NCBI RefSeq assembly: GCF_014639315.1
Contig: NZ_BMFY01000005.1
Span: 124,001-188,000 of the forward strand
Source of the DNA: Sediminivirga luteola
Lineage (GTDB): Bacteria; Actinomycetota; Actinomycetes; Actinomycetales; Brevibacteriaceae
DNA length: 64,000 nt
Direction: 5' to 3'
Of the stretch, positions 1 through 64,000 are shown piece after piece. Each line of letters starts with the position of its first letter. The first letter of the stretch is position 1. The notes beneath the pieces were generated by a model. That model did not search any database and was not told the DNA's origin. It saw nothing but the letters and a program-made list of their open reading frames with translations. The position numbers and the translations under genes were made by a program.

Positions 1-2544
1 GTGATCGAGGAGATCCCGCCGGGCGAGCGGGTCGAGGTCCCGATCACCGTGATCGTCGACCCGGAGTACACCGGTGATGGCACGGACATCGTGAACCAGG
101 TCGAGGTGGACTCCCCGTCCTCCGAGCCCGTCATCTCCGAGCCGACCGACATCTCCGATGTCGTCGGAGACGGCTCCGCGGACCTGGCGTTGTACAAGAC
201 GCCGGTGACGAGCGAACCGGTCACCCCGGGCGAGACCTTCCAGTACGAGCTCCGGGTGGTCAACAATGGCCCGTCGCTGGCGGTGGGGATCGTCGTGACC
301 GACCAGCTGCCGGTGACGCTGTCTTTCGTCTCCTCCGAGGACTGCACCGGTCCCGGGGAGTACGGCGCGAGCGTGACCTGTGAGCTGGGCTCCCTCTCCG
401 TGGAGGAGGAGATCAGCGTCGTCATCGAGGTGCGGATCGATCCGTCCTACACCGGCGACGGTTCGGACATCGTCAACACCGCCACGGTCACGGCGGAGAC
501 GGAGGATCCGGATCTGTCCAACAACGAGGCACGGGCGGTCGTCCCCTCGGGCAGCACCGGCGACGCCGAGGCCGATGTCTCCCTGGAGAAGGCATTCGTC
601 ACGGACGGACAGGTGGCCCCGGGCCAGACCGTCAGCGTGGTCTTCACCGTGTCGAACGACGGGCCGTCCACCGCGCGCGGCATCGTGGTGACGGACGATC
701 TGCCGGCCGAACTGGCCTACATGTCCAGTGAGGACTGCACCGGCACTACCGCTCTGCTGGGCGGTACGATCACCTGCGCCCCGATCCCGTCGCTGGAGCC
801 CGGCCAGAGCGCCGAGCTCACCGCCGAGGTGCTGCTCGACCCGGCGTACCGCGGCGACGGCTCGGATGTGGTGAACAACGCGGTAGCCGAGCCGGCCACG
901 GCGGATCCCGATACGGACAACAACTTCGCCTCGGCCTCCCTGGAGGACGCGGTCGGCGAGTCGGACGCGGATCTGGAGATCGTCAAGACCGGGCCCGATG
1001 TCCTGGTGGCCAGTGGTCAGGTCGTCTACGAGATCGACGTGGTCAACCACGGACCGTCCCGCGCGACGGGCGTGGTGGTCACCGACGAGCTCGACGAGCG
1101 GCTGACCCTGATCAGCCAGGAGCCCGAGCTCTGCGATGCGGACGGCCAGTCCTTGACCTGTGACTTCCGTGAGATCGCGCCGGGTGGCACCCGGGGCGTG
1201 ACCCTCACAGTGGAGGTCTCGGACGAGGCCGGTCACGGCGACGAGATCGCCAACACCGCCGTGGTCGCAGCGGAGACGCCCGACAGCGATCTCAGCAACA
1301 ACGAGAGCACGACCGTCGGGACCGTGGTCGACCCGGATGCGACGGAGGTGGCGGATCTCGCCCTGACCAAGGAGTTCGCTGATGAGACGGCGGGCCCGAT
1401 CGCACCGGGGGAGACCTTCGGGTACATCATCACCGTGAGCAATCTCGGTCCTGGCGATGCGTCCGAGGTCACCATGGTGGACACCCTGCCGGCCGAGCTG
1501 AGCTACGTCTCGGCCGAGGGCGACGGCGTCCAGTGCGCTCCGCAGAACGGCACGGTCAGCTGTGACCTGGCCGAGTCCCTGCCAGCCGGCGAGGAACTCG
1601 AGCTGGTGCTGACGGTCCGCCTGGCTCCGGACTACGCCGGTGGCGAGGACGAGGCCATCGTGAACGAGGCCACCGTCAGCGCGGCCACGCCGGATCCGGA
1701 TCTGGCCAACAACACCGACACCGCCGAGGGCGTCCCCGGCGGCGTGGGCGAGCGGATCTCGGACCTGGCCATCACGGCTCAGGACGCCGAGGGGCCGGTC
1801 CCGCCCGGCTCGGAGACGACCATGACCTACGAGGTCGTCAACCTCGGGCCGAGCGCGGTGCCGGAGGGCGAGGCGACGGTGGAGATCACCATGCCGGAGG
1901 ATGTGCTGGCCCAGACCGGCGGACAGCCGGAAGGCTGCTCCGTCGCCGAGGACCGGCTCACGGTCACCTGCGTGGTCGACGAGCTGCTCTGGCCGGAGGA
2001 TGTGGACCTGCCGGAGGCCACTGCCGCAGCGGTCTCCGCAGACCCGGACCAGGTGCGCGCCTTCCAGGCCGTGCAGTCCTTCAGCCAGGTGATCGCGCTT
2101 GAGGTCGAGGCGGATGCCCCGGTGAACGCCACGCTGCCGGGCGGCACGGCGACGGTCTTCGACGAGGGAGACCCCGTCGAGGGCAACAACTCCGACACCT
2201 GGGTGGCGACCACGATCGGCGACGAGCCGACCGAGCCGACGCCCACTCCGACGGAACCGACGGAGCCCACGCCGACCCCGACGGAGCCGACGCCGCCGAC
2301 GGAGCCCACGCCCCCGACCCCGTCTCCGACGGAGCCGACGGAACCGTCCCCGACGACGGATCCGACGCAGCCGGGTCCCTCGCCGACGGCTCCTCCCGGT
2401 GATCCGGGCGACCCGGGCAAGCCGGCACCGGATCTGCCCCGGACAGGTGCGATGATCGCAGGGTTCCTTGCGGCCGGGATCGCGCTCCTGCTGGCTGGCC
2501 TGGCTATCATGGTGGTAGTCCGCCGGAGGAGGGACACGGTATGA
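1..2544 (+). CDS. DUF11-repeat cell-wall-anchored surface protein (5'-partial)
   Basis: This is the 3' part of a large surface protein. The first visible codon is GTG, but it lies inside the end of a DUF11 repeat, so the gene almost certainly begins upstream of the window. About five DUF11-type Ig-like repeats follow, each opening with a pattern like ADLALxK and carrying VTDxLP and DPDLSNN-like motifs. A Pro/Thr/Glu-rich wall-spanning linker (about 2221-2400) comes next. The C-terminus has an LPRTG sorting signal (residues 812-816 of the visible part), a hydrophobic helix and an RRRR tail. Sortase anchoring to peptidoglycan is expected from that layout. No sortase gene is in the window. The stop codon overlaps the frame of the next gene, so the two are probably co-transcribed. 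Adhesion or matrix function is inference only. Confidence 0.9.
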   Translation: MIEEIPPGERVEVPITVIVDPEYTGDGTDIVNQVEVDSPSSEPVISEPTDISDVVGDGSADLALYKTPVTSEPVTPGETFQYELRVVNNGPSLAVGIVVTDQLPVTLSFVSSEDCTGPGEYGASVTCELGSLSVEEEISVVIEVRIDPSYTGDGSDIVNTATVTAETEDPDLSNNEARAVVPSGSTGDAEADVSLEKAFVTDGQVAPGQTVSVVFTVSNDGPSTARGIVVTDDLPAELAYMSSEDCTGTTALLGGTITCAPIPSLEPGQSAELTAEVLLDPAYRGDGSDVVNNAVAEPATADPDTDNNFASASLEDAVGESDADLEIVKTGPDVLVASGQVVYEIDVVNHGPSRATGVVVTDELDERLTLISQEPELCDADGQSLTCDFREIAPGGTRGVTLTVEVSDEAGHGDEIANTAVVAAETPDSDLSNNESTTVGTVVDPDATEVADLALTKEFADETAGPIAPGETFGYIITVSNLGPGDASEVTMVDTLPAELSYVSAEGDGVQCAPQNGTVSCDLAESLPAGEELELVLTVRLAPDYAGGEDEAIVNEATVSAATPDPDLANNTDTAEGVPGGVGERISDLAITAQDAEGPVPPGSETTMTYEVVNLGPSAVPEGEATVEITMPEDVLAQTGGQPEGCSVAEDRLTVTCVVDELLWPEDVDLPEATAAAVSADPDQVRAFQAVQSFSQVIALEVEADAPVNATLPGGTATVFDEGDPVEGNNSDTWVATTIGDEPTEPTPTPTEPTEPTPTPTEPTPPTEPTPPTPSPTEPTEPSPTTDPTQPGPSPTAPPGDPGDPGKPAPDLPRTGAMIAGFLAAGIALLLAGLAIMVVVRRRRDTV

Positions 2545-2609
2545 CGGCTGGAGGCCCCATGTACGGTCAGACGCGGAACCACGATGAGCGGACCGCCGGA
2601 GGGACGGCG

Positions 2610-3269
2610 ATGCTCCGGCACTCCCTGGTGGGACTCATGGCCCTGGTGGTCGCCCTCCTCCTGGCTTCCCCGGCGGCAGCCGGTGAGGCGGAGGAGGGGA
2701 CCGACCCCGGCCGGTTCACCGTGGAGATCACCCCGGACCGCGAGGACACGCTGTCCGCCGGCGACGAGGTCGCCTACGCGATCTCCGTCACCAATGAGGG
2801 CGAGGCGCTCGACGAGATGCGGGTGGTTCAGATGCTGCCGGCCGGGTTCGAGCACGTCAGCGCAGATCCGGAAGGCGAGGTGCAGGGCAGCCAGCACGTG
2901 TGGACGCTCGAGCTGGATGCGGGCGAGACCGCTTCCCTCACGCACACGGTGCGTGCCGGTAGCGCCTCCCAGGTGGAGGGCGGCCGGCTGGTGCAAGTCG
3001 AGCAGGAGGACGCTCCCGCCGCATCTGGCGGCGAGCAGTTCTCCTCCACGGTCTGCGTCTACGAGAGCGCCGGCGGCGATGCCGCGGCCTGTGCCTCGGC
3101 GTGGCAGCAGCTGGAGAGCGAGGGCGGTGGACTCGCGGCCTGGCTGTGGGGCATCGGCGGCGCCGTGGTCGTCGCGGCCCTGGCGGTGCTGGCGTTCTTC
3201 TGGCTCCGGAAGAAGCCGGGCAAGCGCAGCAAGGGCAAGGACGGGGAGAAGACCGCAGCGGCGGTGTAG
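2610..3269 (+). CDS. Small DUF11-domain membrane-anchored exported protein
   Basis: A 219-residue protein. I chose the ATG at 2610 because a GGAGGG ribosome site sits just before it and a clean signal peptide follows (MLRHSLVGLMALVVALLLAS, then an AxA-like cleavage site). An in-frame ATG at 2541 overlaps the previous stop but would bury the signal peptide. The mature part holds one DUF11-like domain (about residues 30-125), then a short Cys-containing stretch. A single transmembrane helix near the C-terminus is followed by a Lys-rich cytoplasmic tail. There is no LPxTG motif, so membrane anchoring is likely. It looks like a smaller partner of the large DUF11 protein immediately upstream. Specific function is unknown. 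Confidence 0.8.
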   Translation: MLRHSLVGLMALVVALLLASPAAAGEAEEGTDPGRFTVEITPDREDTLSAGDEVAYAISVTNEGEALDEMRVVQMLPAGFEHVSADPEGEVQGSQHVWTLELDAGETASLTHTVRAGSASQVEGGRLVQVEQEDAPAASGGEQFSSTVCVYESAGGDAAACASAWQQLESEGGGLAAWLWGIGGAVVVAALAVLAFFWLRKKPGKRSKGKDGEKTAAAV

Positions 3270-3289
3270 TCTCCTGCTCACGCAGCGCC

Positions 3290-3326
3290 GGAAGCGGCCG
3301 GGACGTCTCATGTCCCGGCCGCTTCC
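3290..3326 (+). terminator. Strong hairpin terminator after the DUF11 operon
   Basis: Perfect 15-bp inverted repeat (GGAAGCGGCCGGGAC and its complement) with a 7-nt loop, 20 bp after the stop codon of the small DUF11 gene. There is no U-tract, which is common for terminators in high-GC actinomycetes. Confidence 0.8.
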
Positions 3327-3386
3327 GCGTGTCTGTGAATCAGCCGCCGCGCCCGGCGGCTTGGTCACGGTGTGGCATCGACCGCA

Positions 3387-3436
3387 CCAACTATTGAGAA
3401 AATGTATTGACAATAGTTGGCGTGCCGTGTGATTAT
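3387..3436 (+). promoter_or_regulatory. Promoter with overlapping inverted-repeat operator for the sugar importer
   Basis: Arms CCAACTATTG (3387-3396) and CAATAGTTGG (3411-3420) form a perfect 10-bp inverted repeat with a 14-nt AT-rich spacer. The right arm overlaps a consensus -35 box, TTGACA (3407-3412). An 18-nt spacer leads to GATTAT (3431-3436), a plausible -10 box. A regulator bound here would block the polymerase, so this is a likely substrate-responsive operator for the importer at 3495-6508. Which protein binds is unknown. Confidence 0.7.
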
Positions 3437-3494
3437 CCAATGACGGTCCAAGGGCGTGACCGCGGCAACACGGAACTGTCAAAGGAGATCAGAC

Positions 3495-4487
3495 GTGGCC
3501 AAGAAGTCGACGATGATGATGGCGGTCGCTGCGACGGCCGCAGCGGCGCTCACCCTGAGCGCTTGTTCCTCGGAGGGCGGCCGGCAAGAGGCCGCCGGAG
3601 GCGAGGGCGGAGGCGGTGAAGGGGCAGGCACCCCGGAGATCAACGTCTCGCTCATCACCCACGCCGCACCCGGTGATACCTTCTGGGACATCGTGCGTGC
3701 GGGCGCCGAGGAGAACGCGACCAAGAACAATGTGAACCTGCAGTACACCTCCGACCCGGACGGCGCGCGTCAGGCGCAGCTGGTGAACCAGGCGGTCGAC
3801 CAGGGTGTGGACGGCATCGTCGTCACCCTGGCCAAGGCGGACGCGATGAGCGGCGCGGTCGAGCGCGCGGTGGACGCCGGCATCCCGGTGATCTCGATCA
3901 ACGCCGGCGAGGAGGAGTTCGCCGATATGGGTGTCATCACCCACTTCGGTCAGAACGAGAGCATCGCCGGTGAGGCGCTCGGTGAGCGGCTGCAGGAAGA
4001 AGGGCTGGAGAAGCCCATCTGCGTGATCCAGGAGCAGGGCCACGTCGGGCTGGAGAATCGCTGCGCCGGTGTCACCGAGGTGCTCCCGGAGACCGAGATC
4101 CTCTACGTGCAGGGCACGGACATGCCTTCGGTGAAGTCCACCGTCACGTCCAGCCTGCAGACCTCGGACGCCGATGCGATCGTCGGCCTGGGCGCTCCCT
4201 TCACGATGACGATCATCGAGGCGGTCGAGGAGACCGGCTCGGACATCACGGTGGCGTCCTTCGACCTCAACGCCGAACTGGCGCAGGCCATCGCCGACGA
4301 GCGCGTGCTCTTCACGGTCGATCAGCAGCCGTACCTGCAGGGCTACTCCGCCGTGGACGCCATCTGGGCCTACCACCGTGGCGGCTTCACCCCCGGCGGT
4401 GGACAGCCCGTGCTGACCGGTCCTGCGATCGTCGACGGGGAGAACATCGAGAACGTCCTCGCGTACGCCGAAGAGGGCATCCGGTAA
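3495..4487 (+). CDS. Sugar ABC transporter substrate-binding lipoprotein
   Basis: A 330-residue periplasmic-binding-type lipoprotein. The GTG at 3495 is chosen because AAAGGAG lies about 7 bases upstream and a lipoprotein signal follows, with lipobox LSAC and Cys24 as the lipidated residue. A Gly/Glu-rich linker (about residues 25-45) leads into a type I binding fold (Peripla_BP_4) of the RbsB/FrcB kind, with motifs such as NQAVDQGVDGIVVTL, DAGIPVISINAG and DLNAE. It delivers a monosaccharide or cyclitol to the permease encoded next. Its position before iol-like genes suggests inositol or a related sugar, but the ligand is not visible in the sequence. An inverted-repeat operator overlaps its promoter. 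Confidence 0.9.
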   Translation: MAKKSTMMMAVAATAAAALTLSACSSEGGRQEAAGGEGGGGEGAGTPEINVSLITHAAPGDTFWDIVRAGAEENATKNNVNLQYTSDPDGARQAQLVNQAVDQGVDGIVVTLAKADAMSGAVERAVDAGIPVISINAGEEEFADMGVITHFGQNESIAGEALGERLQEEGLEKPICVIQEQGHVGLENRCAGVTEVLPETEILYVQGTDMPSVKSTVTSSLQTSDADAIVGLGAPFTMTIIEAVEETGSDITVASFDLNAELAQAIADERVLFTVDQQPYLQGYSAVDAIWAYHRGGFTPGGGQPVLTGPAIVDGENIENVLAYAEEGIR

Positions 4488-4529
4488 CCGACGCCAGAAC
4501 TGGCAGATCTAAGGGGCGGAAGAGAACCG

Positions 4530-5600
4530 ATGAGTAGTACCACTGCGACACCCGATACCGCCGCACCTCCGGCGGGTAGCGGGGCCGGCGCCGATGAGCG
4601 CGTCGCGAAACGATCACTGTTCAGGACCCTGCTGGGGCGCCCGGAGCTTGGCGCGCTCGTCGGCGCGGCTGCGCTGTTCGTATTCTTCGCGATCGTGTCC
4701 GACGTGTTCATCAGCCCCGCCGCCCAGGCGAACGTGCTCTACAGCGCCTCGACCCTGGGGATCATGGCGGTCGGTGTCTCCCTGCTGATGATCGGTGGTG
4801 AGTTCGACCTCTCCACCGGTGTGGCGGCCATCAGCTCCGGCCTCGTGGCGTCCCTGTTCAGCTGGTACTTCGCCACCAATGTGTGGGTGGGCGTCGCGAT
4901 GGCGCTCGTGGTCTCGCTGCTGATCGGCTTCATCAACGGGCTGATCTTCATCAAGACCAAGCTCCCGAGCTTCATCGTGACGCTGGCGATGTTCTTCATG
5001 CTCGCCGGTCTCAACCTGGCGCTCACCCGCCTCATCGGCGGTTCGGTCTCGTCCCCGCCCATCTCCACTATGGACGGTTTCGAACTGGGCCGGTCGATCT
5101 TCGCCGCGCGCATCCCGGTGTTCGGCGTGGACGTCAACTCCACGGTGTTCATCTGGTTCGGCATGGTCCTGGTCGCCACCTGGGTGCTCATGCGGACCCG
5201 CGTCGGCAACTGGATCTACGCCGTGGGCGGTGACGCGGAGGCCGCCCGGGCCGTGGGCGTCCCGGTCACCGCGACCAAGATCGGCCTGTTCATGGCAGTC
5301 GGTTTCTGCGCCTGGGTGCTCGGCATGCACCTGCTCTTCGGCTTCGGCACCATGCAGTCAGGCGAGGGCATCGGCAACGAGTTCTTCTACATCATCGCCG
5401 TGGTGGTCGGCGGATGCCTCCTGACCGGTGGCTACGGCACCGCGATCGGCGGGGCCATTGGCGCCTTCATCTTCGGCATGTCGCAGCGCGGCATCGTCTA
5501 CGCCGGATGGGACGCCGACTGGTTCCGGTTCTTCCTCGGCCTGATGCTGCTCGTGGCCACCGTCATCAACCTCACCGTGAAGAAGCGGTCGGAGTCCTAG
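4530..5600 (+). CDS. Sugar ABC transporter permease (RbsC/FrcC type)
   Basis: A 356-residue integral membrane protein with roughly 8-10 hydrophobic segments after a polar N-terminus of about 40 residues. It carries the conserved BPD_transp_2 features, including GEFDLSTG near residue 90, [19 protein letters not shown], and the cytoplasmic coupling loop [14 protein letters not shown]. It forms the translocation path for the lipoprotein encoded 42 bp upstream, powered by the ATPase encoded 11 bp downstream. The gene order binding protein-permease-ATPase resembles the fructose-type frcBCA operon rather than the usual ribose order. The substrate is inferred only from the cyclitol-type neighbours. 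Confidence 0.9.
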
Positions 5601-5611
5601 GAGGGATCTGC

Positions 5612-6508
<897 letters not shown>

Positions 6509-6542
6509 GGGCCGGAGGGGGTCCCGCTTGATTCCGGCCTGC

Positions 6543-6648
6543 TGCATAAATTCCGGGTGAGGAAACACGGAATTTGTGCACGATCCCGGAAGTTCCGGGC
6601 GGCGCCTGCGGCTTCCCGCGCGGCGGTCGGTGGAAACACCGGCCGCCG
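6543..6648 (+). terminator. Cluster of three hairpins after the importer operon
   Basis: Three inverted repeats lie between the ATPase stop and the next promoter: a 13-bp stem with one G-U pair (6543-6555 with 6568-6580), a short stem (6585-6590 with 6594-6599), and a 12-bp stem closed by a GAAA tetraloop (6621-6632 with 6637-6648). The last one, ending in TTCC, is the best terminator candidate. The others may stabilise the mRNA end or form a structured leader. Confidence 0.5.
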
Positions 6649-6663
6649 TTCCTGTATCCCGTG

Positions 6664-6702
6664 TTGGAGCGGTCCAATCCGAGTTATGATAGGACAAAGT
6701 CC
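6664..6702 (+). promoter_or_regulatory. Promoter and bipartite operator of the first TIM-barrel gene
   Basis: Near-palindrome TTGGAGCGGTCCAA (6664-6677) overlaps the likely -35 region. TATGAT (6685-6690) is a good -10 box. The second palindrome GGACAAAGTCC (6692-6702, preceded by A) covers the expected transcription start. The two motifs are 13 nt apart, exactly as in the LacI/IolH-like intergenic region at 8852-8893, where the same pair occurs in the opposite orientation. The adjacent LacI regulator is the natural candidate binder. Confidence 0.65.
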
Positions 6703-6743
6703 GGCGCTGAGGGCGGCGCCGATGATCACGACGAGGTGAGAGT

Positions 6744-7691
6744 GTGAACGAACAGGCTACCGGCGGTCCGGCGTCCCCTGCGTCTTCTGGGGGCGGCCTG
6801 CGCATCGGCACGGCCCCCGACTCATGGGGCGTGTGGTTCCCCGAGCACCCCAGGCAGATCCCGTGGCAGCGTTTCCTGGACGAGGTGCAGGCCGCCGGAT
6901 ATCACTGGATCGAGCTGGGCCCCTACGGCTATCTGCCCACGGACCCGCACCAGCTCGAGGACGAGCTCGGCGCACGCGACCTCAAGCTCAGCGGGGGCAC
7001 CGTCTTCACCGGCTTCCACAAGGGCGACGAGCAGTGGCAGCGCGCCTGGGACCAGGCCGTGCAGGTCGGCAGTCTGGTTCATGCGCTGGGTGCCGAGCAC
7101 ATCGTGGTCATCCCGGACATGTGGCGTTCCGACCTCACCGGCGAGGCGCTCGAGCCGCGCATCCTCGACGCGGAGCAGTGGGGCCGGCTGGCCCGCGGCC
7201 AGGAACGTCTGGGCAAGGCGCTGTGGGAGGAATACGGCGTCCGGCAGCAGTTCCACTCCCACGCCGACTCCCATGTGGGGACTAGGCGGGAAGTCGTCAG
7301 GCTGCTGGAGCTGACCGATCCGAGGTATGTCAACCTCTGCCTCGACACCGGGCACTACGCCTACTACGGCGGCGACAATCTGCGGCTCATCCAGGAGCAC
7401 CCGGACCGCATCGGCTATCTGCACCTGAAGCAGGTGGACCCCGAGCTGCTGTTCGAGGTGCTCAAGAACGACACCCCCTTCGCTGATGCCGCCGCCGAGG
7501 TGATGGTCGAACCGCCGGCCGGCATCCCGGAGTTCGGCCCGATCATCGAGGCGGTCGCTGCCATCGATCCGGACATCTTCGCCATCGTGGAACAGGACAT
7601 GCCCGGCGTCGACATCGACGTGCCCCTGAAGATCGCCACCCGGACCCGCGAGCACATCTTCGGCTGCTCGCCCCTGACCCGGCGCCGCTGA
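6744..7691 (+). CDS. Sugar phosphate isomerase/epimerase-family TIM-barrel protein
   Basis: A 315-residue AP-endonuclease-2-type TIM barrel (xylose-isomerase-like fold). The GTG start is preceded by GAGGTGAGA. Family features include the opening IGTAPDSWGVWFP, metal-site candidates in HSHADSH (about residues 172-178), CLDTGHYAYYGG, GYLHLKQVD and the late glutamate in AIVEQDMPG. Related proteins are inosose dehydratases (IolE), isomerases (IolI) and 3-keto-sugar epimerases or lyases. It lies alone between the importer operon and a LacI repressor, under an operator shared with the IolH-like operon. A role in converting an imported cyclitol or oxidised sugar is likely; the exact reaction is not decided by the sequence. 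Confidence 0.8.
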   Translation: MNEQATGGPASPASSGGGLRIGTAPDSWGVWFPEHPRQIPWQRFLDEVQAAGYHWIELGPYGYLPTDPHQLEDELGARDLKLSGGTVFTGFHKGDEQWQRAWDQAVQVGSLVHALGAEHIVVIPDMWRSDLTGEALEPRILDAEQWGRLARGQERLGKALWEEYGVRQQFHSHADSHVGTRREVVRLLELTDPRYVNLCLDTGHYAYYGGDNLRLIQEHPDRIGYLHLKQVDPELLFEVLKNDTPFADAAAEVMVEPPAGIPEFGPIIEAVAAIDPDIFAIVEQDMPGVDIDVPLKIATRTREHIFGCSPLTRRR

Positions 7692-7721
7692 CCCGGCCCG
7701 CAGGTCTCCCGCGGTCCGGCG

Positions 7722-7767
7722 GAACGGTCAGGGTGCCCGGTGTATTCAAGGGGCGCCCTGACCGTTC
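7722..7767. terminator. Bidirectional terminator between convergent genes
   Basis: A 17-bp inverted repeat (7722-7738 with 7751-7767, one G-U mismatch) lies between the TIM-barrel gene on the plus strand and the LacI gene on the minus strand. It ends directly at the LacI stop codon, so it can serve both. Confidence 0.75.
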
Positions 7768-8790
7768 TCAGCTGTCCGGTGAGCGGTTCCCCGGCCGTGA
7801 GCCAGGTGCCGGGCCGGTGGTGCCGCGGGCGACCAGCCGCGGCGGGATCAGCCGGCGCACCGGTTCGGACGGGCCGGCGCCGTCGATGCGGTCCAGGAGG
7901 GCAGCCGCAGCCGCCTCGCCCACCTCGGCGCTCATATTGTCCACGGTGCTCAGATCGATGTACGCGCTGCCTGCCAGGGGAACGTCGTCGTAACCGATGA
8001 CCGAGAGGTCCTGCGGGACGCGGAGCCCGCGTTCACGCGCCGCTGACAGCGCGCCGAGTGCCATCACGTCGTTCGCTGCGAAAACCGCGGTGAGCTCCGG
8101 GCGGTGGTCCAGGAGCTGGTCCGCCGCCGTCCGTCCGGCGCGCTCCGATGTGGGGTGCGCATGCGCGGTGAGCACCCCCTGCAGACCTCGGGCTCGGCAG
8201 GCGTCCAGAAACGCCTCGCGCCGCAATGCGCCCGGCCCGCTGTCGGCGGCCAGGTGCCCGATCGTCCGGTGCCCCAGGCCGGCCAGGTGCTCCACCGCCA
8301 TCGCGGCGCCGAGGGTATCGTCGTCGGCGACGATGTCCGCCGCGGCCGGCGGGTCCGTGCGGTTGCCGGCCACGACGTGCGGGACGCGTATCGCGCCGTC
8401 CAGGCTCTGCTCGCTGGCGATCACCACGCCGTCGACGTCCAGCGAGACGAAGCCCTCCAGCGCAGACAGGCCGAGATGCGCGTTGAGCGCGGCATCGGCG
8501 ACCGAGACGTGATAGCCGTGATCGGCCAGCGCCCGGCGCATCCCCGCGAGCAGATCGACGAACCAGGGATTCTCGAAGTCGTCGATGATGACGCCGATGC
8601 TCCGGCTGCGGCGCGCGGCAAGGGACGCGGCCAGGCGGCTGGGCCGATAGCCGAGCTCCGCGATGGCGCGCTCGACGGCGGCCCGGCGCGCCGGGCTGAC
8701 CTTCGGGGAGTCCTGCAGCACGAGGGAGACCAGGGACTTAGAGACGCCGGCGCGCTCGGCGACATCGTAGATGGTCGGACGGCGCGGCAT
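7768..8790 (-). CDS. LacI-family transcriptional regulator
   Basis: A 340-residue repressor-type protein. The start at 8790 gives the normal LacI N-terminus MPRRPTIYDVAERAGVSKSL, with the helix-turn-helix within residues 5-30 and the hinge helix RPSRLAASLAARRS after it. A periplasmic-binding-like effector domain follows (IGVIIDDFENPWFVDLL to the C-terminus). An in-frame start 54 bp further upstream would add an untypical tail. It is divergent from the IolH-like operon and convergent with a TIM-barrel gene. Both flanking transcription units carry the same pair of palindromes, so it likely controls them and itself. The effector is presumably the substrate or an intermediate of the pathway. Confidence 0.9.
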   Translation of the reverse strand: MPRRPTIYDVAERAGVSKSLVSLVLQDSPKVSPARRAAVERAIAELGYRPSRLAASLAARRSRSIGVIIDDFENPWFVDLLAGMRRALADHGYHVSVADAALNAHLGLSALEGFVSLDVDGVVIASEQSLDGAIRVPHVVAGNRTDPPAAADIVADDDTLGAAMAVEHLAGLGHRTIGHLAADSGPGALRREAFLDACRARGLQGVLTAHAHPTSERAGRTAADQLLDHRPELTAVFAANDVMALGALSAARERGLRVPQDLSVIGYDDVPLAGSAYIDLSTVDNMSAEVGEAAAAALLDRIDGAGPSEPVRRLIPPRLVARGTTGPAPGSRPGNRSPDS

Positions 8791-8846
8791 GGAGCATAGT
8801 CTCTCATGTGCCGCGCCACCCCCGGCGCCGCTCCCGGTCCCCACCT

Positions 8847-8893
8847 TTGACAGGACAAAGTATCCTGGCTAGCCTGGCGTTGTAGCGCTCCAA
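8847..8893 (+). promoter_or_regulatory. Promoter with two palindromic operators for the IolH-like operon
   Basis: TTGACA (8847-8852), a 17-nt spacer and TAGCCT (8870-8875) form the plus-strand promoter. AGGACAAAGTATCCT (8852-8866) sits in the spacer and TTGTAGCGCTCCAA (8880-8893) covers the transcription start. The motifs are 13 nt apart, as in the partner site at 6664-6702. Read on the minus strand, the same pair lies before the LacI gene, allowing autoregulation. Confidence 0.7.
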
Positions 8894-8959
8894 CAAATCC
8901 GGCCCAGGGCTCACGCCGATGTGACCCTGCACGCTGTGCCGAGGAGAGGAACGAATTCA

Positions 8960-9844
8960 ATGGTGAAGATCGCCCTGGACCCCACCCCCTTCCACGCCAC
9001 CCATGACTTCCTGGATTTCCCGGACGTCGCCGCGCGACTGGGCTACGAGCACCTGCAGATCACCCCGCACCCGGACTTCATGCCGTTCTTCGGGCATCCC
9101 CGGGCCGACGACGCCTACGTCGCCCAGCTGAAGAAACGCGCCGCAGACGCCGGGATCGGCCTGTCCTCCCTGCTGCCGGTGCACCGCATCTCCTGGCCCG
9201 AGGAGAACCTCCGCGAGGCCGCCGTGCGGTACTGGAAGCGGATCATCCGGATCGCCGAGCAGCTCGAGATCCCGGTCATCAACACCGAGTTCTCCGGCCG
9301 TCCCGAGCGGGCGGAGGAATCCGAAGCGGGCTTCTACCGCTCCATGGAGGAACTGCTCCCGCTGATCGAATCCGCGGGCCTGAAGGTGAACATCGACCCC
9401 CACCCGGACGACTTCGTCGAGGACGGCCTGGACGCCTGGCGGATCATCCGCGGCCTGAACTCCCGGCACATCGGCTTCGTCTACGTCGCCTCCCACACCT
9501 TCCACTACGGCAATCGCGCCACCACGCTCATCCCCGAACTGGGCGACCGCCTCGGCGCGGTATACACCGCCGACAGCTTCGATCACACCCGCTCCCACGG
9601 CCTGCGGTACATCACCAATCCGCCGGGCAACCCGGCCAGGGTGCACCAGCATCTGCGCATCGGCGACGGCGATGTGGACTGGCAGGAACTGTTCGGGTTG
9701 CTCAGCCGGACGGGCTTCCTGGAGCGCGAGGACGCCATCGTCTGCTCGAACGTCTTCGCCGAGGACGAGACTGCGGAGGAGACCTCCGTCTACCAGCGCG
9801 AGAAGCTGGCCGAGCTCATTGGCGCGGCGGGCCAGGGCCGATGA
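8960..9844 (+). CDS. IolH-like TIM-barrel protein
   Basis: A 294-residue sugar isomerase/epimerase-family protein. ATG 8960 is chosen because GAGGAGAGGA precedes it by 10 bases. Resemblance to the myo-inositol catabolism protein IolH is seen in ITPHPDFMPFFGHPR, the VINTEFSG segment, YRSMEELLPLIE, FVYVASHTFHYG, DHTRSHGLRYITNPPG and VHQHLRIGDGDVDW. IolH proteins are found in inositol operons, but their reaction is poorly defined. It is first in an operon with two oxidoreductases; its stop overlaps the next start (ATGA). It is probably regulated by the divergent LacI protein. Confidence 0.8.
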   Translation: MVKIALDPTPFHATHDFLDFPDVAARLGYEHLQITPHPDFMPFFGHPRADDAYVAQLKKRAADAGIGLSSLLPVHRISWPEENLREAAVRYWKRIIRIAEQLEIPVINTEFSGRPERAEESEAGFYRSMEELLPLIESAGLKVNIDPHPDDFVEDGLDAWRIIRGLNSRHIGFVYVASHTFHYGNRATTLIPELGDRLGAVYTADSFDHTRSHGLRYITNPPGNPARVHQHLRIGDGDVDWQELFGLLSRTGFLEREDAIVCSNVFAEDETAEETSVYQREKLAELIGAAGQGR

Positions 9845-10917
9845 CGTTCCCCCGGGTGCTGCCGGCACCCAGGACCCCCGGCCCCGGTCAGGTCCCGGCT
9901 CTGCGATGGGGGATCCTGGGGACCGGGTGGATCGCGGAGCGCTTCACGGACACGGTGCGGCGCAACACCACGCAGCAGATCGTGGCCGTGGGATCCCGCT
10001 CGGCGGAGCGGGCCCGGCGGTTCAGCAGCCGGCACGGCATCCCGCGAGCCCACGGCAGTGACGAGTCCCTGGTCCAGGACCCGGGCGTCGACGTGATCTA
10101 TGTGGCCACTCCGCATGGCCGCCACCGCGACCACGCGCTGCTCGCCCTGGAAGCCGGCAAGCACGTCCTGGTGGAAAAGCCCCTCGGCGTCAACGCCGCG
10201 CAGGCCGCCGAGATCGCCGGCGCCGCGCGCCGGACGGGGCTGTTCGCCGCAGAGGCGCTGTGGTCGGCGTTCCTGCCGAAGACCGATGTCCTCCGGCAAC
10301 TGCTCGACGACGGCGCGCTCGGGGCCATCCACACGCTCACCGCCGACATCGGCGAGTACTTCGACCCCGGTCATCGCATCTTCGACCCCGGTCTGGCCGG
10401 CGGTGACATCCTCGACCTCGGGACCTACCCCGCGTGGTTCGCCACCTGGATCCAGGGGCTGCCGGACGAGGTGAAGGCGCGAGGACGCGCGTATCCGGGC
10501 GGCGTGAACGCCCAGACGATGGCGACCCTGAGCTGGGCCGGCGGCGCCCTCGGGCAGGTGCACTCCTCGCTGGAGAGCTTCACGCCCACTCGCGCCTATC
10601 TGGCCGGAGAGGCCGCCTCGGTGCAGCTGGAGGAACCGTTCTACGGGCCCGGCGGCTTTGTGCTCCGCTCCGCCGATGGCCGTCGGTCGCTGCGCTGGGA
10701 GGAGCCCGATGTCCGCCACGAAGGCCTCTTCCACGAGGCGTTGGAAGCGGCCCGCTGCATCGGCGCCTCGCTTCCCGAGACCCCGTACCGACGGCTGGAC
10801 GACTCGGTCGTGACGCTCCGGCTGCTGGACCTGATCCGCGCGCAGACCGGCGACACGAGCGGGGTAGAGAAGCGCGCCGGGGACGGCTGCGCCGAGAGCA
10901 AGGAGCAGGGCCGATGA
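9841..10917 (+). CDS. Gfo/Idh/MocA-family oxidoreductase (dihydrodiol-dehydrogenase-like)
   Basis: A 358-residue NAD(P)-dependent oxidoreductase. The N-terminal Rossmann fold opens with RWGILGTGWIAERFT, and the catalytic lysine lies in VEKPLG. The C-terminal half has the LDLGTYP motif of the dimeric dihydrodiol dehydrogenase subgroup. There the IolG-type aspartate is kept but the histidine is replaced by tyrosine. It overlaps both neighbours by 4 bp (ATGA), so translation is coupled within the operon. It probably oxidises or reduces a sugar or cyclitol hydroxyl; substrate and cofactor preference are not visible. Confidence 0.85.
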   Translation: MTFPRVLPAPRTPGPGQVPALRWGILGTGWIAERFTDTVRRNTTQQIVAVGSRSAERARRFSSRHGIPRAHGSDESLVQDPGVDVIYVATPHGRHRDHALLALEAGKHVLVEKPLGVNAAQAAEIAGAARRTGLFAAEALWSAFLPKTDVLRQLLDDGALGAIHTLTADIGEYFDPGHRIFDPGLAGGDILDLGTYPAWFATWIQGLPDEVKARGRAYPGGVNAQTMATLSWAGGALGQVHSSLESFTPTRAYLAGEAASVQLEEPFYGPGGFVLRSADGRRSLRWEEPDVRHEGLFHEALEAARCIGASLPETPYRRLDDSVVTLRLLDLIRAQTGDTSGVEKRAGDGCAESKEQGR

Positions 10918-11975
10918 CGGACATCACCACTGGAATCGCCGCGGCGGGAGGCCCCTCGCCGGGGAACGTGCGACCGGCGGGCGACGGCGTCAGGGTCGGC
11001 GTCATCGGCGCCGGCATCATGGGAGCGGATCACGCGCGGACCCTCGACCGCTGGGTCTCCGGGGCCGTCGTCAGCCGCATCGCCGACGTCGATGCGGGGC
11101 GGGCCGCGCAGGTGGCGGCGGAGGTCCCAGGAGCTGCGACGGACACGGACGCGCAGGCGCTCATCGCCGCCGCAGACGTCGACGCCGTCGTGATCGCCTC
11201 CCACGACTCCACGCATGCGGAGCTGGTGCGGGCCGCGGTGGCGGCGGGAAAACCCGTGCTGTGCGAGAAGCCCCTGGCTCCCACGCTCGCGGAGGCCAGC
11301 GCGGTCGCCCGGGACGTCGCGGCCGGGGCGGACCTGGTCACTCTGGGATTCATGCGCCGCTTCGACGCCGGTTATACCCAGATGCGGGCCGATCTCGCAG
11401 CGGGTCGGATCGGCCGCCCTCTCGTGGTGCACTCCATCGGCCGCGGCGTCTCATCCGGGCCCGGCGCGGACTCCGAGAGCGCCATCACCAACTCCGCGAT
11501 CCACGACCTGGACATCGTGCCCTGGCTGCTGGGCGAACCGCTCACCGAGATCGAATACCGCGCCGGGAACGCCTCCGGGGGAGCGCCCGAGGGACTGCAG
11601 GATCCGCACCTCCTGCTCGCCCGCACCGCCGGCGGGACGCTGGTGACGATCGACATCTTCCTCAATGCCCGCTACGGCTACGACATCCGGTGCGAACTGA
11701 TCGGCGAGACCGGTGCGCTGAGCCTGATCGAACCGGCCGTGCTGCGCCGGGACCAGGACCTCGTCTCCGGCTACCGCTACGCCGAGGACTGGCGGCCGCG
11801 TTTCGCAGACGCCTACCGCCGCGAGCTGCAGGCCTGGGTCGACCTGATCCGGGGCCGCGATGGCCGCGGCGAACTGGCCACCCTTCAGGACGGGCTCCGG
11901 GCCAGCCGGGTCGCCGATGCCGCCGTGCGCTCCCTGCGCTCCGGCGGCCAGCCGGTCACCGTGGCGAGCGACTGA
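10914..11975 (+). CDS. Gfo/Idh/MocA-family oxidoreductase, IolG-like with altered catalytic motif
   Basis: A 353-residue protein with an extended N-terminus (about 25 residues) before the Rossmann fold VGVIGAGIMGADHARTL. Lys119 lies in CEKPLAP. GFMRRFDAGY and the HDLDIVPWLL segment resemble inositol 2-dehydrogenase. In IolG the catalytic D-x3-H motif reads DMTIH; here it reads NSAIH (Asn193, His197), so the aspartate is replaced. That may change substrate or reduce activity. It is the last gene of the operon begun at 8960 and is followed by a second LacI gene. Confidence 0.85.
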   Translation: MTDITTGIAAAGGPSPGNVRPAGDGVRVGVIGAGIMGADHARTLDRWVSGAVVSRIADVDAGRAAQVAAEVPGAATDTDAQALIAAADVDAVVIASHDSTHAELVRAAVAAGKPVLCEKPLAPTLAEASAVARDVAAGADLVTLGFMRRFDAGYTQMRADLAAGRIGRPLVVHSIGRGVSSGPGADSESAITNSAIHDLDIVPWLLGEPLTEIEYRAGNASGGAPEGLQDPHLLLARTAGGTLVTIDIFLNARYGYDIRCELIGETGALSLIEPAVLRRDQDLVSGYRYAEDWRPRFADAYRRELQAWVDLIRGRDGRGELATLQDGLRASRVADAAVRSLRSGGQPVTVASD

Positions 11976-12048
11976 ACCCCGCCGCGCTGTGGCGCTTCCG
12001 GGCGGTGGTCTGGCAGGGGCAGGCGTGGCTCGTGCCACAATGTCGGGA

Positions 12049-13329
12049 ATGAGCAGCGCACGGGGGACCGGGAGGGCGACGATCCGGGATGTCGCCGCTG
12101 AGGCCGGCGTGTCCACGGGCCTGGTCTCGCTCGCGTTCAAGGATCCCGCCCGGGTCAGCGCGGTGCGGCGCGCGCGGATCCTCGACGCGGCGGACCGCCT
12201 GGGCTACCGGCCCAACTTCGTGGCGCGCTCCCTGGCGGCGGACGGCTCGTCGTTCATCGGGATCCTGCTGAGCGATCTGCACAATCCGCTCTTCGCGGAG
12301 ATCGCCGACGCGGCGCGCCAGGAATTCGACGCGCACGGTTCCTACGCCCTCATCGCCAGTGCCACGAAAGCCAGGCCGGAAGGCCGAGCCCCGGAAAACC
12401 CCGAAGAAGGCGGCCAGGCGGGCTCCGGTGCCTCAGCCCGCGGGCCGGGCGGACTCCGCGTGCCGGGGGCCACAGGAGGCGCGGACCGCATCGCCGACGA
12501 GCAGGTCATCGCCATGTTCCGGGATCTGCGCCCCCGCGGCGTCCTGGTCATCGGGACGATCGCCGATACGGCCCTGCTCTCGGGCCTGCCGTCCGCCACC
12601 CCCGTGGTGTACGCCAGCGCGGTCTCGCCGGAAGGCTCCGCCCACCCGTCCGTGCGCGCCGACGACGACGCCGGGATGGCCCTCCTGTTCGACCACCTCA
12701 CCGGGCGAGGTCACCAGCGGATCGCTTTCGTCGGCGGCGCCGGCGGTGAGGTCTCACGGCTGCGCCTGGAGGCCTACCTGGCGCAGGCGGAGGCCCGCGG
12801 AATGCCGGCACTCGTCGCCCGCGCGGACTTCTCCGAGCAGTCCGGCTACCGCGCAGGCGCCGAGCTGGCTGGTCTCGACCCCCGTCCCACCGCCGTGATC
12901 GCGGTCAACGATCTGGCCGGCATCGGTGTGCAGGCCGCCGCGGAGCAGGCCGGGCTCAGGTTGCCGGCCGACCTGGCCGTGGCGGCGTTCGACAACACCT
13001 ACCTGGCCGGGCTGCACCGGATCTCGCTCACCACGATCGATCCGCGCAACGCGGAGGTCGGCCGCCGTGCCGCTTCCCGGCTCCTGCTGGCGCTGGACCC
13101 GGACGGCGCCCGTCACGCCGGCCTCCCGCGTGACGGCGCAAGGAACGCCAGCGCTCCCGGCGCCGGCGATTCCGATGCGCTCCGCGATGTCAGCAGCCCT
13201 ATCGGCGAGAGCAGGGGCGCCGCCAGCGCTCCCCGCTCCGCGCGCTTCGGCGGTGCGCACGCTGTCGCCTCGCCCGGGACAGAGGACGTGCTCGTGCGCC
13301 CCGAGCTCATCGTCAGGGACTCCGCCTAG
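12049..13329 (+). CDS. LacI-family transcriptional regulator with two low-complexity insertions
   Basis: A regulator of about 426 residues, unusually long for LacI (normally about 340). The HTH is in ATIRDVAAEAGVSTGLVSLA, with hinge RPNFVARSLAADGS. The effector domain is interrupted after SYALIASATK by a Pro/Gly/Glu-rich insert of about 40 residues. It is interrupted again near the C-terminus, after LLALDPDG, by about 55 residues of Ala/Gly/Ser-rich sequence before the final strand. Start is uncertain: ATG 12049, ATG 12040 or GTG 12025 (the last has an AGGGG-like site). It precedes iolD, whose promoter carries a perfect LacI-type palindrome, so it is the likely iolD-operon regulator. Confidence 0.85.
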   Translation: MSSARGTGRATIRDVAAEAGVSTGLVSLAFKDPARVSAVRRARILDAADRLGYRPNFVARSLAADGSSFIGILLSDLHNPLFAEIADAARQEFDAHGSYALIASATKARPEGRAPENPEEGGQAGSGASARGPGGLRVPGATGGADRIADEQVIAMFRDLRPRGVLVIGTIADTALLSGLPSATPVVYASAVSPEGSAHPSVRADDDAGMALLFDHLTGRGHQRIAFVGGAGGEVSRLRLEAYLAQAEARGMPALVARADFSEQSGYRAGAELAGLDPRPTAVIAVNDLAGIGVQAAAEQAGLRLPADLAVAAFDNTYLAGLHRISLTTIDPRNAEVGRRAASRLLLALDPDGARHAGLPRDGARNASAPGAGDSDALRDVSSPIGESRGAASAPRSARFGGAHAVASPGTEDVLVRPELIVRDSA

Positions 13330-13372
13330 GACAACCGGCGGATTCCTTTTCAGCGGCGGCTCCGGCCGGGCA

Positions 13373-13421
13373 TTGACACCTCCGCCACCGCAGCCGTAGC
13401 GTGTGTTTGAACCGGTTCAAA
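13373..13421 (+). promoter_or_regulatory. iolD promoter with perfect LacI-type operator
   Basis: TTGACA (13373-13378), 18-nt spacer, TAGCGT (13397-13402), then the perfect 16-bp palindrome TTTGAACCGGTTCAAA (13406-13421) over the expected start of transcription. The central CG and the palindrome are typical of LacI-family sites. The LacI gene ending 43 bp before this promoter is the obvious candidate. Confidence 0.8.
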
Positions 13422-13480
13422 ACCAGTTTCGCGGACCTTGCCGCACACCACCGACAGCGACGTCGGAAGGAAGAAGACAC

Positions 13481-15418
13481 ATGACCGAGAACACCACTGT
13501 GCGGCTCACTGTCGCCCAGGCCATCGTGAAGTTCATCGCTGCCCAGCACTCGGTGGCCGACGGGCACCGGCAGCGGTTCGTCCCGGCCGCCGCCGGCATC
13601 TTCGGCCACGGAAACGTCGCCGGATTCAGCCAGGCCCTGGCCCAGTACTCCGACCAGATCCCGTTCGTCCAGGGCCGCAACGAACAGGCGCTCGGCCACG
13701 CCGGTTCGGCGCTGGCCAAGGCATCTCGTCGCCGGCAGACCCTCGCGGTCACCGCCTCCATCGGCCCCGGCGCCATGAACCTCGTCACCGCCGCTGCCCT
13801 GGCCACGGTCAACCGGCTCCCGCTCCTCCTGCTTCCCGGCGACACCTACGCCACCCGGCGCCAGGGACCCGTCCTGCAGCAGCTGGAAGACCCCAGCGAC
13901 CCTGGCCTGTCCGTCAACGACGCCTTCCGGCCGGTCTCCCGGTTCTTCGACCGCATCACCCGTCCGGAGCAGATCCTCACCGCTCTGCCCCAGGCCTTCC
14001 GCGTGCTGGCCAATCCGGCCGAGACCGGCGCCGTCGTGCTCTCCCTGCCGCAGGACATCCAGTCCCACGCCTACGATTACCCCGCGGAGTTCTTCCGCCC
14101 CCGCGACTGGAAGATCCGCCGCACGCTCCCCGATACGGAAGACATCGAGGCCGTGGCCGCGCTGATCCGCCAGGCCGAGCGACCCCTCATCATCGCCGGC
14201 GGCGGCGTGCACTACTCCGAGGCCGGACCCGCTCTGGAGGCATTCGCCGAGGCGACGGGCATCCCCGTGGCCGAGACCTTCGGCGGCAAGGGCGCCGTGC
14301 AGCGAGGCGCCGACTGGTTCCTGGGCGGCATCGGCCTGGAGGGAAACCCCGCCACCAACCGGCTCGTGGCCCGGGCCGACCTCATCCTGAGCATCGGCAC
14401 CCGGCTGACCGACTTCGCCACCGGCTCCCAGACGATGTTCCAGGACCCGGACGTCCGCTTCGCCTCCATCAACATCACCGAACTCGACGCCCTCAAACAG
14501 GGCGCCACCGCCGTACTCGCCGATGCCAGGCTCGGGCTGGACGCGCTCGCCGTGGCCGTCGGCGGGCACCGGGTCGCGGCCGGCTGGGCCGAGGAGATCG
14601 CCGCCCGCAAAGCCGAATGGGAACCCGAACGCGCGCGTGCCCTCGATCCGGACACGCCCTTCGACCCGGCCGCTCCGGAGCACGCCGCACTGGACATCCC
14701 GGAGACCGACGCCGTGCTCACCCAGGGCCAGCTGATCGGGCTGCTGCAGGAACACGCGCAGGAAGGCGACACCGTCATCGCCGCGGCCGGCGGCCCTCCC
14801 GGCGATCTGCTCAAGGTCTGGGACGCCACCGCCGGGCGCCACTGCCACCTGGAGTTCGGCTTCTCCTGCATGGGCTACGAGATCCCCGCCGGCATCGGCG
14901 TCCGCCTGGCCGATCCCGACCCGGCCCACCGGGTGAGCGTGTTCATCGGCGACGGCACCTACCTGCTGAACCCGACCGAGATCCTCACCGCCGCCCAGGA
15001 GGGCATGCCGATCACCTACATCGTCTCGGAGAACCGCGGCTATCAGGTGATCCGCCGCCTGCAGATGCTCAAGTACGGCGAGCAGTTCGGCAACGACTTC
15101 CGGTACCGGGGCAAGGACGGCGAGGGCGCCCGGCTCGACGGGGACTACCTCCAGGTGGACCTGACCGCCATCGGCGCCGGCCTGGGAGCCCTGGCCCGAC
15201 GCGCCGGCAGCGCCGAGGAAGTCCGCGCCGCCCTCCGCGAGACCCGCGACCATCGCGGACCCGTCGTGATCGTCGTGCCCACCATCCCGCACGCCGATCT
15301 CCCCGGCGCAGGCGTCTTCTGGGACGTTGCGCCCGCCGAGGTCGCCGAGCAGGACTGGGTGGCACCCCTGCGCGCCGAGTACGAGGACGGCCTCAAAGCC
15401 CAGCGGTGGCACGGATGA
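13481..15418 (+). CDS. iolD: 3D-(3,5/4)-trihydroxycyclohexane-1,2-dione hydrolase (IolD)
   Basis: A 645-residue thiamine-diphosphate enzyme, the usual IolD length. The start ATG follows GGAAGGAAG. Glu68 in GRNEQALGH is the cofactor-activating glutamate; GDG (490-492) begins the metal/ThDP motif GDGTYLLNPTEIL, closing with SENRGY. IolD-specific text includes SIGPGAMNLVTAAALATVNR and FNDAFRP-like VNDAFRPVSRFFDRI. In inositol breakdown it opens the ring to 5-deoxy-glucuronate. It starts an operon with an aldolase and dehydrogenases (4-bp overlap with the next gene) under a LacI-type operator. The downstream partners iolB, iolC, iolJ and iolA are missing from the window. Confidence 0.93.
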   Translation: MTENTTVRLTVAQAIVKFIAAQHSVADGHRQRFVPAAAGIFGHGNVAGFSQALAQYSDQIPFVQGRNEQALGHAGSALAKASRRRQTLAVTASIGPGAMNLVTAAALATVNRLPLLLLPGDTYATRRQGPVLQQLEDPSDPGLSVNDAFRPVSRFFDRITRPEQILTALPQAFRVLANPAETGAVVLSLPQDIQSHAYDYPAEFFRPRDWKIRRTLPDTEDIEAVAALIRQAERPLIIAGGGVHYSEAGPALEAFAEATGIPVAETFGGKGAVQRGADWFLGGIGLEGNPATNRLVARADLILSIGTRLTDFATGSQTMFQDPDVRFASINITELDALKQGATAVLADARLGLDALAVAVGGHRVAAGWAEEIAARKAEWEPERARALDPDTPFDPAAPEHAALDIPETDAVLTQGQLIGLLQEHAQEGDTVIAAAGGPPGDLLKVWDATAGRHCHLEFGFSCMGYEIPAGIGVRLADPDPAHRVSVFIGDGTYLLNPTEILTAAQEGMPITYIVSENRGYQVIRRLQMLKYGEQFGNDFRYRGKDGEGARLDGDYLQVDLTAIGAGLGALARRAGSAEEVRAALRETRDHRGPVVIVVPTIPHADLPGAGVFWDVAPAEVAEQDWVAPLRAEYEDGLKAQRWHG

Positions 15419-16353
15419 GCGCCGGTTCCGGGACCGGTTCCCGCGCGGACGGCACAGCCGCTCGTGCCGTGTCATCTCCCGGCGGGTCCTCTCCCGTGAT
15501 TCCTGCCGGGCCACTCGATCGGGGCCGCCTGCGCCGCCGGCTGCTGGCCGGTGAAGCCGTCGCGGGCTGCTTCGCCGGGCTCGCCTCGCCGATGGCCGTC
15601 GAGGTCATGGCCGCCTCCGGCGCCGGCTGGGTCCTGGTGGACCTGGAACACGGCGGCGGAGGAGAAGAACAGGTGGGCCCCGCGGTCGCGGCCGCCGGCG
15701 CCTACGACACCGCCGTCCTGGTCCGGGTCGAGCGCCCGGACCGGGTGCGCATCGGCCGCGTCCTCGACGCGGGCGCCGCCGGGGTCATGCTGCCCCGCAT
15801 CGAGAGCGCCGATGAGGTCCGCGGCCTGCTGCGCCACCTGCGCTACCCGCCGGACGGCGACCGTGGCGTGGCGACCTATAACCGCGCGGTCCGCTGGGGA
15901 CAGGACCTGGCCGCCCTCGGCACCGCGAACACCGAGGCAGCCGGGATCGTGCAGATCGAGACCCGCGGCGCGCTGGAGCAGATCGAGGAGATCGCCGCGC
16001 TCGACGGCGCCGACGTCCTGTTCATCGGGCCGCTCGACCTCAGCTACGCGCTCGGCGTGCCGCTGGACTTCGGCGCCCCGGCCTTCACGGGCGCCGTGGA
16101 GCGCGTTCTCGCCGCGGCGGAGCGCCACGGCAAGGCGGCCGGCATCCTCAGCCCCACCGCGCAGGCCGCCGTGGACCGCAAGCACCAGGGCTTCCGCTTC
16201 CTCGCGGTCGGATCTGACTCCACCCTGCTCGCCTCAGCGGTGTCCGGCGCCATGGCGGCTCTGGCGGACAACCCCGCCGAGGCGCTTCCCGAGCGAGGCT
16301 CTGCGGCGAACACGACGCACAGCACGGACCCGGCCGCCCGGCCGCAATCCTGA
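15415..16353 (+). CDS. HpcH/HpaI-family aldolase
   Basis: A 312-residue class II pyruvate-type aldolase. A Ser/Gly-rich N-terminal extension of about 35 residues precedes the barrel. Family motifs are GCFAGLASPMAVEVMAASG, VLVDLEHGG, AGAAGVMLPRIESADE, the metal/substrate segment IVQIETRGALEQIEEIAAL (Glu) and DVLFIGPLDLSYALG (Asp). Members cleave 4-hydroxy-2-oxo acids to pyruvate and an aldehyde. Its start overlaps the iolD stop (ATGA), so it is made together with IolD. It may replace the missing IolJ step or act on a different intermediate; this is inference. The C-terminal 30 residues are low complexity. Confidence 0.85.
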   Translation: MSAGSGTGSRADGTAARAVSSPGGSSPVIPAGPLDRGRLRRRLLAGEAVAGCFAGLASPMAVEVMAASGAGWVLVDLEHGGGGEEQVGPAVAAAGAYDTAVLVRVERPDRVRIGRVLDAGAAGVMLPRIESADEVRGLLRHLRYPPDGDRGVATYNRAVRWGQDLAALGTANTEAAGIVQIETRGALEQIEEIAALDGADVLFIGPLDLSYALGVPLDFGAPAFTGAVERVLAAAERHGKAAGILSPTAQAAVDRKHQGFRFLAVGSDSTLLASAVSGAMAALADNPAEALPERGSAANTTHSTDPAARPQS

Positions 16354-16387
16354 CCAGCCGTATACGACCCCCCTCACGAGGAGCACA

Positions 16388-17710
16388 GTGACCACTGCAC
16401 GCAGCATCGGCGTCGGACTCATCAGCGTCGGCTGGATGGGCAAGCTGCACAGCCGCGCCTACACGAACCTGCCCATCGTGTACCCCGAGCTGGGCATCCG
16501 GCCACGGCTGGTCCAGGCGGCCGACACCGCCGAGGACCGCATCGACTACGCCCGGGACGTGCTCGGCTACGCCTCCGGCACCACCGATTACCGGGAGGTG
16601 CTGGCCAATCCCGAGGTGGACGTCGTCTCCATCTGCGCGCCGAACTTCCTGCACGCTGAGATCGGCAAAGCCGCGGCGCAAGCCGGCAAGGCCTTCTGGA
16701 TCGAGAAGCCTGCCGGACGCTCGGCACAGGAGACCCAGGAGATCGCCGCTGCCGCCGCTGCCGCCGGCGTCATCTCCGCGGTTGGCTTCAACTACCGGAA
16801 CGCCCCGGCCATCGAATACGCCCGCAGCCTCGTGGCCGGGGGCAAGCTGGGCCGCATCACCAATATCCGCGGCGCCTTCTTCGCCGACTACTCCTCCGAG
16901 CCGAAGGGCGCTCTGTCCTGGCGGTTCATCCGGGACCTCGCCGGCTCCGGCGTGCTCGGCGACCTGATGGGTCACCTGGCGGATCTGGCGCACTACGTGG
17001 TCGGCCCGGTCGCCAGGGTCAGCGCCGTGACCTCCACCGTCTACACCGAACGACCCAAGCTGCCGATGGGTCAGGGCACGCACTTCGCGGTGGTCGAGGA
17101 CGGGGAGATGCTGCCGGTGGAGAACGAGGACTACGCGGCGCTGCTGGTGGCCTTCGGCGGAGATGCCGCGGGCGCCGTCGGCACGCTGGAAGCCTCCCGC
17201 GTCTCGGTCGGCCCGCGCGCCCAGTACAGCCTGGAGGTCTACGGCACCGAGGGCTCCCTGCTGTGGGACTTCGAGCGGATGAACGAGCTGCAGCTGGCGC
17301 TCGGCCGCTCCGGGCCGCACGTCGGCTACACCCGGATCATGGCCGGTCCGGATTTCGGCGACTTCGGCCGGTTCCAGCCCGGCGCCGGCACCAGCATGGG
17401 CTACGACGACCTCAAGGTCATCGAAGCCAGGAAGTTCCTGCAGGCCTACCTCGGGGAAAACAGCGCTCACGCCGATATCCGCGATGCGCTCGCCGCGAAC
17501 CGCGTGGTCTCCGCAGCCGAGACCTCCGCGGCCTCCGGCACATGGGAGGAGGTGGCGCCGGTCGAGGGCACCACCGCGGCCCGGCGCGACGCCGGAGGCG
17601 CCGCAGAGACGACGGAACGGCATGACGACGCCTCGGACGCCGGCGCAGGCGGTGCCGCGGACCACGGCGCCGGCCCCGCGCGTGAAGCGGGAGGAACCGC
17701 CGATGCCTGA
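16388..17710 (+). CDS. Gfo/Idh/MocA-family oxidoreductase
   Basis: A 440-residue oxidoreductase starting at GTG 16388 after a good site (CGAGGAG). The Rossmann motif is GVGLISVGWMGKLHSRAY; the catalytic lysine is in IEKPAGRS. The second-domain motif GDLMGHLADLAHY keeps the D-x3-H pair. Similar proteins occur in inositol and uronate clusters. The last 50 or so residues are Ala/Gly/Glu-rich and unlikely to be part of the fold, resembling the low-complexity tails of neighbouring genes. The gene lies 34 bp after the aldolase and overlaps the next gene by 8 bp. Substrate unknown, probably a cyclitol or sugar. Confidence 0.85.
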   Translation: MTTARSIGVGLISVGWMGKLHSRAYTNLPIVYPELGIRPRLVQAADTAEDRIDYARDVLGYASGTTDYREVLANPEVDVVSICAPNFLHAEIGKAAAQAGKAFWIEKPAGRSAQETQEIAAAAAAAGVISAVGFNYRNAPAIEYARSLVAGGKLGRITNIRGAFFADYSSEPKGALSWRFIRDLAGSGVLGDLMGHLADLAHYVVGPVARVSAVTSTVYTERPKLPMGQGTHFAVVEDGEMLPVENEDYAALLVAFGGDAAGAVGTLEASRVSVGPRAQYSLEVYGTEGSLLWDFERMNELQLALGRSGPHVGYTRIMAGPDFGDFGRFQPGAGTSMGYDDLKVIEARKFLQAYLGENSAHADIRDALAANRVVSAAETSAASGTWEEVAPVEGTTAARRDAGGAAETTERHDDASDAGAGGAADHGAGPAREAGGTADA

Positions 17711-18677
17711 GCGGGCCGGCGGCCCGGAGCGACTCGTCGTCGGGCTCGGCCCGGTCCCGCCGTCAGCAGTCGAACCCGTGCTCGGCGACGTGGTATTCGT
17801 CCCCGAGCCCGGGCCGGAGGAGCTGGCCGCCGCCGAGGGCGCCATCGTCCGCGCTTCCGTGACGGTCGGGGAGACCGAGCTGGCCGCGATGCCCCGGCTG
17901 CGGGTGCTGGCCCGCACCGGAGTCGGGTACGAGCGGGTGGACGTCGAGGCCGCGGCCCGCCGCGGGATTCCCGTGGCGATCACACCCGGTTCCAATACCA
18001 ACGCCGTCGCCGAAGGCGCTTTCGCCCATATGCTCCACCTGGTCAAACAGCTCGGTCCCCTCACCGCGCTCATCCGGGACGGCGGCTGGGACGAGCGTGC
18101 CGCCATCCCGGTGGGGGACCTGGAGGACGCCACGCTGGGCATCATCGGCTACGGCCGGATCGGACGCCGCGTGCACCACCTCGCCGATGCCTTCGGCATG
18201 CGGGTGCGCGCCTACGACCCCGCAGCGGAGGTGCCCGGCGGGATCCGGGCCGGCACCCTGGAGGAGCTGCTGCGCGGTGCCGACGTCGTGACCCTGCACG
18301 TGCCGCTGCTGCCGGCCACCCGGCACCTGATCGACGCCGCGGCACTGGAGCTGATGCGCCCCGGCGCGGTGCTGGTCAACGTCAGCCGGGGCGGACTGCT
18401 CGACGAGGACGCGGTCCTGGCCGCGCTGGAATCCGGCCGGCTGGCCGGTGCGGGACTGGACGCCTTCGATCCCGAACCCCCGGCCCCGCATCCGCTCCAC
18501 CAACACCCGCGGGTCGTCCTGACCCCGCATGTGATGGGCCTGAGCCGCCGCGCCGCCCACGCCACCTTCGTCGACGCGGCCCGCGCCGTCCGCGCGGTCC
18601 TGGACGGCGGCACCCCGGCCGCCGTGGTCACGCCAGCATCCTCGTCCGCCCCGGATCACCCGCCCCGCCCGGTCTAA
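17703..18677 (+). CDS. D-isomer 2-hydroxyacid dehydrogenase (phosphoglycerate-dehydrogenase-like)
   Basis: A 324-residue NAD-dependent dehydrogenase. ATG 17703 follows GGGAGGA. It has the typical split arrangement: catalytic domain, nucleotide domain with GIIGYGRIGRRVHHLADAFG, then the catalytic residues Arg in NVSRGGLLDE, Glu in FDPEPPAPHP and His in VLTPHVMG. Such enzymes interconvert 2-keto and 2-hydroxy acids. It is the last gene of the iolD operon, overlapping the upstream oxidoreductase by 8 bp, so it may handle an acid or keto-acid product of ring opening or aldol cleavage. The acid is not identifiable. Confidence 0.87.
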   Translation: MPERAGGPERLVVGLGPVPPSAVEPVLGDVVFVPEPGPEELAAAEGAIVRASVTVGETELAAMPRLRVLARTGVGYERVDVEAAARRGIPVAITPGSNTNAVAEGAFAHMLHLVKQLGPLTALIRDGGWDERAAIPVGDLEDATLGIIGYGRIGRRVHHLADAFGMRVRAYDPAAEVPGGIRAGTLEELLRGADVVTLHVPLLPATRHLIDAAALELMRPGAVLVNVSRGGLLDEDAVLAALESGRLAGAGLDAFDPEPPAPHPLHQHPRVVLTPHVMGLSRRAAHATFVDAARAVRAVLDGGTPAAVVTPASSSAPDHPPRPV

Positions 18678-18698
18678 GCGCCGGACCCTTCCTGACCA

Positions 18699-18712
18699 GA
18701 CAGCCGGCTGTC
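18699..18712. promoter_or_regulatory. Perfect 14-bp palindrome before the IolE operon
   Basis: GACAGCCGGCTGTC is a perfect palindrome with a central CCGG, like the iolD operator core. It lies 51 bp before the iolE-like start, in the only gap between the two operons. It could be an operator or, less likely, a weak terminator stem. Confidence 0.4.
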
Positions 18713-18763
18713 ACAGTCCTGGCGCCGGAAAAGATCGCCCTCTAGAGCAAGGAGTACGAGGAT

Positions 18764-19651
18764 ATGAGCACACAGGCGAGGATCGCGGCGGCCCCCATCT
18801 CCTGGGGCGTCTGCGAGGTCCCGGGCTGGGGCCACCAGATGGCGCCGGCACGGGTGCTGCAGGAGATGCAGGAACTCGGCTTCGCGGCGACGGAGTTCGG
18901 CCCGGAGGGCTTCCTGCCCGCCGAGCCCGAGGCCAAGGCCGCGCTGCTGGAGAAGTACGGCATGCGTGCCGTCGGCGGATTCGTTCCCGTCGTCCTCCAC
19001 GACCGCGCGCAGGACCCGCTGCCGGTGATCGAGGCCGAGCTGAAGGGGTTCATCGCCGCCGGCGCCGGAACCCTCGTGCTGGCCGCGGCCACCGGGGTCG
19101 ACGGCTATGACGCCGCCCGGCCCCAGCTGGACGAAGCCGGCTGGGCGACGCTGTTCGGCAATATCCGCCGCATCCAGGAAGCCGCCTCGGCCGCCGGGAT
19201 CGCCGTGGCACTGCACCCGCACGCCGGCACCATGGTGGAAACCCAGGACGACCTGGACCGGGTACTGGCCAGCACCGACGTGGCGATCTGCTTCGACACC
19301 GGGCACATGCTCATCGGCGGCATCGATCCGGTCGCCTTCGCCCGGCAGCACGCCGGCAGGGTCTCCCACGCCCATCTGAAAGACGTCAGCCTCGCCGCCG
19401 CGCGCCAGGTGCAGGCGGGGGAGAAGACCTACTACGACGCCGTCGTCGACGGGCTCTACCGGCCCCTGGGACAGGGCGACATCGACATCCGCGCGATCGT
19501 CCTCAGCCTCGCCGAGGCAGGTTTCGACGGCTGGTACGTCCTGGAGCAGGACAACGTCGTGCAGGCCGAGCCCGCCACCGGGACCGGGCCCATCGGCGAC
19601 GCCCGCGCCAGCCTCGACTACCTGAAGAGCGTCCTGGAGGAGCAGGCATGA
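18764..19651 (+). CDS. iolE: Inosose dehydratase-like TIM-barrel protein (IolE family)
   Basis: A 295-residue TIM barrel beginning after AAGGAG. It opens with AAPISWGVCEVPGWG, and continues with HPHAGTMVET, CFDTGHMLIGG, VSHAHLKDV, the GLYRPLGQGDIDI segment and FDGWYVLEQD. This order of motifs matches IolE, which dehydrates scyllo-inosose to the trione that IolD hydrolyses. His, Asp and Glu residues in these segments are the expected metal ligands. It starts a four-gene operon with two oxidoreductases and another TIM barrel. Because several TIM barrels are present, I assign IolE to this one on motif content only. Confidence 0.8.
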   Translation: MSTQARIAAAPISWGVCEVPGWGHQMAPARVLQEMQELGFAATEFGPEGFLPAEPEAKAALLEKYGMRAVGGFVPVVLHDRAQDPLPVIEAELKGFIAAGAGTLVLAAATGVDGYDAARPQLDEAGWATLFGNIRRIQEAASAAGIAVALHPHAGTMVETQDDLDRVLASTDVAICFDTGHMLIGGIDPVAFARQHAGRVSHAHLKDVSLAAARQVQAGEKTYYDAVVDGLYRPLGQGDIDIRAIVLSLAEAGFDGWYVLEQDNVVQAEPATGTGPIGDARASLDYLKSVLEEQA

Positions 19652-20727
19652 GCGGCCTGCGCATCGGCGTGATCGGGCTGGGCCGCATCGGCGTCATGCA
19701 CGCCCGCAACCTCGCCCAGACCGAGGGCGTGGACGAGGTGGTGCTGATCGGCCGGAGCGCAGTTCGCGTGGACGCCGCCAGGGCAGAGCTGGAGAAGGCC
19801 CTGGCGCCCGGCGCCCCGGCGGTCCTGCGCGGTGACCTCGCGCCAGAGGGAGCCGCGGCGCCGTTGAGCACCCGGCTCACGGACGGGACATGGCTGGAGG
19901 GCCTGGACGGGCTGGTGATCGCCTCGTCGACGGCGAGCCATCCGCAGCTCATGCGCCAGGCCGCCGCAGCCGGCGTGCCAGCGCTCGTGGAGAAGCCCAT
20001 CGCCCTGGAACTGGAGGAGTTCGAAGCGCTCGCGGCCGAGTTCGCCGAGCCGCGGACTCCCGTCATGGTGGCGTTCCACCGTCGCTACGATGCCGGTTAC
20101 CAGGAACTCAGGCGCCGCATACAGGCCGGGGACGCCGGGACGGTGCGGCTGGTGCACGCACTCAGCCACGATCACTACCACATCACCACGGACTACATGC
20201 CCGGATCGGGCGGCATCTGGCGCGATATGGTCATCCACGACTTCGACGCGCTGCCCTGGCTGCTGGACGAAGAGGTGGTGAGCGTCTACGCCACCGGCGC
20301 CGTGGTGGACGAGCCCGCATACGCGGAGCACGGCGACGTCGACACCGCCAGCGCCATCCTCACCTTCGCCTCCGGAGCGCAGGCCATCGTCAGCGCGGGC
20401 CGGAACATCGCCTCCGGTCATGATGTCCGCACCGAGGTGTACGGCTCCAAGGCGGCGTTCTCCGCAGGCCTGGACGCGCGGACCCCGGTGGTCTCCACCG
20501 AACCGGGCGGGCCTGCACCGGAGGAGACCTACGACGAGTTCGTCAACCGGTTCGAACCTGCCTTCCGCCGGGAGATCGCCCACTTCCTCCGGGTGATCCG
20601 GGGTGAGGACGTCAGTCTCACGCCGCCTGCCGACGGGCTGACGGCGATGCGGATCGCCGTCGCGGCGGAGGAATCCGTGCGGCGGGGTGCCCCGGTGCGG
20701 ATCCACGAGATCGGAGGCGCGCGGTGA
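19648..20727 (+). CDS. Gfo/Idh/MocA-family oxidoreductase, inositol-dehydrogenase-like
   Basis: A 359-residue dehydrogenase coupled to iolE by an ATGA overlap. It has IGVIGLGRIGVMHARNL at the N-terminus, Lys116 in VEKPIAL, FHRRYDAGY, and the complete IolG-type catalytic motif in WRDMVIHDFDALPWLL (Asp193, His197). Compared with IolG it carries an insert of about 20 residues after the second strand (EKALAPGAPAVLRG...). All three catalytic residues are present, so activity is expected, probably on an inositol isomer or a related polyol. It overlaps the next oxidoreductase gene by 4 bp. Confidence 0.87.
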   Translation: MSGLRIGVIGLGRIGVMHARNLAQTEGVDEVVLIGRSAVRVDAARAELEKALAPGAPAVLRGDLAPEGAAAPLSTRLTDGTWLEGLDGLVIASSTASHPQLMRQAAAAGVPALVEKPIALELEEFEALAAEFAEPRTPVMVAFHRRYDAGYQELRRRIQAGDAGTVRLVHALSHDHYHITTDYMPGSGGIWRDMVIHDFDALPWLLDEEVVSVYATGAVVDEPAYAEHGDVDTASAILTFASGAQAIVSAGRNIASGHDVRTEVYGSKAAFSAGLDARTPVVSTEPGGPAPEETYDEFVNRFEPAFRREIAHFLRVIRGEDVSLTPPADGLTAMRIAVAAEESVRRGAPVRIHEIGGAR

Positions 20728-21749
20728 GCGCCCCGGACCAGCCGGGCGCCCCGGTCCGTTTCGGGCTGATCGGCACCGGGCGCATCGGGCAGGTTCATGC
20801 CGGCAGCATCGCCCGGCTGCCGGACGCCGTGCTGACCCACGTCTGCGATCCCTTGGTCGACGGCGCCCGCAAAGTGGCGGCGGCGCACGAGGGCGCCCGG
20901 GTCAGCGCGGACGCCGCGGAGGTATTCGCCGACGAGCGGGTGGACGCCGTGATCGTGGCCTCGCCCACCGCCACCCACGTCGATCTGCTCGCCGCCGCGC
21001 TCGAAGCCGGGAAGCCGGTGCTGTGCGAGAAACCCATCGACCTGGATCTGTCCCGCGTCGACGCCCTGCGTGAGCGGGCAGCAGAAGCGCCCGTGCCGGT
21101 CGCGCTGGGCTTCAACCGGCGGTTCGACCCGCACTTCGCCGAGGCGCGCGGCAGAGTCGCCGCCGGGGAGATCGGCAGGCTGGAGCATCTGCAGATCACC
21201 AGCCGGGACCCCGCTCCGGCCCCGGCGGAGTACCTGCGCTCCAGCGGTGGGATCTTCCGGGACATGACCATCCACGACTTCGACACGGCGCGGTTCTTCG
21301 TCCCCGACATCGTCTCCGTCCAGGCCAGTGGCGGGAACGTGTTCAGCGAGGAGATCGCCGGGATCGGCGACTGGGATTCGGTCGCGGTCATCATGCGAGG
21401 CCGCGGCGGCGAGTTTATCACCATCACCAACTCCAGGCACAGCGCCTACGGCTACGACCAGCGGCTGGAAGTGTTCGGCTCGGAGGGTCTGATCGAGGTG
21501 CCCAATGTCGGGGACACGACCGTCCGCCTGCACACGGCGGCGGCGGTGGAGAGCCGGCGGCCGTACCAGAACTTCATCTTCGAACGGTATGCCGAGGCGT
21601 ACCTGCTGGAGCTGGCCGAGTTCATCCGGCTGGTGCGCGGCGAGGAGTCACGCAGCCCCGGATTCGAGGACGGCCGGGCCGCGCTCGTCCTGGCGCTCGC
21701 CGCGGAGGAGTCCGCCCGGACCGGCCGGACGGTCGATGTCGACCTCTGA
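20724..21749 (+). CDS. iolG: Inositol 2-dehydrogenase (IolG-like)
   Basis: A 341-residue NAD-dependent dehydrogenase and the closest IolG match in the window. Visible are FGLIGTGRIGQVHAGSI, Lys103 in CEKPIDLDLS, GFNRRFDPHF, and FRDMTIHDFDTARFF with Asp180 and His184. IolG oxidises myo-inositol to scyllo-inosose, the substrate of IolE encoded upstream in the same operon. The start overlaps the previous stop (4 bp), and its stop overlaps the next gene by 14 bp. Other isomers (D-chiro-, scyllo-inositol) cannot be excluded as substrates, given the five paralogues here. Confidence 0.87.
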   Translation: MSAPDQPGAPVRFGLIGTGRIGQVHAGSIARLPDAVLTHVCDPLVDGARKVAAAHEGARVSADAAEVFADERVDAVIVASPTATHVDLLAAALEAGKPVLCEKPIDLDLSRVDALRERAAEAPVPVALGFNRRFDPHFAEARGRVAAGEIGRLEHLQITSRDPAPAPAEYLRSSGGIFRDMTIHDFDTARFFVPDIVSVQASGGNVFSEEIAGIGDWDSVAVIMRGRGGEFITITNSRHSAYGYDQRLEVFGSEGLIEVPNVGDTTVRLHTAAAVESRRPYQNFIFERYAEAYLLELAEFIRLVRGEESRSPGFEDGRAALVLALAAEESARTGRTVDVDL

Positions 21750-22716
21750 GCCGGCCGCTCTGGTGGCGACCTGCTGGACCTCGGCCGGTGCGGCCGTCCC
21801 CGGGGAAGGTGATCAGTGCAGTCCGTTCTCCCTCCGGGAGCGGATCGAGGCGGTTGCCACGGCGGGATACGCGGGAGCGGGTTTCGTCCTGGCCGATCTG
21901 GCGGGGTGCGCCGAGCTGGCGGGGTACGCGGGACGGGCCGGTGGCGCCGGCCCGACTGAGCGCGACGGGATGTCGCTGGCCGAGCTGGCCGCGGCGATGG
22001 AGGATCTGGGCCTGTGGCATCGGGAGGTGGAACTGATCGAGGACTGGAACCTTTCCGGTGGTGCCGACGCGGACGCCACGACGGCGCTGCTGGATGCCGC
22101 GGTGGCGTTGGACGCCGCCTTCGTGAAGGTCGGACCGCCTCGCGGCCCCGCGCTCGGAAACCAGGGTCCTCGCGGCGCCGGACTGGCCGCCAGCAGCTCG
22201 GGGGAGGGTGCCCAGGACAGGACGGCATCGGACTGGGACGGGCTCGTGGCGCCGATGCGTGAGCTGGCGGACCGTGCGGCGGTACGTGGCGTGCGTCTGG
22301 CGCTGGAACCGTTGCCGTTCGCGCGGATCCCCTCGATTCCGGCCGGCGCGGAATTCGTGCGTGCGGTGAGCCGGGACAACCTGGGGCTGGCGGTGGACTT
22401 CTGGCACGTGTTCCGGGCCGGAACGTCCCTGGACGAGCTGGCCGGTGCGCTGCGGCCAGGGGAAATCACCGCCGTGGAGCTGTGCGACGCCGACGCTGCG
22501 CCGGTGGGGAATCTGTTCGACGACACACGGCACCGGCGGCGTTACTGCGGGGAGGGCGCGCAGGACGTCGCGGGTTTCATCGGCGTCATGCGCGGACTGG
22601 GTTTCGAAGGACCCTGGGGCGTGGAGATCCTCTCCGCGGAGCACCGTGCCCGCCCGCTGGATGAGGGACTGAAGAAGGCCAGGGACACCGCTTTGGCGAG
22701 CTTCCCGCCCGCCTGA
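21736..22716 (+). CDS. Sugar phosphate isomerase/epimerase-family TIM-barrel protein
   Basis: A 326-residue TIM barrel, last in the iolE operon and starting 14 bp inside iolG. It begins VATCWTSAGAAVPG, then LALEPLPFARIPSIP, AVDFWHVFRAG, VELCDAD and GPWGVEILS, which supply the usual Glu/Asp/His metal site. A loop of about 25 residues (ALGNQGPRG...) interrupts the middle strand and is low complexity. Members near IolG/IolE include IolI-type isomerases that interconvert inososes. Function here is an inference from context. Confidence 0.78.
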   Translation: MSTSEPAALVATCWTSAGAAVPGEGDQCSPFSLRERIEAVATAGYAGAGFVLADLAGCAELAGYAGRAGGAGPTERDGMSLAELAAAMEDLGLWHREVELIEDWNLSGGADADATTALLDAAVALDAAFVKVGPPRGPALGNQGPRGAGLAASSSGEGAQDRTASDWDGLVAPMRELADRAAVRGVRLALEPLPFARIPSIPAGAEFVRAVSRDNLGLAVDFWHVFRAGTSLDELAGALRPGEITAVELCDADAAPVGNLFDDTRHRRRYCGEGAQDVAGFIGVMRGLGFEGPWGVEILSAEHRARPLDEGLKKARDTALASFPPA

Positions 22717-22725
22717 ACTCGCACC

Positions 22726-22748
22726 CGTCCTGCTACCTCCGCAGGACG
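22726..22748. terminator. Hairpin between convergent genes
   Basis: CGTCCTGC (22726-22733) pairs with GCAGGACG (22741-22748) across a 7-nt loop. It lies just after the TIM-barrel stop and overlaps the end of the convergent RibD-like gene, so it can serve both. No U-tract. Confidence 0.5.
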
Positions 22749-23296
22749 CGGTAGTGGTGGATGTGCGCGCCGCGCGGACCCGAGGGCGTCTCGTCCAGGA
22801 CCTCCAGGCCGTAGGGGCGGGCGGCGCCGCTGAGCACAGGCGTTCCGCCGCCCAGCAAGGCCGGCAGCGTGGAGATGACGACCTCATCGACCACGCCGGC
22901 TTCTAAGCACTGACGGGCGACACCAGCGCCGAGGATGTTCACCAGCCCCTCGGTCCCGGCCACGGCCCGTGCGGTCTCCACCGCCTCGTGCAATGTATGG
23001 CGGACGAGCAGATTCGCCGGCGGGGACTCGATGGGGCGATGGGTGAGCAGCACCTGCGGGCCCTCCCACTGGCCTTCGAAGGCGCCCTCCTTCTCCGGGT
23101 CCCCGGCATGGGGATCGTCTCCGTCGAAGGTCGTGCGGCCGCAGAGGATCGCCGTGATGCGCGGGATGATCCGGTCGAGAATCGGGCCCGGATCAGGGAC
23201 ATCGCCGAGGAACTGCGTCAGCCAGGACATGTCTCCGCCGGGCCCGGAGATATAACCGTCGGCCGAAGCGGAGACCGAATAAAGGAAGGTCGTCAT
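22733..23296 (-). CDS. Dihydrofolate reductase/RibD C-terminal-like protein
   Basis: A 187-residue protein of the RibD C-terminal/DHFR-like family (YwjB/YyaP type). It has the opening FLYSVSASADGYISGPGGD, the CGRTTFDG segment, QVLLTHRP, and the nucleotide-binding stretch VNILGAGVARQCLEAGVVDEVVISTLPALLGGGTP given here only in part by family comparison. True folate enzymes are longer around the active site; these small homologues are NADPH-dependent reductases of unknown substrate. It is 13 bp downstream of a YCII-family gene on the same strand, and both may be controlled from the divergent HxlR promoter region. Confidence 0.85.
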   Translation of the reverse strand: MTTFLYSVSASADGYISGPGGDMSWLTQFLGDVPDPGPILDRIIPRITAILCGRTTFDGDDPHAGDPEKEGAFEGQWEGPQVLLTHRPIESPPANLLVRHTLHEAVETARAVAGTEGLVNILGAGVARQCLEAGVVDEVVISTLPALLGGGTPVLSGAARPYGLEVLDETPSGPRGAHIHHYRVLRR

Positions 23297-23309
23297 GAGA
23301 TGGCCGGGC

Positions 23310-23630
23310 TCATCTCATCAGCGGGTGGACGGTCGTGGAGCCGTAGCCAAGGTGCGGCATTCCGGCTGCGATCTGCTGGGCGGCCGCGTCCGACTCCACC
23401 GCAATGGCATGCACGGCGAAGACCACCTGTGAGCCGGCGTCGTCGGCGGCGGTGCCCAGGGCGGCAGTGGCCGAGTTCAGCGCCCAAGCCTCCACCAATT
23501 GCCCGGATGAGCGCAGGTCGGAGTCAATCTGAGCCCAGATTTTCATCTCCGCGTCCAGTTCAGCGGTGCCCTCCTGTGGACCGGTGCCAGGAGCGTAGCG
23601 GTGGACAAGGGCATGCGTCGGCGTTGCCAT
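23310..23630 (-). CDS. YCII-related/DGPF-like small protein
   Basis: A 106-residue protein starting MATPTHALVHRYAPGTG. The start at 23630 is chosen over an in-frame upstream ATG because AGAGGAGAA lies directly before it. The body (DAEMKIWAQIDSDLRSSGQL, then EAWALNSA and VFAVHAIAVESDAAAQQIAAG) resembles the YCII-like ferredoxin fold of sigma-factor-associated DGPF proteins. It is divergent from an HxlR regulator, a common pairing for redox or electrophile stress genes. Biochemical role unknown. Confidence 0.7.
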   Translation of the reverse strand: MATPTHALVHRYAPGTGPQEGTAELDAEMKIWAQIDSDLRSSGQLVEAWALNSATAALGTAADDAGSQVVFAVHAIAVESDAAAQQIAAGMPHLGYGSTTVHPLMR

Positions 23631-23655
23631 GACGTTCTCCTCTGAATTCTCTCCG

Positions 23656-23710
23656 CTTGCACTCTGCAACCGGTGAGACCATCGCACCATAACCGGATGT
23701 AGAATGCAAG
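23656..23710. promoter_or_regulatory. Divergent promoter region with 19-bp inverted repeat (HxlR operator candidate)
   Basis: CTTGCACTCTGCAACCGGT (23656-23674) matches the complement of 23692-23710 at 15 of 19 positions, across a 17-nt spacer. TAGAAT (23700-23705) is a -10 candidate for HxlR. TATGGT on the minus strand (23686-23691) serves the YCII/RibD-like pair. The layout suggests HxlR controls both directions. Confidence 0.6.
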
Positions 23711-23737
23711 CAGTTTCGGAAGAGTCAGGAGTTCTGC

Positions 23738-24241
23738 ATGGAGTCCGAGCACCGCTCAGGATGCCCCATCAACCTCTCGCTGGAGGTGCTGGGGGACAGC
23801 TGGTCACTGATCGTGATCCGCGACATCATGTTCGGCGACCGCAGGCACTACCGGCAGCTGCTGAACGAATCCGAGGAGGGCATCGCCTCCAACATCCTCA
23901 GCGACCGGCTCAAGCGGCTCACCGCTCACGGCCTGGTGACCAAGCAATCAGACCCGGCGCACAAGCAGCGCCAGCTCTACAGCCTGACCGAGCAGTCCAT
24001 CCAGCTGGTGCCGGTGCTGGTGCAGCTGGGCGCCTGGGGACGGAAGTTCCTCCCCGCCAGCCCCGAACTCAGCATTCGCGCCAGGATTCTCGACGAGGGC
24101 GGGCCAGAGCTGTGGGCCGACTTCATGGACGAACTGCGGGTCATGCACCTGGGAGCGGAGCCGCGCGCCTCAGCGGAATCGGTGTTCGAGAAGCTGGAGA
24201 AGGCTTACCAGGAAGCGGTGGCCGCCGGCCGCTCCAGCTGA
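23738..24241 (+). CDS. HxlR-family transcriptional regulator
   Basis: A 167-residue winged-helix regulator. The single N-terminal Cys (GCPINLSLEVLGDSWSLIVI) is the conserved HxlR redox/electrophile-sensing position. The recognition part is HYRQLLNESEEGIASNILSD-like, followed by KRLTAHGLV and YSLTEQSIQLVPVL. A helical C-terminal extension of about 50 residues follows the domain. It is divergent from the YCII and RibD-like genes with a shared inverted repeat, so it likely represses them and itself, responding to a reactive species or a small ligand. Confidence 0.9.
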   Translation: MESEHRSGCPINLSLEVLGDSWSLIVIRDIMFGDRRHYRQLLNESEEGIASNILSDRLKRLTAHGLVTKQSDPAHKQRQLYSLTEQSIQLVPVLVQLGAWGRKFLPASPELSIRARILDEGGPELWADFMDELRVMHLGAEPRASAESVFEKLEKAYQEAVAAGRSS

Positions 24242-24387
24242 GCGACCGTGCTGAAGCGGTGCTCCGGGTTGAAAGCGAGGCGCCGGGCCGAAGCGATGTG
24301 ATGTTCCGGGGTGCGCCGCCGGAGCGCGCCGCCGGGCTGAAAACAAGGCACTCTCGGCGCGCAACGGACCGGGCGCACCACGAGCTC

Positions 24388-24418
24388 GGCGCCTCACGAC
24401 AGCCCCTCGCGAGGTGCC
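24388..24418. terminator. Weak hairpin between convergent genes
   Basis: GGCGCCTC (24388-24395) pairs with GAGGTGCC (24411-24418) with one G-U pair, ending at the stop codon of the phosphosugar mutase gene on the minus strand. It is plausible as its terminator; no U-tract. Confidence 0.35.
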
Positions 24419-26341
24419 TTATGCCAGTGCCAGGATCTCCCGCAGATCCGCGGCCATGGCGTTCAGCCGGGCCCGGGCGCGTTCGCGGGCGGCAGCCAGC
24501 TCTTCCCGGAAGGTTCCCGTCTTCTCGCCCGTTGACGGGGACGCTTCCGATCCGCTCTCACGTGCCGGTGCCAGCGGCGGCTCCACCGCTTCGAGGTAGC
24601 ACTTCAGCTTCGGCTCTGTGCCGGAGGGGCGGACGACGACGCGGTCCCCGGTTCCGGTCTCCAGGACCAGCCCGTCGGTTGGCGGAAGGGATCCCCCCTC
24701 GCCGCTGCCCTCGGCCAGATCCACCACCCGCGCCACAGCGGCGCCGCCCAGGCTCTCTGGCGGTTCGGCGCGGAGGCGGGCCATGGCATCGGCGATCAGC
24801 TGGACATCGGCGACCCGGAACGACAACGGAGCCGTCAGGTACACGCCGTAGCGCAGTGCCAGGTCGTCCAGGCGATCCTGAACCGAGCGGCCCGAAGCCT
24901 TCAAGCTCGCGGCCAGGTGGGCGAAGAGCAGGGCGGCGGAGATCCCGTCCTTGTCGCGTACGGCCTCCGGGTCGCTGCAGTAGCCCAGCGCCTCCTCGTA
25001 CCCGAATACGAGGCCCGGTGTGCGGGAGATCCACTTGAAACCGGTCAGCGTCGTGGCGTAGCCGACGCCGCGAGCTTCCGCCATGGCTCCCAGCGCGCGC
25101 GAGGACACCAGCGAGGCGGCCAGCATCGGCGCGCGTTCATCGTCGGCCTGGCCGCCCTGGTCTCTGGAAGGCCGGATCAGGCGGTCGATGGCCTCGGCGC
25201 CCAGCAGCAGCCCCACCTCATCGCCGCTGAGCTGCCGCCAGCCGTCTGGGGACGGGACCGCCACGGAGAGCCGGTCGGCGTCGGGATCGTTGGCCAGCAC
25301 CAGATCCGCGCCGGTCTCCGCCGCGCGCGCCAGCGCCAGGTCCAGCGCGCCGGGCTCCTCCGGATTGGGGAAAGCCACGGTCGGGAAGTCCGGGTCCGGT
25401 TCCCGCTGCGCTTCCACGGGGTGCAGGTCCTCGAACCCGGCGGCACGCAAGGCCCGCTCGGCGACGCCCCAGCCGACGCCGTGCAAGGCGGTGTGCACGA
25501 TCGTGAGGTTCCGGTGGGCGTCCTCCCGCGGCACCAGCGCCGCCAGGCGGGCCAGATACGCGTCCTCGACGCCATCGTCCAGCAGCGTGATGCCCTCGGC
25601 CAGGCGGGGCACCGCCCGCACGGAGGGCACCGCTTCGATCCGCTCGGCGATCTCCCGGTCGGCCGGAGTCACGATCTGGGCGCCCTGGCCGGGTCCGGTG
25701 ACGACGCGGCCACCGAGGTAGACCTTGTAGCCGTTGTCCCGGGGCGGGTTGTGCGAGGCGGTCACCATGACCCCGGCATCGGCGTCCAGATGCCGGACGG
25801 CGAACGCCAGCAGGGGAGTCGGCTTGGCGGCCGGGAGCAGCAGCGCCTCTCCGCCGGCGGCTGTCACCACCTCCGCGGTGTCCCGGGCGAAGGCGGCCGA
25901 ACCGTGACGGGCATCGCAGCCGATCACGACGCGGAACGGCCGCGAGTCCCCGTTCCGGCCGGCAAGGCGCTCGGCCAGGAAGGCGCTCAGGCCCGCGGCG
26001 GCGCGGATCACGACGGCGCGGTTCATCCGGTGCGGCCCTCCGGCCAGCTCTCCGCGCAGCCCGGCGGTGCCGAACTGCAGCAGCCCGCGGAACCGGTCGC
26101 CCAGTTCCGCGCGGGCCGCCGCCCAGGATTCCTCATCGGCGTCCTGAGCGCCCTCCGCGTCCTGGAGCAGCACGGCCAGTTCCGCGGCGGTGGCCGGGTC
26201 CGGGTCATCGGCGATCCACGCGCGCACCACATCCCCGTCGAACTCCTCACCGGTGGCCTCGTAGGCTCCCGCCATCGAGGTGGGCACAGGGTCGTGGGGT
26301 GGCGGGCTCTTCGGCACGTCCGGGCCGCCGATGCCGCTCAC
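24419..26341 (-). CDS. Phosphosugar mutase (phosphogluco-/phosphomanno-/phosphopentomutase)
   Basis: A 640-residue alpha-D-phosphohexomutase. All four functional loops are visible: the phosphoserine loop TASHNPP (Ser196), the metal loop DPDADR (352-357), the sugar-specificity loop GYEEALGY, and the phosphate-binding loop RPSGTEPK near the C-terminus. It is somewhat longer than average because of a low-complexity insert around EPPLAPARESGSEAS. Its start overlaps the purine nucleoside phosphorylase stop (4 bp). That pairing suggests it converts (deoxy)ribose-1-phosphate to the 5-phosphate, as several mutases in this position do; a role in hexose-phosphate metabolism is equally compatible with the sequence. 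Confidence 0.9.
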   Translation of the reverse strand: MSGIGGPDVPKSPPPHDPVPTSMAGAYEATGEEFDGDVVRAWIADDPDPATAAELAVLLQDAEGAQDADEESWAAARAELGDRFRGLLQFGTAGLRGELAGGPHRMNRAVVIRAAAGLSAFLAERLAGRNGDSRPFRVVIGCDARHGSAAFARDTAEVVTAAGGEALLLPAAKPTPLLAFAVRHLDADAGVMVTASHNPPRDNGYKVYLGGRVVTGPGQGAQIVTPADREIAERIEAVPSVRAVPRLAEGITLLDDGVEDAYLARLAALVPREDAHRNLTIVHTALHGVGWGVAERALRAAGFEDLHPVEAQREPDPDFPTVAFPNPEEPGALDLALARAAETGADLVLANDPDADRLSVAVPSPDGWRQLSGDEVGLLLGAEAIDRLIRPSRDQGGQADDERAPMLAASLVSSRALGAMAEARGVGYATTLTGFKWISRTPGLVFGYEEALGYCSDPEAVRDKDGISAALLFAHLAASLKASGRSVQDRLDDLALRYGVYLTAPLSFRVADVQLIADAMARLRAEPPESLGGAAVARVVDLAEGSGEGGSLPPTDGLVLETGTGDRVVVRPSGTEPKLKCYLEAVEPPLAPARESGSEASPSTGEKTGTFREELAAARERARARLNAMAADLREILALA

Positions 26342-27204
26342 TGCTCGCCCCCGGGCGTCTGCGGTTCCGGCTGTGCCGGGCCTTGAGCCGCGATACGCCG
26401 GACGACATCCGCCAGCAGGGTGGAGATCCGGGGGCCGGCGGCGCGTCCGGCCTCAATGACTTCCTCATGTGAGAGCGGCTCGTCCGAGACGCCCGCGGCG
26501 AGGTTCGTCACGAGCGAGATGCCCAGCACCTCCAGGCCCGCGTGCCGGGCGGCGATGGCCTCCAGCGCGGTGGACATGCCGACGAGGTCCCCGCCGAGGA
26601 CGCCGGCCATCCGGACCTCCGCCGGGGTCTCGTAGTGCGGGCCGCGGAACTGGACGTACACGCCCTCGTCCAGGGACGGGTCCACGGCACGGGCCAGGGT
26701 GCGCAGGCGGGACGAATAGAGATCCGTCAGATCGACGAAGGTGGGGCCCTCCAGCGGGGAGTCCGCGGTGAGGTTGATGTGGTCGGAGATCAGCACGGGC
26801 GTCCCGGGCCGCCACTCGCGCCGCAGGCCCCCGCAGCCATTGGTCAGCACGGCGATGCTTGCCCCGGCGGCCGCTGCGGTGCGCACCCCGTGTGCCACCG
26901 CCCGCACGCCCCGGCCCTCGTAATAGTGCGTGCGTGCGCCGATCACGAGCGCATGATCGTCGGTGCCCTCGATCCGGATGCTCTTGACGGTGCCCTTGTG
27001 GCCGGGCACGCCGGAGGGCTGGAAACCAGGGACCTCGGTGGCGGGCAGTTCGGCGTTCACGGGGCCCAGGAGTTCCGCGGCCTGACCCCAGCCGGACCCC
27101 AGGACGAGGGCGAAGCGGTGGGCGTCGATGCCGGTGGCCTCCCGGATGACCGCGGCGGCTTCGGCTGCGGTGCGTTCGGGGTCGGGGAACGTGTGCGTCG
27201 TCAT
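26338..27204 (-). CDS. Purine-nucleoside phosphorylase (trimeric type)
   Basis: A 288-residue enzyme that splits purine (deoxy)nucleosides with phosphate. Start at 27204 gives MTTHTFPDPERTAAEAAAVI; an upstream in-frame start would add a tail drawn from a duplicated region. Motifs of the trimeric family are LVLGSGWGQ, phosphate-site RTHYYEG (91-97), LTNGCGGLRREW, the GPHYETPAEVRM segment, VGMSTALEA and the base-binding Asn in LVTNLAAG. It is the first gene of a two-gene operon with the phosphosugar mutase, linking base release to pentose use. Confidence 0.93.
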   Translation of the reverse strand: MTTHTFPDPERTAAEAAAVIREATGIDAHRFALVLGSGWGQAAELLGPVNAELPATEVPGFQPSGVPGHKGTVKSIRIEGTDDHALVIGARTHYYEGRGVRAVAHGVRTAAAAGASIAVLTNGCGGLRREWRPGTPVLISDHINLTADSPLEGPTFVDLTDLYSSRLRTLARAVDPSLDEGVYVQFRGPHYETPAEVRMAGVLGGDLVGMSTALEAIAARHAGLEVLGISLVTNLAAGVSDEPLSHEEVIEAGRAAGPRISTLLADVVRRIAAQGPAQPEPQTPGGEQ

Positions 27205-27264
27205 GAACCGGACATTACCCAAGGAGCCTGCCGGCCCAAAGCCGCGCGGGAGGACGGGCGCTCC

Positions 27265-27326
27265 GCTGTGCTGGAGAGCGGCTGGACCCGGCATGGCTGT
27301 GCTGGAGAGCGGCTGGACCCGGCATG
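27265..27326. repeat. Tandem duplication of a 31-bp unit
   Basis: Two identical 31-bp copies (27265-27295 and 27296-27326) lie in the gap upstream of the phosphorylase gene. They look like a recent slippage or duplication event. The rest of the 252-bp gap (27205-27456) shows no gene. Confidence 0.9.
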
Positions 27327-27456
27327 ATCGCGTTCGCCGGGCCGGGAGGGCAGACCGCTACCGCATTTTCACGCGAACCGTTCGGCGCGATCCCACAGCC
27401 CTGTGACCGTGCGGGGTGCGGCGAGAGCAGCACACGGGAGGCGATACCGTAGAGGA

Positions 27457-28401
27457 GTGAGCACACCCCGTATCCGGCCCTTCGCCGAGGGCGACGACCT
27501 GCGCCTGAACGAACTCCTGAGCGACCCGCGGGACTCGGCCGTTCACGCCGGCCGCGGTCTGCTGCGCCCGCCTGCCGAGCGTCCGCTTTCCCGCGCCGTC
27601 GTCGCGGAGGTGGCCGATGACGTCCTGGTGGGCGCGGCCGGCGTCTCCGAGTCGCTGCTGCATCCGCAGCGGGCCTGGGTGCATGTGGACGTCGCCGCTG
27701 CCGAGGCGCGCTCGGGGCTGGGCGGCAGGCTCCTGGAGGCGGTGCGGGCCGAGCTGGCCGGCACCCGCCTGGAGGGTCTCGGGCTGCGGTGCGTCGTGAC
27801 GCCCGGCTCCGCCGGCGAGGCGTTCGCGCGCGAGCACGGGTTCAGTGAGCTGCACCGCACCCGGATGGTGCGCATCGACGCCGGGGCCCTTCCGTCCCCT
27901 GCCCTGGAAGGCCGGCCGGACGGTGCTGAGCTGAAGGTGACGACGGCGGGCTCGGCGCAGCTGACACTCGCCTACGGGCCGTGGTACCAGCGGGTCTACG
28001 CCCGAATCGATCCGGCCGTGGAACTCAGCGTCGGGGAGGTGCACCGCAGGTTCCTGAGCGAGCAGGCCGGCGCCCACGGTGCCGCCCTGGTGCTGCGCGA
28101 TGGCGCGGTGCAGGCCTTCGCCGTGTCCTATGCCAGACCACAGGAAGCGCCCGCCGGGGAAGGTGCGGCGCCTGTACCCCAGCCGGAGGAAGCAGGCGAC
28201 GACGGCACCGAGCTGACCATCGGCACCGCGGACACCGGCACGGCCGAGGACCTGGAGCTGATGCTGGGAGTCCTGGCCGCCGAACGTCCGGTGGTCGTCG
28301 AGGTCAAACCGCAGATGGAGCTGCTGGACGCGCTCGCGGACCGCCTGATCGACAACGGACGGGCGCAGGTGCTCACCACGCTGCTGACCCTGGGCGACTG
28401 A
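27457..28401 (+). CDS. GNAT-family N-acetyltransferase
   Basis: A 314-residue protein beginning at GTG 27457, preceded by GGGAGGCGAT. The N-terminal half is a GNAT domain: IRPFAEGDDLRLNELLSD, strand VGAAGVSESL, VHVDVAAAEARSGLGGRLLE (acetyl-CoA loop) and EHGFSELHRTRMVRID. The C-terminal half (about residues 150-314) is less conserved and contains a short Pro/Gly/Glu insert; it may be a second, degenerate GNAT fold. Substrate unknown. A small SRPBCC gene follows 37 bp downstream on the same strand. Confidence 0.78.
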   Translation: MSTPRIRPFAEGDDLRLNELLSDPRDSAVHAGRGLLRPPAERPLSRAVVAEVADDVLVGAAGVSESLLHPQRAWVHVDVAAAEARSGLGGRLLEAVRAELAGTRLEGLGLRCVVTPGSAGEAFAREHGFSELHRTRMVRIDAGALPSPALEGRPDGAELKVTTAGSAQLTLAYGPWYQRVYARIDPAVELSVGEVHRRFLSEQAGAHGAALVLRDGAVQAFAVSYARPQEAPAGEGAAPVPQPEEAGDDGTELTIGTADTGTAEDLELMLGVLAAERPVVVEVKPQMELLDALADRLIDNGRAQVLTTLLTLGD

Positions 28402-28438
28402 GGGCGCAGGAGAGTCACCGTCACGAGGAGGAGCGGCC

Positions 28439-28972
28439 ATGGTCCTCAATGTGCATGAACGTCGCATCGCTGCCTCCGCTGCGGCGGTCGGCGGGGTACT
28501 GGACACCCTTGCCACGCAGAACGACTGCCTCTGGGCGTGGGAGCACTGGCCGCCGATGCGGTTCCCCGGCGGGCTGCGTCCCGGAGCCGAGGGTGGTCAC
28601 GGTCCGGTGCGGTACGCCGTCGTGGAGCGCGTATCCGGCAGGCGAGTGCGCTTCCGGTTCCAGCGCCCGGGCGGGTTCCACGGCCATCACGAGTTCCGCG
28701 TCGATGCGGTGCCGGCAGCCTCCGGCGCAGAACCGGAGGCGGCGGAAGCGGCGCCCCGCCCGGAGAACGCGTGCATCCTGCGCCATGAGATCGCCATGTC
28801 GCTGAGCGGCACTGCGCGACTGAGCTGGCCGCTGGTGTTCCGGCCACTGCACGATGCACTGATAGAAGAGTCCTTCGACAAGGTCGAACGCGGTTTCGGC
28901 GCCGGACCCGCCGTGCCGCATCGGCGTTCCCTGTGGGTGCGGTTCCTGCGCCGTCTGCTCGCCCGAAAGTGA
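28439..28972 (+). CDS. SRPBCC-like small protein
   Basis: A 177-residue protein. The pattern MVLNVHERRIAASAAAVGGV, RYAVVERVSGRRVRFRFQRP, HHEFRVDAV and LSWPLVFRPLHDALIEESFDK fits the START/SRPBCC (polyketide-cyclase-like) fold: a beta sheet closed by a long C-terminal helix. The start follows GAGGAGCGGCC. A Glu/Ala-rich loop (about residues 97-112) is inserted between strands. Ligand and role are unknown. Confidence 0.7.
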   Translation: MVLNVHERRIAASAAAVGGVLDTLATQNDCLWAWEHWPPMRFPGGLRPGAEGGHGPVRYAVVERVSGRRVRFRFQRPGGFHGHHEFRVDAVPAASGAEPEAAEAAPRPENACILRHEIAMSLSGTARLSWPLVFRPLHDALIEESFDKVERGFGAGPAVPHRRSLWVRFLRRLLARK

Positions 28973-29058
28973 GCACCCCGTACCCGGTGATGGACGTCGT
29001 ACCGGGCAGAGCCAGGACATGACGACGGCGGAGAACACCGGCTGGGTACCATGACGGC

Positions 29059-29430
29059 ATGCCCGAGGAACTGATCGCCCGCGCGCTGCTGGCCTGCTCG
29101 ATGATGGGTTCCGGCGTGCTGCTTCTTTGGATCGCAGAAGCCGCCGCGAACGGCAGGCTGCGTCGCAATCAGCTGGCGGGTATCCGGACGGCCGCGACGC
29201 TGGCGAGCGATGAAGCGTGGCTGGCGGCCCACCGGAGAGCCCGGCCTTCCACGCGTTGGGCAGGCTGGTGCGCGGTGCTCGGCGGCGTGCCGGCGGTCCT
29301 TCCGGTGCCCCTGCCGATCTTCGCCGGCGCGGCACTGCTGGGCTGCCTGGGGATGATCGGGCTCGTCCTTTACGGTGCCGCGGTGGGCACCGCAGCCGCC
29401 CGTACCGCAGGCAGCGGGAGCGATTCCTGA
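29059..29430 (+). CDS. SdpI-family-like small membrane protein
   Basis: A 123-residue membrane protein with three hydrophobic helices: residues about 5-28, 70-90 and 92-113. The cytoplasmic motif GRLRRNQLAGIRTAATLASDEAWLA is the SdpI hallmark (N-x-x-x-G-x-R-T with a following W). SdpI of Bacillus is an immunity protein; actinomycete homologues are mostly uncharacterised. The gene has no obvious operon partner. Confidence 0.7.
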   Translation: MPEELIARALLACSMMGSGVLLLWIAEAAANGRLRRNQLAGIRTAATLASDEAWLAAHRRARPSTRWAGWCAVLGGVPAVLPVPLPIFAGAALLGCLGMIGLVLYGAAVGTAAARTAGSGSDS

Positions 29431-29525
29431 GGTCTTCGGCGGGCCCCGCCTGCTCCCGTGGAGGAGGACGTGTCAGGCTGGTGAGGTCTTCGCGCCTGAG
29501 TATGAGTGGGCGTAAGTTCGTGTGC

Positions 29526-29758
29526 ATGAGGGTGACGGCGAGCCTGCCTGACACTGACGCGGAGTTCCTTGAGCGTTATCGACGCACACACAATCTGGAA
29601 TCACGGTCGGCGGCGGTGTCCCGTGCCGTCCGCGCGCTCCATGAGGCCGAGCTGGCTGAGCAGTACCGTGCGGCCTATCTGGAATGGAAGGGCTCCGGTG
29701 ACGGCGCTGGGATCAGACCACCGGCGACGGTGTTGAGGCCGGCGATGAGGCGAGGTGA
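29526..29758 (+). pseudogene. Frameshifted MazE-like antitoxin remnant
   Basis: The start reads MRVTASLPDTDAEFLERYRR, then SRSAAVSRAVRALHEAELAEQ and YLEWKGSGD, a ribbon-helix-helix MazE/CopG-type antitoxin. From about 29705 the expected C-terminus WDQTTGDGVEAGDEAR and a TGA at 29756 appear only in another frame, implying loss of one base. In the present frame it instead runs on into the mazF start and ends at 29813 (95 residues). Either a real pseudogene or a sequencing error explains this. An upstream in-frame ATG at 29502 is an alternative start. Confidence 0.6.
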
Positions 29759-29813
29759 CATCTATCGTGTTGATCCCGAGCCGATCCGATCCGGGGCCAG
29801 TAAGGGGTCGTGA
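29745..29813 (+). pseudogene. N-terminal fragment of a MazF-like toxin
   Basis: ATG 29745 begins MRRGDIYRVDPEPIRSGASK, the hallmark start of MazF ribonucleases (MRRGDIYxVDLEP, then a GSEASK-like loop). It then stops after 22 residues, at the point where a direct repeat of the HNH element begins. The remaining ~90 residues of the toxin are not found downstream. The start overlaps the original antitoxin end by 14 bp, as in intact mazEF pairs. Confidence 0.65.
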
Positions 29814-29842
29814 GTTTATAGGGGGGTGTGTCGGGGTTGAGA
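29802..29842 (+). repeat. Left copy of the ~42-bp direct repeat flanking the HNH element
   Basis: About 41 bp starting AAGGGGTCGTGAGTTTATA and ending GGGGTTGAGA. It matches 32693-32735 at most positions with small gaps. The left copy cuts into the mazF-like fragment. Confidence 0.7.
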
Positions 29843-30141
29843 ACATAGTCCCAATCCGGGTGCCACTTATGGCGGGTCAGTGCCCCACTGACCTAAAAGT
29901 TGCTGCATGTCCTAGTCGGGAATTTTGATCCCGACAGGTACAAGCGCGGCCTGCCACCACGCCATACCGGACATGCACGCAAGACCGACTGGACGCGCAC
30001 CTGGGAGTCACGGGACCCACACGCGGGCCAGAGCCACGCAGAACCACCAGCGCGGCCTGTCACCATCCCACACAGAACGCACGCCCAAGAGCGAAGAGAC
30101 GTGCACGCGGGAGTGTCCGTGCCGGGTCATACAGTGAGACC
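29814..30141. other. Non-coding 5' region of the HNH gene
   Basis: A 328-bp stretch, less GC-rich than its surroundings. It holds the left direct repeat and two hairpins: GGTCAGT/ACTGACC (29875-29893) and GTCGGGA/TCCCGAC around an AT-rich loop (29915-29935). No convincing gene was found. The hairpins may be regulatory for the HNH gene or recognition sites for the element. Confidence 0.6.
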
Positions 30142-32466
30142 ATGACGAACACCCCGCATCGCTACCGGCACGAAGAGCTTCGTGCGGTACCTGCAGCCGG
30201 CGCCGGTGCCAGCACGGGTGGCGATGCATGGCCCGACGGCGGCCCCGGCGGAGAGCACCGTCCGACCTGCGGTGATGCCCGCGGGAACCGAAGTCCGTCC
30301 CGCAGCACCACCGGTGGTGATGCGTTGGATACGCTTGCCCGTCTTCAGCGGGCGTCGGCTCGGATGGAAGCGCAGATCCTCACCGGTGCGCTGGACTACC
30401 TCGATCGGGTGGCCGCCCAGGCTGAGGCCGACTACGCCGATCACGACCGTCACCTCAACCGCCTCCAGGCCGCCGGCGACGCACATGCCGCCAGCGCCGC
30501 CCGCGCCGCCGGGGCAGGACACTCCGGTTCTGTACAGCAGGTTCAAGCTGCACGCGGTGCCGCGATCTATGAGATCGGCCAGGCGCTGGGTCTCAGCGAG
30601 GGCCAGGCGTCTCTCCGGCTGGCCCGGGCAGCCCGTGTCCGTGAAGCGCTACCAGCCTCCTGGCAGGCCTTCCAGACCGGCGCCATCGACGCCGCACGGG
30701 TCCATGTTCTCGCCGAAGCCGCCAACGCTCTCACCCGGGCCGAGTCCCTGCATAAGCTTGATGCGCAGGCGGCCACGTACGCTGCAGGCCGGACCGTGGC
30801 GCAGCTACGAGCCTGGATCAAGCGCCGGATCGCTTCCTGGGAACCGGACGCACAGGCCCACCGCACCGCTGAGGCGCTGCAGGGCCGGCGGGTATGCATC
30901 GACCACCGCGATGACGGGGTCAGCGAGTTGTGGGCCGTGCTGCCCACGATGCACGCGGTCGCGATCGATCAGGCGCTAACCCGGGCAGGAAAGAAACTCC
31001 TGCAACAGTGTCGCCACGGTCAACAGGCAGGTGACCTGCACAATCGCGACAGCACGGCCCGGAACAACAGTGCGGCCGGGAACGACGACACGACCGGGAA
31101 CAACAACGGCGGCGCGGCCGGGAACGATGGCACAACGCCTCGTCCCGCCCTCCCGCGTGTCACGTTGGAGCAGGCCCGCGCCGATGTCCTCGCTGATGTC
31201 CTGACCGGGGGAAAGCTGCCCCGCGCCCTGGACGCCACCACCACCGTCGATACCGGCGGTGTCGATGCCGGCGGTGTCGATGCCGGTGGTGGGAGCACCG
31301 GCTTCCGTGCCCAGTCAGGCCCCGGTAGCACCGGTCACGGCAGCCGCACCGGCAGCCACAGTGTCGGCAGCGCCACTGCCAGCGGCACCAACGACAGCAC
31401 CAGCCTCAGCACCGGCAGCCTCAGTACCGGCTCCGGCACGGGCAGTCACAGTGTCGGCAGCTGCGGGACTGGCGATGCTACGGACCTCAGCTCCAGCACC
31501 GACAGCCACAATGGCGGCAGCCACAGTGTCGGTGATGCCCCGGACACCCGCCCCCGCACCGCCGGTCACGAAGACGACGACGCCCCGGCCACCCACACCG
31601 GTGAGGGCCCCGGAGTGGCGTACGAGCCCGGAGCGGGACTCGAAGCCCTGCGGGACGTCCGAGTCGATATCGGCATCACCATCCCCATCGGCACCCTGGC
31701 CGGGAAAGCACAGGCGCCCGGTACCGCACCAGACGGGTCCTGGACGCTCCCGGCAGACCAGGTGCGGGAACTCGCTCTCAGTCCTGCTGGCGGTCAGGTG
31801 TTCTGGCACCGCCTCCTCATTGATGACAGCGATGACGGTGGCGGCGAGGTGCTCTCCCACACCTATGCCGGGAGGTTCCCGCCCAGAGTCCTCCAGGCTG
31901 CGCTCCGGTTCCGGGACGGCACCTGCAGTGTGCCCGGGTGCCGGGTGCCGGCCGCTGACTGCGACACCGACCACCGCACTGCGTGGCCGGCAGGGCCGAC
32001 CCGTGCTTCGAACTTGTGGAGTCTGTGCCGACGGCATCATCGATGGAAGACCCTCGGGATCGTCGAACCGGTCCGCACCAGCGACGACGGCAGAAGTGAC
32101 AGTCACAGCACCAGCAACCCCGTCCGGTGGGGGTGGGTGCTGCCCTCTGGCAGGGTCGTCCGGGTCGAGCCGGTGGACCACCGTCCCATCGCCGAAACGC
32201 CACCCAGCACCTACACCGGAATCGATTCACTGCCGGTGGGCCTGGCCGGGGAGGTCCTGGGTGAGTTCCCGGACGCCTTCCCGCCGCGTGGTCCGGCGTC
32301 AGGGCTCCCCGGTATGCCGTTGGATGAAGACTTCTGGGACGAAGGCTCGTGGGAAGACGGTCCGCCGCCTCCTCCAAGGGACCTCGATGTTCTCCCGCCT
32401 GTCCCCGTAGCGTGCATCACCGCCGCGGTCCCGGGCAGCGCTACCGTCACCAGCGCCCCCGCATAG
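30142..32466 (+). CDS. DUF222 domain-containing HNH endonuclease (13E12 family)
   Basis: A 774-residue protein. Residues about 60-330 match DUF222: LARLQRASARMEAQILTGAL, then VRVREALPASWQAFQTGAID, and so on. A long Ser/Gly/Thr/Asn-rich linker (about 295-500) includes three 5-residue repeats encoded by a 15-bp tandem unit. The C-terminal HNH nuclease has the Cys pair CSVPGC, the catalytic DTDHRTAW and NLWSLCRRHHRWKT (about residues 593-640). Such proteins are numerous and dispersed in actinomycete genomes; their biological role is unproven. It is flanked by direct repeats, and its 3' end is duplicated downstream. Confidence 0.92.
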   Translation: MTNTPHRYRHEELRAVPAAGAGASTGGDAWPDGGPGGEHRPTCGDARGNRSPSRSTTGGDALDTLARLQRASARMEAQILTGALDYLDRVAAQAEADYADHDRHLNRLQAAGDAHAASAARAAGAGHSGSVQQVQAARGAAIYEIGQALGLSEGQASLRLARAARVREALPASWQAFQTGAIDAARVHVLAEAANALTRAESLHKLDAQAATYAAGRTVAQLRAWIKRRIASWEPDAQAHRTAEALQGRRVCIDHRDDGVSELWAVLPTMHAVAIDQALTRAGKKLLQQCRHGQQAGDLHNRDSTARNNSAAGNDDTTGNNNGGAAGNDGTTPRPALPRVTLEQARADVLADVLTGGKLPRALDATTTVDTGGVDAGGVDAGGGSTGFRAQSGPGSTGHGSRTGSHSVGSATASGTNDSTSLSTGSLSTGSGTGSHSVGSCGTGDATDLSSSTDSHNGGSHSVGDAPDTRPRTAGHEDDDAPATHTGEGPGVAYEPGAGLEALRDVRVDIGITIPIGTLAGKAQAPGTAPDGSWTLPADQVRELALSPAGGQVFWHRLLIDDSDDGGGEVLSHTYAGRFPPRVLQAALRFRDGTCSVPGCRVPAADCDTDHRTAWPAGPTRASNLWSLCRRHHRWKTLGIVEPVRTSDDGRSDSHSTSNPVRWGWVLPSGRVVRVEPVDHRPIAETPPSTYTGIDSLPVGLAGEVLGEFPDAFPPRGPASGLPGMPLDEDFWDEGSWEDGPPPPPRDLDVLPPVPVACITAAVPGSATVTSAPA
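31246..31290 (+). repeat. Three tandem 15-bp coding repeats in the HNH linker
   Basis: Units at 31246, 31261 and 31276 differ at only two positions and encode VDTGG, VDAGG and VDAGG. They lie in the low-complexity linker and likely arose by slippage. Confidence 0.9.
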
Positions 32467-32610
32467 AGCACCGCACCCACCCCTGGCCTCGCCCTCACCA
32501 CTCCTACGCAGAACATGCGCCCCGCCACCAGCGCCCCCGCATCTGCATCTGCATAGAGCGCCGCGTCCGCCCCTGGCCTCACCCTCACCACTCCTAGGCA
32601 GAACATGTGG
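32461..32610 (+). repeat. Duplicated 60-bp unit at the 3' end of the HNH gene
   Basis: 32461-32520 and 32551-32610 are near-identical 60-bp units separated by 30 bp. The first contains the HNH stop codon (32464-32466). The preceding 13-17 bp (around 32450 and 32527) are duplicated as well. Confidence 0.85.
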
Positions 32611-33003
32611 CCCCGTCACCGGCGCCGCCCCATCTGCATCCCACACAGAGGGCACCCGTTCGCGCCCCTGCATCCGGCACCACGCCACCCTCAAGGGGTT
32701 CGTCAGTTTATATGTGGGGTGTGTTGGGGTTGAGAGTGTCGTTCCCATGGCCCCCGGGGTGCGGGCTTGGCCGGCTGGGCACCAGCCGGGTAGAGCGCTC
32801 ATCCAGGTGCGGGAGCACTGTGCTGAACGTCGCCGTCAGGGGTTCTTGTACTTCTTGAGTGACGGCTGTACGCCATGATCCCAACCCGAAACCATTATGA
32901 GACTGGATTACTCACTGGCGAACGCTTAGACCTGGTGCTGTGACGGCCGCCAAGGCAGGTGGCCGGCCGCAGGCGTGCGGCCCGCCGACTACCCTTGACG
33001 GTG
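32467..33003. other. Gene-free region between the HNH gene and the ABC-F gene
   Basis: A 537-bp gap. It contains the 60-bp duplication, the right direct repeat (32693-32735), and about 270 bp of unique sequence, the last part of which (about 32870-32930) is AT-richer and probably carries the ABC-F promoter. No gene with credible coding character was found. Confidence 0.65.
32693..32735 (+). repeat. Right copy of the ~42-bp direct repeat flanking the HNH element
   Basis: Begins AAGGGGTTCGTCAGTTTATA and ends GGGGTTGAGA; counterpart of 29802-29842. Confidence 0.7.
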
Positions 33004-34854
33004 ATGGCACATCTTCTCGGGGCTGAGGCCCTGCACCTGGAATATCCCACCCGCGTGGTGTTCGACTCCGTCACCGTCGGCGTGAACGAGGGCGACCGCA
33101 TCGGCATCGTCGGGCGCAATGGCGACGGCAAATCCAGTCTGCTGGCGATGCTAGCGGGCCGGATCGAACCTGATGCCGGCCGGGTCACCCGGCGCGGCGA
33201 TGTCCGGCTGGGCGCGCTGTGGCAATCCGACGAGCTGGATCCGGACGCCACGGTCGGGTACAGCATCGTCGGCGACGCCCCCGAGCACGAGTGGGCATCG
33301 GACGCGCGGATCCGCGACGTCATCGGCGGCCTGGTGTCCGACATCCCCTGGGACGCGCGCATCGGCGCCCTGAGCGGCGGGCAGCGGCGCCGCACCGCCC
33401 TGGCGAAGCTGCTCGTGGGGGACTGGGACGTGATCGCGCTCGACGAGCCGACCAACCACCTGGACGTGGAGGGCATCGCCTGGCTCGCGGAGCACCTGAA
33501 GCGCCGCTGGTCCAAGAACGCCGGCGGGCTCCTGGTCGTCACGCACGACCGCTGGTTCCTGGACGAGGTCTGCACCGCCACCTGGGAGGTGCACGACCGG
33601 ATCGTCGAGCCCTTCGACGGCGGGTACGCCGCCTACGTCCTGCAGCGGGTCGAACGCGACCGGCAGGCCGCCGTCGCCGAGGCGAAACGGCAGAACCTGA
33701 TGAAGAAGGAACTCGCCTGGCTGCGCCGCGGAGCCCCGGCCCGCACCTCGAAGCCCAAGTTCCGCATCGACGCGGCCAACCAGCTGATCAGCGATGTCCC
33801 GCCGCCGCGCAACCCCATCGAGCTGACCCGGATGGCCACGGCGCGTCTCGGCAAGGACGTGGTCGACGTCCTGGAAGCCTCGGTGGCCTTCGGCGACCGC
33901 GAGATCCTGAAGGATGTGACCTGGCGGATCGGACCGGGCGAGCGCACCGGGATCCTGGGCGCGAACGGCGCGGGCAAGTCCACCCTGCTGGGTCTCGTCG
34001 CCGGCACGGTGGAGCCGAGCGCCGGCCGGGTCAAGCGCGGCAAGACGGTGCGCCTGGCGGTTCTGGACCAGCAGTTCTCGCAGCTAGCCCAGATCGAGGA
34101 CGACCGGGTGCGCGAGGTCCTGGCCCGTCAGAAGACGCTGGTGGAGGTGGAGGGCAAGGAACTCACGCCCGCGCAGCTGCTCGAGCGCCTGGGCTTCGCT
34201 CGTGAGCACCTTTCCGCCCGCGTCGGTGATCTCTCCGGCGGGCAGCGGCGCAGGCTCCAGCTGCTGCTGGTGCTGCTGAGCGAACCCAATGTCATGATCC
34301 TCGACGAGCCCACCAACGACCTCGACGTGGACATGCTCGCGGCGATGGAGGATCTGCTGGACTCCTGGCCGGGCACCCTGCTGGTGGTCTCTCACGACCG
34401 GTACCTGCTTGAACGCGTCACCGATCAGCAGTACGCCATCCTGGACGGCCGGCTGCGCCACGTTCCCGGCGGTGTCGACGAGTACCTGCGGCTGCGCGCG
34501 GACTCAGAGACGGGACGGCCCGGCGACGCCGATGCCGGAGGCGGCGGGCAGAGCGTCGCGGCAGCGCCCGGCTCCGGTTCTGCATCCGACGCCGCATCCG
34601 GTTCCGGGACCGGTGGCGGCTGCCTGAAGCCGGGCAGCGCCGAGCACCGGGCCGCGGGGAAGGAAGCCGCGGCGATCGAGCGGAAGATGGAGCGGCTGGA
34701 ACAGCAGGTCGCCGCGCTGCAGGAAGAGATGGCGGCGCACGACCCCGCGGACTTCGAAGGGCTCGCGGCGCTTGGCGCGCGCCAGGAGAAGCTCCGCGCC
34801 GACCAGGAGAAGCTCGAAGAGCGCTGGCTGGAGCTCGCCGAGCGGCTCGGCTGA
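33004..34854 (+). CDS. ABC-F family ATPase
   Basis: A 616-residue protein with two ATPase domains and no membrane segment. Domain 1 has Walker A GRNGDGKSS, signature LSGGQ and Walker B VIALDEPTNHLD. The linker between domains (about residues 225-300) is basic. Domain 2 has [14 protein letters not shown] and VMILDEPTNDLD. After a Gly/Ser-rich linker the C-terminus is a coiled coil (IERKMERLEQQVAALQEEM), as in Uup-type members. ABC-F proteins act on the ribosome, easing stalled translation or protecting against antibiotics. ATG 33004 is used; GTG 33001 directly before it is also possible. Confidence 0.93.
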   Translation: MAHLLGAEALHLEYPTRVVFDSVTVGVNEGDRIGIVGRNGDGKSSLLAMLAGRIEPDAGRVTRRGDVRLGALWQSDELDPDATVGYSIVGDAPEHEWASDARIRDVIGGLVSDIPWDARIGALSGGQRRRTALAKLLVGDWDVIALDEPTNHLDVEGIAWLAEHLKRRWSKNAGGLLVVTHDRWFLDEVCTATWEVHDRIVEPFDGGYAAYVLQRVERDRQAAVAEAKRQNLMKKELAWLRRGAPARTSKPKFRIDAANQLISDVPPPRNPIELTRMATARLGKDVVDVLEASVAFGDREILKDVTWRIGPGERTGILGANGAGKSTLLGLVAGTVEPSAGRVKRGKTVRLAVLDQQFSQLAQIEDDRVREVLARQKTLVEVEGKELTPAQLLERLGFAREHLSARVGDLSGGQRRRLQLLLVLLSEPNVMILDEPTNDLDVDMLAAMEDLLDSWPGTLLVVSHDRYLLERVTDQQYAILDGRLRHVPGGVDEYLRLRADSETGRPGDADAGGGGQSVAAAPGSGSASDAASGSGTGGGCLKPGSAEHRAAGKEAAAIERKMERLEQQVAALQEEMAAHDPADFEGLAALGARQEKLRADQEKLEERWLELAERLG

Positions 34855-34997
34855 GCTGTTTTGCCGCTGAGACGAGCACCTACGGTCCGGCCGGTACTCG
34901 CGCCCGGCCCGCCAGCACGTCCATCCGGCCTGGCCTGCCTTCGTGACTTGGCACGTCCGGCCGATACGGTCCGGTCCGCCCGTGCTGGGCTGCACGC

Positions 34998-36173
34998 TCA
35001 GGAGCCCGCGTGGGCGGGAACGTCACGGAACGAGTTCCGGCCCACGACGGTCAGCAGCGCGGAGGCGCCGAGCAGGACTGCGGCGATGACGGCGAGCATG
35101 GTGATCCCGCTCTGGGCGAACACCATGGAGCCGAGCGCGGCGCCTCCCGCGATGCCGGCGTTGCTGGTCGCCACCACCCAGGCGCCGGCGGTCTCCGGTT
35201 CTGCGCTTCCGGTGCGCACCGCCGCCGACTGGTAGACCGAGGCGGCTGGTCCGAAGGCCAGGCTCCACAGCATCGCGGCCAGGAACACCGGCACGAGTGC
35301 GGGATACGCGAGGGCGATCACCGCGATGCCTGCGGCCATGCCCGCCGGGACGGCGGCAGCGCTGGCCCGCGGGCGGCGGTCGAGGTGAGGGGCCGCCAGC
35401 CGGATGCCGAGCAGGCTGGTCGCGCCCAGAGCGAACAGCGCGGCGCCCACCCAGGCGGGTCCCACGCCGGAGCGGACCAGCAGGCTGCTGATGTACGTGT
35501 AGAGCACGTAATGCCCCAGATAGGTCAATCCGTTGGCCAGGACGACCAGCAGCAGCGCCGGCCGGCGGCGCCGGTCCCCACCGCCTGCGGCCCGGGGTGC
35601 GGGCACGTCGGGGAGCACGAACATCGCCAGCGCCACCACCACGCCCAGCAGCGCCGTCAGCGCCACGAAGGACCAGCGCCAGCCGAGCGCGGCGCCGATG
35701 GCGCTGACGCCCGGCACGCCGAGCACCAGTCCCGCGGACACGCCCACGGAGACGAGGGCCATGGCCCGGCCGGTGGCGCCCGGCGGGGCGAGCCTGGCCG
35801 CATAACCGATGCAGATCGAGAAGAAGAGCGCGTGCGTGGCGCCGCCGAGGATCCGCGCCAGCGCGAGCACGCCGAAGGACGGGGCCAGGAAGGTGAGTGC
35901 GTTGCACAGCAGGAAACCGGCCAGGGTGGCGATCAGGAGCGGCTTGCGCCGGAGACGACGGGTGGCCATCGTGACCGGGATGGCGAGGATCGCCACCATC
36001 ACGGCGTAGGCGCTGACCAGCACGCCGACGCGGGCCTCCTCCACTCCGAAGGAACGGGAGATCTCCAGTAGCAGGCCCACCGGAGCCACCTCGGTGGTCA
36101 ATGCAGCGAACGCGGCGGCCGCCAGCACCAGCAACCCGGTCCGCGCCGAGCCGAGACCACCTGTATGAGCCAC
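34998..36173 (-). CDS. MFS transporter (DHA1/AraJ-like)
   Basis: A 391-residue transporter with about 12 hydrophobic segments, GTG start. Features include EVAPVGLLLEISRSFGVEEA between helices 1 and 2 and the MFS loop RRLRRKPLLIATL. Further motifs are SVGVSAGLVLGVPGVSAIG (antiporter motif C-like, in helix 5) and YSQ-like text in helix 10. These favour a proton-coupled exporter of the DHA1 group (sugar or drug efflux). It is divergent from the ROK regulator with only 28 bp between starts, so the two probably share control. Confidence 0.88.
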   Translation of the reverse strand: MAHTGGLGSARTGLLVLAAAAFAALTTEVAPVGLLLEISRSFGVEEARVGVLVSAYAVMVAILAIPVTMATRRLRRKPLLIATLAGFLLCNALTFLAPSFGVLALARILGGATHALFFSICIGYAARLAPPGATGRAMALVSVGVSAGLVLGVPGVSAIGAALGWRWSFVALTALLGVVVALAMFVLPDVPAPRAAGGGDRRRRPALLLVVLANGLTYLGHYVLYTYISSLLVRSGVGPAWVGAALFALGATSLLGIRLAAPHLDRRPRASAAAVPAGMAAGIAVIALAYPALVPVFLAAMLWSLAFGPAASVYQSAAVRTGSAEPETAGAWVVATSNAGIAGGAALGSMVFAQSGITMLAVIAAVLLGASALLTVVGRNSFRDVPAHAGS

Positions 36174-36189
36174 CGCGCCGCCTCCGGAT

Positions 36190-36195
36190 TAGAAT
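36190..36195 (+). promoter_or_regulatory. -10 box of the ROK gene, leaderless transcript likely
   Basis: TAGAAT lies 6 bp before the GTG start codon at 36202. That places the transcription start at or next to the start codon, so the mRNA is probably leaderless. No ribosome site is present. Confidence 0.6.
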
Positions 36196-36201
36196 TTACT
36201 C

Positions 36202-37428
36202 GTGCCCCGAGAATATTACCGGACGAAAAGCCCTGACAACGCCGCCGGCGGCCGCGCGGCCGAGAGCCGGTGGCGGACCGCGATCGACATGCTGCGACTG
36301 CTGCACACCGAGCCGGGAATCACGCGTGCGGCCGCGAGCGAGCGCCTGGGAATCAGCAGCGCCTCGGCGACTGAGACCGCCGGGAGACTGCGGGAGATGG
36401 AACTCATCCGGGAGGAGCGTGCGCCTGCCAGCGGACGGGGCCGGCCCACGACGGTCCTGTCCCCCCACGACCGAGGACCGCTGGTGTGCACGGTGGCGCT
36501 GCGTTCGTCCAGCTGGGAGATCGCCCTTGCAGATCTGGGCGGTGAACCCGTGCCGCTGGATTCGGGCAGCTACGGACCGCGGTCCCTCGAAGAGATCCTG
36601 CCGGAGCTCGCCGCCAGCATCGGCGCGGTGGCGGAGCGTTACGGCCGGCGGGTGCGCTGCGTCGCGGTCACCGTCGCGGGAACCGTGACGGGTACCCGCA
36701 TCGCGCAGTTCTCCACCCGTGGCTGGGGCGCCAGTGACCTCCGCCCCCTCATGCCGGCAACGGACGCCGGGAGCGAGATTGGGATGCTGGGCGGTAACGA
36801 CGCGACCCTCAGCGGGCTGGCGGAAGCCCGCACCGGCGTGCTGAAGAACACCAGCTGCGCACTGCATCTGCTCGTGGAAGTGGGCGTGGGTGGCACACTC
36901 GTGGTGAACGGCGACGCGATCGCGGGGGCCTCGGGCGCGGCGGGCGAATACGGTCATCTTCCACTCGGCGACCCGGCCCTGGAATGCCCGTGCGGCGCGC
37001 GCGGCTGCTGGGACCTGATGGTGGACGGCCGCGCGATGGCGCGCCACCTCGGCCGGTCCCGGCCGGAGGACCCCGCCGGCTTCGCCGCGGAGGTGCTGGC
37101 CGCGGCCGGGCAAAAGGGCACCGGGGCGGAGCTGGACGCGGTGGCAGCGGTGGCCGCCGACCTCGGCGCGGGCGTGGCCGCCCTGGTCAACGCTTACGAT
37201 CCGGAGACGATTTCCCTGGCCGGCCTGGCCCCGCGTATCCGGGCCCTGGCCCCGCTGGCCTTCCGGGAGGGGTTCCGCGAGGGGCTGATGAAGCTGCATC
37301 GCGCCCAGCCCCCGGCGGTGGTGGACAGCCGTCACGCCGATGACGGCGCCGTCCGCGGTGCGGCCATCCTGGGGATCGATCATCTGCTGAGACCGGAGGC
37401 GCTGGAGAGATGGGGCGCGGCCAGCTGA
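36202..37428 (+). CDS. ROK-family transcriptional regulator
   Basis: A 408-residue regulator. An N-terminal winged helix (MLRLLHTEPGITRAAASERL, then SSASATETAGRLREMELI) is followed by a ROK domain with VEVGVGGTLVVNGD, GAAGEYGHLPLGD and the zinc motif CPCGARGCWDL. The sugar-kinase phosphate loop (DxGGT) is not well conserved (VALRSSSWEIALADLGG), so it is a regulator, not a kinase. It is divergent from the MFS exporter and likely controls it. It is also a candidate for distant sugar operators such as 3387-3420. Confidence 0.9.
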   Translation: MPREYYRTKSPDNAAGGRAAESRWRTAIDMLRLLHTEPGITRAAASERLGISSASATETAGRLREMELIREERAPASGRGRPTTVLSPHDRGPLVCTVALRSSSWEIALADLGGEPVPLDSGSYGPRSLEEILPELAASIGAVAERYGRRVRCVAVTVAGTVTGTRIAQFSTRGWGASDLRPLMPATDAGSEIGMLGGNDATLSGLAEARTGVLKNTSCALHLLVEVGVGGTLVVNGDAIAGASGAAGEYGHLPLGDPALECPCGARGCWDLMVDGRAMARHLGRSRPEDPAGFAAEVLAAAGQKGTGAELDAVAAVAADLGAGVAALVNAYDPETISLAGLAPRIRALAPLAFREGFREGLMKLHRAQPPAVVDSRHADDGAVRGAAILGIDHLLRPEALERWGAAS

Positions 37429-37852
37429 GCCACGGAATTCCATGCGTGGAGGCGGGGCGGCCCGCCGGCGGTCGGCGGGTAGGCGGGCCGTGCCTGACCG
37501 GGCACGGCACCGGGCACCGTCGCCGGTCCTGCTGACGAGTACGGGAATGCCGCGGCCCCCTGGTTCGCGATCCCGAGACTGGGCACCATCGCGGCCACCG
37601 GGGGAGCTGTTCGATACAGGGGCGTGTTCAATCATACGAACCCGGATCGCACAAGACTTTCGCAGAAGAGCGCTCTTGACGGATGCCCGAAACTAGGCGA
37701 GCGTATCTGACAGTGTCTCATTACCGGTAAAGGGTTCTATACGGTCGCGCACGCAGGCCGGGGACCCGCTCGATGGCAAGCCTCGAATCGTCCTCTACCA
37801 CGGCTGTGCCCGTGGCGCGGGAACCAGGAAGGCGGTGCGGAAGGGAGTGCGG
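37429..37852. other. Gene-free region upstream of the tandem LuxR genes
   Basis: A 424-bp gap. An inverted repeat GCCGTGCC/GGCACGGC (37487-37508) near its start may terminate the ROK transcript. Beyond about 37600 the sequence is less GC-rich, as expected of a promoter; TTGACG (37676-37681) is a -35 candidate without a convincing partner. No gene is seen. Confidence 0.55.
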
Positions 37853-40576
37853 GTGTCCTACCGCCTGCGTGAGCGTCCCATCCGCGGCGAACTCGGAACG
37901 ACGCTGCAGGACCACTGCCGCAGTACCGCCGCTCCGGTCGTGCTGGTCCGAGGCGCGATGGGCGCCGGCAAGAGCCGCTTCCTCCGGCTGGGTCTGGCCG
38001 GGCTCGAGGACCGGGAGATGATCGTCCTGGACCAGCGACCGGCGCCGGACCGGACCGGGGTCTCCGAGCCCGAGCCCGGCAAGCACCGGCTGTCCCTGCT
38101 GAACGAGACGCCGGAAGACGGGCGCGGCAACGGGCCCAATCCCTATGCCGCTTTCACCGGTCTTCTCGCTTCGTTCCACGGCAGCTGGGGGAGCGCGCCG
38201 CCGGTCGTCGTGGTGGAGAACGTCGATGTGCTGGACTCCCCTTCGCTGACCGTGATCGATCTGCTGATCCGCTCCCAGCGCGCCGGCGTCCTGCTGACGG
38301 CGTCCAGCAGCGCGGTCGTCCTGCGCTTCGCCCAGGTGCTGCAGTCTGCCCGCGGGCTGGAACTGATCCTGGCACCACTCACGGCCTCCGAGGTCAGCGA
38401 ACTGGCCCGGCAGGAGTACGGGGTGCCTGCCTCGGAGCCCGTGGCGCGGTACCTCCGGCACACCTCGGGTGGTTCCGCCTTGCTCGTCGCCGACATGCTG
38501 CGGCTCGGATTCGAGGAGCGCTGGCTCGTGCCGGTTGACGGTTATGTCGTCTTCAACGGCCTGCCGGCCCTGCTGGACGGATACGTCGCCAAGGAGAGCG
38601 TCGCCCGCCTGCGTGCGGAGGCGGGCTCGGATCTGGTGGAGTTCTGTTATCTGGTCGCGCTGCACGGGGAACTGGAACCGGGCGAGGCGATGTCCTCGCG
38701 TGCTAGCGGGACGAATCTGCTGCTGGCGGAGGAACTCGGCCTCGTCACGATCGAGCGCGGACGGGTCAGGCTACGGGCGCAGGCCCTGGCCTACTTCCTT
38801 CAGCTGGCGATCCGCGGCTGGGACGAGTCGGCCGTCGGCCGTCAGGCGCAGTGGCGGTCCCACTCCGATCCCGCCCATCGCTCCGTGTTCGCCGCCGTCC
38901 AAGCGGGGATCGACTGCAGCCGGGAAGAGCTGCTGGCCTCCGCACGTCGTTGGCTCGACCGCGGGGTACTGGCCCGCGCGGAGGCGATGCTCGACGCGAT
39001 CGACGGGCCCGGTGCCGATGACCGTGCCGTCCTGCTGCGGGCCGAACTGGCCGCGGTCGCGGGCCGGCCGTACACGGCGCTGGAGACGTTGCGCGCAGTC
39101 TGCGGGCAGCAGACCCGCGAGGCGTTCGAGCTGAGCGCCCGGATCAAGATCGTCCTGCTCGGCGACATTGCCGCCGCCGAGGACACCTTCGCCCAGCTCG
39201 CGGCGCTGGAGCGCGACGGCATCGTGCCCCCGGCGTCCGAGGCGGACGCCTACCGGCGGTACGCCCTGCAGGTGCAGCGGGACTGGGTCAGCCTCCCACC
39301 CGGGGAGGTCCTGGCCGCGCACGACCCGCCCGCCCCGCCGCCACCGGGAACCGGGCACGAGCCGGGCATCGCCGCTGCCCGGCTGCGCATCATGGCCGCG
39401 GTGGCCCATGCGCGTGCCTATGGCGGGGACCCGCGTGCCGCAGCGGAACTGGTGCAGGCCATGGCCGTCCCGCCGCAACCGCCCCGGGACGTGCAGGCCG
39501 TGCCGCTGCTGGATCAGCTCTGGCTGCGCACGGTGCTCCAGGGCACGCTCATGGCCGCCGGCATCCATCCGGACGAGTTGTCCGCAGTGCCGTGGTACGC
39601 CACCCCGGACGAGCGCATCGTGCCCGATCTGTGCGCGATGGAAGCCGCCGGTCTCTATGTGGACCTCGTCAACGGCACTCCGGTGCCGGCGCTGGCCGAG
39701 CGCCTGGCCCAGCTGCAGGCACAGGTGTCCACGCACGTCCCTCTGCAGAGGCACATCCGGCCGCACCTCGAGGTAATCTCCGCGGTCGTCACCGCGCTGG
39801 GCGAACGACCGGCGCCGGGCGTCGCGCCGGATCCCTCATGCACCGGCGACGGCACGGAAAGCAGGGCCGTCCAGGGCGTCCGGGAGATGCGGCCAGACGC
39901 CTACGATCCCTATGCGCGGCACGTGCTCCTGCTGGGCCAGGCGCTGCTGACGCCTCCCGGGGACCTCGCCGAGGTGCTGACCCGGAGCCGCCGGGACTTC
40001 GCGCCGGCGCCTGGCGGGCACCACATCATCCTCCGATGCGTGGCCGTGCGGCGAATGGCCGAGCTCCCCGAGCACGCGCTGCGGATGCTCGCCCAGGAGC
40101 TGTCCGGAACGGACGCCGACGATGATCTCGTCAGGGCGCTCACCGCCCTGGCCGATCTCCGAGCGGGCGGTGCCGGCCGTGCGCCCCGGCCCGCGCTGGA
40201 ACGGGCGCTGGGCGAGCTGATCGAGAAGCGTCCGGCACTCGACCCGCGAGGGCTCGCACTCACCCTCGCCGCGCTCGGACTCGAACAGGGCCCCGCCGCG
40301 GACCGGCTGCTGCGAAACAGCCCGGCCGCGGAGGAGTGGCTCCGGAGCGGGACCGAGCCGGAGCCCGAGCGTGCGCCCCGGCGGGAGGACCTGCGCACGG
40401 TTCTGACCGCACGCGAATACCAGGTCGCCGAGCTCGCTGCCGGAGGCCTGTCCAATGCCGCGATCGCCGAACGTCTGAGCATCTCCCGCCGCACGGCCGA
40501 GACGCACCTGGGCCATGCCTACCGGAAGCTGGGCATCGCAAGCCGGCAGGAACTGTGGGCGGAGTTCCTCGCGTGA
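37853..40576 (+). CDS. Large LuxR-family (LAL-like) transcriptional regulator with ATPase domain
   Basis: A 907-residue regulator. GTG 37853 is preferred because AAGGGAG precedes it by 5 bases; GTG 37835 is an alternative. The N-terminal NTPase has Walker A GAMGAGKS (34-41) and a Walker B-like PVVVVENVDVL. The middle is helical and probably TPR-like. The C-terminal LuxR helix-turn-helix is LTAREYQVAELAAGGLSNAA followed by ISRRTAETHLGHAYRKLGIA. It overlaps a second, similar gene by 4 bp (GTGA), so both are made together. The pair precedes the SipW/surface-protein operon, the likely target. Confidence 0.9.
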   Translation: MSYRLRERPIRGELGTTLQDHCRSTAAPVVLVRGAMGAGKSRFLRLGLAGLEDREMIVLDQRPAPDRTGVSEPEPGKHRLSLLNETPEDGRGNGPNPYAAFTGLLASFHGSWGSAPPVVVVENVDVLDSPSLTVIDLLIRSQRAGVLLTASSSAVVLRFAQVLQSARGLELILAPLTASEVSELARQEYGVPASEPVARYLRHTSGGSALLVADMLRLGFEERWLVPVDGYVVFNGLPALLDGYVAKESVARLRAEAGSDLVEFCYLVALHGELEPGEAMSSRASGTNLLLAEELGLVTIERGRVRLRAQALAYFLQLAIRGWDESAVGRQAQWRSHSDPAHRSVFAAVQAGIDCSREELLASARRWLDRGVLARAEAMLDAIDGPGADDRAVLLRAELAAVAGRPYTALETLRAVCGQQTREAFELSARIKIVLLGDIAAAEDTFAQLAALERDGIVPPASEADAYRRYALQVQRDWVSLPPGEVLAAHDPPAPPPPGTGHEPGIAAARLRIMAAVAHARAYGGDPRAAAELVQAMAVPPQPPRDVQAVPLLDQLWLRTVLQGTLMAAGIHPDELSAVPWYATPDERIVPDLCAMEAAGLYVDLVNGTPVPALAERLAQLQAQVSTHVPLQRHIRPHLEVISAVVTALGERPAPGVAPDPSCTGDGTESRAVQGVREMRPDAYDPYARHVLLLGQALLTPPGDLAEVLTRSRRDFAPAPGGHHIILRCVAVRRMAELPEHALRMLAQELSGTDADDDLVRALTALADLRAGGAGRAPRPALERALGELIEKRPALDPRGLALTLAALGLEQGPAADRLLRNSPAAEEWLRSGTEPEPERAPRREDLRTVLTAREYQVAELAAGGLSNAAIAERLSISRRTAETHLGHAYRKLGIASRQELWAEFLA

Positions 40577-43182
40577 GCGTCGACCGCATCCCGAAGGCGC
40601 CTGAGCCCCCAGCGCCTCGCGCGGCGTCACCGGCGGCGCCCTTCCTGGGGCCGGTCTTCACCGGCCTGGTGGAACGCATCGCCGATCTGCGGCCAGAGCG
40701 CCGGGGAGTGGTGGCGGTGCTGCCGGCCACCTGGGGAGCGACCGCTCTGTGCGCGCAGCTGGACGAACCGGGAGCGCTCACCGTGCGCGGCCTCCCGGGG
40801 GCGGAGAACGAATCGGGCCTGGCGATCCGGATGGCGCTGGAGGCCTTCGACGACCGTCCGGCCGCAGTGCTCCTGGACGAGTGGCTGGCGGCTTCGGCAG
40901 GTCGGGCCCCGCTCCTGCTGGTGGATCAGGTCGGGGCCCTGGACGCGGAGAGCGCCCGGCTGATCAGCCAGCTCATCGCCCGCCGCAAAGTCTTCGCCGT
41001 CATCCTGCTGGCCGTGCTGGGCGATCTGCCCGCGCCGCTGGCGGCGCAGCAGCGCGCCGGTACCCTCGTCGTCGAGGAGATGAGCGCCCTGGAACCGGGG
41101 CAGATCCGCTGCCATCTGGGCGACCTGCTCGGAGGCGATCCGTCATCGGCCATCACCGCCCGGGTGGCCGCGCTCAGCGGCGGCCACCGGGCTCTCATGC
41201 ACTGGCTGCTGCGGGCCGCCCACGATGCGGGCGTGCTGCACCGGACCGGTGCGGTCTGGGAGTGGCGCCTGGACGAATCCGGGCTCATCCCGGCCCTGGC
41301 GGCCTATGAGACGGAGATCGTCGGCGCCATCCGGGCCGATGTGCGAGACCGTCTCACCACCATCGCGCTGGCAGGATCGATCCCGGAGCACGACGCGGCG
41401 GCGCTGCTGAGCGAACGCTTCCTGGCCAGGCTCCGCCGGCAGCGGCTGATCACCCTTGACCCGTACGGCACGAGCGCCAGGCGCAGCTACACGCTGCGCA
41501 GTCCGGCGCTGGCGGCGCTGCTGCGGCACCGTGTGGGCCCGGCCGAGGACACGCACCGCTGGTACACGGTCGGAACGTCGCTGCACCCGTCCTCCGGCGG
41601 CCCCGATGCCGAGCTGGGCGCGGCACGCTGGCGTCTGCGCGCCGAAGGCGGCATCGCGGGAGAGGAGACCCAGCGGCTATTGCGCACGGCGTTGCGCCGC
41701 GGCCGCTTCGCCGTGGCGATCGAACTGGCCGCGCCGCACCTCGCCGTCCACCCCGGCGTCCGGGTGCTCGCCGCTCGCGCGCACTACGCCCACGGCGACG
41801 TCGAGGAAGCGCTGGCACTGTTGCGCGGTCTGCGAGCCGGCGTTAACGAGGACTGGCGGCAGGCCTACATCCTGGCCATGCGCATCGCCGTGTTCCACCG
41901 GCGGCCGGGGATGGAGCTGGCGCGTCTCCTTCGCGTCCGTTGGGCCGAATCCACCGGACGGGACGACCCTCATCTGGACGGAGACGGCGTGCCCGGTCTG
42001 GAGCGCATCATGCGTGCGCTCCAGCATGACCGCGGTCCGCGCGCGGCGGCCGCGATGCTCCCGCAAGCCGGCTTCCGCACCGCCACGGCCGCCTTCACGG
42101 CCCGGCTGTGGGTCGGCGCGGAACTCGGTTTCGGCGCTGATCCCAAGCGGGGCAGGCACCTGCTGCAGAGCCTGCTGGACGACTGCACGCGGGAACCCGA
42201 TGGCACCGAGTTCATCGAACCGGTCCTGGTGCTGCTGCTGATGCTCAGCGTGCAATCGGATGAAACGGGATTCGCGGGAAGGATGATGCAACTCCAGACC
42301 GGCGGCCTGCTGCGGCAGAGCCATGCGCTGTCGGCGGTGCTGGACCTCATCACCGCCACCGCGGCCCTGGAAGCGGACCGCGCGCATACGGCGCTGCGCC
42401 TGGCCAGCGATGTCGCCCGGCAGCCTCGCGATCCGTACGGTATTCGCCCCCTGGCGTGGGCGGTCGCCGCCGGAGCCGCCCGTGCCACGGGGGAACACGA
42501 GCCGGAAGACGCCGTTCCCGCGGGGGCGGCGGAGGCGAACTGCCTGCCGTACCTCGAGGGCATCCGGCAGGCGATCCTGCTGTTCGCCCGCGACCCGGAG
42601 GACCCCTCGACGGTCGCGGAGCTGGAGAAGCTCTCCCGCGGGGCGGAGGCGGAGGACCGCGTGATGGAACGGTTCGAGATCCTGGTCGTGGCCGCCCGCG
42701 GGGGAAGCGAGTACGCGGCACGGGAACTCGTGCGGATGGTGGCGCCGTTCCGGCGCGGCAGAACCGGGATCGCGCGTGACTTCGCCGAGGCCCGGCTCTC
42801 ACGCGATCCGGCCGTGGTGCTGCGAACGGCCGCCCAGTTGCAGGAACGCGACGCTTCCAGCTACGCGCTCGTGCTGGTGGCCGGGCTCTGGCCGCACCTG
42901 GACCGGCTGAGGGGAGGCAAGCGCGAGGCGATCCGGCTGGTGCTGCGGGCTCGGGCAGCCCAAGCCGAGCCGTCCCTGCTCGTGGACACCTTGATGGCGG
43001 ACCTCGCGCTGTCGGAGCGCGAGCGACTGATCCTGGCGTCCCTGCGCGACGGCGAATCCACCGGCACCGTGGCGCGGCGGGTGAACCTCTCGGCCAGAAC
43101 GGTCGAGGGCATTCTCTCCCGGCTGATGCGGCGGTTCGGCTGCGCCAACCGGATCGAGCTCCTGGACCTCGGCCTGGTCTGA
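40573..43182 (+). CDS. Large LuxR-family regulator lacking a canonical P-loop
   Basis: An 869-residue partner of the preceding regulator with the same layout. The N-terminal NTPase-like segment reads VVAVLPATWGATALCAQL where Walker A is expected: the G-x4-GK-S/T lysine is missing. A Walker B-like RAPLLLVDQVGAL remains. A long helical region follows, and the C-terminus is a LuxR helix-turn-helix: LSERERLILASLRDG, then TVARRVNLSARTVEGILSRL. It probably binds but does not hydrolyse ATP, and may act as a heteromer with the first protein. Translation is coupled by a GTGA overlap. Confidence 0.87.
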   Translation: MSVDRIPKAPEPPAPRAASPAAPFLGPVFTGLVERIADLRPERRGVVAVLPATWGATALCAQLDEPGALTVRGLPGAENESGLAIRMALEAFDDRPAAVLLDEWLAASAGRAPLLLVDQVGALDAESARLISQLIARRKVFAVILLAVLGDLPAPLAAQQRAGTLVVEEMSALEPGQIRCHLGDLLGGDPSSAITARVAALSGGHRALMHWLLRAAHDAGVLHRTGAVWEWRLDESGLIPALAAYETEIVGAIRADVRDRLTTIALAGSIPEHDAAALLSERFLARLRRQRLITLDPYGTSARRSYTLRSPALAALLRHRVGPAEDTHRWYTVGTSLHPSSGGPDAELGAARWRLRAEGGIAGEETQRLLRTALRRGRFAVAIELAAPHLAVHPGVRVLAARAHYAHGDVEEALALLRGLRAGVNEDWRQAYILAMRIAVFHRRPGMELARLLRVRWAESTGRDDPHLDGDGVPGLERIMRALQHDRGPRAAAAMLPQAGFRTATAAFTARLWVGAELGFGADPKRGRHLLQSLLDDCTREPDGTEFIEPVLVLLLMLSVQSDETGFAGRMMQLQTGGLLRQSHALSAVLDLITATAALEADRAHTALRLASDVARQPRDPYGIRPLAWAVAAGAARATGEHEPEDAVPAGAAEANCLPYLEGIRQAILLFARDPEDPSTVAELEKLSRGAEAEDRVMERFEILVVAARGGSEYAARELVRMVAPFRRGRTGIARDFAEARLSRDPAVVLRTAAQLQERDASSYALVLVAGLWPHLDRLRGGKREAIRLVLRARAAQAEPSLLVDTLMADLALSERERLILASLRDGESTGTVARRVNLSARTVEGILSRLMRRFGCANRIELLDLGLV

Positions 43183-43335
43183 ACCACCCCGCGATGTGCC
43201 GTACGACACTTTCCGGGGTAATGAACCTCACCCGTCTACGGGCTCGTGCGTGAAACCACGTAGTACGCCGTCAGCGGGTTGCGGAACTACTGATATGACT
43301 ATTCGGTGAAGAGGTGGCAACCCTGAGGTGACGCA

Positions 43336-44970
43336 GTGGTGACGACTCGTACAGTCACTGACGTGAGCACATGGACGAACCCCTCCGAGACCGGCATCCG
43401 CGCCCGTCTCGCCGCCGCCGGAGCGGTCTTGCTGACCGCTCTGAGCGCCGCCGTGCTCCCCTTCCCGGCAGCCCCCGCCGCCGCCCAGGGCGTCCCTCAG
43501 GCGGACCCGCTCGCCCCGCCGCACACCGTCGTCGTCCGCGGCGATGCGCGATTCGGCACCGGAGGCCAGATCAACGGCAGCCTCGCTGCCGGCGGCACCA
43601 TCTCCTTCGGCACCTTCGACCTGGGGCGTCCCGCGGACGGCACCGCGGTGCCCGCCGCCGACGGCCGCCCCACCCAGCTGCTGGCCGGCGGCCGCGTCGA
43701 CCTGTCTTCGGGCACCGTGTTCCGCACCAACGCCGGATACGCCGGCATCGCGGATATGAGCCGTTACACCCAGGTCCGCGACGGCCGCCTGCTCTCCGGG
43801 ACCGATCCGAACGGTCCGCACGTCTTCGTCCAGGGCGTCAGCCCCAGGCCGGCGACCCTTGCCGATTACCACTCCGAGGCGTTCGCGGCCCTGTACCCGG
43901 CAGCGTTCTTCGACGATGCGATCGCCACCGCGGCGCAGCTCGGGCAGCTGCCCGGCACCGTGCAGGCGCGTGCCGGCGGCGAGCTGCAGCTGACCCTGCA
44001 GCCGGACACCGTCAACGTCTGGACCGTCACCGCCCGGGAGCTCGCCGGCTACCATGCGGTCAACTTCGGCACCGTGAAACCCAGCGCGACCGCGCCCCTG
44101 ATCGTCAACGTGACCGACCCCGCCGGCACCGGCAACGTACTCGGCGGCTTGCGCTTCAACGGCGATGCCGCCGGCTTCTCGCCGTACGTCACCTGGAACC
44201 TCAGCGGCTGGAACCGGCTCAGCCTGGAAGGCGGCGCCGAGCTCTCCGGGCTCGTCCTGGCACCGCAGGCCGCCGTGACCTACCGGCTGGGCAGTAACCT
44301 GACCGGGCAGCTGATCGCCGATTCCTTCACGATGGAGGGCGGCCGCACCATCAACCATCGCCAGCACGTCGCCCCGGCGCTCGGCCGCGAGCCCGAACCG
44401 GCCACGCTGCGCCTGCGCGCGGAGGTCGAGAACGGCACGACCGGCACCGCGGCCCCGGCCGACTGGACGCTCCACGCCGAGGGCTCCGGTGGCGAGGTGC
44501 CCGGCAGCGGGGGAACGCTCGCCGTCGCCCCCGGGGGATATGCGCTCGATGGCCGCCTCACCTCCGGCAGCGGAGAGCCCGGCGACTATGTGCTCACCGG
44601 CGTCGCCTGCAGCGAGGACGGTGCCGGGCCGGTCCCAGTGCACGGGCAGCAGGTGGAGGTCGCCGAGGGCCAGACGCTCGACTGCGTTCTCCGCTACGCC
44701 CATCAGCGCCTCCAGATCGAGCTGCGCGGCTGGGACGTGCCCGCCCAGGAACCAGGTTCCCTGCCCCCGGCGGACACGGAGATCACCGAAGGGCAGCGCA
44801 TCCCGGACCGGACCGTCACCTGGACCTACACGGTCAGCAACACCGGTGCCACCACCATCGGCGGCATCCGGGTGACCGACGATACCGGCACGGGACCTCC
44901 CGCGTGCCCCGCCGACCGGCTCTGGCCGGGCGAGCGGATGATCTGCACCTCCAGCGGCCGGGCCGCCTGA
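43336..44970 (+). CDS. Choice-of-anchor A family secreted protein
   Basis: A 544-residue exported protein. Start is GTG 43336 (or 43339, 43363); GAGGTG lies before the first. A signal peptide ends near AAPAAAQG (about residue 50). The choice-of-anchor-A/collagen-binding-like domain follows: VVRGDARFGTGGQINGSLAAG, VFVQGVSP, VNFGTVKPSATAPLIVNVTD, then WNLSGWN and LSGLVLAPQAAVTYRLGSNLTGQ in part. The C-terminal third holds two beta-sandwich (SpaA/DUF11-like) segments. No LPxTG or transmembrane helix is present, so it may be released or held by partners. It is first in the SipW operon. Confidence 0.82.
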   Translation: MVTTRTVTDVSTWTNPSETGIRARLAAAGAVLLTALSAAVLPFPAAPAAAQGVPQADPLAPPHTVVVRGDARFGTGGQINGSLAAGGTISFGTFDLGRPADGTAVPAADGRPTQLLAGGRVDLSSGTVFRTNAGYAGIADMSRYTQVRDGRLLSGTDPNGPHVFVQGVSPRPATLADYHSEAFAALYPAAFFDDAIATAAQLGQLPGTVQARAGGELQLTLQPDTVNVWTVTARELAGYHAVNFGTVKPSATAPLIVNVTDPAGTGNVLGGLRFNGDAAGFSPYVTWNLSGWNRLSLEGGAELSGLVLAPQAAVTYRLGSNLTGQLIADSFTMEGGRTINHRQHVAPALGREPEPATLRLRAEVENGTTGTAAPADWTLHAEGSGGEVPGSGGTLAVAPGGYALDGRLTSGSGEPGDYVLTGVACSEDGAGPVPVHGQQVEVAEGQTLDCVLRYAHQRLQIELRGWDVPAQEPGSLPPADTEITEGQRIPDRTVTWTYTVSNTGATTIGGIRVTDDTGTGPPACPADRLWPGERMICTSSGRAA

Positions 44971-45046
44971 CCACCGATTCATGCACCATCCCGCACCCAC
45001 CGGCCGGCTGCCCAAAGCCGCCGGCGAACCCCAGAAGGAGACACAC

Positions 45047-45589
45047 ATGCGCAAGTCCACCGCCGGAATCATCGCCGGAGCCGGCCTGCTCGCCCTCGCC
45101 CTGACCGGCGGCACGTTCGCACTCTGGAGCGACGATGCCGAGGCCGACGGCGGCATCATCACCGCCGGAAACCTGCAGGTCACCACCGGTCAGCCGCAGT
45201 GGTACGACATCTCCGCCGGTACTGATAAGACCATCGACCTGAACTCCTTCCGCGCCGTGCCCGGTGACACCCTCCGCCTGGACCAGGACGTCGACGTCGT
45301 CCTGGTGGGTGACAACCTGAAGGCGCAGGCGGCGGTCGAGCTCCCCGACGCGGGCGGCGCCCTCGCGCAGCACCTCGACGTGACCTACGAGTTCCTCGAT
45401 GCGCAGGGCCGCAGCCTCGGCAGCGCCGAGGCCGGGCAGGCCATCGAGACTGAGATCACTCCCGCCGACGCCGGCACCTACACCGTCGAGGTGACCTTCC
45501 AGTTCGACGAGAACACCCCGGATCGCGTCGCCACCGAAGCTTCCGCCGCGATCGCCGGCACCACCATCACCCTGACCCAGGTGCGCTGA
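45047..45589 (+). CDS. SipW-dependent-type signal peptide protein (TasA/camelysin-like)
   Basis: A 180-residue exported protein. The start follows AGAAGGAG. Its leader MRKSTAGIIAGAGLLALALT and GGTFALWSDDA is the alternate-type signal peptide of TasA/camelysin-like SipW substrates. The mature part is all-beta (NLQVTTGQPQWYDIS, FRAVPGDTLRLDQDVDV, TITLTQVR). TasA-type proteins form extracellular fibres of biofilm matrix. A matching signal peptidase is encoded two genes downstream, which supports this assignment. Confidence 0.87.
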   Translation: MRKSTAGIIAGAGLLALALTGGTFALWSDDAEADGGIITAGNLQVTTGQPQWYDISAGTDKTIDLNSFRAVPGDTLRLDQDVDVVLVGDNLKAQAAVELPDAGGALAQHLDVTYEFLDAQGRSLGSAEAGQAIETEITPADAGTYTVEVTFQFDENTPDRVATEASAAIAGTTITLTQVR

Positions 45590-45787
45590 GCCGGCGTTCG
45601 CCGAAGACGCGGCGCCCGCGTAAGGCGCGCCGGGAGCAGCAACCGCCAGCGTGGAGGAGTCGTGCCGCAGAGGTGCCGAACGGCACCGGCGTAAGAGACC
45701 AGGACCATCACCTGCGCATCACGGGGCGCAGCGACCGCGGACCGCAGGGCGTGGCAACCCCGTACCACCGAGAGGAGGAAACCCGAG

Positions 45788-46588
45788 ATGAAGCATACGC
45801 GTACGGAACGCAGGCGCCGGTTCCGGTCCGCGCCCGTGGCCGGGCTGCTCATCGGCGCGGCTCTTCTCCTCGCGGCGGGCGGAGGCGTCACCTCCGCGCT
45901 GTGGGTCGACACCGCAGCATGGTCCGGGCTGATCACCCTCGGCCAGACGCGGTTCACCCTGGGAGAGGACGAGTCGCGTCAGACTCTGGAGACGTTCCCG
46001 GGCACGCTCGGGCAGGAGTACTCGGCGGACCTCCTGACCGGACTCCGGGCAGGGCAGCCGCAGGCCGTCGCGATCCCGGTCACGGGCCGGGCGGAGGGCA
46101 ACCGCGGCCTGGCCTACCGTGTGGAGAGCACTGGGGTGACGGGCGATCCGGCGCTGCTGGAAGCGGCCGCGCTGAGTTTCATCGCGGTCGACCAGCCCGG
46201 TGACTGCCATCCCGGCGGGGCGGGGGCGGCGCTGGGCGAGATCCCCGCCGGGAGCACCGCCCTGCGACGCGGCGACGACCGGGTCCTCGTTCCGGCCTCC
46301 GGCGAGGACACCGGCCACGGGTACCTGTGTGTCATCGCCACCGTCGAACAGGATCCCGTGACAGGCACGCACCGGCGGCACACGACCGTCACAGGAACGT
46401 CCGAGGACGTCCTCGCCGGGGACCCGGACGTGACCGCCGCCGACGAGTGGAGCCGGGACCTGGATCTGCCGGCCAGCGCACGCGAGGCCGTCCTGCGGGT
46501 GGACCTCCGGGTCTGGACCTTCCGGAACGACGATGCCGATGACGGCGGCTTGGCCGGCCGAGGCGGCGAACTGCGGACGGGCTCATGA
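45788..46588 (+). CDS. Second SipW-type signal peptide protein
   Basis: A 266-residue exported protein starting after GAGGAGG. An Arg-rich start is followed by VAGLLIGAALLLAAGGGVTSALWVDTA, here shown in parts: the GGGVTSALW end resembles the SipW-type signal. The mature part contains two cysteines (DCHPGG and YLCVIA) that could form a disulfide. It shares little visible sequence with the first substrate. Its stop overlaps the signal peptidase start (ATGA), so translation is coupled. Probably a minor subunit or assembly factor of the matrix system. Confidence 0.75.
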   Translation: MKHTRTERRRRFRSAPVAGLLIGAALLLAAGGGVTSALWVDTAAWSGLITLGQTRFTLGEDESRQTLETFPGTLGQEYSADLLTGLRAGQPQAVAIPVTGRAEGNRGLAYRVESTGVTGDPALLEAAALSFIAVDQPGDCHPGGAGAALGEIPAGSTALRRGDDRVLVPASGEDTGHGYLCVIATVEQDPVTGTHRRHTTVTGTSEDVLAGDPDVTAADEWSRDLDLPASAREAVLRVDLRVWTFRNDDADDGGLAGRGGELRTGS

Positions 46589-47130
46589 CAGCCCGGGAGG
46601 ACGACGGCCGGAGCCTGCTGCGGACCCTCCTCAATACCGTCCTCTGGAGTGTCCTGGTGGTCTTCCTGGCGGTCGTCGCGGCAGCCGTGCTGGTGCCGCG
46701 GCTGCTGGGCGGGACCGCCCTGACAGTGCTCAGCGGCTCGATGGAGCCCACCTACTCGCCCGGGGACATGATCGTCGTGGTGCCCGCCGGCGCGGAGGAG
46801 ATCCAGCTGGGCGATGTCATCAGCTTCCACCCCTACCCGGACGATCCGGCCCTGGTGACCCACCGGGTGATCGCCGTCCAGACCGACGGCACGGGGGAAC
46901 TCTCCCTGGTCACTCAGGGAGACGCCAATTCCTCCGCGGATGAGCCGATCCGCGGCGAGCAGATCGCCGGGAAGGTGCTCTACGACCTTCCCGCCCTCGG
47001 ATTCCTGGCCGAGGCCATGCGCGGGGACAGCGCCCGGACCCTGGCGATCTGGGCCGGCGGGGCGCTGCTGATCCTAGGACTGACCGGCACGGCGCTGCGC
47101 TGGCTGCGCCGCGCGAAGGCGGGGACATGA
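46585..47130 (+). CDS. sipW: Signal peptidase I, ER/SipW type
   Basis: A 181-residue membrane protease with one N-terminal and one C-terminal transmembrane helix. The catalytic serine is Ser52 in LSGSMEPTYSPGD. The second catalytic residue is His93 in VTHRVIAV, not lysine, and Asp113 lies in TQGDANSS; this Ser-His-Asp set marks the archaeal/ER/SipW type. It should cleave the alternate signal peptides of the two upstream products. It overlaps both neighbours by 4 bp, so it is made in step with its substrates. Confidence 0.92.
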   Translation: MTAREDDGRSLLRTLLNTVLWSVLVVFLAVVAAAVLVPRLLGGTALTVLSGSMEPTYSPGDMIVVVPAGAEEIQLGDVISFHPYPDDPALVTHRVIAVQTDGTGELSLVTQGDANSSADEPIRGEQIAGKVLYDLPALGFLAEAMRGDSARTLAIWAGGALLILGLTGTALRWLRRAKAGT

Positions 47131-47897
47131 GAGCACTCGGCGCGACTCTGCTTCCGGTGCTGCTGGCGGTGGCGCTGCTGACCGGGGCGGTCCCGGTCGC
47201 GGCCACCGGGAACGCCCCGCACGACAGCGCTGCGGCATCTGCCGGAGCCGCCGCCGGTGGCGCGGCCATCGCGGACGAGAGCGCCGTCCAGCACATCGGC
47301 CTGACCTACGACGGTTTCCATGCCGAGGAGGCCACGGTGCCGTTCCCGCCGGCCGTCGTGGTTCCCGGCGACGCCGACGAGCGAATCCTCCGGGTGGAGA
47401 ACCTGGGCGATCTGCCCGGGCAGCTGACCGCGCAGATCGTCGGGGTCCGGTTCAGCACCGATGCCGTCCACGAGTTCTACCGGGAACTGCGGATCAACGG
47501 GATCCCCGCCGTCGAGCTGTACCACCGGGAAACCGTGGTCCGCAGCCAGGTGCTCACACCGGGAGAGACGACCGACATCCCGGTGCGTTATGACTTCCCG
47601 GTCGACTCCACCGGCGGGAACAGCGACCAGCATCCTTCCGTGGCCTTCGACGTGCGGCTGACGCTGGACGCGCTGCTGCCAGGCAGCGGCGGGGAGGGCC
47701 CGACGGCACCCGCAGGCGAGGGAGCCGCCGCCACGACCGGAGGCAACGCCGATGTCCCAGTTGCGGCCGGGACCGTCCGGCTGCCCCGGGAGCTTCCCTT
47801 CACCGGCGTTGACCTGCCCGTGCTGCTGGCGCTGGCCGCCCTGGCCCTGGCGGCGGGCTCGGTGCTGTCCGCCGTCGTGCGCCGGCGACGCCGCTGA
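47127..47897 (+). CDS. LPxTG-anchored exported protein
   Basis: A 256-residue surface protein. A signal peptide (LGATLLPVLLAVALLTGAVP) is followed by an Ala/Gly linker and one beta-sandwich domain: VPFPPAVVVPGDADERILRV, LYHRETVVRSQVL, ending VAFDVRLTLDALL. The C-terminus has LPFTG (in RELPFTGVD), a hydrophobic helix and an RRRRR tail, a sortase sorting signal. It may anchor the fibre or matrix proteins to the wall. It is translationally coupled to SipW. A 27-bp tandem repeat begins at its last codons. Confidence 0.85.
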   Translation: MRALGATLLPVLLAVALLTGAVPVAATGNAPHDSAAASAGAAAGGAAIADESAVQHIGLTYDGFHAEEATVPFPPAVVVPGDADERILRVENLGDLPGQLTAQIVGVRFSTDAVHEFYRELRINGIPAVELYHRETVVRSQVLTPGETTDIPVRYDFPVDSTGGNSDQHPSVAFDVRLTLDALLPGSGGEGPTAPAGEGAAATTGGNADVPVAAGTVRLPRELPFTGVDLPVLLALAALALAAGSVLSAVVRRRRR

Positions 47898-47934
47898 GTG
47901 CATCTGCCCCGGCGACGCCGCTGAGCGCATCTGC
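47882..47934 (+). repeat. Tandem 27-bp-period repeat at the end of the LPFTG gene
   Basis: 47882-47907 and 47909-47934 match at 25 of 26 positions. The first copy contains the stop codon, the second is non-coding. A recent duplication. Confidence 0.85.
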
Positions 47935-47974
47935 GCCAGCCGCGGCACCGGTCCTGGTCCTCAGGCCGTACCGC

Positions 47975-48961
47975 TCACGCCTCCCGGAACCAATGCCAGG
48001 CGACCAGCTCACCGGCCAGGACCTCGGTCAGCAGCGCGACGGAGCGGTCCTCCTGACCGGGGAACTCGACGGTCAGCTCCGCGCCGGGGAGCGTGCCGCC
48101 CACCACCGCGTACCGTGAGCCGCGCTGGCGCATCCAGTCCAGCGCCGGCCCGTCCCATGCCGAACCGGCGAAGACCAGCGCCCGGTAGTCCTGCGTTTTG
48201 GTCAGGTACACGTCGACGTGGGACCAGTCGCCGGTCTCCGAGGCATACGCCGGCCGGCGCGGCACCTCTCGCATCATGAGCGCCGACTGCTGGGCCGAGG
48301 ACAGCCGCTCCACCGGCGCCAGCACCCAGGCTCCTATCGGGCCGCCCAGCAGGTCCGCGAGCGGCGGAACCCAGTCCGCATCGGCGTCCAGGAGGTGGCG
48401 GGACGCCTCCGCGGCGCGCCGGAGTGACTGCGCCGAGAACATCGGCGTGACCGGCGTGAGCGCCGCCAGGAGCGCGTCCAGCACCGGCAGGGTGGCGCGG
48501 AAGGTGCGGCAGGCGATGCCGCTCTGCTCGGTGCCCGCCCCCAGCGGCACCACCGCATCGGCTCCCTGGGCGAGGGCGGAATCGGGCCGGTTGGTCACCG
48601 CCACCAGCCGTCCGGTGCCGCGGTACCGGACGACGGCGTCCAGCACCTCCGCGCTGCCGCCGGTCGCGGAGACGGCGACGACCACGAGATCCTCGGCCGG
48701 AGCCGGGAGCTCGGAGGTGCTCGCCAGCTCCACGGTCACCGGGACTCCCTGGGCGCGGGCGGCGCGGGCCACGACGTGCGCGGCATAGGCGCTCGACCCC
48801 ATGCCCAGCACGAGGACGCGCCGTCGTTCCGGCGGCACGGACACCCGGAGCGCGCCGGGCAGCCCGTCCAGGCCGGGCAGGCCGTCCCGCAGCACCACGG
48901 CGAGGGCGTCGAGGGTGTCCGGAATCAGGTCGAGATCGGCGCGGAAGGCGGTGGTGTCCAT
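47975..48961 (-). CDS. SIS-domain sugar isomerase-like protein
   Basis: A 328-residue protein with two SIS domains, as in the isomerase half of GlmS or in AgaS-like deaminases. Motifs are VLVLGMGSSAYAAHVVARAA, SATGGSAEVLDAVVRYRGTG, LVAVTNRPDS, and in the second half ERLSSAQQSALMMREVPRRP and DWSHVDVYLTKTQDYRALVF, given in parts. It binds a phosphosugar, probably an amino sugar phosphate. Its start overlaps the preceding kinase gene by 37 bp, so the kinase product is the likely substrate. It could deaminate or isomerise glucosamine-6-phosphate; not proven. Confidence 0.82.
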   Translation of the reverse strand: MDTTAFRADLDLIPDTLDALAVVLRDGLPGLDGLPGALRVSVPPERRRVLVLGMGSSAYAAHVVARAARAQGVPVTVELASTSELPAPAEDLVVVAVSATGGSAEVLDAVVRYRGTGRLVAVTNRPDSALAQGADAVVPLGAGTEQSGIACRTFRATLPVLDALLAALTPVTPMFSAQSLRRAAEASRHLLDADADWVPPLADLLGGPIGAWVLAPVERLSSAQQSALMMREVPRRPAYASETGDWSHVDVYLTKTQDYRALVFAGSAWDGPALDWMRQRGSRYAVVGGTLPGAELTVEFPGQEDRSVALLTEVLAGELVAWHWFREA

Positions 48962-50196
48962 GGCTCCTCGGGAAGATCGGCGGTGCTGGGGTAGCGGTGG
49001 GCGATGACGGCGTCCGGCGCGTAGCGCCAGCGCGGGAGGAACCGCTGGGCGTACCGTACTTCCGCCAGCAGCTGTTCCGCTCTCAAGCCCGGCAGCGACC
49101 CCTCGTCCAGCAGCGAGTCCGCGTCCGGGCCCAGGGCCGCCCGGTAACCTGCCAGGAATCCCCGGCCGGCCCGTTCGGCATGGGCGAACAACGACGGCTC
49201 CGCCCGGCCGAGCCGCTTCTGCGCCACGGCCGCGACCAGGTCGAGCGAGACCAGCATATGTGCCACGTCCCGGGCGGCGGGCTCGGCGCGCCAGCGCGTG
49301 GCGGAGTCCAGCTGCGGATCCCCGTCGAAGTCGATGAGCGCGATCCGGCCGGCGGGATCCCGCAGCACCTGCCCGATGTGCAGATCCCCGTGCAGCGGGA
49401 ACGCCAGACCTGGAGGCCGGTCCGCCAGGGAGGTCAGCGCCTCGCGGAGCGGTCCCACGCGGTTCTGCAGGCGAGCCGCCGCGGCGGAACCGGCCGCCGG
49501 GTCCGCCCCAGCATCATCACGGTTGTCGTCACGAGTGGCCTCCGCCAGCAGCCGTTCGGCTCGCCGGCGACGCTCTAGCGGCGCATCCTCAGGCTCCGGC
49601 CGGGCGCCGGCACCCGCGGACCCGCGGCCGGCCAGGATCGCGTGCACGCGTCCCACCGCGCGGCCCAGTTCCACCGCCCAGGCCGGTTCCGGGCCGGCAA
49701 CGCCACCGGAACCGCCAGCGCCATCGGTGCCGCCGGTCCGGTGAGCGGCCAGCAGCTCATCGACCGCCCACGTCCAGCCGTCGGTGGTGCCGGGCAGGAA
49801 CTCGCTGACCAGCGCGAGGGTGCCGGTGCCGTGGACCGGGTGCTCCCAGCCCACCTGCCCCGCCAGCGCGGGGACGTCGCGGCAGCCGGCATCGGCCAGG
49901 CGCGACAACAGCACCGTCGCGCGGTCGCATGCGCCCCAGTGGCCGGCGATCTTCACGACGTACCTGCCGTCCACGATCACCGAGGTCTGGGTCTGATCCA
50001 CGTCGATGGCGTTCTCCGGCGCCGCGGCGCCCACAGCCGGGTCCACCCTCCTGGCGAGTTCGCGGGCGAGGCCGTCACCGGCACGGGGCCGCCGGCCGCC
50101 CGCGGTGACGCGTCCATCGACGACCTCCAGGCGGACGCCCGCGACGGAGGGGGAACTGCCGTGCAGCACGGGCTGGGAAGTGGTGGCGTGGGTCAC
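48925..50196 (-). CDS. Glucosamine kinase-like phosphotransferase (maltokinase fold)
   Basis: A 423-residue kinase of the aminoglycoside phosphotransferase/maltokinase fold. The N-lobe has VDGRYVVKIAGHWG (ATP-site lysine); the catalytic loop is FPLHGDLHIGQVLRD and the metal site is LIDFDGDPQ. Actinomycete glucosamine kinases described in the literature share this fold and are longer than antibiotic kinases. The acidic, Gly-rich inserts at about residues 150-215 are poorly conserved. Pairing with a SIS-domain gene supports an amino-sugar substrate. A GTG start 6 bp after a TAGTAT box suggests a leaderless mRNA. Confidence 0.78.
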   Translation of the reverse strand: MTHATTSQPVLHGSSPSVAGVRLEVVDGRVTAGGRRPRAGDGLARELARRVDPAVGAAAPENAIDVDQTQTSVIVDGRYVVKIAGHWGACDRATVLLSRLADAGCRDVPALAGQVGWEHPVHGTGTLALVSEFLPGTTDGWTWAVDELLAAHRTGGTDGAGGSGGVAGPEPAWAVELGRAVGRVHAILAGRGSAGAGARPEPEDAPLERRRRAERLLAEATRDDNRDDAGADPAAGSAAAARLQNRVGPLREALTSLADRPPGLAFPLHGDLHIGQVLRDPAGRIALIDFDGDPQLDSATRWRAEPAARDVAHMLVSLDLVAAVAQKRLGRAEPSLFAHAERAGRGFLAGYRAALGPDADSLLDEGSLPGLRAEQLLAEVRYAQRFLPRWRYAPDAVIAHRYPSTADLPEEPWTPPPSAPIST

Positions 50197-50202
50197 ATTC
50201 GC

Positions 50203-50208
50203 ATACTA
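50203..50208 (-). promoter_or_regulatory. -10 box of the kinase gene, leaderless transcript likely
   Basis: TAGTAT on the minus strand ends 6 bp before the GTG start at 50196, with no ribosome site, so transcription likely begins at the start codon. Confidence 0.55.
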
Positions 50209-50320
50209 TCGGCGTCACGACCTCGCCGCCCGTAGAGGACACCGCGCCGCTGCCACGGGCACGCACTCGCAGCGGCCCTCGCGTGCCCCCCTGCGAGGGC
50301 GCGCAGATATGGAGACATCG

Positions 50321-51658
50321 ATGGCCGGTGAGTCCCGCACCTTCCTCTTCCTGCCCGAGAGCGCCTACGGCCCGACCAACAACTGCATCGGCATCGGCAA
50401 CGAGCTCCTCAAGCGCGGACACCGGCTCGTCTTCGCGGCCGAGCGCTCCTGGGACGGCAAACTCGCCGCCCTCGGCTTCGAGGAGGCGCTCGTGGACCTC
50501 GCTCCGCCGGCGGAACCCGCCGATGGCCAGGAAGAGGAGCAGGACGCCGGGCAGTTCTGGAAGGACTACATCAAGGAGATCTCCCCGGAATTCGCCAAGC
50601 CCACCATCGACCAGCTCGAGACGGTCTCCAAACCGATCATGCAGGAGCTGATCGACGGCGCCATCCATGCCGAACCGCAGCTGAAGGAGATCATCGCGCA
50701 GCTCCGGCCCGATGTCGTGGTGGAGGACAATGTGGTCGCCTTCCCCGCGCTGGTCACGGCACCGGCGCCGTTCGTGCGGATCGTCTCCTGCAATCCGCTG
50801 GAGATCCGCGGCCAGGGCATCGCCCCGGTGCTCTCGGGCCTGCCCGAGGACGATGCGCAGGCCCACGCGGAGTTCCGCGCGCGTTACGACCAGACCCACC
50901 GCCCGATGTGGGCGGACTTCAACCGCTGGGTGCAGGAACAGGGGGCGCCGGCACTGCCCGAACTGGAGTTCATGCACCCCGGCGATGTGAACCTCTACAT
51001 CTATCCCGAGGAGCTCGACTACCTCGGCCGGCGTCCTCTGCCGGGGCTGAACGAGCCCGGATCGGTCTGGCAGCGGGTGGAGTCATCCGTCCGCGAGACC
51101 GAAGCCGACGCCCAGCTGCCGCCGGGGTTCGCCGACGGCTCCCTTCCGCTGATCTACTTCAGCCTCGGCTCGCTCGGCTCGGCGGACGTGGGGCTGATGC
51201 GCAGGGTGGTCAGTGCCCTGGCCGATCAGCCCTATCGCGTGATCGTCTCCAAGGGACCCCTGCACGAGGAGATCGAACTGCCGGAGAACATGTGGGGCGA
51301 GGAATTCCTGCCGCAGACCACCATCCTCCCGCTGGTGGACCTGGTCATCACCCACGGCGGGAACAACACCACCACGGAGGCTTTCCACTTCGGCAAGCCC
51401 ATGGTGCTGCTGCCGCTGTTCTGGGACCAGTACGACAACGCCCAGCGGGTCCACGAGAAGGGTTTCGGGGTGCGGCTGGACACCTACGGCTTCACGCCGG
51501 AGCAGCTGCGCGCGGCGGTGGACGGCCTCCTGGCCGACACCGCCCTCCGGGAGCGCATGGCAGGGATCGGCGAGCGGATCCGCGCCGGCCGCGGGGTGAC
51601 CAGAGCCGCGGACGTGATCGAGGCGGCGGCCGGTTCCGCTGCCGGCCGCGCGGCGTGA
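50321..51658 (+). CDS. Family 1 glycosyltransferase (UGT/macrolide type)
   Basis: A 445-residue GT-B enzyme. ATG 50321 is chosen for its GGAG site 6 bases upstream; ATG 50309 is in frame. The N-domain begins FLFLPESAYGPTNNCIGIGN. The C-domain carries the nucleotide-sugar signature THGGNNTTTEAFHFGKPMVL and then PLFWDQYDNAQRVHEKGFGV, typical of UDP-glucosyl-/macrolide transferases. The acceptor is unknown; it could be a lipid, drug or secondary metabolite. It is divergent from the amino-sugar kinase pair, which might feed its donor sugar. Confidence 0.87.
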   Translation: MAGESRTFLFLPESAYGPTNNCIGIGNELLKRGHRLVFAAERSWDGKLAALGFEEALVDLAPPAEPADGQEEEQDAGQFWKDYIKEISPEFAKPTIDQLETVSKPIMQELIDGAIHAEPQLKEIIAQLRPDVVVEDNVVAFPALVTAPAPFVRIVSCNPLEIRGQGIAPVLSGLPEDDAQAHAEFRARYDQTHRPMWADFNRWVQEQGAPALPELEFMHPGDVNLYIYPEELDYLGRRPLPGLNEPGSVWQRVESSVRETEADAQLPPGFADGSLPLIYFSLGSLGSADVGLMRRVVSALADQPYRVIVSKGPLHEEIELPENMWGEEFLPQTTILPLVDLVITHGGNNTTTEAFHFGKPMVLLPLFWDQYDNAQRVHEKGFGVRLDTYGFTPEQLRAAVDGLLADTALRERMAGIGERIRAGRGVTRAADVIEAAAGSAAGRAA

Positions 51659-51691
51659 GCGGGCGGTCCGGCATTCCGGCAGGGGATGTTT

Positions 51692-51730
51692 CCGTCAGAT
51701 GACGGCAGGTATCTTTTTGGTTTCTTTTGC
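51692..51730 (+). terminator. Possible U-rich terminator of the glycosyltransferase gene
   Basis: CCGTC (51692-51696) pairs with GACGG (51701-51705) around a 4-nt loop; a T-rich tract (51711-51730) follows after a short gap. The stem is short, so this is only a candidate. Confidence 0.45.
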
Positions 51731-51891
51731 ACTTCCGCCCGCCGCCGGGGCCTGCCGGCTGCGTCACAAAACGTAGGATAAAGCGCACCGCGCCTGCTGG
51801 CGCGAATCCGCACCGCTGACCCGCCCCGCCGGCCCGCACCCGAGAGTGCGGGCGTTGCACGGGACGCGCTTACCATTCAGGAGAGACACAC

Positions 51892-52995
51892 ATGATGAGG
51901 TCGATGTGGACCAAGAGGTCCCTGACCGCGGCCGGCGTCGCCGCCGCCGGAGCACTCGTTCTGTCCGGCTGCGGGCAGGCTCCCGACGAGGCCCCGGAGG
52001 CAGCCGGCGGCGAGGAGAGCGTCGATTACAAGGCGTGCATCGTCTCCGACGCCGGCGGCTGGGACGACCAGTCCTTCAACCAGTCCGGCTACGAGGGCCT
52101 GATGGCCGCCGTCGACGAGTTCGGCATCGAGCACGCCGAGGCGCAGTCCCAGTCCGACGCGGACTTCGGCCCCAATGTGGACAGCATGGTCCAGCAGGGC
52201 TGCAACGTCGTCTTCGGCGTCGGCTTCCTCCTGGAGGAGGCTCTGCACGATGCCGCGGAGGCCAACCCGGAGACCGACTTCGCGCTGATCGACTCGACCT
52301 TCTCCGACGCCGACGGCAACCCGGCCGAGCTGGAGAACGGCAAGCCGCTGGTCTTCAACACCGCCGAGGCCGCCTACCTGGCCGGCTACGTGGCCGCCGC
52401 CATGAGCGAGACCGGCACCGTCGCCACCTTCGGCGGCATGCAGATCCCCTCGGTGACCATCTTCATGGACGGTTTCGCCGACGGCGTCGACCGCTACAAC
52501 GAGGACAACGGCGAGGACGTCCAGCTGCTCGGCTGGAACAAGGAGAGCCAGCAGGGCTCCTTCTCCGGCGACTTCGACAACCAGAGCCAGGGCCGCACCA
52601 TCGCCGAGCAGTTCCTCTCCCAGGACGCCGATGTCATCATGCCGGTCGCCGGTCCGGTCGGCCTGGGTGCCGCCGCCGCCATCGACGAGGTCGACGACGC
52701 CAAGCTGATCTGGGTCGACTCCGACGGCTACGAGTCCACCGAGCACGGCGACATCATCCTCACCTCGGTGCTCAAGCAGATCTCCCAGGCCGTGTACGAC
52801 ACGGTCGAGGAGGGCGTGAACGACCAGTTCGACGCCACCCCGTACGTCGGCACGCTGGAGAACGAAGGCGTCGGCCTGGCACCGTTCCACGATTTCGAGG
52901 ACGAGGTTCCCCAGGAGGTCAAGGACAAGGTCGATGAGCTCCGCCAGGAGATCATCAGCGGCGAGACCGTCGTCGAGACGGAGAACGCCCCGTAA
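51892..52995 (+). CDS. BMP-family nucleoside-binding lipoprotein
   Basis: A 367-residue ABC-transporter binding lipoprotein (PnrA/BmpA/Med type). Lipobox LSGC, Cys27. The start follows CAGGAGAG. Family motifs are VSDAGGWDDQSFNQSGYEGL, VQQGCNVVFGVGFLLEEAL, EAAYLAGYVAAAMSETGTVATFGG in part, and VIMPVAGPVGLGAAAAIDE. Such proteins bind purine or pyrimidine nucleosides. It is the first gene of a run with ATPase, two permeases and nucleoside-degrading enzymes, which fixes the likely ligand class. Confidence 0.93.
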   Translation: MMRSMWTKRSLTAAGVAAAGALVLSGCGQAPDEAPEAAGGEESVDYKACIVSDAGGWDDQSFNQSGYEGLMAAVDEFGIEHAEAQSQSDADFGPNVDSMVQQGCNVVFGVGFLLEEALHDAAEANPETDFALIDSTFSDADGNPAELENGKPLVFNTAEAAYLAGYVAAAMSETGTVATFGGMQIPSVTIFMDGFADGVDRYNEDNGEDVQLLGWNKESQQGSFSGDFDNQSQGRTIAEQFLSQDADVIMPVAGPVGLGAAAAIDEVDDAKLIWVDSDGYESTEHGDIILTSVLKQISQAVYDTVEEGVNDQFDATPYVGTLENEGVGLAPFHDFEDEVPQEVKDKVDELRQEIISGETVVETENAP

Positions 52996-53029
52996 CAGGC
53001 GCCCGGCGCCTTTACTATGGTCCCGTGAC

Positions 53030-53063
53030 GGTGGCCCGCCCCGCATGCCGGGTGCGGGCCACC
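53030..53063 (+). terminator. Attenuating hairpin between lipoprotein and ATPase genes
   Basis: GGTGGCCCGC (53030-53039) pairs with GCGGGCCACC (53054-53063), a perfect 10-bp stem. In this position it likely protects or partly terminates the lipoprotein mRNA, giving more binding protein than transporter. Confidence 0.6.
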
Positions 53064-53150
53064 GGCGGGTACAGCTATCCGACGGGCGGGGACCCCGACG
53101 CGACCACGGCGTCGCGCGGCCCGGCTCTGGTATGAAAGGGAGCACGGGCA

Positions 53151-54728
53151 GTGAAACTGGAGCTCAAGGGGGTCACCAAGCGGTTCGGCTCCTTCACCGC
53201 CAACGACCGGATCAGCCTCACCGTCGAACCCGGCGAGATCCACGCCCTGCTGGGTGAGAACGGTGCGGGCAAGTCCACCCTGATGAACACCATCTACGGA
53301 CTGTACGCGCCGGACGAAGGCGAGATCCTGCTGGACGACGAGCCTGCGCGGTTCGATGGCCCCGGCGATGCGGTGGCCGCCGGCATCGGCATGGTGCACC
53401 AGCACTTCATGCTCATCCCCGTCTTCACCGTCACCGAGTCGGTGGCGCTCGGCTACGAGCCCACCAAGGGGCCGGGCCTGCTCGACTTCACCCAGGCGCG
53501 CGAGCGGGTGCGGGAGATCTCCGCGCGGTTCGGCTTCGACGTCGATCCCGACGCCGTGATCGAGGAACTGCCGGTCGGCGCGCAGCAGCGCGTGGAGATC
53601 ATCAAGGCGCTCTCCCGCGACGCCAAGGTCCTCATCCTGGACGAGCCCACCGCCGTGCTCACGCCCCAGGAGACCGACGAGCTCATCGCCATCATGCGCC
53701 AGCTCAAGGACAACGGCACCAGCATCGTCTTCATCACCCACAAGCTCCGCGAGGTGCGCGCCATCGCGGACCGGATCACCGTGATCCGCCGGGGCAAGGT
53801 GGTCGGGCAGGCCACGCCGGACGCCTCCGAGACCGAGCTGGCCAGCCTCATGGTCGGCCGCGCGGTCAGCCTGACCACGGACAAGGAGCCGGCCCGGCCC
53901 GGCGAGGTGACCTTCGCCATCGACGGCCTGACCGTCCTGGACTCCGCAGACAAGGTCGTCGTCGACGATGTGGACCTGACGGTGCGCCGGGGCGAGATCC
54001 TGGCGGTGGCCGGCGTGCAGGGAAACGGCCAGACCGAGCTGGCCGAGGCGATCCTGGGGGTGCGGGAGGCCGTCGCCGGGACGATCGAGCTCGACGGCAA
54101 GGACCTGGGGCCGCTGAGCGTGAAGGAACGCCTGCGGGCCGGACTCGGCTTCGTTCCCGAGGACCGTTCCACCGACGGCGTCATCCCCGGCTTCTCCATC
54201 ACCGAGAATTTCGTGCTGGACATGTACGACCAGCCCCCTTACGCCAAAGGCCTGGCCATGCGCCCGGCCGCCCTGCGGGAGGCCGCGACGACGCAGACCG
54301 AGCGCTTCGACGTGCGGCTGGGGACCGTCGACGATCCCATCTCCACGCTGTCCGGCGGCAATCAGCAGAAGGTCGTCCTGGCCCGGGAGATGAGCCGCGA
54401 GCTGCGCCTGTTCGTCGCCAGCCAGCCGACCCGCGGCCTGGACGTGGGTTCCATCGAGTTCGTCCATCGCACCATCGTGGAGGAACGGGACAAGGGCACG
54501 CCGTGCATCATCGTGTCCACCGAACTCGATGAGGTCATCAACCTGGCGGACCGGATCGCCGTGATGTACCGCGGCAGGATCGTCGGGATCGTCCCGGCGG
54601 ACACCCCGCGCGACGTCCTGGGCCTGATGATGGCCGGCGTGCCCGCCGAGGAGGCCGTGCAGGAGGCCAGCCGGCACCAGACCGCCCTGAGCGAGGCGGA
54701 CGACGCCGCCGAGGAGGAGAACCGATGA
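53151..54728 (+). CDS. Nucleoside ABC transporter ATP-binding protein (two NBDs)
   Basis: A 525-residue ATPase with two fused nucleotide-binding domains, typical of the BMP/Nup family. Domain 1 has [20 protein letters not shown] and the HQHFMLIP Q-loop; its signature is unusual (LPVGAQQRVE instead of LSGGQ). Domain 2 has a degenerate Walker A (GVQGNGQTE) but a good signature LSGGNQQK and SQPTRGLD. This asymmetric pattern is normal for the family. GTG start after AAAGGGAG. It overlaps the first permease by 4 bp. Confidence 0.92.
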   Translation: MKLELKGVTKRFGSFTANDRISLTVEPGEIHALLGENGAGKSTLMNTIYGLYAPDEGEILLDDEPARFDGPGDAVAAGIGMVHQHFMLIPVFTVTESVALGYEPTKGPGLLDFTQARERVREISARFGFDVDPDAVIEELPVGAQQRVEIIKALSRDAKVLILDEPTAVLTPQETDELIAIMRQLKDNGTSIVFITHKLREVRAIADRITVIRRGKVVGQATPDASETELASLMVGRAVSLTTDKEPARPGEVTFAIDGLTVLDSADKVVVDDVDLTVRRGEILAVAGVQGNGQTELAEAILGVREAVAGTIELDGKDLGPLSVKERLRAGLGFVPEDRSTDGVIPGFSITENFVLDMYDQPPYAKGLAMRPAALREAATTQTERFDVRLGTVDDPISTLSGGNQQKVVLAREMSRELRLFVASQPTRGLDVGSIEFVHRTIVEERDKGTPCIIVSTELDEVINLADRIAVMYRGRIVGIVPADTPRDVLGLMMAGVPAEEAVQEASRHQTALSEADDAAEEENR

Positions 54729-56014
54729 GCGCCGGTGGGACCGGGGAGAACGAACCGCGCGACGAAGCGCGCGCAGGCGCGCTCGCGCAGGCCGAGGGAC
54801 GTGTGGCGCGTGCCCTGCGGGAGATGGGGCAGAGCTCCTGGCTGGTCTCCGTCCTGGCGGTGGTGCTGGCGCTGATCGCCGGTGGCGTGCTGATCCTGGC
54901 CGCCAACCGCGAGGTCCAGGCCACCCTCGGCTACTTCTTCGCCCGTCCGGTGGATTTCTTCGCCGTGTCCTGGCAGGTGCTCACCGACGCCTACTCGGCG
55001 CTGTTCCGCGGCGCGGTGTTCGACTGGCAGGCCCCCAGCGCCGTGCGCACCATCCGGCCGATCACCGAGACCATGGTCTATTCCGTGCCGCTGATCCTCT
55101 CAGGCCTGGGCATCGCCATCGGGTTCCGCTCGGGCATGCTCAACATCGGCGGTCAGGGCCAGATCATCCTGGGCGCCTCCTTCGCCGGCTTCATCGGCTA
55201 CTGGATGCAGCTGCCGGTGGGCCTGCACCTGCTGCTGGCCCTCCTGGGCGGCGCGCTGGGCGGAGCCATCTGGGGCGGCATCGCCGGCGTGCTCAAAGCG
55301 CGCACCGGCGCCAATGAGGTGATCGTGACGATCATGCTCAACAACATCGCCATCTACCTGCTGGCGTGGCTGCTGCAGCAGCGCTGGTTCACCCAGACCG
55401 ATTCGAACCAGCCGCAGTCGGCGGCGGTGGCCGAGTCCGCGCAGCTCTTCGGCCTGCTCGGCCCGCAGTTCCGGCTGCACGCCGGGTTCATCCTGGCGAT
55501 CCTGGCCACCCTCGCGGTGTGGTGGCTGATGGAGCGCTCGACCCTGGGCTTCGAGTTCCGCGCCATCGGGGAGAACCCCGAGGCCGCGCGGACCGCGGGC
55601 ATCTCCGTGGTCAAAGCCACCGCCCTCGTGCTCATCATCGCTGGTGCGCTGTCCGGGCTGGGCGGCGCCGCCCATGTGCTGGGCACAGAGCACCGGCTGA
55701 CCGGAGGGATCGCCGGAACGCTCGGCTTCGACGCCATCACGGTGGCGCTGCTGGGACGCTCCCGGCCGCTGGGGACCTTCCTGGCCGGCCTGCTGTTCGG
55801 CGGCCTGAAGGCCGGCGGCGTCCTGATGCAGTCCCAGACCGGCACGCCCATCGACATCGTGCTGGTGCTGCAGTCCGTGATCGTCCTGCTGATCGCCGCG
55901 CCGCCCCTGGTGCGGGCCATCTTCTTCCTGCCCCGTCCCGGCGGCAGGCCCCCTGCGTCCTCACGGCGCGCCCGGCGACAGCGATCCGCCGCGAAGAAGG
56001 AGGTGGCGGCATGA
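54725..56014 (+). CDS. Nucleoside ABC transporter permease 1 (YufP/NupB type)
   Basis: A 429-residue permease of the BPD_transp_2 family. After a polar N-terminus (about 40 residues) come roughly nine membrane helices. Signature segments are GLGIAIGFRSGMLNIGGQGQ, AGVLKARTGANEVIVTIMLN and the coupling loop FRAIGENPEAARTAGISV. The C-terminal tail is basic (SRRARRQRSAAKK). It overlaps both neighbours by 4 bp, so all transporter parts are translated in step. Confidence 0.92.
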   Translation: MSAGGTGENEPRDEARAGALAQAEGRVARALREMGQSSWLVSVLAVVLALIAGGVLILAANREVQATLGYFFARPVDFFAVSWQVLTDAYSALFRGAVFDWQAPSAVRTIRPITETMVYSVPLILSGLGIAIGFRSGMLNIGGQGQIILGASFAGFIGYWMQLPVGLHLLLALLGGALGGAIWGGIAGVLKARTGANEVIVTIMLNNIAIYLLAWLLQQRWFTQTDSNQPQSAAVAESAQLFGLLGPQFRLHAGFILAILATLAVWWLMERSTLGFEFRAIGENPEAARTAGISVVKATALVLIIAGALSGLGGAAHVLGTEHRLTGGIAGTLGFDAITVALLGRSRPLGTFLAGLLFGGLKAGGVLMQSQTGTPIDIVLVLQSVIVLLIAAPPLVRAIFFLPRPGGRPPASSRRARRQRSAAKKEVAA

Positions 56015-57306
56015 GTACCACGCAGACAGCCGTCCATGCCGAACCACGCGAAGAGGCCGCCCACGGCACCCGGCCGATCGCGTGGAAGTTCCCGGTGACC
56101 TATGCGGCGCTCGCGCTGCTCTCGCTCCTGGTCTTCGCGCTGTTCTCCCCGGCCGGAGCGCGCACCCGCTTCCAGCTGTCCACCGGCAGCGACTTCATCG
56201 CCATCCCGGTCCTCGACCTGCCCTCGCGGCCGGCCACCTGGACGCTTGGCCTGGTGCTTGCCGCCCTGGCGGCGTTCGCCATCTGGCGCGCCGTGCAGCG
56301 GGCCCGCACCGGAGTGTGGCTCCCGGTGCTGTTCGGCACGCTCTTCGTCCTGGCGTTCCTGGTCTGGGCCGGCGCTGACCGCAACGCCGTCATCCCCCTG
56401 GTCACCGTGCTCACCGGCGCCCTGGCGCTGTCGGTGCCGCTCATCTTCGGCGCGATGTGCGGCCTGGTGGGTGAACGCTCGGGCATCATCAACATCGCCA
56501 TCGAGGGTCAGCTCCTGGCCGGCGCGTTCCTGGCCGCCGTCGTCGCCTCGGTGTTCACCAGCGCTTACGCAGGCCTCTTCGCCGCGCCCGTCGCCGGGGC
56601 CCTCGTGGCGGTCCTGCTGACCTTCTTCGCGGTGAAGTACCAGGTCAACCAGATCATCATCGGCGTCGTGCTGAACGTGCTGGTGGTGGGCCTGACGAGC
56701 TTCCTGTTCTCCACCGTGCTCACCCAGAACGCGGAGCTGTGGAACGCACGCCAGCAGCTGCCCCGGCTGCCGATCCCGGTGCTCTCCCAGATCCCCGTGA
56801 TCGGCCCGGTCCTGTTCAATCAGACGATCCTGGTCTACCTGATGTACGTGATCGTCGCGCTGCTGCACGTCTTCGTCTTCAAGTCCCGCTGGGGCCTGCG
56901 GATGCGCGCGGTCGGCGAGCACCCGAAGGCCGCCGACACGGTCGGCATCAACGTCAACCGCACCCGGGTGGTGAACACGATCATGGCCGGTGCCATCGCG
57001 GGTCTGGGCGGCGCGTTCTTCACCATCGGCCAAGGCCTGGCCTTCGGCAAGGAGATGTCCGCCGGGCAGGGGTTCATCGCCCTGGCGGCGATGATCCTGG
57101 GCCGCTGGAACCCGGTCGGAGCGCTGTTCGCCGCGCTGCTGTTCGGCTTCTCCACCAGCATCGGCAATGTCCTGGCCACCATCGGCACCCCCGTGCCCAG
57201 CGAGGTGCTGCTGATGCTGCCGTACATCATCACGATCTTCGCCGTCGCCGGCTTCGTCGGCCGGGTGCGGCCCCCGGCGGCGGAGGGCGTGCCCTATGAG
57301 AAATGA
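56011..57306 (+). CDS. Nucleoside ABC transporter permease 2 (YufQ/NupC type)
   Basis: A 431-residue permease. It has MCGLVGERSGIINIAIEGQL, FFAVKYQVNQIIIGVVLNVL and the coupling loop MRAVGEHPKAADTVGINVNR. With the first permease it forms the heterodimeric channel. The N-terminal 120 residues carry extra helices not seen in shorter homologues. The start overlaps the previous stop (ATGA) and its end overlaps cytidine deaminase by 11 bp. Confidence 0.92.
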   Translation: MSTTQTAVHAEPREEAAHGTRPIAWKFPVTYAALALLSLLVFALFSPAGARTRFQLSTGSDFIAIPVLDLPSRPATWTLGLVLAALAAFAIWRAVQRARTGVWLPVLFGTLFVLAFLVWAGADRNAVIPLVTVLTGALALSVPLIFGAMCGLVGERSGIINIAIEGQLLAGAFLAAVVASVFTSAYAGLFAAPVAGALVAVLLTFFAVKYQVNQIIIGVVLNVLVVGLTSFLFSTVLTQNAELWNARQQLPRLPIPVLSQIPVIGPVLFNQTILVYLMYVIVALLHVFVFKSRWGLRMRAVGEHPKAADTVGINVNRTRVVNTIMAGAIAGLGGAFFTIGQGLAFGKEMSAGQGFIALAAMILGRWNPVGALFAALLFGFSTSIGNVLATIGTPVPSEVLLMLPYIITIFAVAGFVGRVRPPAAEGVPYEK

Positions 57307-57814
57307 CGAGCAGGCTGTGACCGTCCTGCGGGCATTCGGTGACGAGCAGACCGGGACCGGTGACGGGAACCCGGATCAGGTCCCACCGGCATCGGCGCCC
57401 CGTGCCGGCGGCGAGGCCGGCTTGGCCTCAGCGGTCGACTGGGAGGGGCTGCGCGCCCTCGCCCGGGAGGCCATGGCCCGCGCCTATGTGCCCTACTCGC
57501 AGTATCCGGTCGGTGCTGCCGCGCTCGTCGACGATGGCCGGCTGGTGTCAGGCTGCAATGTGGAGAACGCCTCCTACGGGCTGACCCTGTGCGCCGAATG
57601 CGGCCTGGTCTCCGAGCTGGCGCGCACCGGCGGGGGCAGGTTGCTGGCCTTCGCCTGCGTTGATGCGGACGGGCGGGCGCTCGTGCCGTGCGGACGCTGC
57701 CGGCAGCTGCTGTTCGAGTTCGGCGGCCCGGAGCTGCTGCTGGACATGCCCTCCGGCATCCGTCCGCTCAGCGAGGTGCTTCCGGAGGCCTTCGGTCCCG
57801 GTCATCTGGCCTGA
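57296..57814 (+). CDS. cdd: Cytidine deaminase
   Basis: A 172-residue zinc deaminase of the homotetrameric type, converting (deoxy)cytidine to (deoxy)uridine. Zinc and catalytic residues lie in CNVENASYGLTLCAECG (Cys, Glu) and in VPCGRCRQ (Cys pair). An N-terminal extension of about 45 low-complexity residues precedes the domain; a later GTG (57317) is possible. It overlaps the permease gene by 11 bp, tying deamination to nucleoside uptake. Confidence 0.92.
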   Translation: MRNDEQAVTVLRAFGDEQTGTGDGNPDQVPPASAPRAGGEAGLASAVDWEGLRALAREAMARAYVPYSQYPVGAAALVDDGRLVSGCNVENASYGLTLCAECGLVSELARTGGGRLLAFACVDADGRALVPCGRCRQLLFEFGGPELLLDMPSGIRPLSEVLPEAFGPGHLA

Positions 57815-57948
57815 GCGTCCACAGCTGCGGGGCACTGCTGCTCCGCCGGCCACGACTGCTCTGGCGCGCATCACTGACATACTGGTCGGACGGGCGCTCA
57901 CGCCCTCCGGCGATCCCATCTGTTCGCGAACAGGAAGCGAGAACTCCC

Positions 57949-59262
57949 ATGGAAGCGTTCGACGCCGTCGACATCATCCGCACCAAGCGGGACCGGGCCG
58001 AGCTCAGCGAGGAGCAGATCGACTGGGTGATCGACGCGTACACCCGCGGCGCCGTCGGGGATGAGCAGATGTCCGCCTTGGCCATGGCGATCCTGCTCAA
58101 CGGCATGGGCTCCCGGGAGATCGCCCGGTGGACGCGTGCGATGATCGCCTCGGGCGAGCGGATGGACTTCTCCTCGCTGTCGCGGCCCACGGCGGACAAG
58201 CACTCCACCGGCGGGGTGGGGGACAAGATCACCCTGCCGCTGGCCCCGCTCGTCGCGGTCTTCGGCGTGGCCGTGCCGCAGCTCTCCGGCCGCGGTCTGG
58301 GCCACACCGGCGGGACGCTGGACAAGCTGGAGTCCATTCCCGGCTGGCGCGCCTCCTTGAGCAATGAGGAGATCATCGCCCAGCTGGAGGACATCGGCGC
58401 GGTCATCTGCGCGGCCGGTTCCGGTCTGGCGCCGGCGGACAAGAAGCTCTATGCGCTGCGGGACACCACCGGGACGGTGGAGTCCATCCCGCTGATCGCC
58501 TCGTCCATCATGAGCAAGAAGATCGCCGAGGGCACCGGCGCCCTCGTGCTCGACGTCAAGGTGGGCTCCGGCGCCTTCATGAAGGACCTGGACTCGGCCC
58601 GGCAGCTGGCCCGCACGATGGTCGAGCTGGGCACCGATGCCGGGGTGGCTACCTCGGCGTTGCTGACGGACATGTCGGTGCCGCTGGGGCTCACGGCGGG
58701 CAACGCCCTGGAGGTCCGCGAGGCGGTGGAGGTGCTCGCCGGCGGCGGGCCGGCAGATGTCGTGGAACTCACCGTGGCACTGGCTCGTGAGATGCTCACG
58801 GCGGCGGGCGTGCCGGACGTGGATCCGGCTGCCGCGCTGGTCGACGGCCGGGCGATGGACGTGTGGCGCAGGATGATCGCCGCCCAGGGCGGCGATCCGG
58901 ATGCGGCGCTGCCGCAGGCACGGGAGACCGAGGTGCTGAGGGCAGAGACCGACGGCGTGCTCTGCCGGCTGGATGCCTACGGCGTCGGCGTGGCCGCGTG
59001 GCGGCTGGGGGCGGGCCGGGCTCGCAAGGAGGACGCCGTGCAGGCCGGTGCCGGCGTGGAGATCCACGTCAAGCCGGGGGAGACGGTGACGGCCGGCCAG
59101 CCGCTGCTGACTCTGCACACCGATGAGCCGGAGCGCTTCGGCCGTGCCCTGGAGGTTCTGCGGGACGCCGTCACGGTGCAAGGCGCCGGGGCCGGTGAGA
59201 CGGGTTCAGGCGATGCCTCTGCTGGCCATGGTTCCATCATCCTCGACCGGATCGGCGCCTGA
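57949..59262 (+). CDS. deoA: Thymidine/pyrimidine-nucleoside phosphorylase
   Basis: A 437-residue enzyme that releases (deoxy)ribose-1-phosphate from pyrimidine nucleosides. The family signature is [20 protein letters not shown], in part, with [20 protein letters not shown] and the IMSKKIAEG segment (substrate Lys). The C-terminal domain ([20 protein letters not shown]) is present and of normal length. It lies 134 bp after cdd, so it may have its own promoter. It takes the uridine or thymidine delivered by the transporter and deaminase. Confidence 0.93.
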
Positions 59263-59455
59263 ACCAGGTGCCGCGTCGCCGTGCGAAGGATGGATCCCGG
59301 GCCGGCCGGGTGCCAGCACCGGCCTGGGACGCCGTCAGTACGCCGGTCAGGACTCAGCGAGCATGCGGCCTCATCCCGGCAGGTGCACGATGAAGGGACA
59401 CGGCTCGCCCCGCGTACGAGACACATTGCATATTCACACTATGAGGACGGACGAC

Positions 59456-60121
59456 ATGACCGACTACACTCGCGCCGATGTGGCCAGCCTGATCGATCAC
59501 ACGCTGCTCAAGCCGGAGGCGACCGCTGAGCAGGTCGGCGCCCTCGTTTCCGAGGCCAAGGAGCTCGGCGTGCTGGCCGTGTGCGTCTCGCCCAGCGCGC
59601 TGCCGCTGGTCGCGCCGGGGAACCTGATCGTCGCCACGGTGTGCGGTTTCCCGTCCGGCGCGCATGCCAGCGCGGTGAAGGCGGAGGAGGCGGCCGATGC
59701 GGCTGCCAAGGGCGCGGCGGAGATCGACATGGTCGTCAACCTGGGAGCGGTGAAGGCCGGGGACTTCGACGCGGTGGAAGCCGATATCGCCGCCGTGCGG
59801 GAGGCAGCGCCGGCACCGGTCGTGCTGAAGGTGATCATCGAGTCGGCGGCGCTGACGGACGAGGAGATCGTGGAGTGCTGCCGCCGCGCGGAGGCCGCCG
59901 GCGCGGACTTCGTGAAGACCTCCACCGGGTTCCATCCCTCCGGCGGGGCATCGGCGCATGCCGTGCGGCTGATGCGGCAGACCGTGGGTGAGCGCCTGGG
60001 CGTGAAGGCGTCCGGCGGGATCCGCACCGCCGAGGCCGCCCGGCAGATGCTCGATGCCGGCGCCAGCCGCCTTGGGCTCTCCGGTTCCGCCACGGTCCTG
60101 GAGGGCTTCCCCCAGGCGTGA
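59456..60121 (+). CDS. deoC: Deoxyribose-phosphate aldolase
   Basis: A 221-residue class I aldolase that splits deoxyribose-5-phosphate to acetaldehyde and glyceraldehyde-3-phosphate. ATG 59456 has GAGGACGG before it; ATG 59441 is an in-frame alternative. Key parts are [36 protein letters not shown], the Lys in [10 protein letters not shown], the Schiff-base Lys in FVKTSTGF and VKASGGIRT. It completes deoxynucleoside use, except that a phosphopentomutase is not in this operon; the mutase at 24419-26341 may supply that step. Confidence 0.94.
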
Positions 60122-60276
60122 GCCGTTTCCGTCACGGTGCACTTGGCGCACCGTCCGCTTCTCACGCCGCTGGAATCTACTCCGTGCGGATGAGACCCGT
60201 CCGGACTCATCCGGGATAGCGTCGCTCCAGCTGAAGGTCTCAGCGATATGGGCGTGCGGGAGCCGTGAGGATCGCG

Positions 60277-60402
60277 ATGCGCAAAACGACCCCGCTCATG
60301 GTCGTTCTCGGCATCTCGATGTGTATCGTTTTCACGATCATGCCGGGCATTGAGCACCAGATCGCAGAGTTGCGAGGGCCAGGAGCCGCTTCCCCGGTGT
60401 GA
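60277..60402 (+). CDS. Possible 41-residue single-helix membrane peptide
   Basis: ATG 60277 opens MRKTTPLMVVLGISMCIVFT, a positively charged start and one hydrophobic helix, ending IAELRGPGAASPV. GTG 60265 is an alternative start. Its stop overlaps the GTG of the next ORF (GTGA), the coupling pattern common in this window. No family recognised; could also be the start of a frameshifted exported protein continuing in the next ORF. Confidence 0.4.
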   Translation: MRKTTPLMVVLGISMCIVFTIMPGIEHQIAELRGPGAASPV

Positions 60403-60644
60403 CAGGTCCCGGAAATCGCCTATTCGTACAACCCTCTCAAGGCGTATTCGAGATCGGCGGCGAGATCTTCTCGACTGGGTGTCTAACCCATGAGCCCCTC
60501 TGGATAATAGCGCTCGGAGATTCCGATGGCATCGTGTGGGGTTCGGATGCCACATGCGCGAAGGAGTATCGGTATATCAGCTGCGTCGCGGTGCCGAAGG
60601 TTGCCAAGGCTACGGGTAGGAAGCTCCATATCGGGCTCCTGTGA
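60399..60644 (+). CDS. Hypothetical 81-residue protein
   Basis: A short ORF from GTG 60399, overlapping the upstream small ORF. The sequence (VFEIGGEIFSTGCLTHEPLW, then GSDATCAKEYRYISCVAV) has three cysteines and looks like real protein rather than a shadow frame, and local GC is lower than in the neighbours. It could be the C-terminal part of an exported small protein whose signal helix is the preceding ORF. No known family. Confidence 0.35.
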   Translation: MTGPGNRLFVQPSQGVFEIGGEIFSTGCLTHEPLWIIALGDSDGIVWGSDATCAKEYRYISCVAVPKVAKATGRKLHIGLL

Positions 60645-60672
60645 GCTGACCGCCCGCTCGTGCGGCGCCGGC

Positions 60673-61326
60673 TCATTCGAACCAGCCGGTCTCCATGTCG
60701 ATGAGCCAGTGGTTCCGCAGGGTGATCGCCCGTTCGAACGCCGCCAGCACAGCCGCTGCCGTCACGGCGGTGTTCGCCCATCCCGGGAGGTTGATGGGCG
60801 AGGTGAAGGTGCCGGTGTACTGCGCCACCGCGTCGAACCCGGTGACGAACTGCACCAGCTGCGGGATGCCCACCGTCAGGGAGACCAGCAGGACGACGAT
60901 GGCCGCCGCGCCGATGAGGCGGCTGGCCCGCGGGAACCGGCGGCCGAACCGGGCCCGCATCCCTTCGGTCGTCCGCGGATGTGGCTGGAGCTGCTGCGAT
61001 TCGCCGTCGTCGCCGATGTAATGCATCCGCTTCAGGCCGTACGCGCTCGCGGCCACTTCGATCACGCCACCCGGTACGGGGAAGGCCGCCGGCAGCGTCG
61101 AGCCGGCGTGGTGACGTCCATCCAGGTAGAGATCGGCACGGTATTCCTCCGCGAAGTAGTTCACGTCCACCGCGTATTGGGCAGGTGCCTCACCGGCAGG
61201 TTGCGGCAGATCCAGGTGGAAGCGAGTGCCCAGCAGCGCCCTCCACCAGCGGAAGGGTCTGAGCGGCTTGCCGGTACCCGGCTGGACCTTCTTCATGGTG
61301 CGCTGCCTGCGCCAACGGCGCCACAT
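60673..61326 (-). CDS. Conserved hypothetical membrane protein
   Basis: A 217-residue protein starting after GAGGAGGG. The N-terminal ~125 residues are soluble, with a beta-rich pattern (YAVDVNYFAEEYRADLYLDG, VIEVAASAYGLKRMHYIGDD). Two membrane helices follow: AAAIVVLLVSLTVGIPQLVQ and TAVTAAAVLAAF. The C-terminus (RNHWLIDMETGWFE) is cytoplasmic or external depending on topology. I do not recognise a characterised family; it has no operon partner. Confidence 0.7.
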   Translation of the reverse strand: MWRRWRRQRTMKKVQPGTGKPLRPFRWWRALLGTRFHLDLPQPAGEAPAQYAVDVNYFAEEYRADLYLDGRHHAGSTLPAAFPVPGGVIEVAASAYGLKRMHYIGDDGESQQLQPHPRTTEGMRARFGRRFPRASRLIGAAAIVVLLVSLTVGIPQLVQFVTGFDAVAQYTGTFTSPINLPGWANTAVTAAAVLAAFERAITLRNHWLIDMETGWFE

Positions 61327-61500
61327 CCTGCCCTCCTCGCCGACTGTGCCGGCCTGTACTCATCTGCCTCTGTCCCTATGCGGGGTTGTACCGGCCCGCA
61401 CCCTCGTATCGAGCATGGCAGGCCGGCCGGGGACTGCGGCAGTGCGATCTGTCATCGATCCGGGGTGTGGTTCACCACGATGCGCGGTCCGCGTCGCTGC

Positions 61501-62925
61501 TTATCCCAGCACCCGGGCCAGTGCGGTGGCGAAGCGGTCGGCCTCCGCCGCCGTCAGCGAGGCATAGCCTACGACCAGGCCGGTGCGCGGTGGCCCGTCC
61601 GGGTGGGCGGGGTACGAGGACAGCGACGCCACCTCCCAGCCCTGCTGCCGCAGAGCGCCTTGAACCTGGCGATCGTCCAGGTCCGGCAGGGGGACCGTCA
61701 CGTGCAGCCCGGCCTCGACGCCGACGGGTTCCAGGTCTGGGCAGTGCCGGGCGAGCGCGTCGATGAGCCGGTTGCGCCGGTCGTGATACACCCGCCCGGC
61801 GCGCGCCAGATGACGTGCCATGTCCCCGGAGTCCAGGAACCGGGCCATCGCCTCGCCGGTCACCGCCGGCACAGCGAGGTGCTGATCCAGGACGTAGTCC
61901 CGCGCCGGTGCCGCCAGTGGCCGGGGCGGTATGAGCCAGGCCAGGCCGAGACTGGGAGCCAGCGCCTTCGAGGCGGTACCGACGTAAGCGACGACGTCCT
62001 CGGCTCCCGGGACCGAGGCGACGGCCGGCAGGGGAGCGACGCCGTAGCGGAACTCCCCGTCGTAGTCGTCCTCGATCACGACCGAGCCTGTCCGGCGCGC
62101 CCAGGCGACCAGCAGAGCCCGCCGCTCGGCGGAAAGGCGGTGCCCGAGCGGGTACTGGTGCGCTGGGGTCAGGTACACCAGACCAGGCTCGTCCGGGAGC
62201 GATTCGACCACCAGGCCATCGGCGTCCACCGGGATGAAGCAGACCTCCATGCCTGCGCGCTGGAACTCCCGGTGCGCGGAGGGATAACACGGGGATTCCA
62301 GATAGCACCGGCGCATACCGGCGCACGCGGCGACCGTCCGGAACGCCGCATTGGAACCGGGCAGCGGCAGGATGTCACCGGCTGCCAGCCCGCGGTGACG
62401 CCGCAGATGCGTCCGCAGGGCGGCGATGAGGGCCTCGTGCCCGCTTCTCCGTGCGGCGGTTCCCGGTACCGGCAGCCGGGCGGCCTCCCGCCAGGCCCGT
62501 GACCAGGCGCGGGCGTCGATGAGCGTGGTGTCCGGGGTGCCGGGGGACAGGTCGACCGGGCGGCCGTCACCACCCCGAGCGCTCTCCGGTCCCTGCGCCG
62601 GGCCATCGGCGGCCTCCAGGGCATGTGCGGCACCGGCGCGAGTGCGCACTCCGGCCGCGGCCGCCATCGACGCCCCGGAGAGCACCCGGGTTCCCGAACC
62701 CGGGATCCCCTCGAAGAAGCCAGCGGCGATCAGCTCCTCGTAGGCACCCTCGACAAGGGAACGGGAGCAGCCGAGGTCCGAGGCCAGCGCCCGGGTGGAA
62801 GGCAGCCAGTCGCCATCGGCGAGCCGGCCGGTGGCGAGCAGGTCGACCAGGGCGGAAGCCAGCTGCCGGCCGCTGGGTCTGGTGAGACGCAGCGGAAGAT
62901 GGACAGGCCGGGCGGTACGAGGCAT
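61501..62925 (-). CDS. MocR/PdxR-type regulator (GntR HTH + aminotransferase domain)
   Basis: A 474-residue fusion regulator. The start at 62925 gives MPRTARPVHLPLRLTRPSGR. A GntR winged helix (DGDWLPSTRALASDLGCSRS, then EGAYEELIAAGFFEG) is joined by a Pro/Ala/Gly linker (about residues 90-135) to a fold-type I aminotransferase domain. That domain contains the PLP site (VVIEDDYDGEFRYG, Lys in GTASKALAPSLGLAWL). Members sense PLP or amino acids; many control pyridoxal or GABA genes. The target gene is not obvious: neighbours are a membrane protein and an APC permease. Confidence 0.9.
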   Translation of the reverse strand: MPRTARPVHLPLRLTRPSGRQLASALVDLLATGRLADGDWLPSTRALASDLGCSRSLVEGAYEELIAAGFFEGIPGSGTRVLSGASMAAAAGVRTRAGAAHALEAADGPAQGPESARGGDGRPVDLSPGTPDTTLIDARAWSRAWREAARLPVPGTAARRSGHEALIAALRTHLRRHRGLAAGDILPLPGSNAAFRTVAACAGMRRCYLESPCYPSAHREFQRAGMEVCFIPVDADGLVVESLPDEPGLVYLTPAHQYPLGHRLSAERRALLVAWARRTGSVVIEDDYDGEFRYGVAPLPAVASVPGAEDVVAYVGTASKALAPSLGLAWLIPPRPLAAPARDYVLDQHLAVPAVTGEAMARFLDSGDMARHLARAGRVYHDRRNRLIDALARHCPDLEPVGVEAGLHVTVPLPDLDDRQVQGALRQQGWEVASLSSYPAHPDGPPRTGLVVGYASLTAAEADRFATALARVLG

Positions 62926-63068
62926 GAACCAAGAATAGTGGCCGCTGTGAAGGGAATAAACTGGAACTTCGTCACAGGCCGGTTTGATCACGGGCTGAAG
63001 CCATGGAGACACTGCGACGCAAGCCAGGGCGCGGCCAGACTTGACAGAACGGGGCGGAACCACCGCTC

Positions 63069-63108
63069 AGTGACAGGACACCACCGTCTACGGTGGTGTC
63101 CTGTCACT
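63069..63108 (-). terminator. Terminator hairpin of the APC permease gene
   Basis: A perfect 18-bp stem (63069-63086 with 63091-63108) with a 4-nt loop, 100 bp after the permease stop on the minus strand. A strong terminator candidate. Its right arm merges with a short tandem repeat. Confidence 0.75.
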
Positions 63109-63157
63109 AACCTGTCGTCCTGTCACGAACCTGTCGTTCTGTCACGAAGCGCGTCAC
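63101..63157. repeat. Short 19-bp-period tandem repeat
   Basis: Units at 63101, 63120 and (partly) 63139 share CTGTCACNAACCTGTCGT, with one or two changes; the third diverges in its second half. The repeat is built from the same CTGTCAC word as the hairpin arm. Confidence 0.8.
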
Positions 63158-63208
63158 CGGGCTCATCGCATCGCGATGCTCGCGCCGCCAGGCCGGACGA
63201 CCGCCTGA

Positions 63209-64000
63209 TCAGGTGGTCTCGGTCAGGTCCAGCTTGGGTGCGGGCCGGCGGAAACCGCGGGTGAGGACCAGCAGCCAGATGAAGCCGACCACCACCCAGC
63301 CGATGCCGACGCGGAAGGTCTCGGCGGTCAGCGAGGTCCACAGCCACAGGCACAGGCCCACGCCGATGAGCGGCAGCACGACGTACTTGACGGCGTCGTA
63401 CCCGCGGTAGCGCTTCTTGTCGATGGCGTAGTGCTTGAGCACGCTCAGGTTCACGAAGGTGAAGGCGATGAGCGCGCCGAAGCTCACCATCGAGGACGCG
63501 AGTTCCAGCGGGAAGACGAGCGCCAGCAGGGACACGCCGCCGACGATGAGGGCCGCCACGTACGGCGTGCGGAACCGCTTGTGGACGACGGCGAACACGC
63601 CGCGCGGCAGCACGCCGTCGCGTCCCATCGAGAACAGGATCCGCGAGACCGAGACCTGCGAGGCGATCGCGGAGGCGGTGGCGCCGGCGACGTACGCGGC
63701 GGTGAAGAACGCCGTGAGGAACGCCCCGCCGGCCTGGCTCATGACGTCCACGGCGGCGGTGTCCGCGTCCGTGAAGGTACCCCAGTCGGGGAAGACCAGA
63801 TGGCCCAGCCAGGACAGGAAGACGAACATCGCGCCGGCACCGAGCGTGCAGATGACGATGGCCCGGGGGATGGTCTTCTGCGGGTCCTTCGTCTCCTCGG
63901 ACAGGGTCGAGACGGCATCGAAGCCCAGGAACGACAGGCACAGGATGGCGGCACCCGCGGCGATGGCGCCGAACTCGAAGTCCCCGCCGATGAAGGGGTC
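63209..64000 (-). CDS. APC-family amino acid permease (5'-partial)
   Basis: The C-terminal 263 residues of an APC-superfamily transporter; the gene continues past the window edge. Visible is the helix 6-7 signature FLGFDAVSTLSEETKDPQKT, followed by IPRAIVICTLGAGAMFVFLS, SRILFSMGRDGVLPRGVFAV and HKRFRTPYVAALIVGGVSLL. About seven membrane segments remain. Members exchange or import amino acids or polyamines. The stop is followed by a strong hairpin. Confidence 0.9.
   Translation of the reverse strand, partial: DPFIGGDFEFGAIAAGAAILCLSFLGFDAVSTLSEETKDPQKTIPRAIVICTLGAGAMFVFLSWLGHLVFPDWGTFTDADTAAVDVMSQAGGAFLTAFFTAAYVAGATASAIASQVSVSRILFSMGRDGVLPRGVFAVVHKRFRTPYVAALIVGGVSLLALVFPLELASSMVSFGALIAFTFVNLSVLKHYAIDKKRYRGYDAVKYVVLPLIGVGLCLWLWTSLTAETFRVGIGWVVVGFIWLLVLTRGFRRPAPKLDLTETT

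Follow-up and report, generated by a model that had tools for sequence, protein, structure and literature searches.

A conserved SipW locus of Sediminivirga luteola predicted to encode a wall-anchored, TasA-type fibre with a separate adhesive tip

Five consecutive genes of Sediminivirga luteola form an operon that, in our view, probably directs formation of a wall-anchored, non-covalent fibre of the TasA type with a separate adhesive tip. The proposal is built on the recurrence of the gene set in other genera, on a cleavage motif shared by the presumed substrates of the co-encoded signal peptidase SipW, and on the C-terminus of the first protein, which ends short of the last strand of an Ig-like domain. 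The window, i.e. the whole stretch of 64,000 nucleotides analysed here, comes from a genome of 3.86 Mb in 45 contigs; S. luteola shares its family with Brevibacterium and belongs to a different genus.

Results

Organization of the operon

The five genes are all located on the + strand downstream of two large genes for LuxR-type regulators (Table 1). The parts listed in a first-pass annotation of the region (a choice-of-anchor-A protein, two SipW substrates, a Ser-His-Asp signal peptidase and an LPFTG protein) are all present close to the positions given. Gene 2 begins with the ATG at 45047, with AGAAGGAG upstream, and not at 44981. Genes 3 and 4 share 4 bases (ATGA), as do genes 4 and 5, an arrangement suggestive of coupled translation. 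Intergenic gaps of 76 and 198 bases precede gene 2 and gene 3, respectively. Neither a terminator nor an attenuator was detected in the 198-base gap between the genes for subunits A and C (fold z-score −0.7), and a search for a sigma-70 promoter was likewise negative.

The second regulator gene ends 153 bases upstream of gene 1. Similar LuxR proteins of about 900 amino acids adjoin six named tip-bearing loci in the genera Brevibacterium, Frigoribacterium, Leucobacter and Nesterenkonia. By analogy with these neighbours, the upstream LuxR pair is probably the regulator of the operon and would control its expression.

Table 1. Features of the SipW operon and of the upstream regulator genes (positions refer to the window)
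Feature	Position	Strand	Description
LuxR-type (GerE) ATPase-like regulator, large	37835..40576	+	913 aa; GerE E 4e-15, AAA_16 weak
Second large LuxR-type regulator	40573..43182	+	869 aa; GerE E 1.9e-10; overlaps first regulator
Gene 1, putative tip adhesin	43336..44970	+	544 aa; Sec signal, adhesive domain, SpaA_2, partial DUF7507
Domains of the tip adhesin (residues)			choice-of-anchor-A/ice-binding-like adhesive domain 64-340; SpaA_2 354-451; cut-short DUF7507 490-544
Cut-short C-terminal Ig-like domain of the tip	44695..44970	+	DUF7507 partial match; proposed donor-strand acceptor
Gene 2, subunit A, predicted main fibre subunit	45047..45589	+	TIGR04089 SipW substrate; predicted cleavage TFA↓LWSD
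Gene 3, subunit C, second predicted SipW substrate	45788..46588	+	266 aa; predicted cleavage TSA↓LWVD
Gene 4, SipW, ER/archaeal-type signal peptidase I	46585..47130	+	TIGR02228; Ser52-His93-Asp113
Gene 5, LPFTG-anchored protein, predicted fibre base	47127..47897	+	Gram_pos_anchor match; match to profile of relatives

SipW and its predicted substrates

The product of gene 4 is a signal peptidase of family TIGR02228 (E 6.7e-28). In each of the two SipW alignments Ser52, His93 and Asp113 do not vary; these residues place it in the ER/archaeal type, which uses Ser-His(-Asp) instead of Ser-Lys. The window's A and C, like their relatives, have a predicted A↓LW cleavage site whose P2' residue is aromatic, as would be expected of co-encoded substrates. 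A hydrophobic stretch precedes this site in the A, B and C proteins; an aromatic P2' residue was found in 14 of 14 A, 12 of 12 B and 14 of 14 C proteins listed, and the site is nearly always A↓LW. The cleavage point itself is predicted by analogy with TasA, which SipW cuts at TWA↓AFND and in which the residues around the site make a poor substrate for the ordinary signal peptidase (PMC10269814). By contrast with A and C, the N-termini of the tip and anchor proteins were judged by eye to be ordinary Sec signals.

Subunit A matches TIGR04089 (E 4.7e-29) and TIGR04088 (E 1.7e-6), and a profile of related proteins that excluded the window recovered it at 3e-45. Subunit C matched no library family. 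A profile of relatives built without it nevertheless finds it with an E value of 4.6e-23, and it carries the SipW-type motif SALWVD; gene 3 thus now has a family. This family profile rules out the reading, prompted by the missing library match, that the gene 3 product is not a SipW substrate. A and C have the signal and early mature region in common (hhalign 93%).

An AlphaFold model of A based on 23 sequences is a beta sandwich with a pLDDT of 81.7, which exceeds 90 for most residues from position 41 on; residues 1-34 are without structure. When the model was compared with the PDB by Foldseek, matches included the fibre of TasA (8aur; probability 1.00, TMq 0.47, E 0.002), the bundling pili of Pyrobaculum (7ueg; 0.99), the thread filament of Sulfolobus (7pnb; 0.97) and FimG (5iqm; 1.00). 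CsuA/B and FimA were also among the first 50, with unrelated beta proteins interspersed; no match had an E value below 0.001, and TM-scores stayed below 0.5. In a sequence-profile search neither A nor the anchor protein matched TasA in the PDB. At modest scores, the predicted fold of A is similar to the folds of TasA, archaeal pili and FimG, all of which form donor-strand fibres; we regard this as support for a donor-strand pilin, not as proof.

Conservation of the locus and variability of the predicted tip

Named genomes were scanned with a SipW alignment, which yielded 79 loci. The gene-neighbourhood survey that had been suggested as a check on the first-pass annotation uncovered a conserved locus with the order tip, A, SipW, B, C and LPXTG anchor; the order in the window is tip, A, C, SipW and anchor, B being absent. 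No fewer than 12 named genera besides Sediminivirga have a tip-bearing locus, and the full order is found in genera including Paeniglutamicibacter, Frigoribacterium, Brevibacterium, Georgenia, Oceanitalea, Ruania, Microbacterium, Leucobacter, Nesterenkonia and Cellulomonas. Subunit A was detected in 68 of the 396 sampled genomes of the order (17%), distributed over 37 of 110 genera (a third), and TIGR04089 in 39 of 395 genomes of the class. The gene set is seen again in so many genera that its association in an operon is more than chance, and the module is not peculiar to this actinomycete.

The protein encoded by gene 1 is a member of TIGR04215 (choice_anch_A; E 1.8e-27, 96.7 bits against a cut-off of 29) and of PF20597 (pAdhesive_15; E 1.4e-38); SpaA_2 and then a partial DUF7507 domain are located C-terminal to the adhesive domain. 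The name of the choice-of-anchor A family implies a C-terminal surface anchor. The window's protein has neither an LPXTG motif nor a C-terminal transmembrane stretch, and thus no anchor of its own. At related loci the tip domains are mostly of the VWA type, and SpaA, CshA-type and SdrD/TIG domains also occur; three relatives have a similar operon in which a VWA-type protein replaces the choice-of-anchor protein. Among 46 sampled genomes with a choice-of-anchor-A domain over the cut-off, a listed SipW gene is found no more than about 10 kb from this domain only in the window and in one other case, where the protein has an LPVTG of its own. The scarcity of this association (2 of 46) and the predominance of VWA tips among the relatives rule out choice-of-anchor A as the defining part of the system. 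Since the domain occupies the place that VWA, SpaA, CshA-type or SdrD/TIG domains take elsewhere, the tip appears to be a slot for different adhesins, with the choice-of-anchor domain, on sequence comparison, an exchangeable module.

Many SipW loci lack either the tip or the LPXTG gene. The occurrence of A together with SipW but no tip at many of them would fit a system in which A and C are SipW-processed surface or matrix proteins similar to TasA and camelysin, there is no tipped fibre, the gene 1 product is an independent secreted adhesin that has nothing but the operon in common with them, and the LPFTG product is a wall protein in its own right. The matrix role of camelysin-type proteins in Bacillus cereus (PMC13082335) points in the same direction. 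We nevertheless consider this explanation unlikely: it accounts neither for the conserved stop of the tip protein nor for its constant position, 28-110 bases upstream of A, and it leaves the tip without an anchor of its own by which it could be retained at the surface.

The C-terminal domain of the putative tip protein

The gene 1 protein and all its counterparts, most of them VWA adhesins, break off within a C-terminal Ig-like domain (DUF7507), short of the strand that would conclude it; this is the main clue and had been overlooked in the first-pass annotation. In the window the DUF7507 match reaches only position 72-73 of 105, and the protein stops after ICTSSGRAA; across the tips, that of the window included, the matches end between positions 58 and 79 of 105, which coincides with the end of the protein or comes close to it. 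Full-length copies of the domain in relatives are about 25 residues longer and include a conserved strand. Nearly all DUF7507 matches listed for 59 relatives extend at least to position 86; about seven do not, among them the tip of the window. A profile of the last domain is terminal in the tips of 23 named loci (12 genera plus two Propionibacteriaceae metagenome genomes), where 0-12 residues remain after its final conserved strand; the proteins usually end in C-x-A-S-G and a few residues. Likewise, in eight of 20 further loci drawn at random from the order a tip directly precedes A, with 1-12 residues left over; six of these eight tips were absent from the set used to build the profile, and two came from genomes already seen. 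The same domain is internal in a multi-repeat protein lacking this association. Given that full-length copies run on and that the early stop is conserved, the last strand of the tip is, judged by these alignments, absent in a conserved way. A frameshift as the cause of the early stop is ruled out by the conservation of the stop across genera.

It is conceivable that the short last domain represents a complete, smaller Ig variant and that a real fibre carries its tip via another surface. Domain boundaries of DUF11-type families are variable, and the single-chain AlphaFold model of the shortened domain is fairly confident (pLDDT 88.6 for the last 200 residues of the tip, with a terminal strand at residues 190-198). 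The five tip models disagree, their pLDDT ranging from 88.6 down to 63.5, and Foldseek returned weak matches for the tip model, the first ones being Gram-positive pilins. The extra residues and the conserved strand of the full-length copies, which nearly all library matches include, argue against a complete small domain and make this interpretation distinctly improbable.

The LPFTG protein and the sortases

The C-terminus of the gene 5 protein consists of LPFTG, a hydrophobic stretch and RRRRR, the arrangement of sortase-anchored wall proteins. Its Gram_pos_anchor score of 20.0 bits is exactly at the cut-off of 20; a profile of relatives built without the window's protein found it with an E value of 7.8e-22, and T-G is invariant in the 16 aligned sequences. 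An ORF with a sorting signal lies within 2.5 kb of SipW on the same strand at 29 of 60 named loci and at 16 of 30 loci of the class, at least three of these 16 ORFs being other membrane proteins or located within SipW itself. LPXTG-type ORFs are thus enriched beside SipW, well above the remaining loci (Fisher p 5e-4 and 1.5e-5). Homology of the anchor family to the substrates is not claimed: an iterative search merged them, and profile comparison gave only 14% (hhalign), too little to credit the anchor with a TasA fold.

No sortase gene was found in the operon, and the two sortase matches in the genome are on two other contigs; thus the module, originally described as self-contained, is not fully so. 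Shaft sorting signals and a pilus sortase at the locus, the hallmarks of a sortase-assembled pilus, are both missing. A sortase-polymerized pilus, in which SpaA-like and LPXTG proteins would be covalently linked and SipW would trim only accessory subunits, might be suggested by the LPXTG protein and by the VWA and SpaA domains of the tips, which are typical of sortase-pilus tip proteins, but it is highly improbable in view of the absence of a sorting signal from A, C and the tip, the location of both sortase genes outside the operon, and a predicted fold of A that is like donor-strand pilins and unlike SpaA shafts.

Discussion

The wall-tethered, SipW-dependent fibre envisaged in the first-pass annotation survives as the best reading, backed by the conserved locus, the cleavage motif and the TasA/FimG-like predicted fold of A, whereas the module is neither fully self-contained nor peculiar to this actinomycete, and the choice-of-anchor domain does not define it. 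We propose that SipW processes A and C by removing their signal peptides at A↓LW, the aromatic P2' residue being of the type that hinders the ordinary signal peptidase. A would be the main shaft subunit, and its freed N-terminal strand would complete the fold of a neighbouring subunit by donor-strand exchange. TasA fibres are assembled in this manner, each subunit being completed by the N-terminal strand of an adjacent one (PMC9674648), and TapA likewise donates its N terminus (PMC10151520).

The Ig-like domain of the tip, minus its last strand, may be complemented by a strand from the N-terminus of A. A tip that is unable to close its own fold and accepts a strand from A would be located at one end of the fibre, as FimH is in type 1 pili. 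With its adhesive head and an Ig-like domain short of a strand, FimH exemplifies this design of a fibre tip. C and the LPFTG protein would make up the base, the latter being joined to the wall by one of the two sortases encoded elsewhere. The resulting order would be the tip, repeated A subunits, and then C and/or the LPFTG base, such that either A or C may contact the base.

It is tempting to speculate that the related loci represent a widespread, undescribed class of actinobacterial pili, a generalization to which we give about even chances. In such pili, TasA-like subunits released by SipW would be joined by donor strands, exchangeable adhesins (VWA, SpaA, CshA-type, choice-of-anchor A) would be plugged in via a strand-lacking Ig domain, and a sortase would fix only the base. 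A literature search, from which preprints and most subscription papers were excluded, retrieved no description of the locus or of its combination of parts. The known role of TasA fibres is that of biofilm-matrix scaffolds; if our proposal is true, a large proportion of the actinobacteria would also use TasA-type assembly to make pili that are fixed to the wall and carry an adhesin at the tip. Such pili would be a separately evolved Gram-positive counterpart of the FimH-tipped pilus. Moreover, the missing last strand would provide a simple, testable rule to recognize tip proteins in unannotated genomes, and roles could be assigned to the C-subunit family, the anchor family and the terminal DUF7507 domain, all of which have been without function.

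The window's proteins are members, above cut-off, of the NCBIfam families TIGR04089/TIGR04088 and TIGR04215, which describe proteins and not loci. Among characterized systems, the tapA-sipW-tasA operon of Bacillus subtilis likewise encodes an ER-type signal peptidase alongside the substrates to which it is dedicated. The predicted cleavage site of A is of the TasA kind, with an aromatic P2' residue, its predicted fold resembles that of TasA at modest scores, and an N-terminal donor strand is proposed for it. By contrast, the operon described here adds an adhesin tip with a shortened Ig domain, an LPXTG base and extra subunits (C in the window, B as well as C in relatives), and none of its proteins matched the TapA (YqxM) family. 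The sipW-bsaABCRSD operon of Clostridium perfringens similarly encodes regulators and secreted accessory proteins together with BsaA, which forms polymers in a SipW-dependent manner. BsaA differs in that it has no LPXTG motif, its polymers are mostly extracellular and no adhesin tip was described for them; the neighbouring srtB is dispensable for pellicle formation (PMC7395162). In B. cereus, filaments of TasA, CalY and CapP comprise two TasA-type subunits and a cell-wall-associated accessory protein; CapP, however, is chaperone-like and bound to the wall via its C-domain and is thus not an LPXTG base, and no tip adhesin has been described (PMC13082335).

Sortase-assembled pili resemble the predicted fibre in the VWA and SpaA/CnaB types of their tip domains and in LPXTG wall anchoring, but the shaft subunits here have no sorting signal and the operon has no pilus-type sortase. 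With chaperone-usher (type 1) pili carrying FimH, the fibre would share a two-part tip adhesin whose Ig-like domain obtains its strand from the next subunit. Unlike these pili, it would be assembled by an organism with a single membrane, from an operon with neither chaperone nor usher, and anchored to the wall, and no sequence relationship between the two systems was found.

Association of SipW with wall-anchor proteins

A functional link between the signal peptidase SipW and the LPXTG-type anchor protein is supported by two loci (L039 and L056) in which both are fused in a single open reading frame. The genome of Sediminivirga luteola harbors three SipW loci besides that of the window. In two of them, located on contigs C30 (L023) and C7 (L024), an LPXTG-type protein with the motif LAVTG or LPRTG, respectively, is encoded directly after SipW, and a LuxR-type regulator is present upstream in L023. 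The third locus (L022, contig C19) has no LPXTG-type protein after SipW and is adjoined by transposase-like genes.

Within the window, neither a terminator nor a strong fold was found in the gap between substrate genes A and C. The giant surface protein at the window start comprises 4909 amino acids in full, its start being located upstream.

Features located in the window and in compared SipW loci
Feature	Position	Strand	Length	Remarks
3' end of giant surface protein ORF	window 1-2544	+		DUF11-type repeats, LPXTG-type anchor
A/C gap	window 45590-45787		198 bases	unusually long for this operon
SipW plus LPXTG-type anchor protein, single ORF	L039:9307-10545		412 aa	
SipW plus LPXTG-type anchor protein, single ORF	L056:8609-9796		395 aa	
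Second tip-like protein, Cellulomonas sp. KH9	L099:13070-15346			CshA_NR2 adhesin domain

Further tip proteins and locus layouts

The second tip-like protein of Cellulomonas sp. KH9 ends C-terminally in the same truncated domain as the other tips. A different tip type, with the C-terminal end C-x-x-L-x-P-x-DTT, occurs at L085, L118, L121, L123, and L057, where it is positioned upstream of the substrates and SipW; neither of the two proteins tested (L085 and L123) had a Pfam match. Another family displays a different SipW locus layout (L058, L059, and L061), in which the genes for an LAxTG protein, SipW, and a two-component system lie divergently to those of three TasA-like substrates. An additional choice-of-anchor-A protein is encoded at L058 and carries an LPVTG motif of its own.
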